A DNA stretch of 64,000 nucleotides from Fidelibacterota bacterium (lineage in GTDB: Bacteria; Fidelibacterota; Marinisomatia; Marinisomatales; UBA1611): contig PAPB01000028.1 in NCBI GenBank assembly GCA_002708715.1, positions 1-64,000 of the forward strand, in the 5' to 3' direction. The first letter of the stretch is position 1, and each line of letters opens with the position of its first letter. The notes beneath the pieces were generated by a model, which ran no database searches, was not told the origin of the DNA, and saw only the letters and a program-made list of their open reading frames with translations. The translations under genes and the position numbers were made by a program. Positions 1 through 64,000 of the stretch are shown one piece after another.

Positions 1-8
1 AAAGAAAT

Positions 9-1004
9 TTAAGGTCTCTCCACTCTATATGGGATTGACCAAACATTTGTATTGTATCCGCCATTGGAAACTAATATGGTCGCAAGATCAACTGCCTCTA
101 TGAATGTTCGGAACACACCCCGTACCTGACCTGGTCCTGGACCGTGAACCCTCATGCCTCCTGAATGTATATTATCATTCATCGCCTGATCAAAAAACAA
201 ACCTGAATCGCGCAAATGTCGCCTTCCCCTCTCTTCTCTATTCCTTCCATAATTCAAGAATACCCACTCACCTACTCCAGTACTATCTGTGGTGTATTCT
301 GGGCCATTATTGATAACATTTGCATAGGCGACAACTCTGCTGAAAGAAGTAAATACCGGTAAAGATTCCCTATCGATGTAGAGATCACCCAATTCATCTG
401 AAGAAAAAGAGTATAGCAATTCATCTACTTCTAAGTTATCTGTTAGAGAATAAAATGATAGGTCGACTAACGTGACCTTATCTCCAGAACCACCTACCAT
501 AGGAGTCAATGCATCGATTTTCCATCTATATCCGTCTGGACTTGCAGGATCATCCACTTTAATAAACCTTACCTTTCGGTTAAGGACTGTTGTGAATTCT
601 TTAGAAAAACTAAGAGAGTCGATCTCATTTTGATTGGTATCAATTGCAATCGCAATGAATTCGCCATTTACCGTATGGGTAATTAGTCCAATAGCAGTAT
701 CTTGACCAGTTTCAAATTCAACGGTCCTTTCACGATCGATTAGTTGTCTTCCAAATCGTAACCTATATCCTTCTCCAAAAGATAATGTGTCACTGAAAGT
801 ACGCGTCATACCTTCGGTCTCAAGTCCAATATCATGATCAAGGTCCATATCACCACCAGAATCAAATCCATCTACACCTACAGCCTCATCCTTATCGAGA
901 AGAGCTAAAAGTATGGATTCGATATCCTCTACTGCTGATGGACTGTCCATACATCCATTAATGAGAAAAATGGAAAGGGATGTTGCGATGATATTTTTTT
1001 TCAT
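9..1004 (-). CDS. Putative lipoprotein of unknown function
   Basis: ORF with signal peptide and lipobox (SLSIFLINGC); last gene of a sigma/anti-sigma-like operon. Confidence 0.7.
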   Translation of the reverse strand: MKKNIIATSLSIFLINGCMDSPSAVEDIESILLALLDKDEAVGVDGFDSGGDMDLDHDIGLETEGMTRTFSDTLSFGEGYRLRFGRQLIDRERTVEFETGQDTAIGLITHTVNGEFIAIAIDTNQNEIDSLSFSKEFTTVLNRKVRFIKVDDPASPDGYRWKIDALTPMVGGSGDKVTLVDLSFYSLTDNLEVDELLYSFSSDELGDLYIDRESLPVFTSFSRVVAYANVINNGPEYTTDSTGVGEWVFLNYGRNREERGRRHLRDSGLFFDQAMNDNIHSGGMRVHGPGPGQVRGVFRTFIEAVDLATILVSNGGYNTNVWSIPYRVERP

Positions 1005-1017
1005 TTCTTTCTCCTTT

Positions 1018-1533
1018 TTAAAATCCGCGACGTCCGCGTTTACGACCTATTTTTTTATTACGTTTCTTTTTTCCTTTTTTCCCTTTTCCATCTCGTATCT
1101 CTTCTCTCATTTCCATCATCATTCTCTGCTTAAAAACACCAAGCCTGATCATCTGATCAGGTTCCAAAATATTATCAAGACTTAATACGAACTCTGATTC
1201 TAGCTCGATTCGTTTTTGACGTAATTTGGAAACCTCTTCAATAGTCTTCCTCACATCACTCTTGCTTAGCTTCTCTCTATCTATTTCCCCAATCATTTCT
1301 CTCTCTTGCTTTCCTATATCTTCTAAACTCTTTCGATGTTCTCTAAATCTTGGAAAAAAATTTTCTGCTTGTTCAGTTGATAACTCCAAATCATCTGTAA
1401 GACGCCAAATAATCATATTCTCCATCTTTTCAGACCTATCATTGCGTCTTCCTTTTTTATATTCTCTATCTACCCAGTCCTTTTCTTGGGCAACGATACC
1501 AGTTAAAAAACTTAAAAATAAAATATACCTCAT
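1018..1533 (-). CDS. Spy/CpxP-like periplasmic protein (heavy-metal sensor/LTXXQ-like), basic C-terminus
   Basis: Signal peptide MRYILFLSFLTGIVAQ; helical charged body with TDDLELSTEQAENFFPRF and LDNILEPDQMIRL motifs typical of Spy/CpxP-like proteins; tail KKGKKKRNKKIGRKRGRRGF. Confidence 0.6.
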   Translation of the reverse strand: MRYILFLSFLTGIVAQEKDWVDREYKKGRRNDRSEKMENMIIWRLTDDLELSTEQAENFFPRFREHRKSLEDIGKQEREMIGEIDREKLSKSDVRKTIEEVSKLRQKRIELESEFVLSLDNILEPDQMIRLGVFKQRMMMEMREEIRDGKGKKGKKKRNKKIGRKRGRRGF

Positions 1534-1928
1534 TAGGATTCCCCCTTCCTTGCTGCAAGCTGTTCTATTAATTCAACTGTCTCCCAAACGTATCCTTCAT
1601 CTAGAAGAAAGTATGCCATGTCATTGTAATAATCTTGATCATAATCAAGAGAGTCAATCATTATATTCCAAAAGTCAGTCTCTAATAAATTATCTGTACT
1701 ATCCACAAAATAATTTTCAATTTTAGATTCAGGAGCACCAAACTCTGTGATAATAAGTAAAAGGACTGTAAATACAAATGCCAAAGATGTAAATAGTGTT
1801 TGACGGTTAGTATTGGATGTTTGTATTCTAGAATGCAATTTTGCTAGAAAATCATCACTGTTTATATGTACATCTTCTTTATTTTCCATTATTATTTTTT
1901 TTTCAAATTTATTCATCATTAAGCGCAT
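1533..1928 (-). CDS. Small single-TM protein, candidate anti-sigma factor
   Basis: Overlaps the 3' end of an ECF sigma gene; N-terminal cytoplasmic segment, one TM (LFTSLAFVFTVLLLIITEF), short extracytoplasmic tail. Confidence 0.5.
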   Translation of the reverse strand: MRLMMNKFEKKIIMENKEDVHINSDDFLAKLHSRIQTSNTNRQTLFTSLAFVFTVLLLIITEFGAPESKIENYFVDSTDNLLETDFWNIMIDSLDYDQDYYNDMAYFLLDEGYVWETVELIEQLAARKGES

Positions 1929-2433
1929 CTTTTAGCGTCCTAAGAGCATGGTGAAAATTTACCTTAGCAGTACCCTCCGACATTCCTGTGATATTGGATA
2001 TTTCTTTGTATGGAAGTTCCTCGGCAATTCTCATTACAACAACACTTCGCTGTTTTTTTGGCAAATTTGATATAGCATTCCATAATTCTTTTTTGATCCA
2101 TCCTTTTTCCACACTTGTATCAATCTTTTGCTGATTAAGAATTTGATCAAGATGTAAAAACCTCTTCCATTTATTGCGAGTAAACCATGAGTTTACAGTG
2201 TTGAGATTAGTCCGATACAAATATGTTGAAAAAGCTGATTGAAATTTAAAATTCTTAAGAGTCTTAAATAGTTTAAAAAAAACATCTTGAGCTAAATCCT
2301 CTGCTACCATCTTATCTCTAGTGATAGTATAAAAAAACCCAACTGTATTAGATAAATATCTTCGGACAAGTCTGTCATATGCAGTTTGGTTTCCATTTTG
2401 GTATAGTTTAATAAGTTCATGATCTTTTTCCAT
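1909..2433 (-). CDS. ECF-family RNA polymerase sigma factor
   Basis: Region 2 (DKMVAEDLAQDVFFKLFKTLKNFKFQSAFSTYLYR) and region 4 (LPKKQRSVVVMRIAEELPYKEISNITGMSEGTAKVNFHHALRTLK). Confidence 0.93.
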   Translation of the reverse strand: MEKDHELIKLYQNGNQTAYDRLVRRYLSNTVGFFYTITRDKMVAEDLAQDVFFKLFKTLKNFKFQSAFSTYLYRTNLNTVNSWFTRNKWKRFLHLDQILNQQKIDTSVEKGWIKKELWNAISNLPKKQRSVVVMRIAEELPYKEISNITGMSEGTAKVNFHHALRTLKDALNDE

Positions 2434-2565
2434 GTCATTCCATACAATAAGACTCTAAAATATGCTAAAGGTTAAAAAATATTTTCAATTAACACTATTC
2501 ACATTTTATTGGAATAATAATATTGATTATTTTCTATGTGTTAATATTTAAACCAATTCAACTGT

Positions 2566-5547
2566 ATGACAGCATCTAAGCAAATATTTAAAGCAAATAA
2601 AAGACAAAATGCTGCAATATACCGCCAACCATCACCACTAATGATTTTAGCTGGTGCTGGTACTGGAAAAACATTCACGCTCCAGAACAGAATAGTTCAT
2701 CTCATTAAGCATTATAAAATAAACCCAAAACATATTTTAGCTATAACATATACTGAAAAAGCAGCTAAAGAGTTAAAAAGTCGGATAATAAGTCAAATTG
2801 GATCTAAAGCTCAAACTATGACAGTAAATACTTTCCACTCATTTTGTTTTAAAATCCTAAAAGAATTTGGTAATGAAACTATACCACAACTGCTAGAAGA
2901 GAGTGAAGCAATCCACTTATTTTTAGAGCGTTTTGATAGTCTTGGGCCATTCCAATCCGATGAATTTCCAATGAACCCAAGACGAGCAATCAATGAAAGT
3001 TTTATCCCCTTTTTTAATAGATTAAAAGATGAACTAATAGATCCAGTAAATATGGATATCCCGATACCAGATGAACAAGGACACATTACAGAAGAGATTG
3101 CCAATCAATTAAAAGATTTGCAAAGAATATATCCTCAGTTTCAAATATGGAAAGAGAAAATGAATGTACTTGATTACGGGGACATGGTTCTTTTAGCCTA
3201 TAAACTTTTATCTACAAAAAAAGACATATTGCAAAATGTTCAAAATCACTTCCGTCATATTATTATTGACGAATTCCAGGATAATAATTTTGCCTTAAAT
3301 GAAATTATTACTCTTATCGCAGGTAAAAGAAAATTTATTACTGTAGTGGGTGATGACGATCAAGTAATTTATAGTTTTAGAGGTGCGAGTTCTTATAATA
3401 TTCATTCTTTTCAAAAATTATATCAAACTCATGAAAATTATAAATCTATTTCACTCGAAGATAACTATAGATCATCACAAGCAATACTAGACATAGCTAA
3501 TGCCAGTATATCTAATAATAATAATCGTATCTCAAAAACATTAGTTTCAGGAATTAATAATCAATCTATTAAACCAATTCGATTTTGGGGAAATAAAACA
3601 GAACAATTAGATTTTATCAATAATGAAATTATCAAACTCTCTTCAGATAATTTTTCTTTTAGTGATATATCAGTACTATGTCGGACTAGAAGTCAAACAA
3701 ATATAATAATAGAGTCCTTACAAAGTGCGGGGATTCCTGTTATTGAAAATAGATTAGGTCTATTTAATTGTTCACCAGTCCAAGATATCATAGCATGGTG
3801 CCAACTAATTTGCAAAGGTGCATTTCAAGATTCTGCACTTTATCGAATAATTGTCAAACAATATGGGTACAAGATCGCACACAACATCTTTTCTAATTAT
3901 GATAAACGAGCGTTAAAACCCAGATATGATCTTATAAAAGATGATGACAAGCTTCTCTGTAAATATCCTGAATTAAAAGTTATGATTAAAAATATTACTT
4001 ATTTCCAATCTATAATGCTAAAAAAATCTGCAGGAGAGATAATTTGGGATATTGCTAAACATCTAAAAACACTACAGAATAAAGCAAAACATTATTCATT
4101 TGATGATCACTATGATTTATTAAATATAGGTGATTTTTTAAAAAGAGCTCAAAGTTTTTCTCATCGAAATAAGAAGAAAAATAGTATAATTGTATTTAAT
4201 AAATATCTTGAAGCTATCATGCAATCTGGAGGGCTACCTTCAATATCACCAAGACCGTACAGAAAATATCAATGTGTCAATGTTAGTACTATTCATAGCG
4301 TAAAAGGTGCTGAATTTCCAATAGTATTTCTACCATTTCATAGATCTGCAAGTTTCCCATTAAATTACAGATCAGAAAAACTCATTAAAAGACCACCAAA
4401 TAAATGGCTTCCATATAATTATGATTCAGAACTATCTCAAAAAGAGCAGCACATTCAAGAAGAAAGGAGACTATTTTATGTTGCAGTCACGCGCGCTAAA
4501 GATCAATTATATTTACTTGCACCAAAAAAAGCAACATCACCATTTATTAAAGAACTACCGGATAACCTCATGGATGACATAACAATTTCTAATTCTAATA
4601 GTAAATCCATTACAAAACACACTCAATTAAGAGTAAAATACGAACAACAGCTACAAAGAGCTCTTTCTAGAGAAGAATATCAAAAAGTAAAAGATATTTG
4701 TAAAGTTTTAGAAATATTAAAAGTCTATGAATCTGGGAAAAAAATAAAACTAGGTAACACTAATTGGGAACAACAGTTAAAAAATGAATTAAAAAATGAT
4801 ATTGTACAATCAAAAAATGAAGCAATACATCTGTCCGCAAGTGCTATAGAAACATATGAAAACTGCCCTTTAAAATATAGATTGAGCAAAATTGATGGAA
4901 TACCACAGACTGCCAATAAACCCGAACTAGTTTTTGGTAATATTATTCATAAAGTTTTACAAAGGTTTCATCGACCAGATGCAGAAGTCTCAAAAAACAG
5001 AATCTTACGAATATTAAATGAAGAATGGAAAAATGATGAATTTGACTATTCTGTTAGAGAAGCGAAGTTTAAAGAGCAAGGTATTGAAATGTTATCTGAG
5101 TATGTACGCTTTGTAAAAAATAACACACCTAATGTATTAAATAGAGAAAAACCAATTGAGTTTAACATTGGTCATATAAACATTAAAGGTGTTATAGATC
5201 GAATTGATAGGGTATCAGATGGGACAGAAATTGTCGATTATAAAACTAGTAGAGCCACTTCACCAGCAAAATCCAATCTACAGCTAGCTATATATTCAAT
5301 GTATTTAGAACAAACTACTGAAAAAGAGATTAATGGTATACCATTATCTGCTAAGCTCCATTTTTTGCGAGAATATGAAAAGCCTATAAAAAGTCATTCT
5401 TTTAATAATGAGCAACTAGCAAATGTCCAAGAAAAAATAATAAGTGTAGCATCAGGGATTGAAAATAAAATTTTTAACCCTAAAAAAGGGAAGCATTGTG
5501 ATTGGTGCGACTACAAATTTCTTGCGTGCCCAGAATGGGAAGACTAA
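2566..5547 (+). CDS. UvrD/Rep-type SF1 helicase with C-terminal PD-(D/E)XK nuclease and AddB-like Cys cluster
   Basis: Walker A AGAGTGKT, VVGDDDQVIYSFRGA, STIHSVKGAEFPIVFLP, nuclease motif IVDYKTSR, Cys residues CPLKY...HCDWCDYKFLACPEW. Confidence 0.92.
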   Translation: MTASKQIFKANKRQNAAIYRQPSPLMILAGAGTGKTFTLQNRIVHLIKHYKINPKHILAITYTEKAAKELKSRIISQIGSKAQTMTVNTFHSFCFKILKEFGNETIPQLLEESEAIHLFLERFDSLGPFQSDEFPMNPRRAINESFIPFFNRLKDELIDPVNMDIPIPDEQGHITEEIANQLKDLQRIYPQFQIWKEKMNVLDYGDMVLLAYKLLSTKKDILQNVQNHFRHIIIDEFQDNNFALNEIITLIAGKRKFITVVGDDDQVIYSFRGASSYNIHSFQKLYQTHENYKSISLEDNYRSSQAILDIANASISNNNNRISKTLVSGINNQSIKPIRFWGNKTEQLDFINNEIIKLSSDNFSFSDISVLCRTRSQTNIIIESLQSAGIPVIENRLGLFNCSPVQDIIAWCQLICKGAFQDSALYRIIVKQYGYKIAHNIFSNYDKRALKPRYDLIKDDDKLLCKYPELKVMIKNITYFQSIMLKKSAGEIIWDIAKHLKTLQNKAKHYSFDDHYDLLNIGDFLKRAQSFSHRNKKKNSIIVFNKYLEAIMQSGGLPSISPRPYRKYQCVNVSTIHSVKGAEFPIVFLPFHRSASFPLNYRSEKLIKRPPNKWLPYNYDSELSQKEQHIQEERRLFYVAVTRAKDQLYLLAPKKATSPFIKELPDNLMDDITISNSNSKSITKHTQLRVKYEQQLQRALSREEYQKVKDICKVLEILKVYESGKKIKLGNTNWEQQLKNELKNDIVQSKNEAIHLSASAIETYENCPLKYRLSKIDGIPQTANKPELVFGNIIHKVLQRFHRPDAEVSKNRILRILNEEWKNDEFDYSVREAKFKEQGIEMLSEYVRFVKNNTPNVLNREKPIEFNIGHINIKGVIDRIDRVSDGTEIVDYKTSRATSPAKSNLQLAIYSMYLEQTTEKEINGIPLSAKLHFLREYEKPIKSHSFNNEQLANVQEKIISVASGIENKIFNPKKGKHCDWCDYKFLACPEWED

Positions 5548-5575
5548 GTATGTTACATAAAATAAATATCGTTCT

Positions 5576-7213
5576 TTACTCTTCTACTCTTGTCAAATCA
5601 GCAAGATGGTATGATTTTTTACTCTTTGGTTTTATTGGGATTATTGCATCCATAAAACCATTACGTTTAACATTAACTTCACCTTCATAATTGATTGGCA
5701 TACCAACAATATGTAACTCCCCAACTATTTTTGCCACTGCGAATAATGATTCATCAACATAAAGTCTATATATGTCATCCTTGGTAGGAGTAAAAGGATC
5801 AAAATATATTACTACCTCTCTCCCCTTAATTAAATCTTGATCTGCAATGAATGTCTTTATTGATTTAGCTCCCTCATTTAAGTTAAGCGTATCACTATCT
5901 GCAAATAGATTTACATAGTGTTTCCCTGGAAATCGTTCTTGTGTGTTAGCATAACTATTCCTTAAATATTTTCCTAATGGCAAATCTAAAATTGTCACTG
6001 AATTATTTCCTTTATTAATTAAGTACTCATATGGCTCCGATTCAATCTGCAAATTATTATTATTTTTATTACCCCATATAACTAATGTATCAGATTCATC
6101 ATTTAATTTTAGAAGCTCAAAACCAACACCATTCCAAATATTCATAATAGATATATCACCAAATAATCTAGGAGGCGGACACCCATTTAAATCTGGATTG
6201 CTGTTTGCCTCACCAGGAATTTGAGGACAGGCATCATCATCATCAAAGATGCCATCTCCATCAGTATCTTTTGGTGGTGGAATATATGGCAATGATACAT
6301 GAATCTCATTTAAATCACCTGCTATAACTTTAAAATTGGTTTCAAAATATTTTTCATTATTTTTTAAGAAAGCTTGAAATTTATACTCACCAGCTAAAAA
6401 AGTTGTATTCTCATCATAATCACTTATTAGTCTGTAGTCATCCGAAGCATATTTTGATAGAATATCATTATGGGTTTCAAAAAAATTTGAAGGTATTGTA
6501 ATAGTGTGAAATGGAGCATAATCAGATTTCTTAGTATTTTCAAAATTAGTACCTACGACTGTTCGCAGTGGTCTAATTGATATATCATCCCATCTAATTC
6601 TATTTCTACTAGTTGAATCAACTCTAACATATACAGAACCAACAAACGGCATTATAATCTTTGCCATCAAGGGCTTAATAATATCATTAATCTGAGATCT
6701 AAGATTAGTAATTGATTCAAAATTTAAAGCAAACGATTCTGATGAAATTATTTTTTGAGTTGAAACATCAATAAGCTTTAGATCTATTTCATATTGTGAT
6801 GCTAATGTATTTATTTCTCCAATAAAAATAAAATCTGTACGCTTAGGATAATCGTAAGATTTAACAAGTTTAATAAAATTGTCTGTCTTAATTCGATTTT
6901 GAATTGATTCACCCGCTATATTTAAATGAGGATTTTTAGCTACTGCTGATGTCACCATTGCAGAAACAAGTTTAGGATCCAAAGCCTTTCCAAAGGCTAG
7001 ATTTTCACTTAAAGTTATATCCTTTTTATTAAAATTAGGAAATTGAATAAGTTTATTTTTACTCTCATCTTGCTCACCTCCATGTAAAAGTATAGATGTT
7101 GTATCATAGCTAACAAAATGATATATATATATCATAGGTGGATCAGAGACACTAAAAGCTTGTGCCATTATATTTGTCATTATAAATAATAGAATAATAA
7201 AGATGCTTTTCAT
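5576..7213 (-). CDS. Secreted protein with CsgG/TolB-like N-terminal region and thrombospondin type 3-like calcium motif
   Basis: Signal peptide; YPKRTDFIFIGEINTLASQYEIDLKLIDVSTQKII; DTDGDGIFDDDDACPQIPGEANSNPDLNGCPPP. Confidence 0.6.
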   Translation of the reverse strand: MKSIFIILLFIMTNIMAQAFSVSDPPMIYIYHFVSYDTTSILLHGGEQDESKNKLIQFPNFNKKDITLSENLAFGKALDPKLVSAMVTSAVAKNPHLNIAGESIQNRIKTDNFIKLVKSYDYPKRTDFIFIGEINTLASQYEIDLKLIDVSTQKIISSESFALNFESITNLRSQINDIIKPLMAKIIMPFVGSVYVRVDSTSRNRIRWDDISIRPLRTVVGTNFENTKKSDYAPFHTITIPSNFFETHNDILSKYASDDYRLISDYDENTTFLAGEYKFQAFLKNNEKYFETNFKVIAGDLNEIHVSLPYIPPPKDTDGDGIFDDDDACPQIPGEANSNPDLNGCPPPRLFGDISIMNIWNGVGFELLKLNDESDTLVIWGNKNNNNLQIESEPYEYLINKGNNSVTILDLPLGKYLRNSYANTQERFPGKHYVNLFADSDTLNLNEGAKSIKTFIADQDLIKGREVVIYFDPFTPTKDDIYRLYVDESLFAVAKIVGELHIVGMPINYEGEVNVKRNGFMDAIIPIKPKSKKSYHLADLTRVEE

Positions 7214-7241
7214 TTTAACGTCCTTGTATTAGGAATAAATT

Positions 7242-8828
7242 TTAGTTGATATTACTTAGCTCACTAACTTGGATTATGTCACCTGTATTTATATCAATTA
7301 GCCTGATACCTAAAGCGATATTTTTATAATCAGGGTGTGTAGGTGACAATTTCTCATAGGGAATTAAGTTATTATAGACTATCAACATATCAACTCCAAA
7401 CTCCTTTAGTTGGCCCCAGTCATCTAAATAAAGTGGATTCAAATTGAATACTTTTTCATCATACATCCATGGTCTTTTAAGATACAGTGTTTTCAATTTT
7501 TCATAAGTTGGAATCTTTCGTTCTACAAGAGCAGTCATCATACCCTCTTCAATAATTAAATTCATTTCATTAAAAGACGATTGGCTTTGAAAGTACTTTT
7601 CGGACTCCACAGCTTGTTTATCTCCATCTATAATTAGAACCTTTTTATTTTTTAATAATGAGATATCAACATTAGCTTTAAATTGACTAACAACGGCATC
7701 ATGATTTTCAATAATACCTTCGTCTATTCTCCCATTAAAAACAAAAGCATTAGAATAGATTATTCTACCATTATTTTTTACATCAATTATTTTCAGATAT
7801 AATCCATTATCTGGGATATGCCGATACATCATTAACATATTACAATTAGTTTCACTATAAAACTCAGACCACTCTTCATATAATAATGGACTTGTATTAA
7901 ACACGATATTTTCATAAACAGAAGGATATTTTAATTTGAAACCTTTAGTCTTTTCCATGATAATAGGATCATTATCTTTATATTTCTCATTGTGGATTAA
8001 ACCTGTAATAATAGCATTTTCAATACCCATTGTCCTTTTGGATGGTTGATTATTATAATTACCAGAAATATTTAAGATATCCGTATTCAATAGTCCCATC
8101 CTAACATTCTTTTGAAAAATCGCCCTAGGTAAATCTCCTATGTTTTTAACAATATCATAGGTCTCATTAAAAGAATTAATCTCACCTTCAGCTAGCCAAT
8201 CTATTTGGTCTCCTATCGTTATCATTGCTGAAGTCAATACTTTCATAGATTGTAAATCAATCATTCGTAAATAAACAACAACTGCAAGGTCACTATCTGA
8301 AAAATCTATGATTTGATATGTGAGAAGATTAGGTGCCCTGATTTCATTTTCGATTAAAGATAAATCATTTAAATTTAGCCCATGCATGTAAAAAGCATCT
8401 TCAGGAGCCGTTCCAACAAATTCAGAAGGATCTCGTGGACTTATGTGGTCTAACTTTTCCGCCACAGTTAAACCTTTACGAACCAAACCATCAATAAATC
8501 CATTCTCTAAAGCCATATCCCATTTATCAAGTTGGCCATAATTATTTCCAATAGGTAACTCATCGACTCTAGCTAAATACACCCTTGATTTCCACTTTCC
8601 ATCAGGTATATGACCTAAAAACTCATTAAAATTTGTATGGAGTGTGATTTTTCTACCAAGATCATGAATATCTATAAACTTTTGTGCTTGAATATTTTCT
8701 GTATCTTCAATATTCACAACCGAAGGAAATCCATCTTGTTCCTTTGCTACTTGTGGCGGTGTGCAACCTATAAAATAAAAAATTATTATACAGGTTATAA
8801 AAACAAATTTGCGTATAAAAAAGGTCAT
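7242..8828 (-). CDS. Lipoprotein with three apparent CsgG/FlgO-like repeats
   Basis: Lipobox IFYFIGC; three segments each ending in (Y/I)(L/I)(K/R)(M/I)ID(L/V/I)..G/M..I/V. Confidence 0.6.
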   Translation of the reverse strand: MTFFIRKFVFITCIIIFYFIGCTPPQVAKEQDGFPSVVNIEDTENIQAQKFIDIHDLGRKITLHTNFNEFLGHIPDGKWKSRVYLARVDELPIGNNYGQLDKWDMALENGFIDGLVRKGLTVAEKLDHISPRDPSEFVGTAPEDAFYMHGLNLNDLSLIENEIRAPNLLTYQIIDFSDSDLAVVVYLRMIDLQSMKVLTSAMITIGDQIDWLAEGEINSFNETYDIVKNIGDLPRAIFQKNVRMGLLNTDILNISGNYNNQPSKRTMGIENAIITGLIHNEKYKDNDPIIMEKTKGFKLKYPSVYENIVFNTSPLLYEEWSEFYSETNCNMLMMYRHIPDNGLYLKIIDVKNNGRIIYSNAFVFNGRIDEGIIENHDAVVSQFKANVDISLLKNKKVLIIDGDKQAVESEKYFQSQSSFNEMNLIIEEGMMTALVERKIPTYEKLKTLYLKRPWMYDEKVFNLNPLYLDDWGQLKEFGVDMLIVYNNLIPYEKLSPTHPDYKNIALGIRLIDINTGDIIQVSELSNIN

Positions 8829-11434
8829 AGAGACTCCTTAATATTAAAATCTATTATATTTTTATAAGGGATTGAATACTTTTCTTTCATCTTTGTTGTG
8901 TAATTTTCACTAAAATCATTGTAAATCTTAAAAGACATAGCCTCTTTCTTATTCATCTTATTGGCAAAGACTACATAACGCATACCAAAATCATCAAATT
9001 CATTCCAATAAAGCATTTGGTTTCCAATCCATTCTAATTTGTCCCAATTTTTGTTCAGAATAAGTACTTCCCCATATTCTTTAGCATAACGATTAATCTT
9101 ATTGTAAAGCTCTAAACGAAAAGATTTAACCCAATTTAAATTCATATTCGGCAGTAAACCATCTTTTCCATATATCATTATAGGGTCATCTAATGATTTA
9201 CTTTCTATTGTAAATGGACGTTCTAATATTTTAATCATATTCCTAAAATCTATAAAAAGTTCTTTGTCATTGATAAATTTAATTTTTTCATTATCACTTA
9301 TTAATAAATATTCATATGGTGCTATAATTTTACGAATACGACTTATTGCAACAGCCCTACTATTTCTAGCACTTTCTAAGTTTACATTTGGCCAAAATAA
9401 ATCATGGATTTTATTAATTGAGACTCCATTTATTCCATTTATTACAATATAAATAAATAATTCTCTGGCTTTAGCAGATTTCCATTCTTTAGAATCTAGT
9501 AGATTCCCATTTTTCCATATTTTAAAACCATTTAATAAAGATATTGTAATACCTTTATCTAGTATATATTGAGAAATATCTATATGTTGCGTTTTCTTAT
9601 TATTTATCAAATCAATAGGATGTGGAGATTCTTCCACATAATTTTGATTTTTATTAAAGAAAAATCCACAAACAGCTAACAATATTATTGCGATGATAAT
9701 AAATCGAGCATAATTCTTTTCGTAATTAGTTAATCTAATTATGGGGAGATGTATGGTGTAAAATTCTAAATAATCTTTATCTTCTTTTTTATTTAAAACG
9801 ACTATTAATAACTCATCTCTAAAGTCCAAACTTTCAAAGTGAACTATATTTACATTATTCATTTCATTTATATTTGAAGATAGCTGAACATCAAAATATT
9901 CAAAATTTCGCGATTCAAATGAAGAAACAGCCATTTTAGTGGTATTATTAACATAAAGATTTAGATTCTCATTATCCCTGTTATCACTTAAAATTTTAAA
10001 AATAGTTTTATGTTTAGAAGACAGTGCAATTTTTTGAAAATTTGATTTATAATCTTCAACAATTTGAGTGCTATCTATCCATAGTTGATTAAACTCTAAA
10101 TTATTAATATCAATAAGCCATAAATCATTGAGTCTTCTAAATCCTTGCTGTTGCTTACCACTTTCATTGCCTTGACCACCATATAAGTAATAATTACCAG
10201 TTTCTTGATCAAATACTAAACTTGACTTACATCTAGGAAAAAAGTTTTCACCATTTTTAATTTTATATTTTGTTTTATCCCACTTAAAACTTTGATCATT
10301 ATATTTTTGTAAAATGTTTTTTTGCTCATACCATCCATAGCCACCAAGTGAATATGTATCTCCATTTTGATAGTTGTGCAGAATATTACTTGTATAATAC
10401 AGACCATCTGATTCAAAATTATCCATAAAATTATCCCAAGAATTAGTTTTTTTATTGTAGGATGATATTCGGCTGCCTCCACCACCATGCATTGCAAACA
10501 CTTTTTTTGTTATGGGATTATAATGATACAAATAATTATCATTGGGTAAATAGGAGAATGGAAATACTTCTGATATTTCTTTTTTATTTATATCATAATG
10601 ATATAATGAATCACCTAATAGGTAAATAACATAATTATTTTCAATATCATTACCTATAAATTTAAACTTATTTTTATAAATCCTTTGGGTGTGAATTTTA
10701 TTCCAACGAGTGTGTAATTCCTTAATCCACGTCCCATTCGTAACACTTCCATCCCAAGAATTACCATTATCATAATTAGAATGTACAATTGCTCCGTTAT
10801 TTTCATCTAATGGCCATGAAATAGTTTCATTATTATCACGATTAAATATTATTTTTTTTATCGCCATTCGTGGAGGCTCAACAACAAACGAAGTTCCTCC
10901 AAAATGAAATTGCATTTTATTAGGTATTGGTGTTTTTTCTTTATACCATATAATATTTTGATCATCAAATGAAAGACCAATTCTTTGATTTTCTATTTCA
11001 AAATATAAGACTACTTTTTTCCATTTTCTCCAGCCTTGATCTTTATCCAATACTGGAATTGAAATAATTGAAGGCCGATCCTTATAAGTAAGTTCTATAT
11101 AGCTTGTGTCTTTACTTTTATAATCTGAATATGATAAAACAAATACATGGGGGTCAGTATCATTACCAGCACTAACAATAAAGCCAAATGGATTTTTTTT
11201 CCATAAAAATATGTCAAATTCTAACCTAATATTATTTTTAAAAGAAATAACATTATCTGAAGGAATCTTTAATGACGTTACTTCCTTATATTCTTTTGAA
11301 ACATCATATATTGAATTAAATAATAATCCATCAATATGATCTGCATCAGCAAAGCAAATTATAAACAATAAAAAGTGTGAAATCTTAAAATAATAACTCA
11401 AAATATTAAATACAATTAAAAAGTAAATTTGCAC
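8825..11434 (-). CDS. Membrane-spanning one-component regulator: extracytoplasmic LamG-like and Kelch-like sensor, TM helix, cytoplasmic SARP-type winged helix with BTAD-like tail
   Basis: Kelch-type repeats (YNPITKKVFAMHGGGGSRISSYNKKTNSW; SLGGYGWYEQKNILQKYNDQSFKW; YYLYGGQGNESG), TM YARFIIIAIILLAVCGFFF, wHTH ISLLNGFKIWKNGNLLDSKEWKSAKARELFIYIVI...LFWPNVNLESARNSRAVAISRIRKII. Confidence 0.75.
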   Translation of the reverse strand: MQIYFLIVFNILSYYFKISHFLLFIICFADADHIDGLLFNSIYDVSKEYKEVTSLKIPSDNVISFKNNIRLEFDIFLWKKNPFGFIVSAGNDTDPHVFVLSYSDYKSKDTSYIELTYKDRPSIISIPVLDKDQGWRKWKKVVLYFEIENQRIGLSFDDQNIIWYKEKTPIPNKMQFHFGGTSFVVEPPRMAIKKIIFNRDNNETISWPLDENNGAIVHSNYDNGNSWDGSVTNGTWIKELHTRWNKIHTQRIYKNKFKFIGNDIENNYVIYLLGDSLYHYDINKKEISEVFPFSYLPNDNYLYHYNPITKKVFAMHGGGGSRISSYNKKTNSWDNFMDNFESDGLYYTSNILHNYQNGDTYSLGGYGWYEQKNILQKYNDQSFKWDKTKYKIKNGENFFPRCKSSLVFDQETGNYYLYGGQGNESGKQQQGFRRLNDLWLIDINNLEFNQLWIDSTQIVEDYKSNFQKIALSSKHKTIFKILSDNRDNENLNLYVNNTTKMAVSSFESRNFEYFDVQLSSNINEMNNVNIVHFESLDFRDELLIVVLNKKEDKDYLEFYTIHLPIIRLTNYEKNYARFIIIAIILLAVCGFFFNKNQNYVEESPHPIDLINNKKTQHIDISQYILDKGITISLLNGFKIWKNGNLLDSKEWKSAKARELFIYIVINGINGVSINKIHDLFWPNVNLESARNSRAVAISRIRKIIAPYEYLLISDNEKIKFINDKELFIDFRNMIKILERPFTIESKSLDDPIMIYGKDGLLPNMNLNWVKSFRLELYNKINRYAKEYGEVLILNKNWDKLEWIGNQMLYWNEFDDFGMRYVVFANKMNKKEAMSFKIYNDFSENYTTKMKEKYSIPYKNIIDFNIKESL

Positions 11435-11464
11435 ATAATGAAAGAGAATGAAAAGAAATAGATA

Positions 11465-11896
11465 TTAATTATTAATTATCATTTGATATTCTAATCTTCC
11501 AGTAAATTTTTTTCCATCAAAAATTACCTTTTTGGGATTACCAATAACATTAAGTGAATCTAAACTAGTAAAGATAAAATCATTTAGAATAATAGCATTA
11601 AATACCGTATCACCCAGATCATTAATCAAATATAAAAAATTTGAATCAGATGCTGCAATATTTACATCTTTAACAATAACCGTTGTAAGTAATAAATTCG
11701 CAGGATTCGTTGAAAATAACAAACCCCATTCTTTGTTATCTGTATAATTATCGCCTAGAATAGATAATGAGAAATAATCAGATTCATTAATAACTGCTGG
11801 AATGTTTTCAAGCAATCCATCGCTATACTCTGGCGGCTTTACGCAACCATGTATTAAAAACATCATTACAATACTTAATTGAACTAAATACTTCAT
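11465..11896 (-). CDS. Small lipoprotein of unknown function
   Basis: Lipobox MMFLIHGC. Confidence 0.65.
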   Translation of the reverse strand: MKYLVQLSIVMMFLIHGCVKPPEYSDGLLENIPAVINESDYFSLSILGDNYTDNKEWGLLFSTNPANLLLTTVIVKDVNIAASDSNFLYLINDLGDTVFNAIILNDFIFTSLDSLNVIGNPKKVIFDGKKFTGRLEYQMIINN

Positions 11897-12987
11897 CTAT
11901 CTATTTCCATATTCTCTTCTTTCTGACCTAATTGTAATTCTAAAATTTTTCCCATTGGCTTTTCTAATTGATTGCGTCTTGTAGAAATTAATTTATCGAA
12001 ATGATTATTTAAAGTATCTAACGTACCTTGAAATTTTTTCATTTGTAATAAATATTCATTCCATTGCTGCTTAAATATCCCAACATGTTCTTGCATTTTC
12101 CCTGCTTTTTTCTCCATCGAAAAATTAGATATGGCCTGTCGTATCAATGATAACACAGCATACAATGTTATTGGCGAGCAAAGAATAATTTTTTGCTCAA
12201 GGGAAAAGTCAATTAAAGATACATCTTCTTGATTTAAAAATGAGTATATACTCTCATTTGGAATAAATAATAACACATAATCAACTGTTCCTCCACCTGG
12301 ATCAATATACGATCTTTTCGATACTTCTTTTATTCTATTTCTGACATCTTTTAAAAATGCTTTTTTCTCCGTTTCTTTTTCTTTATCAGTATCAGATGAT
12401 AAATATTTTTCATAGTGATTTAATGGAAATTTAACATCCATGTTTAATGTTTTATCATCTGGCAAGAAAAATGTAAAATCAGGTCTATCTTTACCCGCCT
12501 GAGTTTGTTTGTCATAATTTATTCCTTCAGATAGTCCAATAAAATTTAGAATGTCCTCAACCATGCGCTCACCCCACTGTCCACGAGCCTGCGAACTAGA
12601 TAAAATCTGACGTAACTGACTCGTTGTATCTGATAGTTCTCCGACTCTCTTTCTAGATTCTTCCATCTGTGATTTTAGAGCTACAGTATTTTCAGACAAA
12701 TTTTTCAAATCACTGTTCATCTGTTTTAACGCTGAATCAATCAATTCTTTCTTTTTATCTAGGTTTTCATCATTTTTACCCAATACTGATGAAAATTTAT
12801 CTTCCGCTAATTCAATAAATTTTTTTTGATTTGTAAGAAGAGCTTCGTTAGATATATCATTAAAAGCTTGTTTTAAATATTGCTCTCCTTTTTTCATTGA
12901 GTCTAATTCGTTTTGACGTAGGATCCATATAATTGCACCACCAACAACAAAGCCTATAAAAAAAAAGATTATACCAGATATTTCCAA
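11893..12987 (-). CDS. rmuC: DNA recombination protein RmuC
   Basis: N-terminal TM, coiled coil, SSSQARGQWGERMVEDIL and RPDFTFFLPDDKTLNMDVKFPL. Confidence 0.93.
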   Translation of the reverse strand: MEISGIIFFFIGFVVGGAIIWILRQNELDSMKKGEQYLKQAFNDISNEALLTNQKKFIELAEDKFSSVLGKNDENLDKKKELIDSALKQMNSDLKNLSENTVALKSQMEESRKRVGELSDTTSQLRQILSSSQARGQWGERMVEDILNFIGLSEGINYDKQTQAGKDRPDFTFFLPDDKTLNMDVKFPLNHYEKYLSSDTDKEKETEKKAFLKDVRNRIKEVSKRSYIDPGGGTVDYVLLFIPNESIYSFLNQEDVSLIDFSLEQKIILCSPITLYAVLSLIRQAISNFSMEKKAGKMQEHVGIFKQQWNEYLLQMKKFQGTLDTLNNHFDKLISTRRNQLEKPMGKILELQLGQKEENMEIDR

Positions 12988-12994
12988 AAGCTTA

Positions 12995-14356
12995 TCACAA
13001 AGTTAATGCAAAAGAGTTAACAAGTATACCAGGACAAGTTGTTGCCCCCAAAGATCTCTTACCATAAGTACTGGTTTCAGGAATCACTGTTAATTTATCT
13101 TCAACTTCAACCAATTGATCCCCAAAAAACCTATAAAAAGAATCATCAAACCTCATGGTCTCAATTGGTGCTACAATCTCACCTTGCTCTACCCAAAAAC
13201 ATGCGTAGCGTGTTAAACCAGTGATACGTCCACCTGGATTATCACTCCAATTTAAATAATGTATATTTGAAAGATACAGGCCCTTATCTAATTGTTTTAA
13301 AACATTATCATGATTTAAACTTCCAGAAGCCATTTTAGGAGATCGCAGGTATTCACCAGATTCAGCGTAATTGGAATTCAAATTATATTCTTTAGCTGAA
13401 CGAGAGCTAACCAATGTATTTTCTAATTCACCCTTTTTAATCAATAATAGTGAATCTTGTGATACTTCTCCCTCAGAATTGAATTTAGGACAAAACCCTG
13501 GTGAAAAATCTTCTGCTATTGAAAATTTAGGAGACAAGCGAACATCTTCATGGCGCATACGTCCAAAACCACTACATCCCTGTCTAAGACTAGCCTCACT
13601 AATACCATTCCAAGAGAACATGCCCAAAAAATCAGCAACAGCTGCAGCTTCGAACCATGTTTTGTATTCACCTGTATCAATTTTAACAGGTTTACGCTCC
13701 ATTATTGCTAATTTATTTTTACTATTTTCTACATATTTTTCATATTCATTCTGATTCCAATTATTACCTGCATAGCAACCCTTAACCATCTGGTGTGATG
13801 GTGTAACGAGTGAATAATCTAGGCAATGTGATTCTGTTTCAAACCAATGTTTTTGTCCAAGACTATTGGCATTACCCCTAAACATTTTACCATTCACCCA
13901 AATACCTACAAAGTCCATTCCTTGCATAACAGGTATCAAAGCATCAACTGCATCTTTAAATGGCAATCCATTCACGGATTTAATTTCATGACTTGAACCA
14001 GAATTTTGCGGTAATACAAGAAACGGATCTTCTGGTATTTCTTTTGCTTCAAGCCTCATACGTGCTATTTCACTTTTTCCTCTTTCAAGATCGACTGACT
14101 GATTTCCAGAAACCGTAAATGCTCCATTGCAGGTTCTTCCATTAGCAATATATTTAAGTTCAATTGCTGCATCATCCACTAAACCTGTTTGACGAATAGA
14201 TGCATTGTTAAATCGAATAAACTGACTATTTTCCCCATCAAAAGAGATGACAAGATGCTCATGGTCATCAATACAGGAGAAAAGAGCTTCACTTAAACTG
14301 TTAAATATCATTTCCATTATACACCTCCAAATACTTGGATATTTCCAAATAAGCAT
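12995..14356 (-). CDS. pmbA: TldD/PmbA family protein (TldE/PmbA-like subunit)
   Basis: Paired with and overlapping TldD; YLSNIHYLNWSDNPGGRITGLTRYACFWVEQGEIVAPIETMRFDDSFYRFFGDQL. Confidence 0.85.
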   Translation of the reverse strand: MLIWKYPSIWRCIMEMIFNSLSEALFSCIDDHEHLVISFDGENSQFIRFNNASIRQTGLVDDAAIELKYIANGRTCNGAFTVSGNQSVDLERGKSEIARMRLEAKEIPEDPFLVLPQNSGSSHEIKSVNGLPFKDAVDALIPVMQGMDFVGIWVNGKMFRGNANSLGQKHWFETESHCLDYSLVTPSHQMVKGCYAGNNWNQNEYEKYVENSKNKLAIMERKPVKIDTGEYKTWFEAAAVADFLGMFSWNGISEASLRQGCSGFGRMRHEDVRLSPKFSIAEDFSPGFCPKFNSEGEVSQDSLLLIKKGELENTLVSSRSAKEYNLNSNYAESGEYLRSPKMASGSLNHDNVLKQLDKGLYLSNIHYLNWSDNPGGRITGLTRYACFWVEQGEIVAPIETMRFDDSFYRFFGDQLVEVEDKLTVIPETSTYGKRSLGATTCPGILVNSFALTL

Positions 14357-15759
14357 GCTGGAGAAGCATGCCCAACTCTAATAACCTGATTCGGCTCCCC
14401 TTTGCCACAATTTGGCGTACCATATATACCAAATGTATCTGCATTACCAACGCCCTTTAAACTATTCCAAAATGGTATAGAGATTCCTCTATAATTAGGA
14501 TTTTTAACTACCTGAGTTAATCTACCATTCTCAATTAATCTTCCGTATTCACATCCAAACTGAAATTTATTTCTGTAGTCATCTATTGACCAGGATTTAT
14601 TACTTTCCATATAGATACCATTTTCAACAGAACCTATTAAATCATCAAATGAAGACATACCTGGCTCCAAGTTAATATTTGCCATACGATCTATTGGAGC
14701 TCGGTTCCATCCACTAGAGCGAAAATTAGCCACACCGTCTAATCCTGATCGGATCTGACTCTCTTGGCCTCCAAGGCCTCTTAAAAGCGTACCTTCTTTA
14801 ATTAAATATTCTTTACTTGCTTTCAATCCTCCATCATCAAATGCATATGAAGCAAATTCTGACTCTAATGTGGGATCAAAGGTAATATTCATTAAATCAG
14901 ATCCATATTTTAATTTTCCAAAATCATCTAATTTAACAAAACTCCATCCTGCATAATTTCTCTCATCTCCGAGAATTCGATCAACCTCCAACGCGTGCCC
15001 TATACTCTCATGAATTTGTAACATCATTTGATCTGGTGCGATGACAACATCCATTTCACCAGAGGGACACTCAACTGCAGTAAGGAGCTCTAGTGCCTGT
15101 TCACCAATACGATTAGCATTGGAAAGGATCTCATATTTATCAAAAAACTCAACGCCCATTTGGCGACACGTCCCTCTCATTCCACCAAACGTTCGTGTTT
15201 GCTGATTAGAGCCATCAGCAGCAGTAGCACTAAGGTCAAATTCTAGCATTAAAAACTCTTGATTGATATCACTCCCATTGGAACTAATAAACCGAGAACT
15301 AGTTTCTATAATCTGACATAAAGAAGATGCACTGACAATTTTATCAGATACCTTAAGATTATTATAAGCACTCAGCAATAATTGATTCAAACTTCCAGCT
15401 GAAAGGGATTCTCTATCTTTAGAATATGGAGAATGGTATTCACCTTTAAAAGGTGGACGAGCTTTTAAATCAAAAGAAAAGACAGAATATTTTGAAGCCA
15501 TTTTTGCTTGTCTATAGGCTCTTACGGCAGCATCTGCTATACCTTCATTAGTCATATTCGGTGTACCATAGTATCCAAACTGACCATCAACTAACACTTC
15601 GACCATCACACCATGGGTGGCATATCTTCCATTAGCTACAGGAACACCATCTCTAATCATTCGAGGAGTGTGAGCTTCATATACCTCCCGCATCCCAACC
15701 CAATCTGCTGGAACATCTATTGCACCTAATAATTCTTGAAGATTAATATTTAATTTCAT
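14317..15759 (-). CDS. tldD: Metalloprotease TldD
   Basis: HESIGHALEVDRI zinc motif; RSGLDGVANFRSSGWNRAPIDRMANINLEPG. Confidence 0.92.
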   Translation of the reverse strand: MKLNINLQELLGAIDVPADWVGMREVYEAHTPRMIRDGVPVANGRYATHGVMVEVLVDGQFGYYGTPNMTNEGIADAAVRAYRQAKMASKYSVFSFDLKARPPFKGEYHSPYSKDRESLSAGSLNQLLLSAYNNLKVSDKIVSASSLCQIIETSSRFISSNGSDINQEFLMLEFDLSATAADGSNQQTRTFGGMRGTCRQMGVEFFDKYEILSNANRIGEQALELLTAVECPSGEMDVVIAPDQMMLQIHESIGHALEVDRILGDERNYAGWSFVKLDDFGKLKYGSDLMNITFDPTLESEFASYAFDDGGLKASKEYLIKEGTLLRGLGGQESQIRSGLDGVANFRSSGWNRAPIDRMANINLEPGMSSFDDLIGSVENGIYMESNKSWSIDDYRNKFQFGCEYGRLIENGRLTQVVKNPNYRGISIPFWNSLKGVGNADTFGIYGTPNCGKGEPNQVIRVGHASPACLFGNIQVFGGV

Positions 15760-16057
15760 GATTTTTCTCTGTATTTAACCTAAAAATAAAACAATAAAAC
15801 GATAACGGAAAATAAACCTAACCAATATGAAAAAAAATTATTTCTATTAATTCTCACATAATAAAAATCTTTACTAAAAAAGAATATAAAAATAAAATAA
15901 TTATACCATAATATGACTATTTGACGTATTAAAAATAAATATAAAATTTTATATGCCAAATTTGCATATAAAATAATCATAATTACATACAATTAAATAT
16001 GGCATTGATTTTGAGACATAAAATTGAAAATCAAATAAACAAATAAAGGAGTCAAAA

Positions 16058-16489
16058 ATGACGTTAGTAAAATGGAAACAAAACTCATACAATGAATTAG
16101 ATTCAATGGTTAAAACAATATTTAACACCGATTGGAACTTCCCATCGCAAAACATACAAGAATGGGCACCACCAGTTGATATAAAAGAAACGGATAAGGT
16201 TTTTATAATAAAATCTGATATTACGGGACTTACAAAAAAAGATATAAAAATAAACATCAAAGATAGATTATTAACTATTTCAGGTGAACGGCAAGAAGAT
16301 GTAAATAACAGTGATGATTATTACCACTATCGCGAAAGATCAACTGGGAAATTTCATAGATCTTTCAACCTTCCTGAATCAATAGATGAAGATAAAATTA
16401 AAGCAAACTTTAAAAATGGAGTATTGATAATTGAAATTGAAAAACATGAAGATATTCTTCCAAAAGAAAAAGAAATCAAAATAAACTAA
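16058..16489 (+). CDS. Hsp20/alpha-crystallin small heat-shock protein
   Basis: APPVDIKETDKVFIIKSDITGLTKKDIKINIKDRLLTISGERQ; RSFNLPESIDEDKIKANFKNGVLIIEIEK. Confidence 0.95.
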   Translation: MTLVKWKQNSYNELDSMVKTIFNTDWNFPSQNIQEWAPPVDIKETDKVFIIKSDITGLTKKDIKINIKDRLLTISGERQEDVNNSDDYYHYRERSTGKFHRSFNLPESIDEDKIKANFKNGVLIIEIEKHEDILPKEKEIKIN

Positions 16490-16496
16490 GAAAGTA

Positions 16497-16520
16497 AGGT
16501 GGGGGCTTATGCCCCCACCT
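16497..16520. terminator. Hairpin in the convergent hsp20 / NOX-like intergenic region
   Basis: Perfect inverted repeat AGGTGGGGGC-TTAT-GCCCCCACCT just after the hsp20 stop; no strong T tract on either strand. Confidence 0.7.
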
Positions 16521-16558
16521 CTTAAACTACAAAGATTTGAAAATAAATCTATAAATAC

Positions 16559-18046
16559 TTAAAAGCTATTTTTCTTAATAGGTATTTTTAATTCTCTACA
16601 AGAATTTTTAAGCGCATTATAGTACTTACGAGGACCACTATAGAATACGCTGCAATTCAAATCAGAAAATTTTTTTCGAGACTCTGTAAGCTTATCACTC
16701 CAGTTGGGCAGACCAAAATTAGTAATATCCCAAAGATTATCAATTAGAGATACCTTTGTACTTTTATCAACCGCATTAGTTGCTATATACATAAGTTTCT
16801 CATTAAAAGAATCTGGGGATTTATCCACAAAATATATATGATAATTAAACATATCAGAATCATCATTTATATCTTGTAGAAGTTTAGTAAACCATTCAAA
16901 ATATACGTGATCCTCAATAATCCAATGAAGGTCTATTCTTTTAAGTAAAATTTTATTGGAATCATTATTTAAACGTAAAGCAATATCCTGAAGTATTGGA
17001 GCTATGCGTGAGATTCCATGGCCAGCTCCTACTAAAACAGCATGCTCAGTATCTATTATTGATTCACTCGATTCGCCATAGGGTCCATCTAGCCTAATCA
17101 TCCAATCAAGAGCGGCGTCTTTTTCGATAACTCTAAGAGTCTTATCATACAGTTCTTTGGACCACCTATCATTTGATTTTACATGCAAAACCAAATGTCC
17201 CTCACTATTCCTTTGAATAATATTAAAAGGATACCACTCAGTCGAAGAAATCTCTTTACAATTTATATATACATAATCACCAGGTTTATAATGAAAATTA
17301 TCTGATACTGATACTGATAATTCTAGAACTTTTGAAGGAAGCAAACTAACAGATTCTAGTTTAACGTTCTTCCGATTCTTTTTTCTATTCATTAAAACAT
17401 TATAAAAAAAAATAAATCTTGGAATTAAAAGCCACTTAAATACACTTATATCTTGAACTTGTATACTTTTTTTTGGTTTATTTTTTTTCGAACTAGATGT
17501 ATTAGCTTTTAAAAGTGCATCTTCGTATCTATCAGGAATAAGCCAATTCACAGGGTTAACCGCAAAACCTTCAATAAAATCTGGATAATCATGTGCAACA
17601 TTTAAAAACTCATCAAAATCTATTGTGTCGCTATGATCCAGATCAGCCCTTTTAAAAAAATCCTCGACAAGTAAATCTAGTTGAAACTCATCAAAGTCTA
17701 AGCTATTCTCAATAAAGCTTTGCTTAATCAATATTTTTAGCTCTTCCCTATCTATATAGCCACTATTATCAAGATCATGAAGTTCAAAAGCAAAACGAAT
17801 TTTTTCTTTTTCATCTCCATAGATTACAGATTCAATAGTGCCCATAAACTCATTATAATCAATAGATCCACTGCCATCTTTATCAAAAATATCAAACAAT
17901 CTATCAGAGATATCCTTGTTGGACAATTCAAGACCATTTTGAAACTCTTCTCGATCTATTAACTGATCATCCCCAGCTATTTCACGAAACTTATTTTTCA
18001 AGTCAATTAAAAATGGTCCTGCAAGTTTTTTTGATTTATTTATCAC
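16559..18046 (-). CDS. NOX5-like EF-hand protein with NADPH-oxidase-type FAD/NAD(P)H dehydrogenase domain, lacking the haem transmembrane domain
   Basis: EF-hand loops DKDGSGSIDYNE, DLDNSGYIDREE, DLDHSDTIDFDE; NOX signatures KWLLIPRFIFF...VSLLPSKVLEL, YKPGDYVYINCKEISSTEWYPFNI, DGPYGE, HAVLVGAGHGISRIAPILQDI, FYSGPRKYYNAL, terminal Phe. Confidence 0.85.
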   Translation of the reverse strand: MINKSKKLAGPFLIDLKNKFREIAGDDQLIDREEFQNGLELSNKDISDRLFDIFDKDGSGSIDYNEFMGTIESVIYGDEKEKIRFAFELHDLDNSGYIDREELKILIKQSFIENSLDFDEFQLDLLVEDFFKRADLDHSDTIDFDEFLNVAHDYPDFIEGFAVNPVNWLIPDRYEDALLKANTSSSKKNKPKKSIQVQDISVFKWLLIPRFIFFYNVLMNRKKNRKNVKLESVSLLPSKVLELSVSVSDNFHYKPGDYVYINCKEISSTEWYPFNIIQRNSEGHLVLHVKSNDRWSKELYDKTLRVIEKDAALDWMIRLDGPYGESSESIIDTEHAVLVGAGHGISRIAPILQDIALRLNNDSNKILLKRIDLHWIIEDHVYFEWFTKLLQDINDDSDMFNYHIYFVDKSPDSFNEKLMYIATNAVDKSTKVSLIDNLWDITNFGLPNWSDKLTESRKKFSDLNCSVFYSGPRKYYNALKNSCRELKIPIKKNSF

Positions 18047-18133
18047 AGATGTTTTCCATGTTAAGATTGATATACATCCCCTAATTTATCGAAAGCATTT
18101 TAATCTAAAAGAGAACTTTTTAAGGCTATTTAA

Positions 18134-19090
18134 ATGATTCATAATAATATTTTATCAACCATAGGCAATACACCTGTAGTAAAATTAAATAAAATTGGCT
18201 CAAAACTACCATGTGAGTTATATGCAAAATGCGAATTTTTTAATCCAGGTGGATCCATAAAAGATCGTATTGGCTGGAAAATGGTAGAAGATGCAGAAAC
18301 AGAAGGAAGAATTAAACCTGGTGACACACTCATTGAGCCAACCTCTGGAAATACTGGACAAGGTATCGCACTGGCTGCTGCAGTAAAAGGCTATCGCTGT
18401 ATTATTACTATGCCTGAAAAAATGAGTCAAGAAAAACAAATTGCTCTTGAGGCTCTTGGAGCTAAAATAGTAAGGACACCTACTGAGGCAGCATTTGATG
18501 ACCCTGAAAGTCACATTGGAGTTGCAAAAAAACTACAGAGTGAAATTAAAGATTCTCATATACTCGATCAATATGGAAACCAATCCAATCCTGATGCACA
18601 TTACCATGGAACAGCACAAGAGATCCTTGATGAATTTGGCTCAGATTTGCACATGGTCGTAATGGGTGTTGGAACAGGAGGCACAATAACAGGTGTCGCA
18701 AAACGCCTAAAAGAAGCGATACCAAATATCATCATTGTAGGAGCAGACCCTGTTGGGTCCATTCTTGGCGGAGGTAATAAAGTTAAACCTTATCTTGTAG
18801 AGGGCATTGGATATGATTTTTTTCCAGATGTCTTAGACAATAACCTAGTTGATAAATACGTAAAAACTGAAGATGAAGAATCATTTCTCCTAGCCAGACG
18901 CCTTATCAAAGAAGAAGGACTATTATGCGGTGGATCATGCGGAAGCGCAATGGCAGCCGCTCTACAATCAGCAGAAAAACTTGATCGTAATCAAAAATGT
19001 CTTGTTATTCTTCCAGATGGGATAAGAAACTATATGACCAAATTTCCGAATGATGAATGGATGAGATCAAAAGGGTTTAAAACTGATTAA
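18134..19090 (+). CDS. cysK: Cysteine synthase / O-acetylserine sulfhydrylase-type PLP enzyme
   Basis: [14 protein letters not shown] (PLP Lys), [41 protein letters not shown]. Confidence 0.94.
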
Positions 19091-19127
19091 AATTCGGTTA
19101 TTTTTAATAATTCTGTCTGCATTTTTT

Positions 19128-20948
19128 GTGCTATGGGTAGCCCCTGTCATCTATTTTAACTTTTCATATCCAGAGACTGAATGGGACTGGGATAGAATTG
19201 ACACACAAGACATCCACTTTCCTAAATCATTTGCATGGGGAACCGCGACTGCGGCCCATCAGGTTGAGGGAAACAATACAAACAACAATTGGTATCAATG
19301 GGAGAATGAAGTAGATGAAGACAACCTTCCACGGATTCATAATGGAGACAAATCATCCATAGCCGCTGATCATTGGAAAAGGTACCCTGATGATATCAAA
19401 CTAATGAATGAATTAGGTGTTAACCACTATCGATTTTCTATTGAATGGTCGAGGATTGAGCCTGAAAGAGGAGTCTTTAACCTAGATGCCATTAACCACT
19501 ATCGAGACCTATGTGACTCTCTTCTGAAAAATAACATTACCCCAGTAGTTACCCTCCACCACTTTACTCATCCTATATGGTTTGAAGAACTTGGCGCATT
19601 TGAAAAACAAGAAAATATAAAATATTTTATAAAATACTCTGAATATGCATTTAATAATCTCCAAGACCTAGTTCCTATCTGGTGTACCATCAATGAGCCA
19701 TCCGTATTTGTCTCTCAGGGGTATTTTAACGGGATATTTCCTCCAGGAAAAAAAGATCCAGTATTGGCTGCTACAGTTCTGGAGAATCTTCTCAATGCGC
19801 ATACAAAAGTCTATAAACATCTAAAAGAATTGAAAGGAGGAAGCAAAGCCCAGATTGGTCTTGTGAAAAATATATTTCAATTTGATCCACTCAGAAGGTG
19901 GCACATTCTTGACTGGATATTTAGCAATGTTTTAAATAATGTTTTTACTAATTCATCTATAGACTTTCTCAAGACAGGTCATTCTACTTTTTCCCTGCCA
20001 GGGATGGTACATAAAGAAATGATAAATCCTGATGCGGTAGGAGCACTTGATTTTATTGGACTCAACTATTACTCAAGGATGCATGTGATAGGCCAAGCCA
20101 GTCTTGCAGAACCTTTTTTATTTGAAAAACGTGAAAAAGATATCCAAACGGATATGGACTACGCTTTATACCCTGAAGGATTTTATAAAGCGCTCCACAC
20201 AATAAGTACCCTTGAAAAGCCTATATATGTTACTGAAAATGGTGTTGCAGATCATGGAGATAGTATTCGGACACTATTTATCAAACGCTACCTCTATGCA
20301 CTAAATATGGCACTCAAAGATAGGCTCGATATCAGAGGATATTTCTACTGGACCCTGATGGATAATTTTGAATGGGCAGAAGGCTATAAAATGAAATTTG
20401 GCCTCTACGAAGTAGACTTCAATACCCAAAAACGTACTCTCAGAAAGAGCAGTAAACCATTTATTGATATGGTTAAAAAAAGAGGCGCTGATGAGCGTGG
20501 ATATATAGTAGGCATAGGTGACGATGCTCCAGATTTCACCATGGAATATACAACAGGTGAAAGAGTCACTCTATCACAGTTAAAAGGCCAGGTAGTGGTT
20601 CTACAATTCACCGCTAGCTGGTGTTCGGTGTGTAGAAAAGAGATGCCACACCTTGAGAAAGATGTCTGGCAAGCATTCAAAGATAAAGGAGTCAAACTAA
20701 TTGGGATAGATAGGGATGAACCTCTGGAGACAGTAATTAAGTTTCAAAAAGATATGGGTACTACATACCCTCTTGCTCTTGATCCTGGAGCTAATATTTT
20801 TGGATTATTTGCTGATAAAAACTCTGGAGTTACCAGGAATATTGTTATTGATCAACAAGGGAAAATTGTTTTTCTAACCAGATTATTTGATCATAATGAA
20901 TTTAATAAAATGATAGAGGTAATTGATAATTTGGTTAACTCAATTTGA
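19128..20948 (+). CDS. GH1 family glycosidase fused to TlpA/ResA-type thioredoxin domain
   Basis: GH1: FAWGTATAAHQVEG, RFSIEWSRIEPERG, TINEPS (acid/base), YVTENG (nucleophile), YFYWTLMDNFEWAEGY; redoxin: GDDAPDFTMEYTTGERVTLSQLKGQVVVLQFTASWCSVCRKEMP. GTG start as given; translation reads open upstream into a TM-like segment. Confidence 0.92.
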   Translation: MLWVAPVIYFNFSYPETEWDWDRIDTQDIHFPKSFAWGTATAAHQVEGNNTNNNWYQWENEVDEDNLPRIHNGDKSSIAADHWKRYPDDIKLMNELGVNHYRFSIEWSRIEPERGVFNLDAINHYRDLCDSLLKNNITPVVTLHHFTHPIWFEELGAFEKQENIKYFIKYSEYAFNNLQDLVPIWCTINEPSVFVSQGYFNGIFPPGKKDPVLAATVLENLLNAHTKVYKHLKELKGGSKAQIGLVKNIFQFDPLRRWHILDWIFSNVLNNVFTNSSIDFLKTGHSTFSLPGMVHKEMINPDAVGALDFIGLNYYSRMHVIGQASLAEPFLFEKREKDIQTDMDYALYPEGFYKALHTISTLEKPIYVTENGVADHGDSIRTLFIKRYLYALNMALKDRLDIRGYFYWTLMDNFEWAEGYKMKFGLYEVDFNTQKRTLRKSSKPFIDMVKKRGADERGYIVGIGDDAPDFTMEYTTGERVTLSQLKGQVVVLQFTASWCSVCRKEMPHLEKDVWQAFKDKGVKLIGIDRDEPLETVIKFQKDMGTTYPLALDPGANIFGLFADKNSGVTRNIVIDQQGKIVFLTRLFDHNEFNKMIEVIDNLVNSI

Positions 20949-21491
20949 TGATGAGGTATCCATATTCTCAAATTCACGATCCATCGCATCAAATGCATTT
21001 CTTGCCTTAAATTCATTGTAAAGAGCCGTTTCTCTTTTAGCTGCGTCTCTAGTTGCTTTCTTTGCTTCTTGCGCTGCAGCACTCGCATCGTAGGTTACCA
21101 TCACATAAGTAGTACCATTCATTACATCAGTTCTATCAACAACAATTCCTTTCAACACATTCTGAGAGGTTGTTTTTGTAACTGTCTCTGTATATTCAAG
21201 AGCCTCTGCATCTTCTCCTATACCAGACTCTGACATAAAGTCTTTTACTGTCTGTGTAACTTTAGACTCTACTTGTGAAGAAATCTCTGCCATCGCTCTA
21301 TTGGTAGCTACTTTTTTTGCAAGACTGAGACTTTGCTTTTTAGCTTCTCCCACGCCTACAAAACGATCTTCAAATTTTGGTGGATTAAGGTACCAGTCAG
21401 GCATATCTTTTTTTGAAACAGGTTTTGTACCTGAACAACCTGCCATAAAGATGAGTATAACAGGAAATAAAATATTTTGATATTTAAACAT
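20940..21491 (-). CDS. LPP20-family lipoprotein
   Basis: Lipobox LIFMAGCSG; PDWYLNPPKFEDRFVGVGEAKKQSLSLAKKVATNRAMAEISSQVESKV. Confidence 0.8.
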   Translation of the reverse strand: MFKYQNILFPVILIFMAGCSGTKPVSKKDMPDWYLNPPKFEDRFVGVGEAKKQSLSLAKKVATNRAMAEISSQVESKVTQTVKDFMSESGIGEDAEALEYTETVTKTTSQNVLKGIVVDRTDVMNGTTYVMVTYDASAAAQEAKKATRDAAKRETALYNEFKARNAFDAMDREFENMDTSSSN

Positions 21492-21624
21492 GAGTCATCC
21501 TTTTAGTCTATTTTATTTTTTAAAAATTGAAAAAATTTTAATACTTCTAATAACTATATTACAATTTAGGATTGGAATAAACAATTATTCGAAGAATTAA
21601 TTTTCAAATTACTATATTTATAAA

Positions 21625-22638
21625 TTACTTTGATATATGGTACATGTTCAGTGATTCAATCCGCTCATCCATGGGTATACTATTTAACCATCTCTGTAAG
21701 GACAAAAAATTATTATCATCCTTAGAAAATGGTATTATTTCTTCACCAATACGTGGAATCTGTTCAGGAAGCGGAATATCTTTTTTAGTACAAATGACAT
21801 ATACGCTCTCTGAAGTTATTGGACGTCCTGGGAGTGATCCCACAATAAATGATATATATTGTTTTATAGATGGATCAGGTATTATCAGTGTCTCCCTAGC
21901 TTGAATTTTATTATCAGTCATATAATCATTAGGAAACATTAATATTGAATTATTGTCAGCCATTAGATTAAATATATATACATAAGAATCTTTTGTTGGA
22001 GTAACAAATATTTCAAGTTCATCACCCTCATTGAGCATATTTTTTTTTAATTTTGCATCAACTAAATATTCCACATCACGCTTTCCCGTTACTGGCTCTA
22101 CATAAAAATCATAATGCAAAAAGTATTGATAGACTTCATCGTTTTTAGTGTCAATTTTTGAATCAATTTCCTTTTCATTGGTTATTATTCCCGATACAGT
22201 ACTTTTAAAAAATCCAGACCATGCAGTTTTCGAAAATTCCTCATTTCCCACTTCACTTATTACATCGCTCATTAGTTGAGTTATTTCTACTGTTGTACCA
22301 ACTTTTTTACTGATTGCATCATTCCTCATTTCTGTAATTAGATCCATCTTAGCATCTTTAAAAGAAGTATTTGAATTAAAATATTTATCTTTTTTTATAG
22401 AGATCCACCCTAGCGTACCAGTATTATATCTTTCCTTTGATTGTTTATCAATATCCTCTATTAAATACTTCGAAGTACCCAAATTATTTTCAATACCGAA
22501 ACTACTTTCCGAATTCTCGAATTCTTTAAATGCTTTTTCAGCCTTGATTTTGTTTTTATCTGGTTTTGGTGCGACCATTTTATTGGTACAACCAAAGTAG
22601 AACAAAACACAAAAAAATAAAATGTTCTTATTCAACAT
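21625..22638 (-). CDS. DUF4384-containing lipoprotein
   Basis: Lipobox FYFGCTN; LNEGDELEIFVTPTKDSYVYIFNLMADNNSILMFPND. Confidence 0.8.
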   Translation of the reverse strand: MLNKNILFFCVLFYFGCTNKMVAPKPDKNKIKAEKAFKEFENSESSFGIENNLGTSKYLIEDIDKQSKERYNTGTLGWISIKKDKYFNSNTSFKDAKMDLITEMRNDAISKKVGTTVEITQLMSDVISEVGNEEFSKTAWSGFFKSTVSGIITNEKEIDSKIDTKNDEVYQYFLHYDFYVEPVTGKRDVEYLVDAKLKKNMLNEGDELEIFVTPTKDSYVYIFNLMADNNSILMFPNDYMTDNKIQARETLIIPDPSIKQYISFIVGSLPGRPITSESVYVICTKKDIPLPEQIPRIGEEIIPFSKDDNNFLSLQRWLNSIPMDERIESLNMYHISK

Positions 22639-22683
22639 GGAAAAACATCCAACCTAATATGATAAATTCATAAAAAGAAACTA

Positions 22684-23988
22684 TTAGTATATTGTAAAAG
22701 GTTCAGACACATACTCATCCTGCAGGTTATATCCAATAATTACCATTGTATAACAGTTCGATGGTACGATCTCACTTGATTGGGCAGGAAGCGTAAAATC
22801 ATAAGAACCGTCAGAATTAAATACAAGCCAAGACCCAAAATCATATACCGTATTCCCATTTAATCGTAAAACAGCTCCCCCTTGCTGACCAACTGAATAT
22901 AAACTAGAGTATAAACCCGCTGTATATGTATCACCGAAATTATAAATGTTTTGTTCTGGGTTTACGTAAGTGAATGTTGTCCCCGTAGTACTATGCGGTA
23001 TATTACAATTATCATTTGGAGGATCACCACCCTGACTAGAAGTTATTGAGAAATAGCTATTGCTGTAGTCTTGAATATCTGAGTCAGATGTAGAATATAT
23101 GCGAACTCTGTAATCATCTCCTAGTGTTAGGGTTGATGGAATATTCCAAGAAAAAACACCATCATTGGCACTGGAACTAGAAATGGAATTCACGTAACTA
23201 TCCCCTGAGTATAATTGAATACCAATATAGCCAGATACATTAGTGCTGCTCCAGGTAATATCCTGTGTAGAACCAAGAACCCAAGACTCACCACCATCAG
23301 GAGAACTAACTGTGATAGAATTTACACTACTAGAACTTATTGAAAAATACTCACTAAAATCCCCAAGGCTTAAGTCATTTAGAGAATACACAGCAACTTG
23401 ATAATTATCTCCAGACGGAATATCAATTGGGATATTCCAAGAATAAGAGCCATCATTTGCACTAGAATTGGAAATCCTGTTATAATAAATGTCATCTTTA
23501 TACAACTCAATTCCGATATTGCCAGATACATTAGTACTACCCCATGAAATATTATGCGTAGAGCCAGCTACCCAAGAATCACCAAATGTCGGAGAATTAA
23601 CATTTATCTCACCATCACCACCAAAATATTGCTTTATATATATATCTAATTCAATTTTTTTAAAATTTCCTACCAAATCAGTAACAATCACCTCAATTCT
23701 GTGTTCACCAATAGTCTGCATGGAAAAATTGGCCGACCATGGTTCTTCTGTCATTTTTAATGAAACTAGTGAGGAATCACTTTGATATACAATAACATCA
23801 ATATCTTTAATTTGATCATTATCACTGGCACTAAGAATCAACGTAAATACTTGACCAATTTCTTCATTATTAGTGGGTGAAAGTATCTCAACCTCTGGAG
23901 GAAATATATCTAGAATCTCAGGGCACCCTGAAAAAAATAGAGTAGATGTAAATAATACATAGAATGGATATTTTTTAAAAATTTGCAT
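22684..23988 (-). CDS. Lipoprotein with tandem Kre9/Knh1-like beta-sandwich repeats
   Basis: Lipobox LFFSGCPE; SPTFGDSWVAGSTHNISWGSTNVSGNIGIELYKDD and SPDGGESWVLGSTQDITWSSTNVSGYIGIQLYSGD. Confidence 0.75.
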   Translation of the reverse strand: MQIFKKYPFYVLFTSTLFFSGCPEILDIFPPEVEILSPTNNEEIGQVFTLILSASDNDQIKDIDVIVYQSDSSLVSLKMTEEPWSANFSMQTIGEHRIEVIVTDLVGNFKKIELDIYIKQYFGGDGEINVNSPTFGDSWVAGSTHNISWGSTNVSGNIGIELYKDDIYYNRISNSSANDGSYSWNIPIDIPSGDNYQVAVYSLNDLSLGDFSEYFSISSSSVNSITVSSPDGGESWVLGSTQDITWSSTNVSGYIGIQLYSGDSYVNSISSSSANDGVFSWNIPSTLTLGDDYRVRIYSTSDSDIQDYSNSYFSITSSQGGDPPNDNCNIPHSTTGTTFTYVNPEQNIYNFGDTYTAGLYSSLYSVGQQGGAVLRLNGNTVYDFGSWLVFNSDGSYDFTLPAQSSEIVPSNCYTMVIIGYNLQDEYVSEPFTIY

Positions 23989-24028
23989 TAGATAAAGCTA
24001 AACTTATTATAGTCTTATTACTGACTCC

Positions 24029-25774
24029 CTATGGAAATGAAATATTATCAACCCGTAGATACCGTGACGACCCGGAATACCACCAATACCATTGAAAACT
24101 GTAGGTACCTGCGTCAACGGGCACTTCAACCAATTGCCATTCTTCACTATAAGGATTCATATGTTCAGCCATATCTTGATCATCAATGAGAAATCTAAAG
24201 TAATAATCACTATCTGTTTTAGCAAAAAATCTTAGCACACCAGAGTTGACTGTAACAGTTTTTGAAAGGGACCCTTCACCATCCCACACAGCAGATTTAG
24301 CACCACCATATGCATCCAAACTATCAACAGTGCAATTAACACCAAAATTCCAATCTACTAAACTTTCTCCTGTTTCAAATCCCATATCATAATCAAATAT
24401 TACTGTGTCTGCAATTGTAAAAGTAGCGTCAGACTCATCGAACCAGTCATCCCTAGTCACACTTTGAATTCTAATTTTACAAACATCATTTGTACCTTGG
24501 ACAGACGGAACGTCCCATTGAAAGTAACCATCATTATCTATATCACCCCATGTTGGATTTTCTATTTCATACCAACTATCACCACCAAAAAGAGAGTAAA
24601 GGATCTTAACATCATTTGCATCCCCTCCTGATTCCCATAAAATCATGCGTTTGGTTCCTTTTTGAAAAGTCTCACCTCCATTTGGTTGTATAATCCGATA
24701 AAAATTTGAATCTGTTTCCATAGTGAAATAAGCATCACTAATTTTGTAAACATCTGTATTTGCTACACTCCATATGCCAATTACCCCTACAAACGAAGTA
24801 TCAATATAGTTTGGAACAGTCCAACTATAAATACCATCGTTATCTGTCTGGTCCCAATTATAATAAGGTGGATTAGTAGTGTTGTTTGAAGTTCCAACAA
24901 CATCGGTCCAATTAGCTCCTCCATCATGCGAGTAACCAATATAGACTTCATTACCCCCAATGTCACCCTCGGTATTCCATAATATATCAAATTCCGTCAG
25001 CTCATGCCACTCTTCACCTCCGTTTGGCTCAAGTATGTTAATTATATTACTTTGGCTATTACCTGCACTAATTGTAAAAGGTTGATCAGATTCATCAATA
25101 TAATCGTAAAAACCTACTGATTGCCAGATTCTTATTTTTACAAAAGGGTTATCCACATAGACCTCTGGAATTTCCCATGAATAGATGGAATCACTATATA
25201 CATATGAATATATTGTCGTATAAGAATTTCCATTATCTAGGCTGTATTGTACTGCTAGATTATCATATTCATCTGCAGGATGCCCGCTTTTCTTAAATCT
25301 TATATTTTGGGTAGATAATTCATCCCATATTTCCCCCCCATTTGGACTAATAATCTGGAGATAGGAACTATCTGCTATAATAGAAAAAAAACCAGAGGAG
25401 TCTTCTTGCTCTACATCATAACTATCACTATTATATGTTCTTAAATATATTTTACAGGAATCTAAATCTCCTCGTCTACCCCGAATACTTGGGAGATTCC
25501 AAGAATAATTAGACTCATCTGTCCCATAACTACTATTTAATTGGTATGGTGTATTATTTTCCGCATCAAAATCACTGCAAAAATAAAAAATATGCACATC
25601 CTCATTAATGTTTTCCCATCTAATTTGAATACTTTCTCTTTCGTTAAAAGCCTCACCTCCCACTGGAAATAATAATTCAAGTTCTGTATTAAATAATACA
25701 TCACACGAATTTACATGTAGCGTAATTACAAGCAGCATGAAAAGATATAATGAATTGTTGCGTTTAAATTTCAT
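24029..25774 (-). CDS. Lipoprotein with four Kre9/Knh1-like repeats and C-terminal jelly-roll-like domain
   Basis: Repeats starting FPVGGEAFNERESIQIRW, SPNGGEIWDELSTQNIRF, EPNGGEEWHELTEFDILW, QPNGGETFQKGTKRMILW. Confidence 0.75.
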   Translation of the reverse strand: MKFKRNNSLYLFMLLVITLHVNSCDVLFNTELELLFPVGGEAFNERESIQIRWENINEDVHIFYFCSDFDAENNTPYQLNSSYGTDESNYSWNLPSIRGRRGDLDSCKIYLRTYNSDSYDVEQEDSSGFFSIIADSSYLQIISPNGGEIWDELSTQNIRFKKSGHPADEYDNLAVQYSLDNGNSYTTIYSYVYSDSIYSWEIPEVYVDNPFVKIRIWQSVGFYDYIDESDQPFTISAGNSQSNIINILEPNGGEEWHELTEFDILWNTEGDIGGNEVYIGYSHDGGANWTDVVGTSNNTTNPPYYNWDQTDNDGIYSWTVPNYIDTSFVGVIGIWSVANTDVYKISDAYFTMETDSNFYRIIQPNGGETFQKGTKRMILWESGGDANDVKILYSLFGGDSWYEIENPTWGDIDNDGYFQWDVPSVQGTNDVCKIRIQSVTRDDWFDESDATFTIADTVIFDYDMGFETGESLVDWNFGVNCTVDSLDAYGGAKSAVWDGEGSLSKTVTVNSGVLRFFAKTDSDYYFRFLIDDQDMAEHMNPYSEEWQLVEVPVDAGTYSFQWYWWYSGSSRYLRVDNISFP

Positions 25775-25785
25775 ATAACCCCTAT

Positions 25786-28482
25786 TTAATATTTTAAAAT
25801 GACTCCAGCTTTATCCCCAGAGAACGTAGGATTTTGCTCCCTGGTAAAATTACTTAGTTCATTTACCTTAGACGATACTTTATCAGAAAGATACACCTCC
25901 ATCTCACCATTGGTAATCTTTTTATCTTGATTTTGATCGGCCTGTCCTTGAAGACCTGCAAGTACATAATAGGTAAAGACCCCATGTCTTGCCTTTGGAT
26001 ACCAGGAGCTTACCTGGTCATTTCTTGATGAAGAGAAAACATTCAATCCTGACATGGATGGGGCCTTAACCTTGAGCAGTGCAGGGCTAATTTTTTTGTA
26101 CAGCATTCCACTCTCTGATTTACCGCTAAAACATGCATCCATAACCAGCGTAACCTGATTTGATTTTACAGGTAGACTACCAAGATTTTCGATAAGTACT
26201 TCCAAGGGGTATCCCTCAAACTCTATATTACCCATACTCGCTCCTGCTGGTACAATGTATGCCTCATTTGTATTGAGATCTGGCGCACCATGACCTGAAT
26301 AGAAAACATATACTTTTGCATTGTCACCGATTCGTTTTACCTGTTTAAATAACTGACCTTCTTTATTTTCTCGGGTTCCAAATATGCGATTAAAGTCTGA
26401 TAGTTTCGCATCGGTAAGTTCAATAATATTACTAGTTGGGATTCCAATAGTTTTGGTAAGATAAGATTTAAAAACTCTACTGTCTCTGTCAGCGTAGTCT
26501 ACTTGGGGAATATCTCGATTTTCATAATTTCTGTTTCCAATAACAACCGCAAAACCATTTTTTAATTTATTATTAGTATTAGGAGCGATATCTACATTTA
26601 TCCACTCGTCATCAGAAGTAACATTTGTGCCAAAGCCCGAAGAAGAGGAAACACCCATGGCAACTTGGGTTGCTGCGGCTTTATATATCTCTAATGGTAT
26701 TGTCTGTCTTATACCAGAAAAATTTGCCATACCCAACAAAACTTTTAGATCAAAAGGACCAACATCAGCGTTCCACCTTACATCAATGGGTATCATCTGT
26801 TTGCGAGCAATCTGTCGTGCTGGTATTTTCCCTATAGTTAATTCCTGCATACCACTGTATCTTGATAAAGATTTAATTTCAATTCCATTATGTTTAGCAT
26901 CAAGATTAAGAGTAACATCTTCCGCATCAAGATCACCATCATTCCTTGCTAAAATTTCTAGTTCTATTTTTTCTCCTTGTTCTATTAAACCATTTTGATT
27001 GCCACGAGACCCTGCTGTTGTCCCATCATGAATAACATAATCAAATGAGAGCTTAGGAGTCCTGTATGCACAATCAACTGTAATTGGTTTTACAAAGTTT
27101 ATTATTTTTCTCTCATCTGTTATAGTTACAGAAAATTTAAATGATTCTTTTTTGTAGGTAACTGGTACCCTAAACCCAATTGGAATAGATTTCATAGCCG
27201 ATGGGCCAATTGCACCTATAAATTCACTACCATTAATAGGTAGTACTCCTAATCCTGCAACTGTCACATCTGTACTAACTCCATATGCTGGACCTTCACC
27301 AATATTTTTCAATTCAAATAAGATTTCAACAGATTCTCCGTTCTCGATTAGGTTATTACCATTACCATCTGCCAAACCAATATTCCCATCATTAATTGAC
27401 CAATTTGTTATTTCCAATTTAGGCGGAAGAAATTTTTTGGTTGGAATAAGAGAAGAAATAGGTCTGGCGTCATTCCCTTTGATATCAGAAACATAAAAAA
27501 CTAATTCCTCATTTTGATTTATAGTGTTCTTTTTACCTTTCAGTAAAAATGTAAAATTTTCTCTTCTACCTGGTAAAATATCACCTAACGATGTAATATT
27601 ATCTAAAATTGCAATAGTTTTTGGTGTTTTAGTAAGTTCAACCTTTACACCTCTACCAACTCCATCTCCTTGATTTTCAACATCCCCTGTAATACGAGCC
27701 GATTCATAAGCATCAAGGCTTCCATTTCCATCATCATCAATAAAGTCATTTATTACTAAATTTAAGCTTGGAGGATCAAGACTTTCTTGAAGTCTGTAAT
27801 TAAAACTTTCAGTATTTGAATTAATGCCTCCATTAAACGATAGATTTTTTGCGTCATAGATTCCAGGAATAGTTAGATAGAAAACTAATTCCATGCTCTC
27901 TTTTGGTCCTAAACTATATGAACCTTTGAGGGACCTTTTCCCTCCCTTAGTTTTTTTATTATCTATTTTTAATTCAGGCTCCACTCCTCTTGATGCAATA
28001 CTCTTAAGCTCTAGTATAGGTTTGATATTTTTTATCTTTTTATTTGATATATTTTCTATAGACATCACCATCTTACCCATTTCACCAGCAAAAATCTTAG
28101 AGCTTAATTGATCGGATCCCATTGGATAATACATAATATACACATCTATTTTATCTAGATTATTATCGAATAATTTTACGATTCTATGTTTTACAAAATT
28201 TTTATATACAAATCTACTAAGACCCAATAATGCCACGTCTCTGCCTAAAACAACATAGCCGGTTTCCATAATCTTATATGAAACGTATCCTGTTAGGCCT
28301 AGATAAGGTATCTCTAGAAGACTTATCCCCTTTTTATTCTCATTTTGGTAATCTCTATTTGCCCTAATTATTTTCTTTACTGGACTATTATTTTTAAAAT
28401 TAGAATCGCCAAGCAAAATTAATGGGCATAGAAGATTCAAACATAAAATGATAATGGTATAATTTTTAATAGCGCGCATCAC
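25786..28482 (-). CDS. Exported caspase-family (C14) protein with N-terminal CARDB-like beta-sandwich repeats
   Basis: N-terminal signal/TM; NGFAVVIGNRNYENRDIPQVDYADRDSRVF, catalytic His YVFYSGHGAP, catalytic Cys VMDACFSGKS. Confidence 0.9.
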   Translation of the reverse strand: MMRAIKNYTIIILCLNLLCPLILLGDSNFKNNSPVKKIIRANRDYQNENKKGISLLEIPYLGLTGYVSYKIMETGYVVLGRDVALLGLSRFVYKNFVKHRIVKLFDNNLDKIDVYIMYYPMGSDQLSSKIFAGEMGKMVMSIENISNKKIKNIKPILELKSIASRGVEPELKIDNKKTKGGKRSLKGSYSLGPKESMELVFYLTIPGIYDAKNLSFNGGINSNTESFNYRLQESLDPPSLNLVINDFIDDDGNGSLDAYESARITGDVENQGDGVGRGVKVELTKTPKTIAILDNITSLGDILPGRRENFTFLLKGKKNTINQNEELVFYVSDIKGNDARPISSLIPTKKFLPPKLEITNWSINDGNIGLADGNGNNLIENGESVEILFELKNIGEGPAYGVSTDVTVAGLGVLPINGSEFIGAIGPSAMKSIPIGFRVPVTYKKESFKFSVTITDERKIINFVKPITVDCAYRTPKLSFDYVIHDGTTAGSRGNQNGLIEQGEKIELEILARNDGDLDAEDVTLNLDAKHNGIEIKSLSRYSGMQELTIGKIPARQIARKQMIPIDVRWNADVGPFDLKVLLGMANFSGIRQTIPLEIYKAAATQVAMGVSSSSGFGTNVTSDDEWINVDIAPNTNNKLKNGFAVVIGNRNYENRDIPQVDYADRDSRVFKSYLTKTIGIPTSNIIELTDAKLSDFNRIFGTRENKEGQLFKQVKRIGDNAKVYVFYSGHGAPDLNTNEAYIVPAGASMGNIEFEGYPLEVLIENLGSLPVKSNQVTLVMDACFSGKSESGMLYKKISPALLKVKAPSMSGLNVFSSSRNDQVSSWYPKARHGVFTYYVLAGLQGQADQNQDKKITNGEMEVYLSDKVSSKVNELSNFTREQNPTFSGDKAGVILKY

Positions 28483-28526
28483 AAATATTAAAAAATATTC
28501 ATCATAATAAAAAAAAATAAAATTAA

Positions 28527-29774
28527 TTACGGTAACAGTGAATCATAGTAGTCATCAACACTGTCGTAATCCATTTTCCCAACAAAATTAGAAAATACAA
28601 AATAGCTAACTAAATAATTCATATCAGTCACCCAATTAGGTAAAAACTTTGGTTTCTGTAAAAATCCATCTTCTCTCATCCGAAGAAGTATAGGTATATC
28701 ATCAAGATCAACCTTGCCAGAAAATAACACCTCAATCGCATCTTTATTTCCTCTTAAAATAGCTGATCTAAAAAAATTATGAACCCTTACCAAACCATCC
28801 AAATACACAATATCCTTTGTAAAAGGAGCTCCTCCGCTTAATACCCCTCCTCTAAACACCCTTCTCGCATCCTCAAAGGCCTGAGTCTTCTTACCAGCCC
28901 TTTTTAAGAAAAAACGATATACCTCAATAAAATCTGCACCATCTATAGCCATTTGGATTGCTATAACTCTATCTGAGATTCTATACATTCGATTTACATC
29001 AATACAGCCCGTTATAAATTCAGAAAATACTGCAAGACCCTCTTGAGTTTTAGTGATTGAACCATATTTAGCACCAAGAATTTTTAAATCTTTTTGAAGG
29101 CGTCCATTTAAAGTGGTTGCAACATGAGTAAATGCCTCATGATTTACCAATTGCTCCACATCCTTACTTGTAAAGGTTGCACCTTTCCTTAATCGGATTC
29201 TTTTTGAACTGGCAGTGGCCTTAGCTGATAAATTGTCTTTGATCAGCACCTCTGGACTTTGGGATCCAAACACAGGAGTTATTCTTGATTCAATTTCTTT
29301 TTTAACATCAGCAATAGTAATAGTCTTACTACGTAATGACTTAGAGAAACGTTCAAAATACGAATCAATTAATGATTCAAATTGTCTTGCAAGATCAATC
29401 GTGGATGTTTTACCATCTCTTAAAAAACCGCTTGGAGAACCATATATTTTTTCAGAATTTTGAAAGAACTCTTTTGTTCCACAGGAATTTAATAGGTCAA
29501 CGCTTGACCTAATATCATTTGCTTTGGATCGTAACCAGTGATCATATGGAGTATCACCAAATACACTTTCAATACTTGTTAATTTATTTAGTATATCTCC
29601 TGAGTCAAATTTTAAATATTCTACTTTAGGAAGCTTTTCAGACTTGGTTCTAAAAAATTTAAAACGAACATTGTCTGGCCATACTAAATGACGAAGAATT
29701 TTGACTCGCCTACTTATTTCATAAAGACTAGAGGATATCTGCTTTATTCTTATTGAATCTTTTTTACTGATCAT
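28527..29774 (-). CDS. DUF1704 / QEGLA-motif putative metalloprotease
   Basis: VNHEAFTHVATTLNGR and TQEGLAVFSEF motifs. Confidence 0.85.
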   Translation of the reverse strand: MISKKDSIRIKQISSSLYEISRRVKILRHLVWPDNVRFKFFRTKSEKLPKVEYLKFDSGDILNKLTSIESVFGDTPYDHWLRSKANDIRSSVDLLNSCGTKEFFQNSEKIYGSPSGFLRDGKTSTIDLARQFESLIDSYFERFSKSLRSKTITIADVKKEIESRITPVFGSQSPEVLIKDNLSAKATASSKRIRLRKGATFTSKDVEQLVNHEAFTHVATTLNGRLQKDLKILGAKYGSITKTQEGLAVFSEFITGCIDVNRMYRISDRVIAIQMAIDGADFIEVYRFFLKRAGKKTQAFEDARRVFRGGVLSGGAPFTKDIVYLDGLVRVHNFFRSAILRGNKDAIEVLFSGKVDLDDIPILLRMREDGFLQKPKFLPNWVTDMNYLVSYFVFSNFVGKMDYDSVDDYYDSLLP

Positions 29775-29784
29775 GCAATTAAGA

Positions 29785-31086
29785 TTATACTATTTTACCA
29801 ATCAATTCATATTCATTTGCGTCCTGTATTTTCACATTAGCAAAGGTTCCAACATCAGCCTTACCCTTGACATGGACAATATTATCAATCTCTGGCGAAT
29901 CAAATTCAGTCCTTCCTACGCTTATATTTTCGCTGCCTTTATCAATAATAACCTTTAAAACTTTACCAATAAAAGACTCATTCTTTTCCAGACTAATATC
30001 TTGCTGAATATCCTGGAGTAGATTCTTTCTTTGATCTTTTGTTTTACGATCTACATCATCCTTTAGATTTGCAGCTTCTGTTCCTTCCTCTTCGGAATAT
30101 GTAAAGATACCTAAACGATCAAACCTTACTTCTTCAATAAAGTTTCGAACAGATTCGAAGTGATCGTCTGTCTCACCTGGATAACCAACAATGAGAGTGG
30201 TTCTCAGTGCTATATCTGGAACTGCCTCTCTCAACCTTGAAATACGATTACGAATACCATCTCGTCCGAGTCCTCTTTTCATAGACTTAAGTATATCATC
30301 CGCTGCGTGCTGGATAGGCATATCAATGTAATGACAAACTTTATCACACTCAGCTATTGAATCAATTATTCTCTGAGAGAGATGAGCGGGATGTGCATAG
30401 TGGATTCTTATCCATTCAATATCCTTTATCGTATTTAATTCTTTTATTAAATCACTGAGATATACCTTCGTATCTAGATCCCACCCATATGAGGTGCTAT
30501 CCTGAGCAATGACGAGTAGTTCTTTTGTTCCATTTTTTGCTAGTTGCTCTGCCTCTTGCATAATTGCTGGGATAGTACGACTTTTTTGAAGACCTCTCAT
30601 TAGTGGGATACTACAAAAAGTACAACCATTATCACATCCTTCTGCAATTTTTAAGTAAGCGTAATGCTTAGGAGTCATTAACGATCGAAAAAATAACGGA
30701 TCATCTCTTGAAAATTCTTTTCCTGTTAAGAATGAGACGATCTGCTGGTGATCATTGCTACCAAAAATTTGATCTATTTCAGGAATTTCTTCTTTTATTT
30801 GGTTTGGATACCTCTCTGATAAACATCCCATAACAACCAATTCTTTTAGATTCCCAGTTTTTTTTAATTCAGCTGCCTCTAAAATAGTATTTACAGATTC
30901 CTCCCGAGCAATATCAAGAAATCCACAAGTATTAACAATGATAGTCTCTGCATCCTCTGGGTATTTTGCAATATCGATATTAGTTTGTTTGAGACCACCT
31001 AATAAGATCTCCGAGTCTACAAGGTTTTTTGCACAGCCCAGACTAATAATATTTACTTGCTTTTTATTTATTATTCTATTTTTCAC
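29785..31086 (-). CDS. rimO: Ribosomal protein S12 methylthiotransferase RimO
   Basis: ISLGCAKNLVDSE, radical SAM motif GCDNGCTFCSIP, TLIVGYPGETDDHF, C-terminal TRAM. Confidence 0.94.
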   Translation of the reverse strand: MKNRIINKKQVNIISLGCAKNLVDSEILLGGLKQTNIDIAKYPEDAETIIVNTCGFLDIAREESVNTILEAAELKKTGNLKELVVMGCLSERYPNQIKEEIPEIDQIFGSNDHQQIVSFLTGKEFSRDDPLFFRSLMTPKHYAYLKIAEGCDNGCTFCSIPLMRGLQKSRTIPAIMQEAEQLAKNGTKELLVIAQDSTSYGWDLDTKVYLSDLIKELNTIKDIEWIRIHYAHPAHLSQRIIDSIAECDKVCHYIDMPIQHAADDILKSMKRGLGRDGIRNRISRLREAVPDIALRTTLIVGYPGETDDHFESVRNFIEEVRFDRLGIFTYSEEEGTEAANLKDDVDRKTKDQRKNLLQDIQQDISLEKNESFIGKVLKVIIDKGSENISVGRTEFDSPEIDNIVHVKGKADVGTFANVKIQDANEYELIGKIV

Positions 31087-31088
31087 AG

Positions 31089-31994
31089 TTAATTATTTGT
31101 TAACAAATTATCAATATATTGAATTGAATTAAAAACAGCTAAGTCTTCAATAGTTTCTCCAGTTCCAATAAAATTAACTGGAATACGTAAATCATCATAT
31201 AGAGGGAAAACAATCCCTCCCTTAGCAGTTCCATCTAATTTTGTAATAATAGCTCCATTAATATCTATATATTCATTGAATTCTTTTGCCTGCACAAGAG
31301 AATTTTGTCCAAGACTCGCATCTATAGTAATAAGTGAAATTTTTGAAAAAACGGAAAACCTATTAGTAATCACTCTATTAATTTTATCTAATTCTCTCAT
31401 CAAATTAGAACTAGTATGTAATCTTCCAGCTGTATCAATAATAACTAAATCACTTTCATGCGCGATAGCAGACTCCAAACCATTAAATACAACAGATGCT
31501 GGTTCAGATGTCTCTTCATTACAAACAAGCTTACATCCAACTCGTTCACTCCATATTTTGATCTGATCCACAGCAGCTGCGCGATAGGTATCTGCAGCAA
31601 CCAATGTAATTTTATAGCCTAATTTTTTATAATAATAAGCAAGCTTCGCCGAAGTTGTAGTTTTCCCACTACCATTAACTCCAACAACTAATAATACAGT
31701 TTTTTCATTATTTAAATCTAATTCAGAATTCTCGGGTAACATTTTTAATAAAGAAGATCGGATAGCTTCACCCATATCTGTTTTATCATAAATTTTGGAT
31801 TGAATTATATCTATAATATTTTCAGCTATATCATAACCAATATCAGTTTCTATCAAAAGTTCTTCAATAGTGTCCAATTCATCTTGAGAAATATTATCTT
31901 TTTTAGATAAAAAATTAAAAATTTGTAAAAAATTCGTTCTTGATCTGTTAAGTGCGCTAAAAATACTTTTAATCATGATGAGAACGAATTGCAA
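31089..31994 (-). CDS. ftsY: Signal recognition particle receptor FtsY
   Basis: VVGVNGSGKTTTSAKLAYY, VAADTYRAAAVDQ, VIIDTAGRLHTSSNLM, TKLDGTAKGG. Confidence 0.95.
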   Translation of the reverse strand: MQFVLIMIKSIFSALNRSRTNFLQIFNFLSKKDNISQDELDTIEELLIETDIGYDIAENIIDIIQSKIYDKTDMGEAIRSSLLKMLPENSELDLNNEKTVLLVVGVNGSGKTTTSAKLAYYYKKLGYKITLVAADTYRAAAVDQIKIWSERVGCKLVCNEETSEPASVVFNGLESAIAHESDLVIIDTAGRLHTSSNLMRELDKINRVITNRFSVFSKISLITIDASLGQNSLVQAKEFNEYIDINGAIITKLDGTAKGGIVFPLYDDLRIPVNFIGTGETIEDLAVFNSIQYIDNLLTNN

Positions 31995-32556
31995 TAATAA
32001 ATTGTTTTAGATATTGAGCCATACTAATTATAAGCAATAATGTAGCAACATATATCGAGGTCATTTTTAACCATGGGAGAGCACTAAAATCAAATATATG
32101 AAGGAATATTCCTAATGTACTAATTCCTGTCGCCCACTTACCCCACCAATTAGCATGCAAAATCATATATCCATAATTAATGCAATAGATAGCAAACCCA
32201 GCTATGATTACATGCCTTAACAAATAAAAGGAGAAAAACCATATAGGGAACTGATTTGTACCTACCAGATAGACAAGTATCGAAATAATAACAATAAAAT
32301 CAGCAGCAGGATCAAGCCACTTTCCAAAATGTGTTACAGCCTTAGCTCGCCTAGCAAAATAGCCATCTAAAGCATCTGAAAGAATAGCAATTAATATGAA
32401 AATACCTGTAGTCCAATTCCATAATGGATAAGCCATCGAATAAATAATTGGGATTGTTAAGAATGCTCTAAATAAACTTATAAAATTTGCCAAAGTTAAA
32501 ACTCGGGTCGGATCATTTATTATTCTATCTTTTAATTTGATTTTTTGCTTTGCCAT
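31969..32556 (-). CDS. pgsA: CDP-alcohol phosphatidyltransferase (PgsA-like)
   Basis: CDP-OH-P motif SDALDGYFARRAKAVTHFGKWLDPAAD; TLANFISLFRAFLTIPI. Confidence 0.88.
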   Translation of the reverse strand: MAKQKIKLKDRIINDPTRVLTLANFISLFRAFLTIPIIYSMAYPLWNWTTGIFILIAILSDALDGYFARRAKAVTHFGKWLDPAADFIVIISILVYLVGTNQFPIWFFSFYLLRHVIIAGFAIYCINYGYMILHANWWGKWATGISTLGIFLHIFDFSALPWLKMTSIYVATLLLIISMAQYLKQFIIAIRSHHD

Positions 32557-32557
32557 A

Positions 32558-33841
32558 TTAATCAGCTATTAATGCATCAATAATTTTTTCAGTTGAACCT
32601 ATATTTTTTAAAATAACTTCACTTGAAGCAGAACTTGAATTCTCAAATAAAACTTTATTATTAAATAATTCCATGAGTGTAGTTTCAAATTTTATACTAT
32701 TGTATACGCAGAATCCGCCTCCTAATTCAAGCATTTGTTTTGCCTCATCAAAATCTTCATACCTTGGACCAAATATTACTGGTAATCCAGCAATAGCAGG
32801 CTCCATAATATTATGTATACCTGTTGAAAATCCACCTCCAATATAGGCAACCTGACCGTACCAATACAGACTTGACAATAATCCTATTTTACTAACAATA
32901 ATAATATTTTTATTTGAGGAAGTGATATCAATCAAATCTGCAAATACAGTTGATTCATATCCTAAACTCAAATACTTAGATTGAATTCTTGCAATATTTT
33001 TTTGGTTAGGCTCATGAGGAGCATGCAAAATTTTAAGGTCTGGTACTTTTTTGAGTAGATTAACTAAACCTGGTATTATTTGTTGATCATCTTCAAAATG
33101 AGAGCTTCCAATAATAATATATTTATCTCTATCTGATAATATCTTACGATCTTCAGGAATAAAATTTTTAGATGTTTTATATACCGTATCATATCTTGGG
33201 TTACCTAAGGCTAAAACATTAGGGATGACCACATCACCAAGAATATCTGTATATAATACCTTATCTTTTTCAGTAATCGTATATATACTATTAAATGATC
33301 TATACAGTGATCGAAAAAAATTTTTAACTATTGGAATATTTTTTATAGAATTTTCTTTAGCCTTTGCGGCAACAATACTTAAATCAATATTTTTAGATTT
33401 AGACATCCATAAAAGATTGGGCCATAAATCATATGAAGCAAAAATTATTTTTTTAGGTTGCACATATTTTAATGCTCTTCGAATAATCCAAGGAAAATCA
33501 AAAGGTAAATAAAATTTTAAATTAATAGCATCACTAGCTGCATTATCCATACCTGAGGGTGAAGAGAAACTTAGTATATTAATATATTGCTTCTTCCTTT
33601 CTTTACACCCTTCAATAATAGGTTTTATTTGATAAAATTCACCTAAACTTGCAGCATGGTACCAGTAAACCTTTCTATCTGTATTATGAACTTTAAAATA
33701 TTCTTTTAAAATATTAATGGAATTAAACCTCCCAATCATTCCTTGTCTTAACTTATTTTGAAATATTGCAAGAAAAGAGCATATAAGAAAAAGTGATGGG
33801 TAAAAAAGGCCGTTATATAATAAATACCAAAATATTCTCAT
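32558..33841 (-). CDS. kdtA: 3-deoxy-D-manno-octulosonic acid (Kdo) transferase
   Basis: WYHAASLGEFYQIKPII; KIIFASYDLWPNLLWMSKSKNI; YIGGGFSTGIHNIMEPAIAGLPVIFGPRYEDFDEA. Confidence 0.92.
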   Translation of the reverse strand: MRIFWYLLYNGLFYPSLFLICSFLAIFQNKLRQGMIGRFNSINILKEYFKVHNTDRKVYWYHAASLGEFYQIKPIIEGCKERKKQYINILSFSSPSGMDNAASDAINLKFYLPFDFPWIIRRALKYVQPKKIIFASYDLWPNLLWMSKSKNIDLSIVAAKAKENSIKNIPIVKNFFRSLYRSFNSIYTITEKDKVLYTDILGDVVIPNVLALGNPRYDTVYKTSKNFIPEDRKILSDRDKYIIIGSSHFEDDQQIIPGLVNLLKKVPDLKILHAPHEPNQKNIARIQSKYLSLGYESTVFADLIDITSSNKNIIIVSKIGLLSSLYWYGQVAYIGGGFSTGIHNIMEPAIAGLPVIFGPRYEDFDEAKQMLELGGGFCVYNSIKFETTLMELFNNKVLFENSSSASSEVILKNIGSTEKIIDALIAD

Positions 33842-34845
33842 TATAATTCTGCTTTCAATATACTTTCTATTACATCTGATGGTTTAATTAAATCCATACA
33901 TAGTTGCGTTTTCCTATAGCAAGGAAATTTCCCATTTTGAGAACACGGCCTACACCAAATATCTTTTTCAATTTCAATTGAATTATCTAAATGAACTCCA
34001 GCACCAGTTTGCCTTGATGTTGGGCCTAAGATCATTGACACGCTTTTACCCAATGCTTCGGCTGCATGTAAAAGTCCAGTATCACTTCCAATAATATATT
34101 CAGCATTAGAAAGAATAGCTAACGCAAGCCTTAAATCTGTTTTGCCAATAAGATTTATTGATTTGTCTACTTCTAATGAAATATCTTCACAAATTTTATC
34201 TGTTTTTGAACCAATAAGTACACATGGTAAATCTATTTGATTTAATGTCTCAATATAATTACTAACAGACCATTGCTTCTGCTTCCAGGCAGCACCAGGC
34301 ACTACCGCAATGAATTGGTCAAAAACACCTTTTGATATAAGCATACTTTTTGCCATAGCTTTTTCATGTTGACTTACAAAAAGAGAAGTTGGTGGTATCT
34401 TATCTCCAACTTTCCAAATTGCACCGATATGTTCATGAAACATTTTTAATGAAGAGAAAGAAGAATTAAATCTATTAAAATGAAAAAAAAATAATAAAAA
34501 TCTATTTATGCGGGGTTTTTTTATTTTATAATTAGTCCCTTTACTTCTTAATAATAAAATATTAGATCGAATAGAATTATGTAAATCAAAAATAAAACTA
34601 TATTCTTTTTTCTCTATATATTCACATAAATCCCATATCTCTTTTAGAGTTTTTTTTCTTTTAATTGATAATAAAAAGTCAATATCAGGATGTAATTCTA
34701 AAATAGGAGCATAATCATCGAGGGTTAAAAATGTAATTTGGGCATCTGGATATGCATTACGTATTGTTTTAAGAGGAGAGGTTGATTGTACAATATCACC
34801 AATTGAACTAAATCTGACAACTAAGACTTTTTGATCAAATTTCAT
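33841..34845 (-). CDS. Glycosyltransferase family 9 (heptosyltransferase)
   Basis: VLVVRFSSIGDIVQSTSPL; VVPGAAWKQKQWS; YIIGSDTGLLHAAEALGKSVSMILGPT. Confidence 0.93.
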   Translation of the reverse strand: MKFDQKVLVVRFSSIGDIVQSTSPLKTIRNAYPDAQITFLTLDDYAPILELHPDIDFLLSIKRKKTLKEIWDLCEYIEKKEYSFIFDLHNSIRSNILLLRSKGTNYKIKKPRINRFLLFFFHFNRFNSSFSSLKMFHEHIGAIWKVGDKIPPTSLFVSQHEKAMAKSMLISKGVFDQFIAVVPGAAWKQKQWSVSNYIETLNQIDLPCVLIGSKTDKICEDISLEVDKSINLIGKTDLRLALAILSNAEYIIGSDTGLLHAAEALGKSVSMILGPTSRQTGAGVHLDNSIEIEKDIWCRPCSQNGKFPCYRKTQLCMDLIKPSDVIESILKAEL

Positions 34846-34850
34846 TAGAA

Positions 34851-35843
34851 CTATTTAACTCGTGAAACATTAAAAGTGATAATTTTTATTAATGAATCTT
34901 TTATTATTGAATCTGGATAATGTGATATTGCATCTTTAGCTAGTTCAGAATATTCATTCATTTTTTTTATAGAATATTCTATACCTCCAGCATCCGTTAC
35001 CAGACCAAGAATGTCTGATAAATTTTTCTTATTCTTTCTTTTTATACTTAATAGTTTATTTAATTGACGTTTCTCACTTCTAGACATGTTTGCTTCGGCA
35101 TATATTATAGGTAACGTAATCATATTACTTTTTACATCATTATTACCATTTTTACCTGTATCGTTTTCACTTCCAACTATATCAAATAAATCATCTTTAA
35201 TTTGAAATGCAATGCCCAGATTATATCCAAAATTATAAGTTGATTTTATATCAATATTATTTTTTGTTGTGGTAATTGCACCTAATTCACAACTTGTAGC
35301 AATAAGAGAAGCAGTCTTTTGACTAATCATATCAAAATAAGTATCCTCATCCATCGATCTTGTAATACTTTTTTCAATTTGTAGAATTTCACCAGCGCTC
35401 AATTTTTCAGCAGTTATTGAGATCCTCTCTAAGGCTTCAAAATCTTTCAATCGTATCATATTAATTAAAGCTTTACTCAATAAAAAATCTCCCATTAAAA
35501 CAGATAATTTGTTTTTCCACACAAAATTTAATGAAGGCATTCCTCTTCTCAAGGTTGCTTCATCAACAACGTCATCATGAATTAAAGTAGCTACATGTAA
35601 TAATTCCATCATAGCTGCCGCTCTATATGTATTAATTGTAGGTTCACCACATAGCCTTGCAGAAAGAATTGTAAGAGATGGTCTAATATTTTTACCTCTA
35701 TTTCGAATCATATATTTTGCAATAGAGTTTATCAAACGAACGTCTGACTTGATTGCTCTGTCATACTCTATTTCAAAAGTACTTAGATCATCCATTATTG
35801 GAGACATTATCTCTTGTAGATAATCTTTTCGTTTATTTATCAT
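34851..35843 (-). CDS. ispB: Polyprenyl synthetase (octaprenyl/heptaprenyl diphosphate synthase type)
   Basis: LIHDDVVDEATLRRGMPS and FQIKDDLFDIVG Asp-rich motifs. Confidence 0.9.
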   Translation of the reverse strand: MINKRKDYLQEIMSPIMDDLSTFEIEYDRAIKSDVRLINSIAKYMIRNRGKNIRPSLTILSARLCGEPTINTYRAAAMMELLHVATLIHDDVVDEATLRRGMPSLNFVWKNKLSVLMGDFLLSKALINMIRLKDFEALERISITAEKLSAGEILQIEKSITRSMDEDTYFDMISQKTASLIATSCELGAITTTKNNIDIKSTYNFGYNLGIAFQIKDDLFDIVGSENDTGKNGNNDVKSNMITLPIIYAEANMSRSEKRQLNKLLSIKRKNKKNLSDILGLVTDAGGIEYSIKKMNEYSELAKDAISHYPDSIIKDSLIKIITFNVSRVK

Positions 35844-35878
35844 TTTTAAAACTACTTTTTAATAGTTATTCAATTCAA

Positions 35879-36607
35879 TTACGTTCTTTTTCTATTTACA
35901 ATCCATGAAACACCAATACTTGCTTCATAAAGTAAAGCTAATGGAAAAGACATAATCAACATAGATACTGGATCAGGAGGAGTTATAAATGAAGAGACTA
36001 CTAATATTGCTATAATTGAATGTCGTCTATAATGTCTCATGAAAGCTGGTGTTAGAATACCAATAGAAGATAAAATAAGTGATATCACAGGAAGCTGAAA
36101 AATGATACCAGCTCCTAATAACAACCAAGTTAAAAAACTAAAATAATATTGTATTGAAAAATTATTTTGAACATCGGGATTGCCAATGCCACTAAAAAAT
36201 TCCAAAGAATAGGGGACAATAACAAAATATCCAAAAAGTACTCCCCCAACAAAAGATGTAAATCCAAAGAATACTACTGGAAAAACAAATCTTTTTTCAT
36301 TAGCTAAAAGCCCAGGAGCAATAAACTTCCATGTTTGATAGATTAGATAAGGTAATGAAATAATAAATCCTGAAATAAAAGAAATAAACCATTTAATTAA
36401 AAACATACCTTGAACTGTTAACACCTGAAGTTTAATAGGATGGGTGGTTATTTTTGTTGGGTTCAATAAAATATTTAAGATTATATCAATATTACTAAAT
36501 GAAATAATCGATCCTATTGCAATCGCTATGAGAGACCTTACCAGCCTCCATCTGAGTTCCTCTAGATGGTCTAAAAAACCCATATCTTGATTATTTTTTT
36601 TTAACAA
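35879..36607 (-). CDS. tatC: Sec-independent protein translocase TatC
   Basis: GFLDHLEELRWRLVRSL; multi-TM; FITPPDPVSMLIMSFPLALLYE. Confidence 0.95.
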   Translation of the reverse strand: MLKKNNQDMGFLDHLEELRWRLVRSLIAIAIGSIISFSNIDIILNILLNPTKITTHPIKLQVLTVQGMFLIKWFISFISGFIISLPYLIYQTWKFIAPGLLANEKRFVFPVVFFGFTSFVGGVLFGYFVIVPYSLEFFSGIGNPDVQNNFSIQYYFSFLTWLLLGAGIIFQLPVISLILSSIGILTPAFMRHYRRHSIIAILVVSSFITPPDPVSMLIMSFPLALLYEASIGVSWIVNRKRT

Positions 36608-36609
36608 TC

Positions 36610-37545
36610 TTATTGCTTTTCCAGAAGTTGTTTTGCCATTAGATGGGGTGGCAATACAATCTTATCTAATGATTTTGTAGCTTGATTAAGTTGATTAATT
36701 TTATCAGTGTTCCAAAAAGAATTTTCTAAGTTAAGCCTTATAAGGCTTAGTACCCTTTCTTTGTATCTGTGAAGACGACGATATTCTAAACTACCATTAA
36801 TGCTCATGGATTTTAATAAGTTTTGAATCCCTACAAAAAGTTCTATCACACCATCCTTTTTTGTTGCAATAGTGTTAAAAACTGGCGGCTCAACATTATC
36901 TGCTTTTTTTACAGTATGTAAAATATTTTTTAGAATCGTAGCAATTCGATTTGCGCCATTTCTATCTGATTTATTAATTACAAATAAATCTGCAATTTCC
37001 AATAGGCCTGCTTTCATAAGTTGTATTTCGTCTCCTGACTCTGGTACGAGAATAACAATACAAATATCAGCTACATTCATAATATCATGCTCGCCTTGTC
37101 CTACACCAACAGTCTCATAAAAAATAATATCCTTACCACTCGCGGCTAACACATCTCCAATTTCTTGAGCCTTATTGGAAAGCCCACCCAAATTACAATG
37201 ATTACCCACACTACGGAGGAACACACGATCATCCCAAGAATATTGATTCATCCTTACTCTATCGCCAAGTAATGCACCACCAGTAAATGGACTTGTAGGA
37301 TCTACAGCCACGACTCCTACAGTTTTATTATTTGCTAAATAAGTCTCAATTAAAGCATTTGTTAAAGTACTTTTTCCTGCACCTGGTGGTCCGGTAATAC
37401 CAATACGTATAGCATTGGAAGCATTTGCATGTACCTCACTTAAAAATGGTTCAGGAGGAGTTTGGTGATTTTCAATAAGCGTTATAGCTCTTGAAATCGA
37501 TCCATGGTTATTATCTAAAATACCATGGATAAGACTCTGAGGCAT
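36610..37545 (-). CDS. meaB: Methylmalonyl-CoA mutase-associated GTPase MeaB
   Basis: IGITGPPGAGKSTLTNALI, VAVDPTSPFTGGALLGDRVRM, ETVGVGQ, INKSDRNGA. Confidence 0.94.
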   Translation of the reverse strand: MPQSLIHGILDNNHGSISRAITLIENHQTPPEPFLSEVHANASNAIRIGITGPPGAGKSTLTNALIETYLANNKTVGVVAVDPTSPFTGGALLGDRVRMNQYSWDDRVFLRSVGNHCNLGGLSNKAQEIGDVLAASGKDIIFYETVGVGQGEHDIMNVADICIVILVPESGDEIQLMKAGLLEIADLFVINKSDRNGANRIATILKNILHTVKKADNVEPPVFNTIATKKDGVIELFVGIQNLLKSMSINGSLEYRRLHRYKERVLSLIRLNLENSFWNTDKINQLNQATKSLDKIVLPPHLMAKQLLEKQ

Positions 37546-38229
37546 CTATGAATCAAACTCCTTAATAAAATTTTTATAATCTAAGATTATTAGTTCTCTA
37601 CCATGACGTTCAATATATTTTTCTTCTGCTAGTAGCCCCATAGCTCTAGATACTGTTTCTCGTGATGTGCCTGCCATATTTGCAATATCTTGTTGTATTG
37701 GTACTTTAGGTACAGTTACCTTGCCATTCCTAATCATTCCCTGTTCATCTGCAAAACGTATAATGCATAGGGCGATCCTTTTTTCTGCATCACTAAGTGA
37801 AAGACTTACTATTTGTCTATCACTTTTTCTCAATCTGGATGTCATTTCTTTCAATAGCTGAATAGCAATCTGAGGATAATTATGCAATACTTCTAAAAAG
37901 TCATGACGATTAAGTATAAGAACCTCAGTTTTTTCTAAAGCAATTACATTTGCAGATCTAGCCTCACCATCAAGCAAGGACATTTCTCCAAAAAAATCTC
38001 CAGCATTTAACATTGCGAGGATAACTTCTCTTCCATCCTTACTTAATCTTGTAATTTTAACACTTCCTTCAACTACAAAAAATAAATTTTCGCCTTCAGA
38101 TTCTTCTAAAAATATTAAATTACCATTCTCAAACTTTTTAGAGATCATTTTATCGGCAATATACCCTAACTCTTCATCCTTTAAATCCCAAAAAAGTGAT
38201 ACAGCTTTTAATAGTTCTGTCTTGTTCAT
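37546..38229 (-). CDS. Crp/Fnr-family transcriptional regulator
   Basis: Cyclic-nucleotide-binding fold (GDFFGEMSLLDGEARSANVIALE) and HTH (IQQDIANMAGTSRETVSRAMGLL). Confidence 0.93.
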   Translation of the reverse strand: MNKTELLKAVSLFWDLKDEELGYIADKMISKKFENGNLIFLEESEGENLFFVVEGSVKITRLSKDGREVILAMLNAGDFFGEMSLLDGEARSANVIALEKTEVLILNRHDFLEVLHNYPQIAIQLLKEMTSRLRKSDRQIVSLSLSDAEKRIALCIIRFADEQGMIRNGKVTVPKVPIQQDIANMAGTSRETVSRAMGLLAEEKYIERHGRELIILDYKNFIKEFDS

Positions 38230-38352
38230 GTTCTAAAGATACCAATCATATATATATAATCAAATTTTTTAACGAATTATTAAACTAATTATATATTACA
38301 CTGAATCATATATAAATTCATAGTAATTTGATTATAAAAGTAAAAAGGATCA

Positions 38353-38382
38353 TTGACAGGGGAATTATTACAAGTGTAATAT
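38353..38382 (+). promoter_or_regulatory. Putative sigma-70 promoter of rpsT
   Basis: TTGACA (38353-38358), 18-nt spacer, TAATAT (38377-38382), about 30 nt upstream of the rpsT ATG. Confidence 0.55.
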
Positions 38383-38412
38383 TGCCAGCTTTAATACAAA
38401 GGAAAACTTTTA

Positions 38413-38667
38413 ATGGATAGACATCCTCAACAACTAAAAAGAGAAAGACAAGATAAAAAGAGACGTGCTAGAAACGTAGATAGTCTTTCTAGATTGCGCA
38501 CACATATTAAAAAAGTCTTAGAATCTAGCTCAAAATCTGATGCTGAAAAAATCTACAGAACTACAGTTAGTATAATTGATAAAGCTGTAAGTAAAAATTT
38601 AATTCATAGCAAAACGGGTGCTCGAAGAAAAGCTCAGATTACCCGTCATATGAATTCTTTAGATTAG
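38413..38667 (+). CDS. rpsT: 30S ribosomal protein S20
   Basis: MDRHPQQLKRERQDKKRRARN...RTHIKKVL...KNLIHSKTGARRKAQITRHMNSL. Confidence 0.95.
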   Translation: MDRHPQQLKRERQDKKRRARNVDSLSRLRTHIKKVLESSSKSDAEKIYRTTVSIIDKAVSKNLIHSKTGARRKAQITRHMNSLD

Positions 38668-38675
38668 AATAATAT

Positions 38676-40145
38676 TTAACTATCAGATACCTGATAGTTA
38701 GGTGCTTCTTTTACAATCCTAACCTCATGGGGATGGTTCTCTTTTATCCCCGCTGTAGTAATTTGAGTAAATACAGACTTATTTCCAAATTCAATAATAT
38801 TTTCACAACCACAATAGCCCATAGAAGATCTTATTCCTCCAATCAACTGATGAATGGTATTACGAACGGGCCCTCTATATGGTACCATTCCTTCGATACC
38901 TTCTGGTACTAATTTATTGGCATCCGCCCCTTCTTGAAAATATCGATCACCACTGCCCTTTTTCATTGCACCCATTGAACCCATACCTCTATATGATTTA
39001 TACTGACGCCCTTCATAGAGTATTGTCTCTCCTGGACTCTCATCCATGCCAGCTAAAAGGCTACCAAGCATAACTGAATTTGCACCAGCGGCTAAAGCCT
39101 TAGCCAAATCACCACTATAACGTAATCCACCATCAGCAATAACTGGTATATCTTCATTCCTAGCTACGTCAACAGAATCAATAATAGCAGTTAATTGAGG
39201 AACACCTACACCTGCTATTACTCGTGTCGTACAACTAGCGCCTGCGCCAATTCCTATTTTAACGCAGTCTACTCCTGCATCAATTAAGGCCTTAGTACCT
39301 TCACCAGTTGCTACATTTCCAGCAATTATCGATAACTGAGGAAAATCTGATTTTAATAATTCAATTGATTTTAATACCCCTTTTGAATGCCCATGCGCTG
39401 TATCTATCACAACAACATCTACATCTACCCTTAATAATTCAGCAGCACGCTCATAAGAGTCTTCAGATACACCAATCGCAGCACCAACCCTAAGCCTACC
39501 ATTATTATCCTTGCAAGCATTAGGATAATCTTCATTTTTTTGAATATCTTTTACTGTTATAAGTCCTGTAAGATTATGATTATCATCAACAACCAATAAT
39601 TTTTCAATTCTATGCTTTTGTAATATTTCTTTTGCTTTATTTAATGATGTTCCTACTGGGACTGTCACAAGATTATCACAAGTCATACGCTCTGACACAT
39701 TTAACATTTCATTTGTCTCAAACCTAATATCTCTATTAGTAATAATGCCTTTTAGCATTTCATTCTCAACAACTGGTAGACCACTTATTCTATACTCAGA
39801 CATAATCTTTTTTGCTTCAGCTATCGTAGCATTTTGATTTACAGTAATAGGATTTTGAATCATACCACTCTCTGATCTTTTAACCTTATCAACCATATTA
39901 ACTTGGTCTTCAATATCTAAATTTTTATGGATAACACCTAAACCTCCTGTCCTTGCAAGAGCTATTGCCATATCACTCTCGGTGACTGTATCCATAGCAG
40001 CACTTAATATGGGTATATTTAAATCAATATTTTTTGTTAGTTTTGTTTTCAAACTAACATCACGAGGGAGCACATTTGATTTTTGAGGCACTAATAAAAC
40101 ATCATCAAATGTAAAAGACTGCTTAAATGGTGGTCTATTTTTCAC
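38676..40145 (-). CDS. guaB: Inosine-5'-monophosphate dehydrogenase
   Basis: [20 protein letters not shown], two CBS segments, [26 protein letters not shown]. Confidence 0.97.
38677..38700. terminator. Shared hairpin between convergent rpsT and guaB, overlapping the guaB stop codon
   Basis: Perfect inverted repeat TAACTATCAG-ATAC-CTGATAGTTA (10 bp stem, 4 nt loop). Confidence 0.6.
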
Positions 40146-40147
40146 TT

Positions 40148-41677
40148 TTACTCCAACGTTAAAACTTCAGAGATAATATCTAATATTGTTCCAGATCGAA
40201 CAAATTTAGTGACGCTATTAATTTCATTATACAACGATCGATCTCCACTTTGAAAAGAACAATATTTATTTAATGCTTTCAATATAGGTTTAGTCCCATG
40301 ACCTGCATCTAAATCTGAAGAACAAATATAATAAGCTGCACCTGCTACAATCAATTCTATTGATAATATTTTATCAATATTTTTTTGTATACCCATCAGC
40401 TTATATCCTGCCCAAGGCGCCATACTTACTATATCTTCTTGTCCACCAGACGTTGGCATTGAATCTATACTCGCAGGATGAGATAAAGTTTTATTTTCAG
40501 ATGCAAGAGCAGAAGCGGTAACATGCGCAATCATATACCCAGATTCTATGCCTGGAGTTTTTGTTACAAAGGGAGGTATTTTATCTTTAATACCCTTCAT
40601 GAAATAATGAATTCTTCTTTCTGATATTGCACCAAGTTCTGAAAAAGAGATTGCAAGTGAGTCTAAAGCCAATGCTACATGTTCAGCATGAAAATGTCCA
40701 GAACTGACAATGTTATTATTATCAAAAATTAAAGGATTATCGCTAATACTATTTATCTCATTGTTAATTATTTTTGCAGAATTTGCAAATATATCTCTAC
40801 AAGCTCCATGAATATGAGGTATACAACGAAAGCTATAAGGATCTTGTACTTTCCCACAATTGTTATGCGATTTTACTACTCCACTGTTATTTAATAATCT
40901 ATATACATTATTCGCACTAGATCTTTGTCCTAAATGCAGTTTAAGAGTATGAATTTTTTTTTGAAAAACTTTTCTACTTGAAAAACTATTTTCTACAGAG
41001 ATTGCGCCAGCAATATCTGCAACTTTTAATAACCGCTCACCATTAATTAAATTATTAATTGCAATCGCGGTAGATACTTGAGTACCATTAATTAGACTGA
41101 TACCTTCCTTTGGCTTCAGTGACAAGGGTCTAATTCTTACTTTACTTAATGCTGCCGTTGTTTTAATTCTTTCACCTTTACAAAAAACTTCACCTTCGCC
41201 TATTAGTGCTAGAGCCAAATGTCCTAATGGTGCTAAATCACCACTTGCACCAACTGACCCTTTTTCAGGAATAACAGGTAAAATATCTTTATTTAAAAAT
41301 TGTATAATTTTTTTAGCTAATTCTATACTGACACCACTATATCCTTTAGAAAAAGTAAGTAATTTCAAAAAAAGTATTGTACGAACAAGACCTAAACTCA
41401 TTGGCGCACCAGTGCCAGATGCGTGACTCCTGACTAAATTCATTTGAAGTTTTGCTATATGAGGAGAATCAATTGTGATATGGCTAAGATTACCAAATCC
41501 AGTATTAACTCCGTAAATGGATTTACCTTTTTTGAGGGCATTTATTAAATGATTATGAGATTTTATAATTCTCTTTTCTGATTTACTAGAAAGTAAAACT
41601 TTTACAGGACCTTTGTAAAAAGGATAAAAATCTTTGTAGGTACGATTTTTATTTGAAACAAGTAGGGTTTCCATCAA
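40148..41677 (-). CDS. hutH: Aromatic amino-acid ammonia-lyase, probable histidine ammonia-lyase
   Basis: MIO-forming [44 protein letters not shown]. Confidence 0.88.
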
Positions 41678-41722
41678 CTAATTTATAGAGTCTTATCTAT
41701 TGATTCCAATGATAGAAAATTG

Positions 41723-44533
41723 TTATTTAATTGAATAAAATTCTGAAAAAGTATGCATTTCTACTGGCAATGATTGACTGAAAATTTCACCATATCTTTT
41801 TACAACTATACGATTATCTAAACATAAAAATTTTCCTGCATCATAGCTCGTTCTTATAAGCCTTCCAAAACCTTGTCTAAACCGAATTGCAGCTTCAGGA
41901 AGACTGTACTCCATAAAGCTATTTCCACCCATTTTATTAACATATTCCGAGTATGATTTGATTAAAGGTTCACTTGGGACATCAAAAGGCAACTTAACCA
42001 AAACTAAAATTTCTAATAAGTCCCCAGGCAAATCCACTCCCTCCCAAAAACTATTTGTACCAAATAATATTCCGTTTGGATTTTGATGCATACCTTTTAT
42101 AATTGCTGGTTTTGAAGCTCCTCTTGTTTGAGCAAAAAGAGGCAAATCCCTTCCATCTTTTTTCGCTCTTAATTCTTTAGCTGTATCACTTAAAGCTTTA
42201 ATTGATGTAAATAGGACCATTATCCTTTTATTAAATGTCTTATGTAAATAATATACTAATTCGGAAATCGCTTTTGAATCGTTTGATATTTCACGAGCTC
42301 CTCCATATTGATAATAGCTTACTTGTTCATTATAGAAGAAAGGACTTAAAAAATCTTTTGTCAAGACATTGCCATAATCTCCAAGCCCAATTCTTCCAAG
42401 AAAATAACTAAATGAGTTTTGTACCTTTAATGTTGCAGAAGTTAGAATGCAATTTTCTAATTGATTAAAAAAAGAAGTATGTAAAGTATCTGAGACATCT
42501 ACCAAAGAAGCATGCAATGATATTTGTAGTATTTGATTCTCACTACCTCGGCTTCTATATTCTCCTTCCATCCAATAAACCCACTCAGAATTTTGGTTTT
42601 CAGTTAAATGAACTATTGTATTCAATAAAACAGTGGACGTCTCTAAACCTTGTTCTATAATATTATGCAATACTGTATAGTCAGATCTTTTTGGATCCAT
42701 TTCAAGTATCATCTTTTTCATTTTATCCAAAATAGAAAAAATTATTTCAAAACTTTTTTTCAATGAATCTAAGCTTAGTTTAGTAGAAGCATATATTTTA
42801 TCAATATTCCCAAGTATTGGCTTGTCTTGATATGCTTTGGTAGGAGAATATCTATGCTGGTTATCATCAACAAGATCCGTCATAAAACTTTTTAAATATT
42901 GCGATGCATTTTGAACAGCAGCCTTTAATTCTTCTCTACTGTTTTTAACATCGCTATTTATTTCAGATATATTATTTAATATATTGTTCCAACGATTAGA
43001 TCTAGGATGAGATGGATCCAAAGTTTGTAATTGATAGGTGACTTGCTGCTCATTCCATTCAACTTTAAACTGATCATACGCCGCTTTAACTAAATTATGG
43101 GCCTCATCAACAATCACCGAAGAATAGGAAGGTAAAAGACCTTCCTGAGATACATTTGTCATTAGCAGCGAGTGATTTGCAACAATAATGTGTGCCTGAA
43201 AAATATTTTTTTTAAGATTTCCATAATAGCATCCTCTATGCCGATTGCAAATTTCACTAGTACAAAACCCAGTATCACTAGATATTGCAGATTTAAGCCA
43301 ATTTCTCCTTGTGTTTAAAAAACCCGAGCACTCCGCAATATCTCCAGTTTTAGTCCAAAATAACCAAAATACGATTGGAATTAAAGCCTCAAGGTCAATA
43401 TGATCTAGAGTTTTTGCATCAGATATAAGCCAATTGAACCGAGTCTTACAGATATAATTTTTTCTACCTTTTAGCATCACTGCTTTTATAGGGACATCTA
43501 AAGCAGTAGAGAGCAAAGGTAAATCTTTATGAAATAATTGATCTTGCAAATGTTTTGTATTGCACGCGATAATAACAGGGCCATTTTCTTCTACATTTCC
43601 ACTCTCTTTAATTGCACCAAAAAGATATGCCATTGTTTTACCTAGACCAGTACCAGCCTCCAATACACCAATTTTACCATTTTCTGATAATATATCGTTA
43701 ACTAGTTGAGCATACTCTTTTTGATTTGGCCTACTTTCAAAATTTGGATGTACATTGGATAGAGTTCCACTTTCACCAAAAACATCATCTGCAGAAAGTG
43801 ATTGGATATCCCTTTTACCATTGTGGCTGTATATATTAGTCTGGCATTGTGGAATGTTTTTTTGTTCAATCATTCCTTTTTTTAAATCGCCTTGTTTTAT
43901 TAATGTATTTGCTAAATTAACATAAAGCTGAATGTTTGGTATGTCTGTGCCTTGAATAAGGGAATTTACTTTTGATATCAATTCTAATGGATATCCAGCA
44001 ATTTCATTTATTAATTCTAAAAAAATTTGGCCTGTATTTTCCGTATCATTCTCAGCTCTATGCGCACCCTCAGAAGATAAACCATAATAGTCTGATAAAG
44101 CACTTAAATTAAAAACTGGCTGATCAAACAAGAGACTCCTCGCAAGTTGAAGGGTATCATACTTAATAAAATTCTTTTCTTTTTTTCCATGACGTAAACA
44201 AAGTTGAGAAAGAAATTTTTCATCAAAATGAATATTATGAGCAACAAGAGGTATATCATCTAAAAAATTTAAAAACTCATCAATTATTTTTTCTTCATTA
44301 GGAGCCTTACTTACCATTATGTTAGATATACCTGTAATATCTGATATAATAGCTGGAATATTGCGTCCAGGATTTACTAAGCTTACAAAACGATCTACTA
44401 TTTCACCATTTTCAAACCGAATAGCAGCGATCTCTATAATTCTATCATTTATAGGGTCTAATCCTGTTGTTTCAAAATCAAATGCAGTAAAAGATGACAG
44501 GTCTAAAGATTGAAGTAATTTTTGAGTATTCAA
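41723..44533 (-). CDS. dinG: DnaQ-type 3'-5' exonuclease fused to DinG-family helicase
   Basis: AFDFETTGLDPINDRIIEIAA (DEDD exonuclease), EAGTGLGKTMAYL, Fe-S Cys CSGFLNTRRNW...CTSEICNRHRGCYYG, VIVDEAHNL, GTNSFWEGVDLPGD. Confidence 0.93.
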   Translation of the reverse strand: MNTQKLLQSLDLSSFTAFDFETTGLDPINDRIIEIAAIRFENGEIVDRFVSLVNPGRNIPAIISDITGISNIMVSKAPNEEKIIDEFLNFLDDIPLVAHNIHFDEKFLSQLCLRHGKKEKNFIKYDTLQLARSLLFDQPVFNLSALSDYYGLSSEGAHRAENDTENTGQIFLELINEIAGYPLELISKVNSLIQGTDIPNIQLYVNLANTLIKQGDLKKGMIEQKNIPQCQTNIYSHNGKRDIQSLSADDVFGESGTLSNVHPNFESRPNQKEYAQLVNDILSENGKIGVLEAGTGLGKTMAYLFGAIKESGNVEENGPVIIACNTKHLQDQLFHKDLPLLSTALDVPIKAVMLKGRKNYICKTRFNWLISDAKTLDHIDLEALIPIVFWLFWTKTGDIAECSGFLNTRRNWLKSAISSDTGFCTSEICNRHRGCYYGNLKKNIFQAHIIVANHSLLMTNVSQEGLLPSYSSVIVDEAHNLVKAAYDQFKVEWNEQQVTYQLQTLDPSHPRSNRWNNILNNISEINSDVKNSREELKAAVQNASQYLKSFMTDLVDDNQHRYSPTKAYQDKPILGNIDKIYASTKLSLDSLKKSFEIIFSILDKMKKMILEMDPKRSDYTVLHNIIEQGLETSTVLLNTIVHLTENQNSEWVYWMEGEYRSRGSENQILQISLHASLVDVSDTLHTSFFNQLENCILTSATLKVQNSFSYFLGRIGLGDYGNVLTKDFLSPFFYNEQVSYYQYGGAREISNDSKAISELVYYLHKTFNKRIMVLFTSIKALSDTAKELRAKKDGRDLPLFAQTRGASKPAIIKGMHQNPNGILFGTNSFWEGVDLPGDLLEILVLVKLPFDVPSEPLIKSYSEYVNKMGGNSFMEYSLPEAAIRFRQGFGRLIRTSYDAGKFLCLDNRIVVKRYGEIFSQSLPVEMHTFSEFYSIK

Positions 44534-44544
44534 TTAGTCGACTG

Positions 44545-45759
44545 CTATGAAAAAAGGATTTTAAAATAAAAAAGAGGGCTAGAGAGTTCATCTTTTGGAA
44601 TTTCATTAGATAGCATACCTGATATTATTTCCTGAACCTCTTTATTTCTAGATGCTCTATTAATAACAAAGTTCAATAAAAAACTAGATCTAGATAAAGA
44701 TTGTAATTTTGTACTGGTTCGCAACTCTTTTCCTATCTCATCCCATAGTAGCAGGTCATACATTTTCAGCATATTCTCAGAATAGTCTCCTGATTGCTTT
44801 GCTTTTCGTACAACAGATATAGCATATTTTGCGGAGACCATAGCATTACCAATACCTTCCCCTGTAAAGGGATCAATTAATCCAGCAGAATCTCCAAGCA
44901 ACATATAACCATCTCCATGATTTTTTCTATGAACACTTCCCATTGGCAGGTTCCATCCTTTTGGATTTTCTAATGGTTTTGCATTTGAGAATCTCTCTTT
45001 GAAATATTTTGATAGAGTTACTTCATTTAAAATATTTCTTAAAGTTCTGTCTTCTTTTTTTGCATCATTCTTGCTTAAACCGATACCAATATTTGCTTTG
45101 TTATTTCCAGCAGGGAATAACCAAAAGTATCCAGGTTTAACTTCGCTTATATAGTGAAGTTCAATCTGATTTGAAAGTCCAGTTATACCTTCATAATAAC
45201 ACCTTATCGCAACTGCCGTATTATCCATGTCCCTCTTATAAGTTTTTGACTTTCTTGCGATAACAGAATTTGCACCATCACATCCTAAGATAATTGGAGC
45301 CTCAATTATCTTTTCAATTCCTTCATTATCGACTCCACAAATACCGATAAGTTTGTTTTTTTCATAGATTAAATCTTTAACCTTAAAGCCCTCAAGTGTA
45401 TCCGTAACGCTTTTGGCTTTATTAAATAAATAATTATCAAAAATTTCTCTAGGGATCACAAAACCTTTAGTAATATGATTGTTATTTTTATTACCCTTAA
45501 GATGAACATCAAATTGACTATGGTTGGGTCCACCAAATGTAATTCTATTTATCTCAGAACCGTTTAACTTTTCGACTTCACTAATTAAATTTAGCTCTTC
45601 CATAATACGAACACTTTTACCAGATAATGCATCCCCACAAATTTTATCTCTAGGGAATATAGCTTTATCAAGAAGAATACAATTTAAATTATATTTGTCT
45701 GCATAAAGAGCAGCTGTAGAGCCAGCAGGACCAGCCCCGACAATTATCGCATCATACAT
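44545..45759 (-). CDS. Geranylgeranyl reductase-family flavoprotein
   Basis: DAIIVGAGPAGSTAALYADKYNLNCILLDKAIFPRDKICGDALS; MLLGDSAGLIDPFTGEGIGNAM. Confidence 0.9.
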   Translation of the reverse strand: MYDAIIVGAGPAGSTAALYADKYNLNCILLDKAIFPRDKICGDALSGKSVRIMEELNLISEVEKLNGSEINRITFGGPNHSQFDVHLKGNKNNNHITKGFVIPREIFDNYLFNKAKSVTDTLEGFKVKDLIYEKNKLIGICGVDNEGIEKIIEAPIILGCDGANSVIARKSKTYKRDMDNTAVAIRCYYEGITGLSNQIELHYISEVKPGYFWLFPAGNNKANIGIGLSKNDAKKEDRTLRNILNEVTLSKYFKERFSNAKPLENPKGWNLPMGSVHRKNHGDGYMLLGDSAGLIDPFTGEGIGNAMVSAKYAISVVRKAKQSGDYSENMLKMYDLLLWDEIGKELRTSTKLQSLSRSSFLLNFVINRASRNKEVQEIISGMLSNEIPKDELSSPLFYFKILFS

Positions 45760-45761
45760 AT

Positions 45762-46571
45762 TTATTCTTCTAAAAAGTCTACACCAAAAGATGGAAATAC
45801 AATGCCATATCGAAAATAATTTATTGTCCTAATAATAAAAAATAAACTGCATAGTGGGATTAAAAACCAAGGCACACGAACACATAAAAACATTGCAAAA
45901 GAAAATAAAGGAAAAAATCTGGCTCTTTGTAAATGTCGAACGTGATTAGGCCAAACTAATGTAATTAATGGAAATGGTACTGAAACTGAACCGGCTGTAC
46001 TTATAATAGGATCATCCAAATAGATACCTAACACCACAGAAAAAAGCATCAATAATAAAGAAAAGGAAAAATATTCGATTTTATTATTCCAATCAAAATG
46101 ATTCCACTCACCTTTGTTTTCATCTAAAATTAATGGAAATTGAAAAACTAAAAGTCCAGATAAAAATGCTAATGAATAAGGAATCAAACCAATAAAATTT
46201 GGTAATAACCCACTTACCCCAATGTTTCCAAAAATAAGTAGTAGGTATGATACAATTGTATGAATTAAAATTTCTCTATTACTAAGAATTTTTGATCCAA
46301 CTTCCCATAAATTATTTGGTTTTAATATAAATAAATATAATATTGAAATAATTATAATTTTCATTAAGCCAATAGCCCAACCTTGCCATGACCAGTAAAC
46401 AAATCGTTCGTTTATATCTATCCCAACAACAGTACCCGCGACGACTAGAGTCCATAAAGAAAATAATCTAAGCAATCCCATAGAGTCCATTTTCTTACCT
46501 AGATCAACAAACAAAGAATTTAATCGATTAAAATAGTTTGATTTTTTAGGAAATAAACGAGCGATAATCAT
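45762..46571 (-). CDS. Multi-pass integral membrane protein of unknown function
   Basis: Several hydrophobic segments; no motif recognised. Confidence 0.6.
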   Translation of the reverse strand: MIIARLFPKKSNYFNRLNSLFVDLGKKMDSMGLLRLFSLWTLVVAGTVVGIDINERFVYWSWQGWAIGLMKIIIISILYLFILKPNNLWEVGSKILSNREILIHTIVSYLLLIFGNIGVSGLLPNFIGLIPYSLAFLSGLLVFQFPLILDENKGEWNHFDWNNKIEYFSFSLLLMLFSVVLGIYLDDPIISTAGSVSVPFPLITLVWPNHVRHLQRARFFPLFSFAMFLCVRVPWFLIPLCSLFFIIRTINYFRYGIVFPSFGVDFLEE

Positions 46572-46574
46572 AAA

Positions 46575-47963
46575 CTATCCAATGATTGGATTTCCTGTTA
46601 AAATTGCAATCACTTCATTTGTTATAATAAAACCAACAACTAATGCTGAAATGATAAAAAGAGCCTTCACAAGATTTGGTTCAAGATTTTTATTTTTCAT
46701 ACCAGTAATCAATTCTTTTATAAAATCATTAACTCCCCATTTTAATAATATAAATAAAGCTGTGAGCATACCACCAATTGGCAACATATACTTAGATGAT
46801 AGATAATCTAAAAAGTCAAAAAAGGAAATATTGAAAATTGTATTAAAATCATTAAAACCACCCATTGACATTGAACAAAAAATTCCCACCAAAGTCACAA
46901 TTGATCCAAAAATAACAGTCGCTTTTTCTCGACTCCATTCTTTCTCATCTATAAAATATGCAGTAATAACTTCTAATATTGATATAGCCGATGTAAGTGC
47001 TGCCATAAACAACAAGAAAAAAAATAAAGATCCCCATAATATTCCACCCGCTATTTGAGGGAACATTGTTGGTAGTGCGACAAAAATTAACCCTGGACCT
47101 GAATCTGGATTAGCACCCAATGCAAATACCGTGGCAAAGATTGCCACTCCTGCCATTATTGCAATAAGAGTATCTAAAAGAATAACCCATAAAGCAGAAG
47201 ATAAAAGATTTTGATCTCTTTTTAGGTAGCTACCATAGGTAATCATTGTCCCCATTCCTAGACTTAATGTAAAAAATGCGTGTCCTAATGCTAAAACAAC
47301 ACTTGATGCATTTAAATCTCCAAATTTTGGTTTAAATAAAAACTCTAACGCCATAGACCCATTGGGAAGTGTTAAACCTCTAACCATTAATAATACCAGA
47401 ATAAATAAAATAGCTGGCATCATAATTTTAGCCCATTTTTCAATACCACCTTTAACACCTTTAATAATCACCATAATTGTTAGGGCCATAAAAGCGATTT
47501 GCCAAAATACAGGATTGATGGGATTTGAAATAAAAGATTTAAATTGCTGACCAGCCAATTCTGGATTTCCTGAAAAATCCATAAAACCGCCTGATAAAGA
47601 AAGCATTGCATATCTAAGTGTCCAACCACCAACAACACCATAGAAAGAGAGGATAACAAATGCAGCGCATACACCTAAAACACCCACAAATTTCCAATTT
47701 GTATTTGGAGCTAAAGTTTTAAATGCACCGACAGGACTTAATTGAGTTTTACGTCCTATTACAAATTCAGCTATTACAATTGGTAAACCGACTAATAAAA
47801 TACATAAAAGGTAAACCACTGTAAAAGCAGCCCCTCCATTTTCACCAGCCATATGCGGATATTTCCAAATATTCCCTAAACCAACTGCCGATCCCGATGC
47901 GGCTAGAATAAATCCAATTTTAGAGCCCCATTGCTCTCTATTTTTCATATACTCCTCCCTCAT
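46575..47963 (-). CDS. Neurotransmitter:sodium symporter (NSS/SNF) family transporter
   Basis: WGSKIGFILAASGSAVGLGNIWKYPHMAGENGGAAFTVVYL; multi-TM. Confidence 0.95.
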   Translation of the reverse strand: MREEYMKNREQWGSKIGFILAASGSAVGLGNIWKYPHMAGENGGAAFTVVYLLCILLVGLPIVIAEFVIGRKTQLSPVGAFKTLAPNTNWKFVGVLGVCAAFVILSFYGVVGGWTLRYAMLSLSGGFMDFSGNPELAGQQFKSFISNPINPVFWQIAFMALTIMVIIKGVKGGIEKWAKIMMPAILFILVLLMVRGLTLPNGSMALEFLFKPKFGDLNASSVVLALGHAFFTLSLGMGTMITYGSYLKRDQNLLSSALWVILLDTLIAIMAGVAIFATVFALGANPDSGPGLIFVALPTMFPQIAGGILWGSLFFFLLFMAALTSAISILEVITAYFIDEKEWSREKATVIFGSIVTLVGIFCSMSMGGFNDFNTIFNISFFDFLDYLSSKYMLPIGGMLTALFILLKWGVNDFIKELITGMKNKNLEPNLVKALFIISALVVGFIITNEVIAILTGNPIIG

Positions 47964-48387
47964 TATTTTCCTTATCTAAAGAACTATTCATCAGCGTGTC
48001 AAAGGAATTCAAATGTGCATCCACCACAGCATCAATCATAGAATAAACATATATGATGCCTATCCACCAAGCATATTTATTCCTTTTTTCTAGATATCTG
48101 TTTCGATTAAGTGGCAAGCTACTATCATAATTATTATAACTTTCTAAATTATTAGACCATGCAGATATAGCAGAAGCTTCTATTGCGATTATCATTGCTG
48201 ATTTCAACCATTTACCATTATAAGCCTGCCCCATACCTGGAATTAAAGAAAAGTAAAATGCTTTTTTAGGATCTTTTTGTTGATTCGTTTTATCATCATT
48301 TGCAACTGCAATATTCAACAATAAAATATATACTCCTATTTTAAGAAATATTATATACTTATCTGGACGCAATACACTCAATTTCAA
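47938..48387 (-). CDS. DUF5683-like membrane protein
   Basis: KKAFYFSLIPGMGQAYNGKWLKSAMIIAIEA...YVYSMIDAVVDAHL. Confidence 0.75.
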   Translation of the reverse strand: MKLSVLRPDKYIIFLKIGVYILLLNIAVANDDKTNQQKDPKKAFYFSLIPGMGQAYNGKWLKSAMIIAIEASAISAWSNNLESYNNYDSSLPLNRNRYLEKRNKYAWWIGIIYVYSMIDAVVDAHLNSFDTLMNSSLDKENNEGGVYEK

Positions 48388-48739
48388 CCAATGCTCCGAG
48401 AGGCAACTTGGATACTTCTACAGTTGATCGTGCAGGAAATGTCACACTGCCAAAAAATTCTTTAAAAACATCATTCACAATTGAAAATTGATCCAGGTTA
48501 ATTAAAAATACTGTTAATTTTATTATATTACTCTTACTTAATCCTGCATCGCATAAAATTAAATCAATATTTTTCAAGACCTGTTTAATTTCAGATTCCA
48601 TGCCTCCTTCTACTAAAGTACCATTCACTGGATCAAGTCCTACTTGGCCACTAGTGAAAATAAAATTATTAATTTCAATTGCCTGGTTATATGTTCCAAC
48701 GGCTTTTGGTGCGTTAGGAGTATGAACTACTTTTTTCAT
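48359..48739 (-). CDS. ridA: RidA family reactive-intermediate deaminase
   Basis: PNAPKAVGTYNQAIEINNFIFTSGQVGLDP; FPARSTVEVSKLPLGALVEIECIA. Confidence 0.94.
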   Translation of the reverse strand: MKKVVHTPNAPKAVGTYNQAIEINNFIFTSGQVGLDPVNGTLVEGGMESEIKQVLKNIDLILCDAGLSKSNIIKLTVFLINLDQFSIVNDVFKEFFGSVTFPARSTVEVSKLPLGALVEIECIASR

Positions 48740-48744
48740 TATTT

Positions 48745-49176
48745 TCAGAATCTATTATCGAGACAGATACAAGGTAATCCAACTTCCTCATTTAATTCAC
48801 GGTAACCATCTCCATCAAATTTTCTTAAAAAAAATTCACCTACAGCTGCTACCGTAGTCTCAAACAAATGTCCACCTAAGGTTTTCATTTCATGATTAGA
48901 TAAAACCACATGAGCATGCACAAAAGATTTGTCATCTTTTAATGTGACATTACCTTCAAAACTTACCAACTCAAGTACTCCTAAAAACTCTTTTTTTATA
49001 TAGGTCTTTGCAACAATATCATATGCACCTATTTCAGTCTGTTTTACAGCTCCTATGCCAGAGATCTTTCCATTCTTAATACCTTGAGAATTACAAAATT
49101 TTGTAATTGTATCCATCACTTTCTCATTTTTTTCAACATAAATAAAATAATCTTCACCTATTTGTTTATATTGCAT
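48745..49176 (-). CDS. PPC/DUF296 domain protein
   Basis: GKISGIGAVKQTEIGAYD...HAHVVLSNHEMKTLGGHLFETTVAAVGEFFLRK. Confidence 0.88.
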   Translation of the reverse strand: MQYKQIGEDYFIYVEKNEKVMDTITKFCNSQGIKNGKISGIGAVKQTEIGAYDIVAKTYIKKEFLGVLELVSFEGNVTLKDDKSFVHAHVVLSNHEMKTLGGHLFETTVAAVGEFFLRKFDGDGYRELNEEVGLPCICLDNRF

Positions 49177-51759
49177 CTATATTTCCTTTAAAATATTCAT
49201 AATCATATTCTTTGTCTTTCCCATCGCTTTGACTAGTAAATCATTGTTTTTTCCCCCAGCTGTTGCCATATGGGGTTTTCCTCCTCCTCCACCTTCCATA
49301 AATACACCAATTTTCTTTGCTAACTCACCCGCAAGTATACCACTTTTATTAAGTTGTTTAGTTACTATAACCAATGCCATGGGTTTCTCTTTTCCTTTTG
49401 AAAAAAGAGCGACAATACCACTTGCAATTCTATTAAAAACCTGATCTCCAATTGATTTAAGTTCATCCATACTGTCAACAGCTACTTCCTTTACAACGTA
49501 TATATTGTCTTCAATACGTTCTAAATTACTTAGAATTTCAGAGTCTAAATTAGGACGTGATCTATTTTTTAGTTTTTTTTCTAATTCTTTCTTTTCATTA
49601 ATTAAATTATTTACTCTATCAATAATCTCTAAAGTGGAAACATTAAATTGCCTTTGAAGACCATTTAAAATCAGAGCATTATCTTGAACTTCCCTTAAAG
49701 CTGAATCACCAGTTAAAGCAACAATCCTTCTTACCCCTGATGACAATGATGACTCCTCTATAATTTTAAAAAGTCCTATATCACCAGTTCGTACCACATG
49801 AGTTCCCCCACATAGTTCCATTGAATAATCACTTACTTTTACAACACGTACCGTGTCCCCATATTTTTCACCAAACAGCGCTTCAGCACCTTGGCCTTTT
49901 GCCTCATCAAATTTTTGAATGGATACATCTAATTCAACATTAGAAATAATCTGATTATTAACTAATCTTTCAATTTCCTTTATTTGATCCTCTGTAATTT
50001 TTTCAAAGTGAGTTAAATCAAACCTAAGATAATCAGGATGCACTAGGGATCCAGCCTGATTAACATGTTCCCCTAGAATAATTTTTAGAGCCTTATGCAT
50101 CAGATGTGTAGCTGTATGGTTCCTCTTAATAGAGTCTCTTCGGGCTACATCAACCTTACAATGAACTGCAGCATTGCCTACATTTATTTTACCAGTACAA
50201 ATATGAATTATGGATTCATTTTCTTTTTTTACATCTAGTACTTCAAGAGTTACATCATTCCCAATAATAGAGCCTGTATCACCTATCTGGCCACCTGATT
50301 CAGCATAAAACGGAGTCTGATCCAAAATCACATAAACTTTTTTTTCAGATCCTACAGCATATCTTATAATTTTCGATTCGCTATTTACACTATCATAACC
50401 AATAAACTGTGAATCATATCCATCGGAGACATCTAGCCAATTCAATTCATCTGTGGATACTTTAAACTTACCTGACGCCTTTGCTTTTTCCTTTTGCCTT
50501 CGCATAGATTCATTAAAAATTTTTTCATTAACGACAAGATTATTTTCTTTTGCCATAAGTTGAGTCAAATCAAGAGGAAACCCATACGTATCATATAATT
50601 TAAAGGCATCTTCACCACTGATTTCTGATCCTTTTATTCCAGAAATAATTTTCTTAAAATGATTTAAACCTCGATCCAATGTATGGTTAAAAGATTCTTC
50701 TTCTGACCTAATGACATTTTCAATATGAGTTTGCTTATCGATAACCTCGGGAAAGATCTCTCCCATTATTTCACCGACTACTGGAACCAACTTAAACATA
50801 AATGGCTCTTCAAAGCCTAGGCTTTTCCCAAATCTTGCGGCTCTTCGTAAAATTCTTCTCAGAACATATCCTCTGCCATCATTAGATGGTAGTGCTCCAT
50901 CTGCTATAGAAAAACATAACATTCTAATATGATCGGCAATAACACGATGAGGAATAGGGTCGCGATCGTATGATGAATTTGCCCATTCTTGAATTGCATA
51001 AATAATTGGTTGGAAGAGATCCGTATCATAGTTACTCGTTTTATCTTGCAACACAGCAGCAATCCTTTCTAAACCCGCTCCTGTATCCACATGCTTTGAG
51101 GGTAATTCTACAAGTGATCCATCTTCAAGTCGATTATTCTGTATAAAAACTAAGTTCCAAAGTTCCCAGTATTCATCAGAAGAATTCACACCAGAGGCAT
51201 TTTGCGACTCTGGACTATTGCCTATATAATAGTGGATTTCTGAACAAGGTCCACATGGTCCAGTCTCACCCATTTCCCAAAAATTATCTTTTTTTCCACA
51301 ACGGATTACACGCTCAGGTTTAATATCTGTAACCTCTGTCCATAACTGAAAAGCTTCATCATCATCTTTATAAACTGTGGCCCAAAGACGGTCTCTATCT
51401 AATCCCCAATTATTAGTAAAAAGTTCCCATGCCCATTCAATCGCTTCTTTTTTATAATAATCACCAAAAGACCAATTACCAAGCATTTCAAAAAATGTAT
51501 GATGAAAAGTATCAACACCCACCTCCTCTAGATCATTATGTTTACCAGATACGCGAATACATTTTTGACTATTTACTGATCGTAAATGCTCGGGCTGTAT
51601 TTGATCTAAAAAGATTGGCTTAAACTGATTCATACCCGCATTTGTAAAGAGGAGAGTCGGGTCATCAATTGGGACGACTGGCGAACTGCGTATAAAACTG
51701 TGATCTTTTTCTTTAAAAAATTCTAAAAAAGAATTACGAATTTCTTTTGAAGTTTTCAT
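49177..51759 (-). CDS. alaS: Alanyl-tRNA synthetase
   Basis: KEIRNSFLEFFKEKDH..SSPVVPIDDPTLLFTNAGMNQFKPIFL; HTATHLMHKAL; CGGTHV; DHHA1 GGGGKPHMATAGGK. Confidence 0.98.
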   Translation of the reverse strand: MKTSKEIRNSFLEFFKEKDHSFIRSSPVVPIDDPTLLFTNAGMNQFKPIFLDQIQPEHLRSVNSQKCIRVSGKHNDLEEVGVDTFHHTFFEMLGNWSFGDYYKKEAIEWAWELFTNNWGLDRDRLWATVYKDDDEAFQLWTEVTDIKPERVIRCGKKDNFWEMGETGPCGPCSEIHYYIGNSPESQNASGVNSSDEYWELWNLVFIQNNRLEDGSLVELPSKHVDTGAGLERIAAVLQDKTSNYDTDLFQPIIYAIQEWANSSYDRDPIPHRVIADHIRMLCFSIADGALPSNDGRGYVLRRILRRAARFGKSLGFEEPFMFKLVPVVGEIMGEIFPEVIDKQTHIENVIRSEEESFNHTLDRGLNHFKKIISGIKGSEISGEDAFKLYDTYGFPLDLTQLMAKENNLVVNEKIFNESMRRQKEKAKASGKFKVSTDELNWLDVSDGYDSQFIGYDSVNSESKIIRYAVGSEKKVYVILDQTPFYAESGGQIGDTGSIIGNDVTLEVLDVKKENESIIHICTGKINVGNAAVHCKVDVARRDSIKRNHTATHLMHKALKIILGEHVNQAGSLVHPDYLRFDLTHFEKITEDQIKEIERLVNNQIISNVELDVSIQKFDEAKGQGAEALFGEKYGDTVRVVKVSDYSMELCGGTHVVRTGDIGLFKIIEESSLSSGVRRIVALTGDSALREVQDNALILNGLQRQFNVSTLEIIDRVNNLINEKKELEKKLKNRSRPNLDSEILSNLERIEDNIYVVKEVAVDSMDELKSIGDQVFNRIASGIVALFSKGKEKPMALVIVTKQLNKSGILAGELAKKIGVFMEGGGGGKPHMATAGGKNNDLLVKAMGKTKNMIMNILKEI

Positions 51760-53339
51760 TAGAACGAGAAACTGGTTTCAATACTAGTCATATTAATCAT
51801 TTCACCTTCACCATCCACTTTACCGTCACCGTTGAGATCTTTGAATGTCCTTCTAAATACATAGTTCAATACCATTCCATTCCCCAAATTAAGGCCAATA
51901 TTATAGCCAGTGATAGTAGACTCGGAATATTCAAAATCAAAAGGATTTGGGACATTTCTTTGTTGATAAAACCATGTCGCTTTTTCAATTTTGCTTATTG
52001 ATTTTTTTAATTTTAAAACTGAAGTAAAACTTTGATTAGAAGATTTTTGAAAACCATTCTGTTTATCATACATCTCACCATTTAAACTCTGGAAAGTCAT
52101 TCCAGCATCAAACAGCTTACCTAAATCTAGGCTAAGTGAAGAGAAAAATCCATTCTGCTTACCATAGACACCTAACTTTTTAGATTTTGTGATTATTATT
52201 CCTTGGTTTCCTGATATACTCTGAAAAGTTGCTCTCTCTATTTCATAGGATCGATCAAAATAACCAAATTCAAATTTACCTTTTGGAACCATTCGAAATT
52301 CAAAATTAAACTTTGCTGGACCAAACCCAGCACCCAATCCAAGGGGGATTAAACCATACCCTGCATCTTCGATTTGCCCATCAGGATTTTTAGTTTTACC
52401 CAGTAGCGCTGCATATTGAGCATAAAAATGTATTGTTACAGGGCCCTCTTTTAGTATCGGAATCCCAGCATCGAGTGCAAATGCATGAAAAGACTCAGTT
52501 GTCTTATTTATATTAATTGGATCAACTTTGGTCACAATAGAATCATCTAAGACTATTATAGTATCCATATCCCATCCTGGGATATTACCATCAAGTGTAT
52601 CCGTGATCCCATCACCATCAACATCCCACTCATTATCCATATTATCAGCTAAACCATCACCATCGGTATCTAACCAATACAATTTATCTTCAGGGAAATC
52701 ATCAACAAGATCAGGAATGCCATCTCCATCCTTATCACGAAGACCTAAGTATTGATTCCTATCACCTACCCAAGATATACCTAGATTAAAACCATAGGGA
52801 ACAGGTGCCGAAACTCTCAAACCAGTAAGACCAAAGTTTTCTTTAAAATCATTTGTAAAAGCATGAATATTAGTTCCAAATGCATTAGTCTTGAACTCCA
52901 TACCTACTTTTCTAACCTGAGGGTATAGAAGAGTATTGCTATAGTTATTTAATAGAATACCATAGCCCATAGATACATTATCTAATGCGCCAATCCTAAA
53001 ATAGTTGTTATCCCAACGATTTCCATATCTTATATAGTATATTTTATCAATAAGTGTATTTTTTACTTTTTCACCTGACGAAAAATCCCATCCATCATCA
53101 TATATATTACCATCCTGGTCAATATAGAGCACCATGTCAAATGCAACTGCTAACTTGCCAAAAGGTAGAACGGGCCTAAGTGCAATTTGATTCCAAATTT
53201 TCCCATCAATCGTAACAGCACCAAATGCACCTTGTAGTGATTTATTCTGGGAATCTATATCTATATCTATATCGTCTGATTGGGGTAGTAAAATGTTTAC
53301 AGCAAAAAAGATACTGATTATTATGGATTTAAATATCAT
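51759..53339 (-). CDS. Putative outer-membrane beta-barrel protein with inserted calcium-binding TSP3-like repeats
   Basis: Signal peptide, amphipathic alternating strands, terminal SFSF; insert DKDGDGIPDLVDDFPEDKLYWLDTDGDGLADNMDNEWDVDGDGITDTLDG. Confidence 0.65.
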   Translation of the reverse strand: MIFKSIIISIFFAVNILLPQSDDIDIDIDSQNKSLQGAFGAVTIDGKIWNQIALRPVLPFGKLAVAFDMVLYIDQDGNIYDDGWDFSSGEKVKNTLIDKIYYIRYGNRWDNNYFRIGALDNVSMGYGILLNNYSNTLLYPQVRKVGMEFKTNAFGTNIHAFTNDFKENFGLTGLRVSAPVPYGFNLGISWVGDRNQYLGLRDKDGDGIPDLVDDFPEDKLYWLDTDGDGLADNMDNEWDVDGDGITDTLDGNIPGWDMDTIIVLDDSIVTKVDPININKTTESFHAFALDAGIPILKEGPVTIHFYAQYAALLGKTKNPDGQIEDAGYGLIPLGLGAGFGPAKFNFEFRMVPKGKFEFGYFDRSYEIERATFQSISGNQGIIITKSKKLGVYGKQNGFFSSLSLDLGKLFDAGMTFQSLNGEMYDKQNGFQKSSNQSFTSVLKLKKSISKIEKATWFYQQRNVPNPFDFEYSESTITGYNIGLNLGNGMVLNYVFRRTFKDLNGDGKVDGEGEMINMTSIETSFSF

Positions 53340-53498
53340 TTATTTACATATTAGGTTTCATAAAATTAGGGTTCGTCTTTAAACTGGACAAAGGGTAATT
53401 AAGCATATCATAATTTTCTTATATTCAATAAAATTAGGTATTCAATTTTTAAACTATCTAATAGTAGTAAGTGTTTGTGACAAAAAAATAATTAATAG

Positions 53499-54104
53499 AT
53501 GCTATATAAGTTAATCTTTAACCTTTTGCTTATCTGCTGTACCGCAGGATACTCTAAAGGATACCATTTAAATTCTATTCAAATTGTTTCTAAATCCAAT
53601 GGAATTATTGTTTCGCTTAAAACCGATTCACTTCCAAACGAAAACAATATATCCGCATGGCAAGCAAATTCAGGTTGGTTCTACATTACTCTTTATGAAG
53701 GCAAATTACATCAGACAAAAAAACTAGAAAAAGAGATTGATAATGATATCATTGATTTCCAAATAATCGAAACAAAAGAATCTCTTCAAATTGGTTTAAA
53801 AGTTAAAGAACCAATTGAAAATTTTGATTTTAGCTTCTCTGATAAAAAAAGCACTATTGTTGCCTCACTACATTACTCAACCACATATTTTGCACAAATG
53901 AAGTCTGAGAATATGAACAATAAAATAAGGAGAAATAAAGGTATACCTTATGGGATTCGAACATGGCTAAATATAACTGGAACTGGCCTAATCATTTCTG
54001 GAATAGTAGAAAATGAAAGTAATTCTACTAATCAAAAAACAATTTCAGGACTTACTATTCTTGTCACAACATTTTTATTGGATAAAATTTTAAAGGATTT
54101 TTAA
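53499..54104 (+). CDS. Exported protein with AMIN-like domain and C-terminal hydrophobic segments
   Basis: Signal peptide; beta-rich LNSIQIVSKSNGIIVSLKTDS...; two C-terminal hydrophobic stretches. Confidence 0.5.
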   Translation: MLYKLIFNLLLICCTAGYSKGYHLNSIQIVSKSNGIIVSLKTDSLPNENNISAWQANSGWFYITLYEGKLHQTKKLEKEIDNDIIDFQIIETKESLQIGLKVKEPIENFDFSFSDKKSTIVASLHYSTTYFAQMKSENMNNKIRRNKGIPYGIRTWLNITGTGLIISGIVENESNSTNQKTISGLTILVTTFLLDKILKDF

Positions 54105-54211
54105 TGAGTTACATGCTATTTTTTTCAATATTTTGGGCCATAGCGTTTATATGTATGGGACTATATTTGCGTTTAAAATATAAAAAGAAATTTGATGAAC
54201 TTGATAATTAG
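54104..54211 (+). CDS. Small single-TM protein (35 aa), CcmD-like in appearance
   Basis: ATG overlaps the upstream TAA (TAATG); translates to MSYMLFFSIFWAIAFICMGLYLRLKYKKKFDELDN; overlaps the start of the next gene; below the ORF-track size cutoff. Confidence 0.5.
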   Translation: MSYMLFFSIFWAIAFICMGLYLRLKYKKKFDELDN

Positions 54212-55844
54212 CTTTCTTCTTTTTGGGCTCTTAGAGGCATCTAGCTATGAAAAATATATCTCTACTAAGCAATCATATAGTTTATTATTAAATGCTACCG
54301 AACGTATACATGCTACTCCACACATCACTAACCTGGTAAGAAATGGTTCAGATAATATAGATATATATAATCCAAGCAAATTAAAACAATTGGGATTAAA
54401 AATTGAAGATTTGCATATCGTTTCCGCAGAACCAAATAATCTAGATGAATTTTATGATACTGAACATTTTAGAATTTATTTTACTACACAAGGAGATAGT
54501 GCTGTAGAGGATATGAATTATGTATATAATATGGCTCAAGTTTATGAGACTGTATACTCCTTCTTTATTGATTCATTAGGGTATAACCCTCCAGTAGTAG
54601 ATCCTAATGTAAATCATAATCTTTATGAGATCTATATTGAGAGACTTCCTTCTTACTATTTTGGGATCACATACACAAAGAATACTAACGTTGCAAACTC
54701 TGCATGTGCAAGCTTTATAAAAATGCGTAATAACTATACTGGCTCACAATTCAGTGATCATACCGAACTTGAGAATATACAAGTCACGGCAGTCCATGAA
54801 TTTTTTCATGCGATACAATTTAGCTATAATTGTTATGAAAGAATATGGTTCATGGAAGCAACTGCAGTATGGAGCGAGGATGAGCTTTATAATGATATTA
54901 ATGATCTATATCGTTATATACCATCGTGGTTTTCTAATACTAATAAAGCAATTGATGATGAAAGTAGTCACATGTACGGATCATTTATTTATTTCCAATA
55001 TATTGATGAACACTTAGGGGGACCTGGAACAATAAAATCATGTTGGGAGCAATCACAAGAAATGGCAAGCCCGATTCATGATAAAAGCATCGATGCTATT
55101 AATGCTGCATTGGTTAATCATGGATCATCTTTTGAAGACGCATATCTAAGAATGAGAATAGCAAATAGAATAATGAATTCTAATGCAGGCATTTATTCCT
55201 ATGATGAAGCAGATGGATATTTATCTGTAGGGAGTTATCCTTTAAGTGAAGATATTTTCTTTCAGGAAGGCATTAGTAAAACAGAGGGATACCAAGGCCT
55301 TGATCTTTATGAAAGCAAATACTATAGCATCTATTCTTCTAGTCCCATCAATATAGAGATGTCTCCCTATGATGAAAAGTTATCCATGATATCGATTGTT
55401 AAATATATTAATCAAGAAGTATGGTCTGTAAGATCCGGTAATACAATCAATATTGATACAGATATAGATATTGATTGGATCTCAATTATTATTTCAGCAT
55501 TAGATTATAATGGAAATAACTGGGATTACATATTAAACCTAAATGATGGCTACTCTGAGGATTTTACTTTATATCATCCATATCCTAATCCATCTTTTGG
55601 CAAACCAATTACAATTGATATGCAAATAATTAATTCACAGACTATATCTACTACTATTTATAATATTTTAGGAAAAACGGTTTGGAATACAACAAAACAA
55701 TATACAGAACCAGGATTTACTAGATTAATATGGGATGGCCAAAATAATAATGGCGCAAGAGTTGCAAACGGGTTATATATTGTAAAAGCTGAAGGATTGA
55801 AAAAAAATATGATCTATAAGATAATTTACCTAAAAGAAGAATAA
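54195..55844 (+). CDS. MXAN_6640-like putative zinc metalloprotease with T9SS C-terminal sorting domain
   Basis: TAVHEFFHAIQFSYN...WFMEATAVWSEDE; C-terminal YPNPSFGKPITIDM...IYNILGKTVW...GLYIVKAEG. ATG start at 54195 preferred over TTG at 54192. Confidence 0.82.
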   Translation: MNLIISFLLFGLLEASSYEKYISTKQSYSLLLNATERIHATPHITNLVRNGSDNIDIYNPSKLKQLGLKIEDLHIVSAEPNNLDEFYDTEHFRIYFTTQGDSAVEDMNYVYNMAQVYETVYSFFIDSLGYNPPVVDPNVNHNLYEIYIERLPSYYFGITYTKNTNVANSACASFIKMRNNYTGSQFSDHTELENIQVTAVHEFFHAIQFSYNCYERIWFMEATAVWSEDELYNDINDLYRYIPSWFSNTNKAIDDESSHMYGSFIYFQYIDEHLGGPGTIKSCWEQSQEMASPIHDKSIDAINAALVNHGSSFEDAYLRMRIANRIMNSNAGIYSYDEADGYLSVGSYPLSEDIFFQEGISKTEGYQGLDLYESKYYSIYSSSPINIEMSPYDEKLSMISIVKYINQEVWSVRSGNTINIDTDIDIDWISIIISALDYNGNNWDYILNLNDGYSEDFTLYHPYPNPSFGKPITIDMQIINSQTISTTIYNILGKTVWNTTKQYTEPGFTRLIWDGQNNNGARVANGLYIVKAEGLKKNMIYKIIYLKEE

Positions 55845-55851
55845 TAGGTGA

Positions 55852-56721
55852 TTATATTGATTCAGACACTTTTCTAATTTCTTTAAGGATCTCCATATAT
55901 TCTTTCTTACCATTTTTATAACGCTTGACAAATTGGGGAGGCATTTGCTTTTTAGGGATTAACACTACAGTTCCTCCCAACTCCTTACTTGCGATACTCT
56001 CTATATTTAATAAAAATTTCTCAAAGGATTCTAACTTTACTCTGTAGGACTCGAAAGTTTTCGAAACTTCTATTATCCTATTTGAATATAATGATCCAGG
56101 TTCAATAAATAGAGCGTGATTTAGTTTTTCATTAAAACGATCTATGTTTTCTTTTTCAAGTTTTCTTCTATATTGTAATTCATAGATTGATTGTTTGAGT
56201 GGTTTACACTCATCCTCAATATACATCAAGATTTGTTTAGTAGACTTAAATGCTTTTTTAAGTTTCTTAATATTTTTATAATAGTCACCTTGTTGATCTT
56301 TAATGCTTTCCCTTTTAGACTGAATTAAAAATCTATAACTGACAGTAGTATCCTTCGGCACATCATCTAGACTATCAGACCCTGTTTTTTTCATTCTTCT
56401 TACCAATGAATATATATCTTTATAAAGACTATCAATATTACTCACACTTAATTTTATTGACTCATAAGGAGAATCAAGTTTCTCATAAATACGAAAATCT
56501 TTTTTTAAATAATATTTTAATTGAGGCCGCATGATTTTGTTTAAATCTTTCATTTCTTTTTTTACTTTAAGACGCCACTCTTTGGTATCTAATATTCGGA
56601 CATCTAGAGATTGGATATCATTAAACTTAAATGGTTTTGTTTTCCCCAAACAGTTCATAAAAAAAAATAGGATTCCTACTAACGTAAAAATCCTAAAATT
56701 AATTAAAAATTGTTTTATCAA
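55852..56721 (-). CDS. Putative lipoprotein, largely helical, unknown function
   Basis: N-terminal hydrophobic segment with lipobox-like FFFMNCLG. Confidence 0.55.
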   Translation of the reverse strand: MIKQFLINFRIFTLVGILFFFMNCLGKTKPFKFNDIQSLDVRILDTKEWRLKVKKEMKDLNKIMRPQLKYYLKKDFRIYEKLDSPYESIKLSVSNIDSLYKDIYSLVRRMKKTGSDSLDDVPKDTTVSYRFLIQSKRESIKDQQGDYYKNIKKLKKAFKSTKQILMYIEDECKPLKQSIYELQYRRKLEKENIDRFNEKLNHALFIEPGSLYSNRIIEVSKTFESYRVKLESFEKFLLNIESIASKELGGTVVLIPKKQMPPQFVKRYKNGKKEYMEILKEIRKVSESI

Positions 56722-56723
56722 TC

Positions 56724-56963
56724 CTATAATTTTCCTTCTCGTTCCATTTTTAAGAGATCATCAAAACCACCAATTGTTTTTCCTTCTATTACAATTTGAG
56801 GTACTGTTCTGCCGCCTGTTTTTTGAAAAAGATCATCTCTAGACCAATCTATTTTTTCTATATCAATTTCCTCAAATTTTAAGCCTTTATCATCTAATAG
56901 CCTTTTAGCCATTTTACAAGGGCCACACCATGATGTTGTATATATTTTTATATTAGTCATCAC
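56724..56963 (-). CDS. Glutaredoxin with CGPC active site
   Basis: IKIYTTSWCGPCKMAKRLLDDKGLKFEEIDIEK...GGRTVPQIVIEGKTIGGFDDL. Confidence 0.92.
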   Translation of the reverse strand: MMTNIKIYTTSWCGPCKMAKRLLDDKGLKFEEIDIEKIDWSRDDLFQKTGGRTVPQIVIEGKTIGGFDDLLKMEREGKL

Positions 56964-59900
56964 TTAAGCATTAATATTTTTTGGATTCCTATTTTTTTAT
57001 CAACTTTGACTACCGTAAAATATGTACCTGACCCTAAAGTCATTCCTAAGTTATTCTTTCCATTCCATGAAAAATTATAATGACCATTAACAAGTACTCC
57101 TTGATAAATATTTGCAACCTGTCTTCCTAAAATATCTATAATGGTAATAGTTACATCTGCAGTATTTTCAACCATTAAATCAAAACTCGTCGTAGGGTTG
57201 AATGGATTAGGATAAGGAAGACCTAACCTAAATTGCTCTGAAGTAATTCTTTCATCGATACCCAATGGTCCAACATAATTATCTGGCGATTGAGTTGTAA
57301 ATCGAATTACTCGGCCATCTTCTAAAGGTGCTGCTCCAGGTGAATAAACATTATTGAAAACATATTGTAGACCATAATCCTTATCAGGCGCTTCTATTCC
57401 AACTGTAGAGTAATTTTTAGTCACATCTACATCATCAATATGTAGATATTGAAAATCAATCACCCCGTCACCAGTTTCAGTAGGAATAGAACTCTGATCA
57501 TGGAAAATAATTTCAAAAGTTTCTTCCGTCATTTCATCATAACCATTAAGAGCTCTTGACCATTCTATAACAAATCTTCCATTCGATTGATCATACCATG
57601 AATAAACGTTTATCCACTTATCAATGTTGCCATCACCATCAGTGTCAATAGTTTCAAGATCATCTGAAAATGGAGCTAATAAAGCTTTTGGTCCCATATA
57701 CATCGGGATAGACATATTCCAAAAATAATCAATGTCACATGGAACAAATGAGGCCCAACCATTTGAATTAATTGTTATGTTCTCATATGTAATCCCATGG
57801 TATTGAAATGGGAAAGGCATTTCAAGATCAACATGATCATCATCGTCTAATTGATAATGTACCCCATTACTTCCACCATAATTTGGATCTAACTCAACCC
57901 AATCAAACACTGGTGTAGCATCAAAACCAATATCTGTATTATCGTATGCCCAATAACCATAATCATCAGGAGCCAAAGGATAATTTGCAGTTGGTGGTTC
58001 AATATGAAGAGGCACATTTTGAATAAAAAACGAATTTTCATTTTTTATAAACTCTACACGAAAAGTCACATCGCTTCCATAGGCTATATTATCTAAAAAT
58101 ACATTATAATTGGTTTCATGATTTGTTGAAATAAAAGGTGGAAAGTTTGACAGTAAATCTGATGCCCCATTTAAATTTACAGTAGCGCCTTCAGATAAAG
58201 CTGATAGCTGAACCCCCACACCTTCATAAGCTCCATCAGTATAATTGGTCACTACAAGGTTTGGACTTAATTCTGATCCTGGTAGACCAGAATTTACAAA
58301 GTCTATTCCAAATACTGGTTTTTCAACTTCTATTGCAAAATTGAACAAAATACTGCCATCAGGATTTTGAAGTCTGGCAACGACACTTCCTCCGACATCA
58401 GTACTAAAACAAATAAAGTTCACGGTTGGTAATAAAACAGATGAGTTTCCAGAGATTGATGGAATATCTAGAGAAAATAAATTAGGCTCTACACTACCAA
58501 TAAATGATAGCTCACTTTGTATCGGTTCCGTTGGAGTATCAGTAGTGTTTTTAAGACTTATGGTCATGCTAATCACCTCAGAGAGTACTGGCTTCACATT
58601 TCCATTTTCAGTGGAATAATTAATATCATCTATAATAATAGTACTATTATTATTTTCAATTGCGACTACGGAGTGCCCTTGTATAAATCCACCTTTATTT
58701 GCATAAATGTCAAGGCTTGCCAAACCATCAACGTTTAATGTAGTAAGAAACCGTCCGTTATGATCTGTAATACCTTTAGCAAGTAAATCACCATCACTCA
58801 TCACACTAATTACAGTCCTATCAACTGATTGATTATCTGATGAAGATACCATTATCTCAAGAAATCCCTCTGAATTATAGAGTGGCTGGATATTAAAAAT
58901 AAATTCGCGAGGAGTGTCTAAATACACTTGCAATGATGGATCACCTAAAATATTATATACATTAGCATAAAATTCTTGTGCTTCACCTGGACCATTTTGG
59001 GCAGGAAATTCCTTTACTAAGCCAGACTGACCAGCCTGCATGGCAGGACCAAGTTCAACAACACCATGATTAAGCATTGCATCATACATATAAGCATTAA
59101 TTACATTATTATATTTAGTACTGGTATGTAAATCAGATGGACCTATAAAAGCGACACCTCCTTTAGGAACTGTAGGTGTACCACCTCTTATTACAGCTTC
59201 GGCAAGACAAGGATCAACATTATTTGCAAAATCATTCGAATTACAAACATAACTGAAAAACACAGGGGTCAACCAACCATTATTTAAATTATTTACATCA
59301 TCTACATGAAATTCAGGATAGTGCCAACCATTTGCATCACCCCAACCTCGATAATTAACGATACCAACTCCCTCATCTATGATTGACTTAATGTAAGGTG
59401 CTCCCTGTTGTATTGGAGGATAGAAAACAGTGTCTATTTCATTAAAACCATATTCTAATAATTCATCCCTCAGCCAATAAGATGTCCACTTAGGAGTAAT
59501 GGGTATAGGGTAGGTATTAGCATAATTTCCCGCTACAATGAGACCTCTATCTAACCAATTTTGATTAAAAGCAAGAGGATCTCTTACATATTGTATTGTT
59601 TTTGACATTATTACAGCCAAATCTGAAAGTGAATCAATAGATAATCTTCCTATAAATACATCAGGAATAACATCCTCGCCTAAAATATGAGTGTATTGTT
59701 GATCTGTAACATCATTCTCTGGTCCATAATAGAAAGAAGGGAACTCAGCAAAACCATCTACATCTCCAATAAGTAATACATATTCAAGCATAGCATCCAT
59801 AGATAAAATATCTTCTATAGTATTTTTTATTTCAGCAGCAGACCCTCCTGCTTCTGAAATTGACCTAACATATGTATCAAAACCTTGAGATTTTTTGAAG

Positions 59901-60139
59901 GAAATAAACTCATCTAAATATGGAGTAACTCCATCTGGAGCTATAATCAAATAGCTTCCTCTTTGAGGATTGATTTGTGAAGCTAAAATGTCATATTCAC
60001 TCATAACCATATTAACAAAAGATAGAGGTATCTTTTGCGCTACTATTTGTTCTTTTGAATTCCCTCGAAATGATAATTCTCCTCCGAGCAAAATAGTTAC
60101 GCCTATGACAATTATAACTAGTTTTTTAAAATAATACAT
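56960..60139 (-). CDS. Gingipain-like (C25) peptidase with T9SS sorting domain
   Basis: LIIAPDGVTPYLDEFISFKKSQGFDTYV; GIVNYRGWGDANGWHYPEF; TPVFFSYVCNSNDFAN; C-terminal YPNPFNPTTSFDL. Confidence 0.87.
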   Translation of the reverse strand: MYYFKKLVIIVIGVTILLGGELSFRGNSKEQIVAQKIPLSFVNMVMSEYDILASQINPQRGSYLIIAPDGVTPYLDEFISFKKSQGFDTYVRSISEAGGSAAEIKNTIEDILSMDAMLEYVLLIGDVDGFAEFPSFYYGPENDVTDQQYTHILGEDVIPDVFIGRLSIDSLSDLAVIMSKTIQYVRDPLAFNQNWLDRGLIVAGNYANTYPIPITPKWTSYWLRDELLEYGFNEIDTVFYPPIQQGAPYIKSIIDEGVGIVNYRGWGDANGWHYPEFHVDDVNNLNNGWLTPVFFSYVCNSNDFANNVDPCLAEAVIRGGTPTVPKGGVAFIGPSDLHTSTKYNNVINAYMYDAMLNHGVVELGPAMQAGQSGLVKEFPAQNGPGEAQEFYANVYNILGDPSLQVYLDTPREFIFNIQPLYNSEGFLEIMVSSSDNQSVDRTVISVMSDGDLLAKGITDHNGRFLTTLNVDGLASLDIYANKGGFIQGHSVVAIENNNSTIIIDDINYSTENGNVKPVLSEVISMTISLKNTTDTPTEPIQSELSFIGSVEPNLFSLDIPSISGNSSVLLPTVNFICFSTDVGGSVVARLQNPDGSILFNFAIEVEKPVFGIDFVNSGLPGSELSPNLVVTNYTDGAYEGVGVQLSALSEGATVNLNGASDLLSNFPPFISTNHETNYNVFLDNIAYGSDVTFRVEFIKNENSFFIQNVPLHIEPPTANYPLAPDDYGYWAYDNTDIGFDATPVFDWVELDPNYGGSNGVHYQLDDDDHVDLEMPFPFQYHGITYENITINSNGWASFVPCDIDYFWNMSIPMYMGPKALLAPFSDDLETIDTDGDGNIDKWINVYSWYDQSNGRFVIEWSRALNGYDEMTEETFEIIFHDQSSIPTETGDGVIDFQYLHIDDVDVTKNYSTVGIEAPDKDYGLQYVFNNVYSPGAAPLEDGRVIRFTTQSPDNYVGPLGIDERITSEQFRLGLPYPNPFNPTTSFDLMVENTADVTITIIDILGRQVANIYQGVLVNGHYNFSWNGKNNLGMTLGSGTYFTVVKVDKKIGIQKILMLK

Positions 60140-62427
60140 TTTTTAATAGCCTGTTCTTTTAATGTTTCCACTTGAATAAAATAAACACCTGAGCTTAGTA
60201 GTAATCCATTTACCTTATTCAGATCTAAATGGATATTATGCTTACCTGATTTGAGGTTAAAATAATCTCTTGAAAGGACACTTTGACCTAGTAAATTATA
60301 AACTTTTATATAAACGTTCCCACCAGAAAAATTTGTAAGACCAAACTCAAATTTCCCGTAAGATGGATTGGGAAATAAGGAATTAATTTTTAAAGGTATC
60401 TTAGGAAAATTCATACTCTGAACTTTTTGGACACCTAAATAATTATCAAAAACAGAATAAAGTTTTAATGATTCTATTTCCCAACCTCTATAGTTTACTG
60501 TCTCATCTTTTAAAAATTCTAAGCGTATTTTCACATTTGAAAATAAACTATCATTCTCAGCACTTAAAAAATCATCTTCAAAAATGCTCCAATTATGTCC
60601 AGTCCAAAGTTTAGAGACTAGAATGTTATCATCGACATCTGTAATAGCAATTTTTATCGAGTCATAGTCCCACTCCGTCTCATATCTATGAGATACAGAT
60701 AAAACCAAACGATTACTCCCACTTACATCTATAATATCAGACTCAATCCATTGTAACCCATTGGAAGAATCACTATTGGAATAGTAAATATTGTCTTGGG
60801 ATTTTAAAATATTATTATTTTCTACACACCAGGGACCAATACTGTTTTCAATTATCAATTCATTATTTAATAAAATAGGTATATTAGATCCATAATAAAC
60901 ATTCATCTCTTTATTTGCATTAATAAAGATTGTTTTCTCCCAAGGGATATAATCACCGCTCATTGCAAATTCAAAATGGTATTCACCCTCTGCTAAATCA
61001 AAATAATTATCTCCAGAGGAAATTTCAATCTGCTCTTCTCTAAATTCATTTGATAAAACTCCACTTACTGTATGGCTTGATAAATCTTCATGAACCAATC
61101 TGATATTAACCTGATAATTTTGCACAGGATTCAAATAAATATTATGCTCTGTGATACCACTGTTATTTGCTACAAGCGAAATACTCTGTTCGTAATAACC
61201 GTCTGCTCTAAATGAAAAGTTATAAGTACCTACTTCTAAAATACGCCTAAAGCGCCCAAATTCATTGGTTACCCTAGGTTTTAGAATAGAACCAGTATTT
61301 TCTAAAACCTCAACAATAACACCTTCTATTGGTTGATTAGTATTTGCATCAAAAACTCTACCTGTGACCTGAGCAGCATCTGCGTAATAACCAATAGCCC
61401 TATCCATCAGGTAAATCATAGCAGGTTTATTTCTATCTATAGTATCTTCGATAAGTGCACTATCTGGCTGAAGATTTGAGGTGCCACATTCCACAAGGTA
61501 TTGCATACATCCAGTTTCTCTATAAAACCAATCATGTAATTTCCCGTTTCGAGAACCACTAAAAACCGATAAATAAGTGCTAGTACCATCTTCTGTACTA
61601 ATATTGCCTGCAAAATGATCTGCAATAGATTTCATAACTCCTAAATCTGGAGATTCTTTGACCTCCTCCCACTTCCATGAGGTAAATACTTTTTCTGATA
61701 GGTTACCTGATCGTGAGCTATGCCATACAATAGAAAATACAAAATCGTTCTCTAAAGCAAGATCCCTAATTGCCTGTGCTTCACCCTCAGAGAAAGGTTC
61801 TTCACCTTTATAATAGTCATAATGAGAGGCGTAGTCTGAATTATCTGGCTCAAGAAAAGTATCTCCGAATGCCCAATTAAAACTAAAATTTCTATTTAAA
61901 TCAACTCCATCTATATCATTACCAATAGAAGGATCATAATCGAATTCATTATTTGGGAAAGGACCGCTGGGAGATAAGTCTCTTTTATTTTTTCTGTAAC
62001 TTAAATCTAATCCATCATGGACAACATTGAGTCCTTCAGGATTAGCAGTAGGTATTAACCAAATATCTAGATATTGTTTTAAAATATTCATGTGAGATAG
62101 AATACTAGGATCTGGAAATAGTAAATCATTTATTAAATCAATAATAATCTCAACACCCAGTATCTCCTCGGCGTGTACTTGGCCTATAAAAAGCACCCTA
62201 GGCTCATCCTCTTTAATATCTGCATTGTCTGAAATTCTCACAGCAAGAATTGGTATATTTTCTTGAGTGGATACACCAATGGTATCTAAGTGAAACCAGT
62301 CGTCAATCTCTTCAATTTGATTTAAAGAATCTAAAAGACTATATATTTCATCTACAGAATGGTAACGCTCATCCAGAGACTGCCCAACAAGAAATGAAAG
62401 AAATAATATACTGAAAATAAACTTCAT
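60118..62427 (-). CDS. M14 zinc carboxypeptidase with carboxypeptidase regulatory-like and T9SS sorting domains
   Basis: GQVHAEEILGVEI, DGVDLNRNFSFNW, VWHSSRSG, YLVECGTSN; VTGRVFDANTNQPIEGVIVEV; FPNPSYGKFEF. Confidence 0.92.
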   Translation of the reverse strand: MKFIFSILFLSFLVGQSLDERYHSVDEIYSLLDSLNQIEEIDDWFHLDTIGVSTQENIPILAVRISDNADIKEDEPRVLFIGQVHAEEILGVEIIIDLINDLLFPDPSILSHMNILKQYLDIWLIPTANPEGLNVVHDGLDLSYRKNKRDLSPSGPFPNNEFDYDPSIGNDIDGVDLNRNFSFNWAFGDTFLEPDNSDYASHYDYYKGEEPFSEGEAQAIRDLALENDFVFSIVWHSSRSGNLSEKVFTSWKWEEVKESPDLGVMKSIADHFAGNISTEDGTSTYLSVFSGSRNGKLHDWFYRETGCMQYLVECGTSNLQPDSALIEDTIDRNKPAMIYLMDRAIGYYADAAQVTGRVFDANTNQPIEGVIVEVLENTGSILKPRVTNEFGRFRRILEVGTYNFSFRADGYYEQSISLVANNSGITEHNIYLNPVQNYQVNIRLVHEDLSSHTVSGVLSNEFREEQIEISSGDNYFDLAEGEYHFEFAMSGDYIPWEKTIFINANKEMNVYYGSNIPILLNNELIIENSIGPWCVENNNILKSQDNIYYSNSDSSNGLQWIESDIIDVSGSNRLVLSVSHRYETEWDYDSIKIAITDVDDNILVSKLWTGHNWSIFEDDFLSAENDSLFSNVKIRLEFLKDETVNYRGWEIESLKLYSVFDNYLGVQKVQSMNFPKIPLKINSLFPNPSYGKFEFGLTNFSGGNVYIKVYNLLGQSVLSRDYFNLKSGKHNIHLDLNKVNGLLLSSGVYFIQVETLKEQAIKKCIILKN

Positions 62428-62430
62428 TCT

Positions 62431-64000
62431 CTACTTTAAGTAAGTAATCTTACCTTGTGCAATATTATGCTTTGTGTAAAATTTATAAAGATAAATTCCG
62501 CTTGATATTGGTTCCCCTTTTTGATTAGTCCCGTTCCAAAAGATTCTCTGTTTTCCGCCGAAGCTAGGTAAAATCAATCTATCATATATTTTCCTTCCTG
62601 ATAAATCATATATGCTAAATGTAATGGATTGTTTTACAGGTGCATCAAAATCAAAATATATCTGACCATTAAATGGATTAGGATAGGCAGCGTTTAAATT
62701 AAATTGATTAGGTACTTCACAGTTGGTGCAAGATGGCCTAGATGATAAAAGAGTGGCTTTCATTAATGTTTTACCATAATAGTTTGCCAAATCTTCTTTA
62801 CCTGAGCTTCTATAATCGATCCAATCAAGAAAATATTCTTCTCCAGAATGCTTAGTAATATTCACACTTTGCTGCTTATGATAAGCAATACAAATAGATA
62901 TCCCATTAACGTCAGTTGTCATTCCTTGTCCAATAATATAACCACTACCATACAAATCAACACCGTTAATTAAAAGTGGGTCAGAATTATAATACCCTCT
63001 CTCATCCTCCCAGACTATCAAAAACTCACTATCCTGCACTAGGGCAAGTTTAGGGTTGTATTGGTTAGTAGTATCACTTGAGAATTGAATACTTTGATCG
63101 CTCAAAGAACCTGACCCTAGATCTAAAACATCACCAAATATTTCAAAATCTACCCCATTACGATAATCCTCCCAGGCAATAAATGCATGTGTTTTATTTC
63201 CATTTAATTCAAAAGAAAAATTAACCTGATCATTATCGGCTTCAGAAATAGGTACACCCCCATCTGTCCATAGATTTTCACCATCCCAATTCAACATTTG
63301 GGCATAGATATCTGAAAAATTACCATCTTGTGACCATACTGCTAAAATACCACTATCATCAGTAACAGGCTTTACTTTTAAATTTCTAGAATCAAAAGAG
63401 CTATTACTAAGACTGTTTCCATTTGGATTCCAACCAATTTCGATATTTCCTTCAGCATCAATTTTTGTAAATTTTAAAGAAGATGCTGGCCATGCATCTT
63501 CCATCCAGAATATCATAAAATTGCCATCAGGAGTTGGAACCACAGCCATTATATAATCATCGGCGTTTGATCCAACTAATTCAATACCATCATTGTCTAA
63601 TGTAAAATTTCCATTTAGATCTAGCTTTTGATAATAAATATCATAATTAAATCCTCTACTCTCCGACCAAAAACAACCAATACCATCTGGAGTCTCAAAT
63701 AGCATCGCACTACGCATATCAAAAACTGCAGAAAGAGCGATACCTGATGGATCCCAGGCATTAGTTAGATCATCAAGCACTCTATTAATCCGAATAAATT
63801 TTGGAGAAGATGATCCATCAAATGTTGCAGTATATAGACCACTTGAAGCATCCAAAATAACTGGAGTAGAAAAATCAGTTTCCGAAGAAGAATTATCACC
63901 AAATGTAATTTGTGCACCATTAGGATATAATGCCGATAGATCAGTGAGCCTATTGCTATATATTGTTTTTGATGCACGATTATCTTCCCAAACATGTAGA
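62431..64000 (-). CDS. Secreted protein with T9SS sorting domain (N-terminus beyond the window)
   Basis: Frame stays open from 63855 to the window edge (reads LHVWEDNRASKTIYSNRLTDLSALYPNGAQITFGDNSSSETDFSTPVI); repeated WEDxR segments; YPNPFNGQIYFDF...GIYLYKFY. Confidence 0.8.
   Translation of the reverse strand, partial: LHVWEDNRASKTIYSNRLTDLSALYPNGAQITFGDNSSSETDFSTPVILDASSGLYTATFDGSSSPKFIRINRVLDDLTNAWDPSGIALSAVFDMRSAMLFETPDGIGCFWSESRGFNYDIYYQKLDLNGNFTLDNDGIELVGSNADDYIMAVVPTPDGNFMIFWMEDAWPASSLKFTKIDAEGNIEIGWNPNGNSLSNSSFDSRNLKVKPVTDDSGILAVWSQDGNFSDIYAQMLNWDGENLWTDGGVPISEADNDQVNFSFELNGNKTHAFIAWEDYRNGVDFEIFGDVLDLGSGSLSDQSIQFSSDTTNQYNPKLALVQDSEFLIVWEDERGYYNSDPLLINGVDLYGSGYIIGQGMTTDVNGISICIAYHKQQSVNITKHSGEEYFLDWIDYRSSGKEDLANYYGKTLMKATLLSSRPSCTNCEVPNQFNLNAAYPNPFNGQIYFDFDAPVKQSITFSIYDLSGRKIYDRLILPSFGGKQRIFWNGTNQKGEPISSGIYLYKFYTKHNIAQGKITYLK

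Follow-up and report, generated by a model that had tools for sequence, protein, structure and literature searches.

A NOX5-like EF-hand protein without the haem transmembrane domain in one family of Fidelibacterota

NOX enzymes are defined by their haem transmembrane core, a six-helix ferric-reductase domain with paired haem histidines that serves superoxide production. The window studied here (the whole 64,000-nucleotide stretch of a Fidelibacterota contig that was analysed) contains a gene whose product has the calcium sensor and the dehydrogenase of NOX5 on either side of the place where this core is expected, which raises the question of what a NOX5-type protein can be without it and where its electrons could go. 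Since the haem transmembrane domain, the defining test of a NOX, is missing, we file the protein as a NOX5-derived variant and not as a NOX, and refer to it as the TM-less protein. Its gene, parts and neighbours are listed in Table 1.

Table 1. Features of the TM-less NOX5-like gene and its surroundings (window coordinates; residue numbers in brackets)
Feature	Coordinates	Strand	Basis and remarks
Hsp20 small heat-shock protein gene, convergent	16058..16489	+	PF00011, synteny; conserved neighbour
TM-less NOX5-like gene	16559..18046	-	495 aa, GTG start; orthologues in 24 genomes
Terminal Phe codon	16562..16564	-	Translation, motif alignment
NAD_binding_6 domain (335-483) with GAGHGIS and YSGP motifs	16598..17044	-	Pfam, motif alignment
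FAD_binding_8 domain (226-327) with YPFN, LHVK and RLDGPYG motifs	17066..17371	-	Pfam, motif alignment
Conserved QVQDI motif and TM6-derived helix FKWLLIPRFIFFYNVLMNRKKNR (196-225)	17372..17461	-	Ungapped alignment to TM6 of L060 and human NOX5
Variable polar linker (176-195) in place of TM1-TM5	17462..17521	-	Alignment with full-length family NOX5
Conserved pre-TM1-like motif GFAVNPVNWLIPDRYE (~160-175)	17522..17569	-	Aligned with NOX5 pre-TM1 region
EF-hand domain (17-150)	17597..17998	-	Pfam EF-hand_7/EF-hand_1; aligns to NOX5 EF domain
EF4 loop DLDHSDTIDFDE (135-146)	17609..17644	-	Motif alignment
EF3 loop DLDNSGYIDREE (91-102)	17741..17776	-	Motif alignment
EF2 loop DKDGSGSIDYNE (55-66)	17849..17884	-	D1, D3, D9 and E12 in every orthologue covering the loop
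Degenerate EF1 loop GDDQLIDREEFQ (25-36)	17939..17974	-	Motif alignment
Short intergenic region between the divergent TM-less and PLP enzyme genes	18047..18133		~85-95 bp in orthologous loci
PLP enzyme gene (cystathionine beta-synthase/cysteine synthase type), divergent	18134..19090	+	PF00291; TIGR01137 above cut-off; conserved neighbour

Domain content and remains of the haem domain

The coordinates and the frame given in the preliminary description are right: the ORF codes for 495 aa from a GTG codon, which in orthologues is ATG. As that description had anticipated, the Pfam scan found EF-hand models (matching three stretches of the ORF), FAD_binding_8 (E 2.3e-20) and NAD_binding_6 (E 2.5e-15), the latter two well above their curated cut-offs, and no Ferric_reduct in the ORF even at E<=10. 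The possibility that this domain is encoded in an adjacent gene had also been raised; it is absent from the window genome. The set of three canonical EF-hand loops preceded by a degenerate one was confirmed both with Pfam and by alignment to the NOX5 EF domain, and the acidic ligands of EF2-EF4 are intact across all TM-less members, genus g11 included.

A phmmer search against PDB placed human NOX5 on top (1.2e-54), followed by DUOX1 and the csNOX5 dehydrogenase. Query residues 17-170 align to human NOX5 residues 14-167 and those from 202 onward to NOX5 from 373 onward, so the haem transmembrane block is skipped. An AlphaFold2 model was built from 11 sequences (pLDDT 66.8); pLDDT is mostly 70-90 in the dehydrogenase and below 50 at residues 155-225. 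In the Foldseek search human NOX5 was again the top match (1.5e-22), with TMt of up to ~0.8 for structures of the csNOX5 dehydrogenase. Sequence and fold matches to NOX5, DUOX and NOX2 dehydrogenases are well above those to ordinary FNRs, so the earlier assignment to NOX dehydrogenases and not to ordinary ferredoxin reductases holds. An ordinary FNR/Fre flavin reductase was ruled out, the NCBIfam Fre and LuxG flavin reductase models giving weak matches to the 495-aa protein, far below cut-off, and NOX5/DUOX giving the best ones.

In the preliminary description the haem domain was thought to be replaced by about 50 polar residues. Alignment with the two full-length NOX5 proteins of the same family (genomes G013 and G019) agrees that TM1-TM5 are gone, but the polar linker is only ~20 residues long and is framed by retained NOX5 elements: the pre-TM1 motif FAVNPVNWLIPDRYE precedes it, and QVQ(D/N)(I/L) follows, leading into FKWLLIPRFIFFYNVLMNRKKNR, which aligns without gaps to NOX5 TM6 FWKWLLVPGLLFLIERWVR. 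Judged from these alignments, five of the six helices are lost and the sixth (TM6) is remodelled. The TM6-derived helix has borderline hydropathy and a central Arg/Lys fixed in the family, which makes a peripheral or monotopic helix more likely than a membrane-spanning one.

Distribution, genomic context and selection

The ~495-aa TM-less architecture occurs in 24 of the 33 genomes, and in 9 of the 11 genera, of one Fidelibacterota (Marinimicrobia) family. It was not found in 68 relatives outside the family, and 212 further genomes of the phylum, searched with the full-length protein as query, yielded weak partial matches only and no other NOX5-type protein. Relatives are titled Candidatus Neomarinimicrobiota in GenBank, Fidelibacterota being the present NCBI name; a scan of genome contigs, which reaches close relatives only, returned only records titled Neomarinimicrobiota/Marinimicrobia or unnamed bacteria. 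Viral or plasmid origin was ruled out, as relatives are absent from the viral contigs and plasmids searched; no full-length NOX5 was found on plasmids either.

Within the 33 family genomes, Ferric_reduct is limited to two full-length NOX5 genes, those of G013 and G019 (662 and 663 aa), plus sub-threshold matches in G007 and G022, two genomes in which no TM-less gene was found. The domain was detected in the G019 protein by hmmscan, and the scores of the two proteins exceed the family cut-off. In genomes carrying the TM-less gene no haem-domain gene was found, except in G019, where the separate full-length NOX5 is the only one. The full-length gene occupies a different locus, beside multihaem cytochromes c. 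This block is conserved (L060:7232-14967 in G019, L059:6510-14250 in G013): besides NOX5 it codes for an acyl/acetyl-CoA synthetase and three multihaem c-type cytochromes, and it has a neighbouring pair of genes of one family, of which the one scanned codes for GAPDH. Its function may possibly be electron export to periplasmic cytochromes, beyond superoxide production alone.

The TM-less gene is head-to-head with the PLP enzyme gene at every locus where the contig reaches far enough, and the opposite flank carries the Hsp20 gene and tldD, pmbA and rmuC genes. In genus g9 an SDR gene lies 2-3 bp after the TM-less gene and is followed by an FMN_red gene; in genus g7 FMN_red comes next. Two of the three genus g2 genomes, and G024 (g9), have these neighbours but no NOX gene. 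In G024 (L107, G024:C42) the loss is clean: the SDR gene has moved into first place and the promoter region is preserved; because the promoter side is still recognisable, we consider this a secondary loss. In g9, g2 and G024 (L043:8720-9958, L105:5691-6922, L107:462-1932) the SDR and FMN_red pair has the NOX/PLP-gene junction on one side and hsp20 on the other, and it persists where the NOX gene is lost; g7 has FMN_red alone. Locus L045 (G001:C89) shows a mirrored gene order around the NOX gene and a truncated protein, probably due to an inverted-repeat assembly artefact.

In the phylogenetic tree the TM-less proteins form one clade (support 100/100) on a long branch beside NOX5. Their grouping with, or derivation from, the full-length NOX5 of the same family was neither supported nor rejected by the AU test (p 0.18). 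The gene is under purifying selection: dN/dS in close g11 pairs is ~0.12 overall and 0.06-0.10 in the EF domain, and the NAD domain has ~0.11-0.24 in TM-less pairs where it could be measured. As dS was saturated in several other pairs, dN alone was compared there. Among TM-less pairs constraint is strongest in the EF domain, and in most of them dN peaks in the NAD domain, whereas full-length NOX5 has its lowest dN there.

Active-site residues and comparison with known systems

Active-site residues were read from the alignment of the TM-less family against published NOX/DUOX structures. NOX consensus motifs are HPFTI, GxGxTP and CGP, or in wider form HPF(S/T), XGXGX and CG(S/P); all motifs quoted in the preliminary description are present, but YPFNI, GAGHGIS and SGP are altered forms of these three. 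HPF(S/T) is changed to (Y/H/F)PF(N/T) in TM-less members, mostly with Tyr for His and Asn for Ser/Thr, Pro and Phe being invariant. In SpNOX, this Pro-Phe pair (P234-F235) lies on the flavin si-face and sandwiches the flavin together with F397 (PMC11031084). In most members the glycine motif reads GAGHGIS and CGP is replaced by SGP. The HIR position is occupied by Lys in nearly all members; SpNOX has Lys250 there (PMC11564096). DGP(Y/F)G is kept, the residue before it being Arg wherever readable as opposed to Leu in full-length family NOX5.

R1424 and R1495 of DUOX1 bind the 2'-phosphate of NADPH and discriminate NADPH from NADH (PMC7794343). In the TM-less family the former site is E, D, S or A, with Arg in L042 only, and the latter (R513) is never Arg. 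SpNOX uses both NADH and NADPH, and its lack of NADPH specificity was explained by absent ionic contacts to the 2'-phosphate (PMC11564096). The residue changes argue for NADH, or for no nucleotide preference, over NADPH. The terminal Phe, noted earlier, is present in the window protein, but genus g11 lacks it. Outside g11 it is retained together with the GxG motif and SGP/CGP. Within g11, L056-L058 read AED for GxG, and L056-L057 also have SGP changed to AGS, which argues for loss of nucleotide binding in that genus.

With NOX5 (human; csNOX5) the TM-less protein shares a degenerate EF1, canonical EF2-4, pre-TM1, FAD_binding_8 and NAD_binding_6 in the same order. It differs in having neither TM1-TM5 nor haems, in YPFN for HPFT and SGP for CGP, and in the loss of the NADPH-selecting Arg; the long nucleotide-lobe insertions of human NOX5 are also absent. 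Full-length NOX5 of the family (G013, G019) is ~42-44% identical to it in the EF domain and ~32% in the dehydrogenase but has Ferric_reduct, consensus motifs and the other locus described above. The isolated SpNOX dehydrogenase and Fre are flavin reductases built on a haem-free NOX- or FNR-type module (PMC11031084); however, the SpNOX module is a laboratory construct, and neither it nor Fre-type reductases have EF-hands. Human NOX4D, in which most of the transmembrane domain is missing and the FAD and NADPH sites are kept, is reported to produce ROS (PMC5739649); it is a splice form without EF-hands, while the bacterial TM-less form is a dedicated, vertically inherited gene. The literature searched, with subscription journals and preprints outside its scope, describes no gene of this architecture and does not mention NADPH oxidase and Marinimicrobia together. 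The bacterial NOX5-type EF-hand proteins described so far are few and cyanobacterial, and have been attributed to gene transfer from eukaryotes (PMC9421330); Fidelibacterota are a second phylum of bacteria with such proteins, in both full-length and stripped forms.

Possible function and alternative readings

Calcium control of human NOX5 is exerted on the NADPH-to-FAD step by way of the EF domain, pre-TM1, REFBD and the nucleotide lobe (PMC11088703). The parts that carry this effect lie outside TM1-5 and are present in the TM-less protein. Given this, and given the flavin reductase activity of a NOX dehydrogenase on its own, we favour reading the TM-less protein as a flavin reductase or diaphorase that is gated by calcium, leans towards NADH and sits at the inner face of the membrane, a sequence-based reading that we judge to have an even chance of being correct. 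An ancestral NOX5-type oxidase would have lost TM1-TM5 and both haems and kept the EF switch, pre-TM1, a remodelled TM6 and the whole dehydrogenase. Binding of Ca2+ to EF2-EF4 would then dock the EF domain on the dehydrogenase and, via the pre-TM1 segment and the nucleotide lobe, open the nicotinamide pocket, so that NAD(P)H, probably NADH, could hand hydride to FAD. Since there is no haem to drain the flavin, it would give up its electrons without an intermediary, to O2, free flavin or a small soluble carrier; the acceptor would thus probably be intracellular. The TM6-derived helix and the NRKKNR tail would probably serve as the anchor at the membrane. In this scheme we infer calcium gating, NADH use, the acceptor and membrane association.

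The SDR and FMN_red genes downstream in g9, and FMN_red in g7, fit a flavin-redox role. Counted against flavin reductase activity are the HPFT and CGP changes, the high dN of the NAD domain, the motif losses in g11 and the weak model at 155-225. Affinity for FAD and NADPH may also be poor, because the DUOX1 transmembrane domain supplies contacts to both (PMC7794343). More tentatively, and with slightly less than even confidence, we propose a natural, vertically inherited haem-free class of bacterial NOX5, a calcium-gated and NADH-preferring flavin reductase that would reuse the NOX5 switch and send electrons into the cytoplasm, not across the membrane. A stable lineage that has no haem core and keeps calcium sensor and dehydrogenase amounts to an experiment done by nature. 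Its protein is compact and probably easy to purify, and so lends itself to asking whether the NAD(P)H-to-FAD step is itself under calcium control, a question standing between the NOX5 and DUOX1 structural papers. If true, a haem-free class would show that NOX5 calcium control acts on hydride transfer without the haem domain.

An artefact or a gene in decay (a full NOX5 that is frameshifted, misassembled or turned into a pseudogene) could be suspected, as the sequences are MAG-derived, the G001 relative is truncated by its mirrored contig and G024 has lost the gene. However, the same architecture is found in 24 genomes, mostly at one locus, with shared junction motifs and under purifying selection; conservation therefore refutes this explanation, to which we give practically no credence. 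A different view of the residue changes is that part of the clade may have turned into a calcium-sensing scaffold, where the dehydrogenase fold mainly gives the EF domain something to dock on, and catalysis is lost or fading, at least in g11. The weak constraint on the NAD domain would agree with this (the weakest of all domains in most TM-less pairs, but the strongest in full-length NOX5), as would the g11 losses (no terminal Phe; AED and AGS in L056-L057) against EF loops that are intact throughout; yet GxG, SGP/CGP, PF, DGPYG and the terminal Phe are kept outside g11, and NAD domain dN/dS is still ~0.11-0.24 where measurable. We find the scaffold reading, the stronger of the two main rivals, rather unlikely.

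Instead of reducing a soluble acceptor, the protein could work as part of a split NOX, passing electrons in trans to a separate membrane haem or quinone protein in the way Fre does to MsrQ, a precedent cited in PMC5676040 and PMC11031084. The retained TM6-like helix would place it at the membrane, but the window genome has no Ferric_reduct, and the family has only the full-length NOX5 genes and the two sub-threshold matches, in genomes with no TM-less gene found. A hydropathy count of low sensitivity (1 and 3 helices in two full-length controls) revealed no conserved polytopic gene next to the TM-less gene, the only recurrent one, ~6-7 kb away, coding for CDP-alcohol phosphatidyltransferase. 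On the same evidence a split haem domain next door was ruled out, and we regard electron delivery in trans as quite improbable.

Two other genes of the surroundings were noted. The gene at 19128-20948 of the window codes for a GH1 beta-glycosidase that carries an AhpC/TSA-Redoxin domain as a C-terminal fusion; its syntenic counterpart in some sister genomes codes for the redoxin part alone (~170 aa). MATCAP, a tyrosine carboxypeptidase, is known mainly as a microtubule enzyme, and its Pfam model matches a conserved bacterial neighbour here, L056:11565-12818 (1.5e-110), whose syntenic gene in the window is located at 28530-29774.
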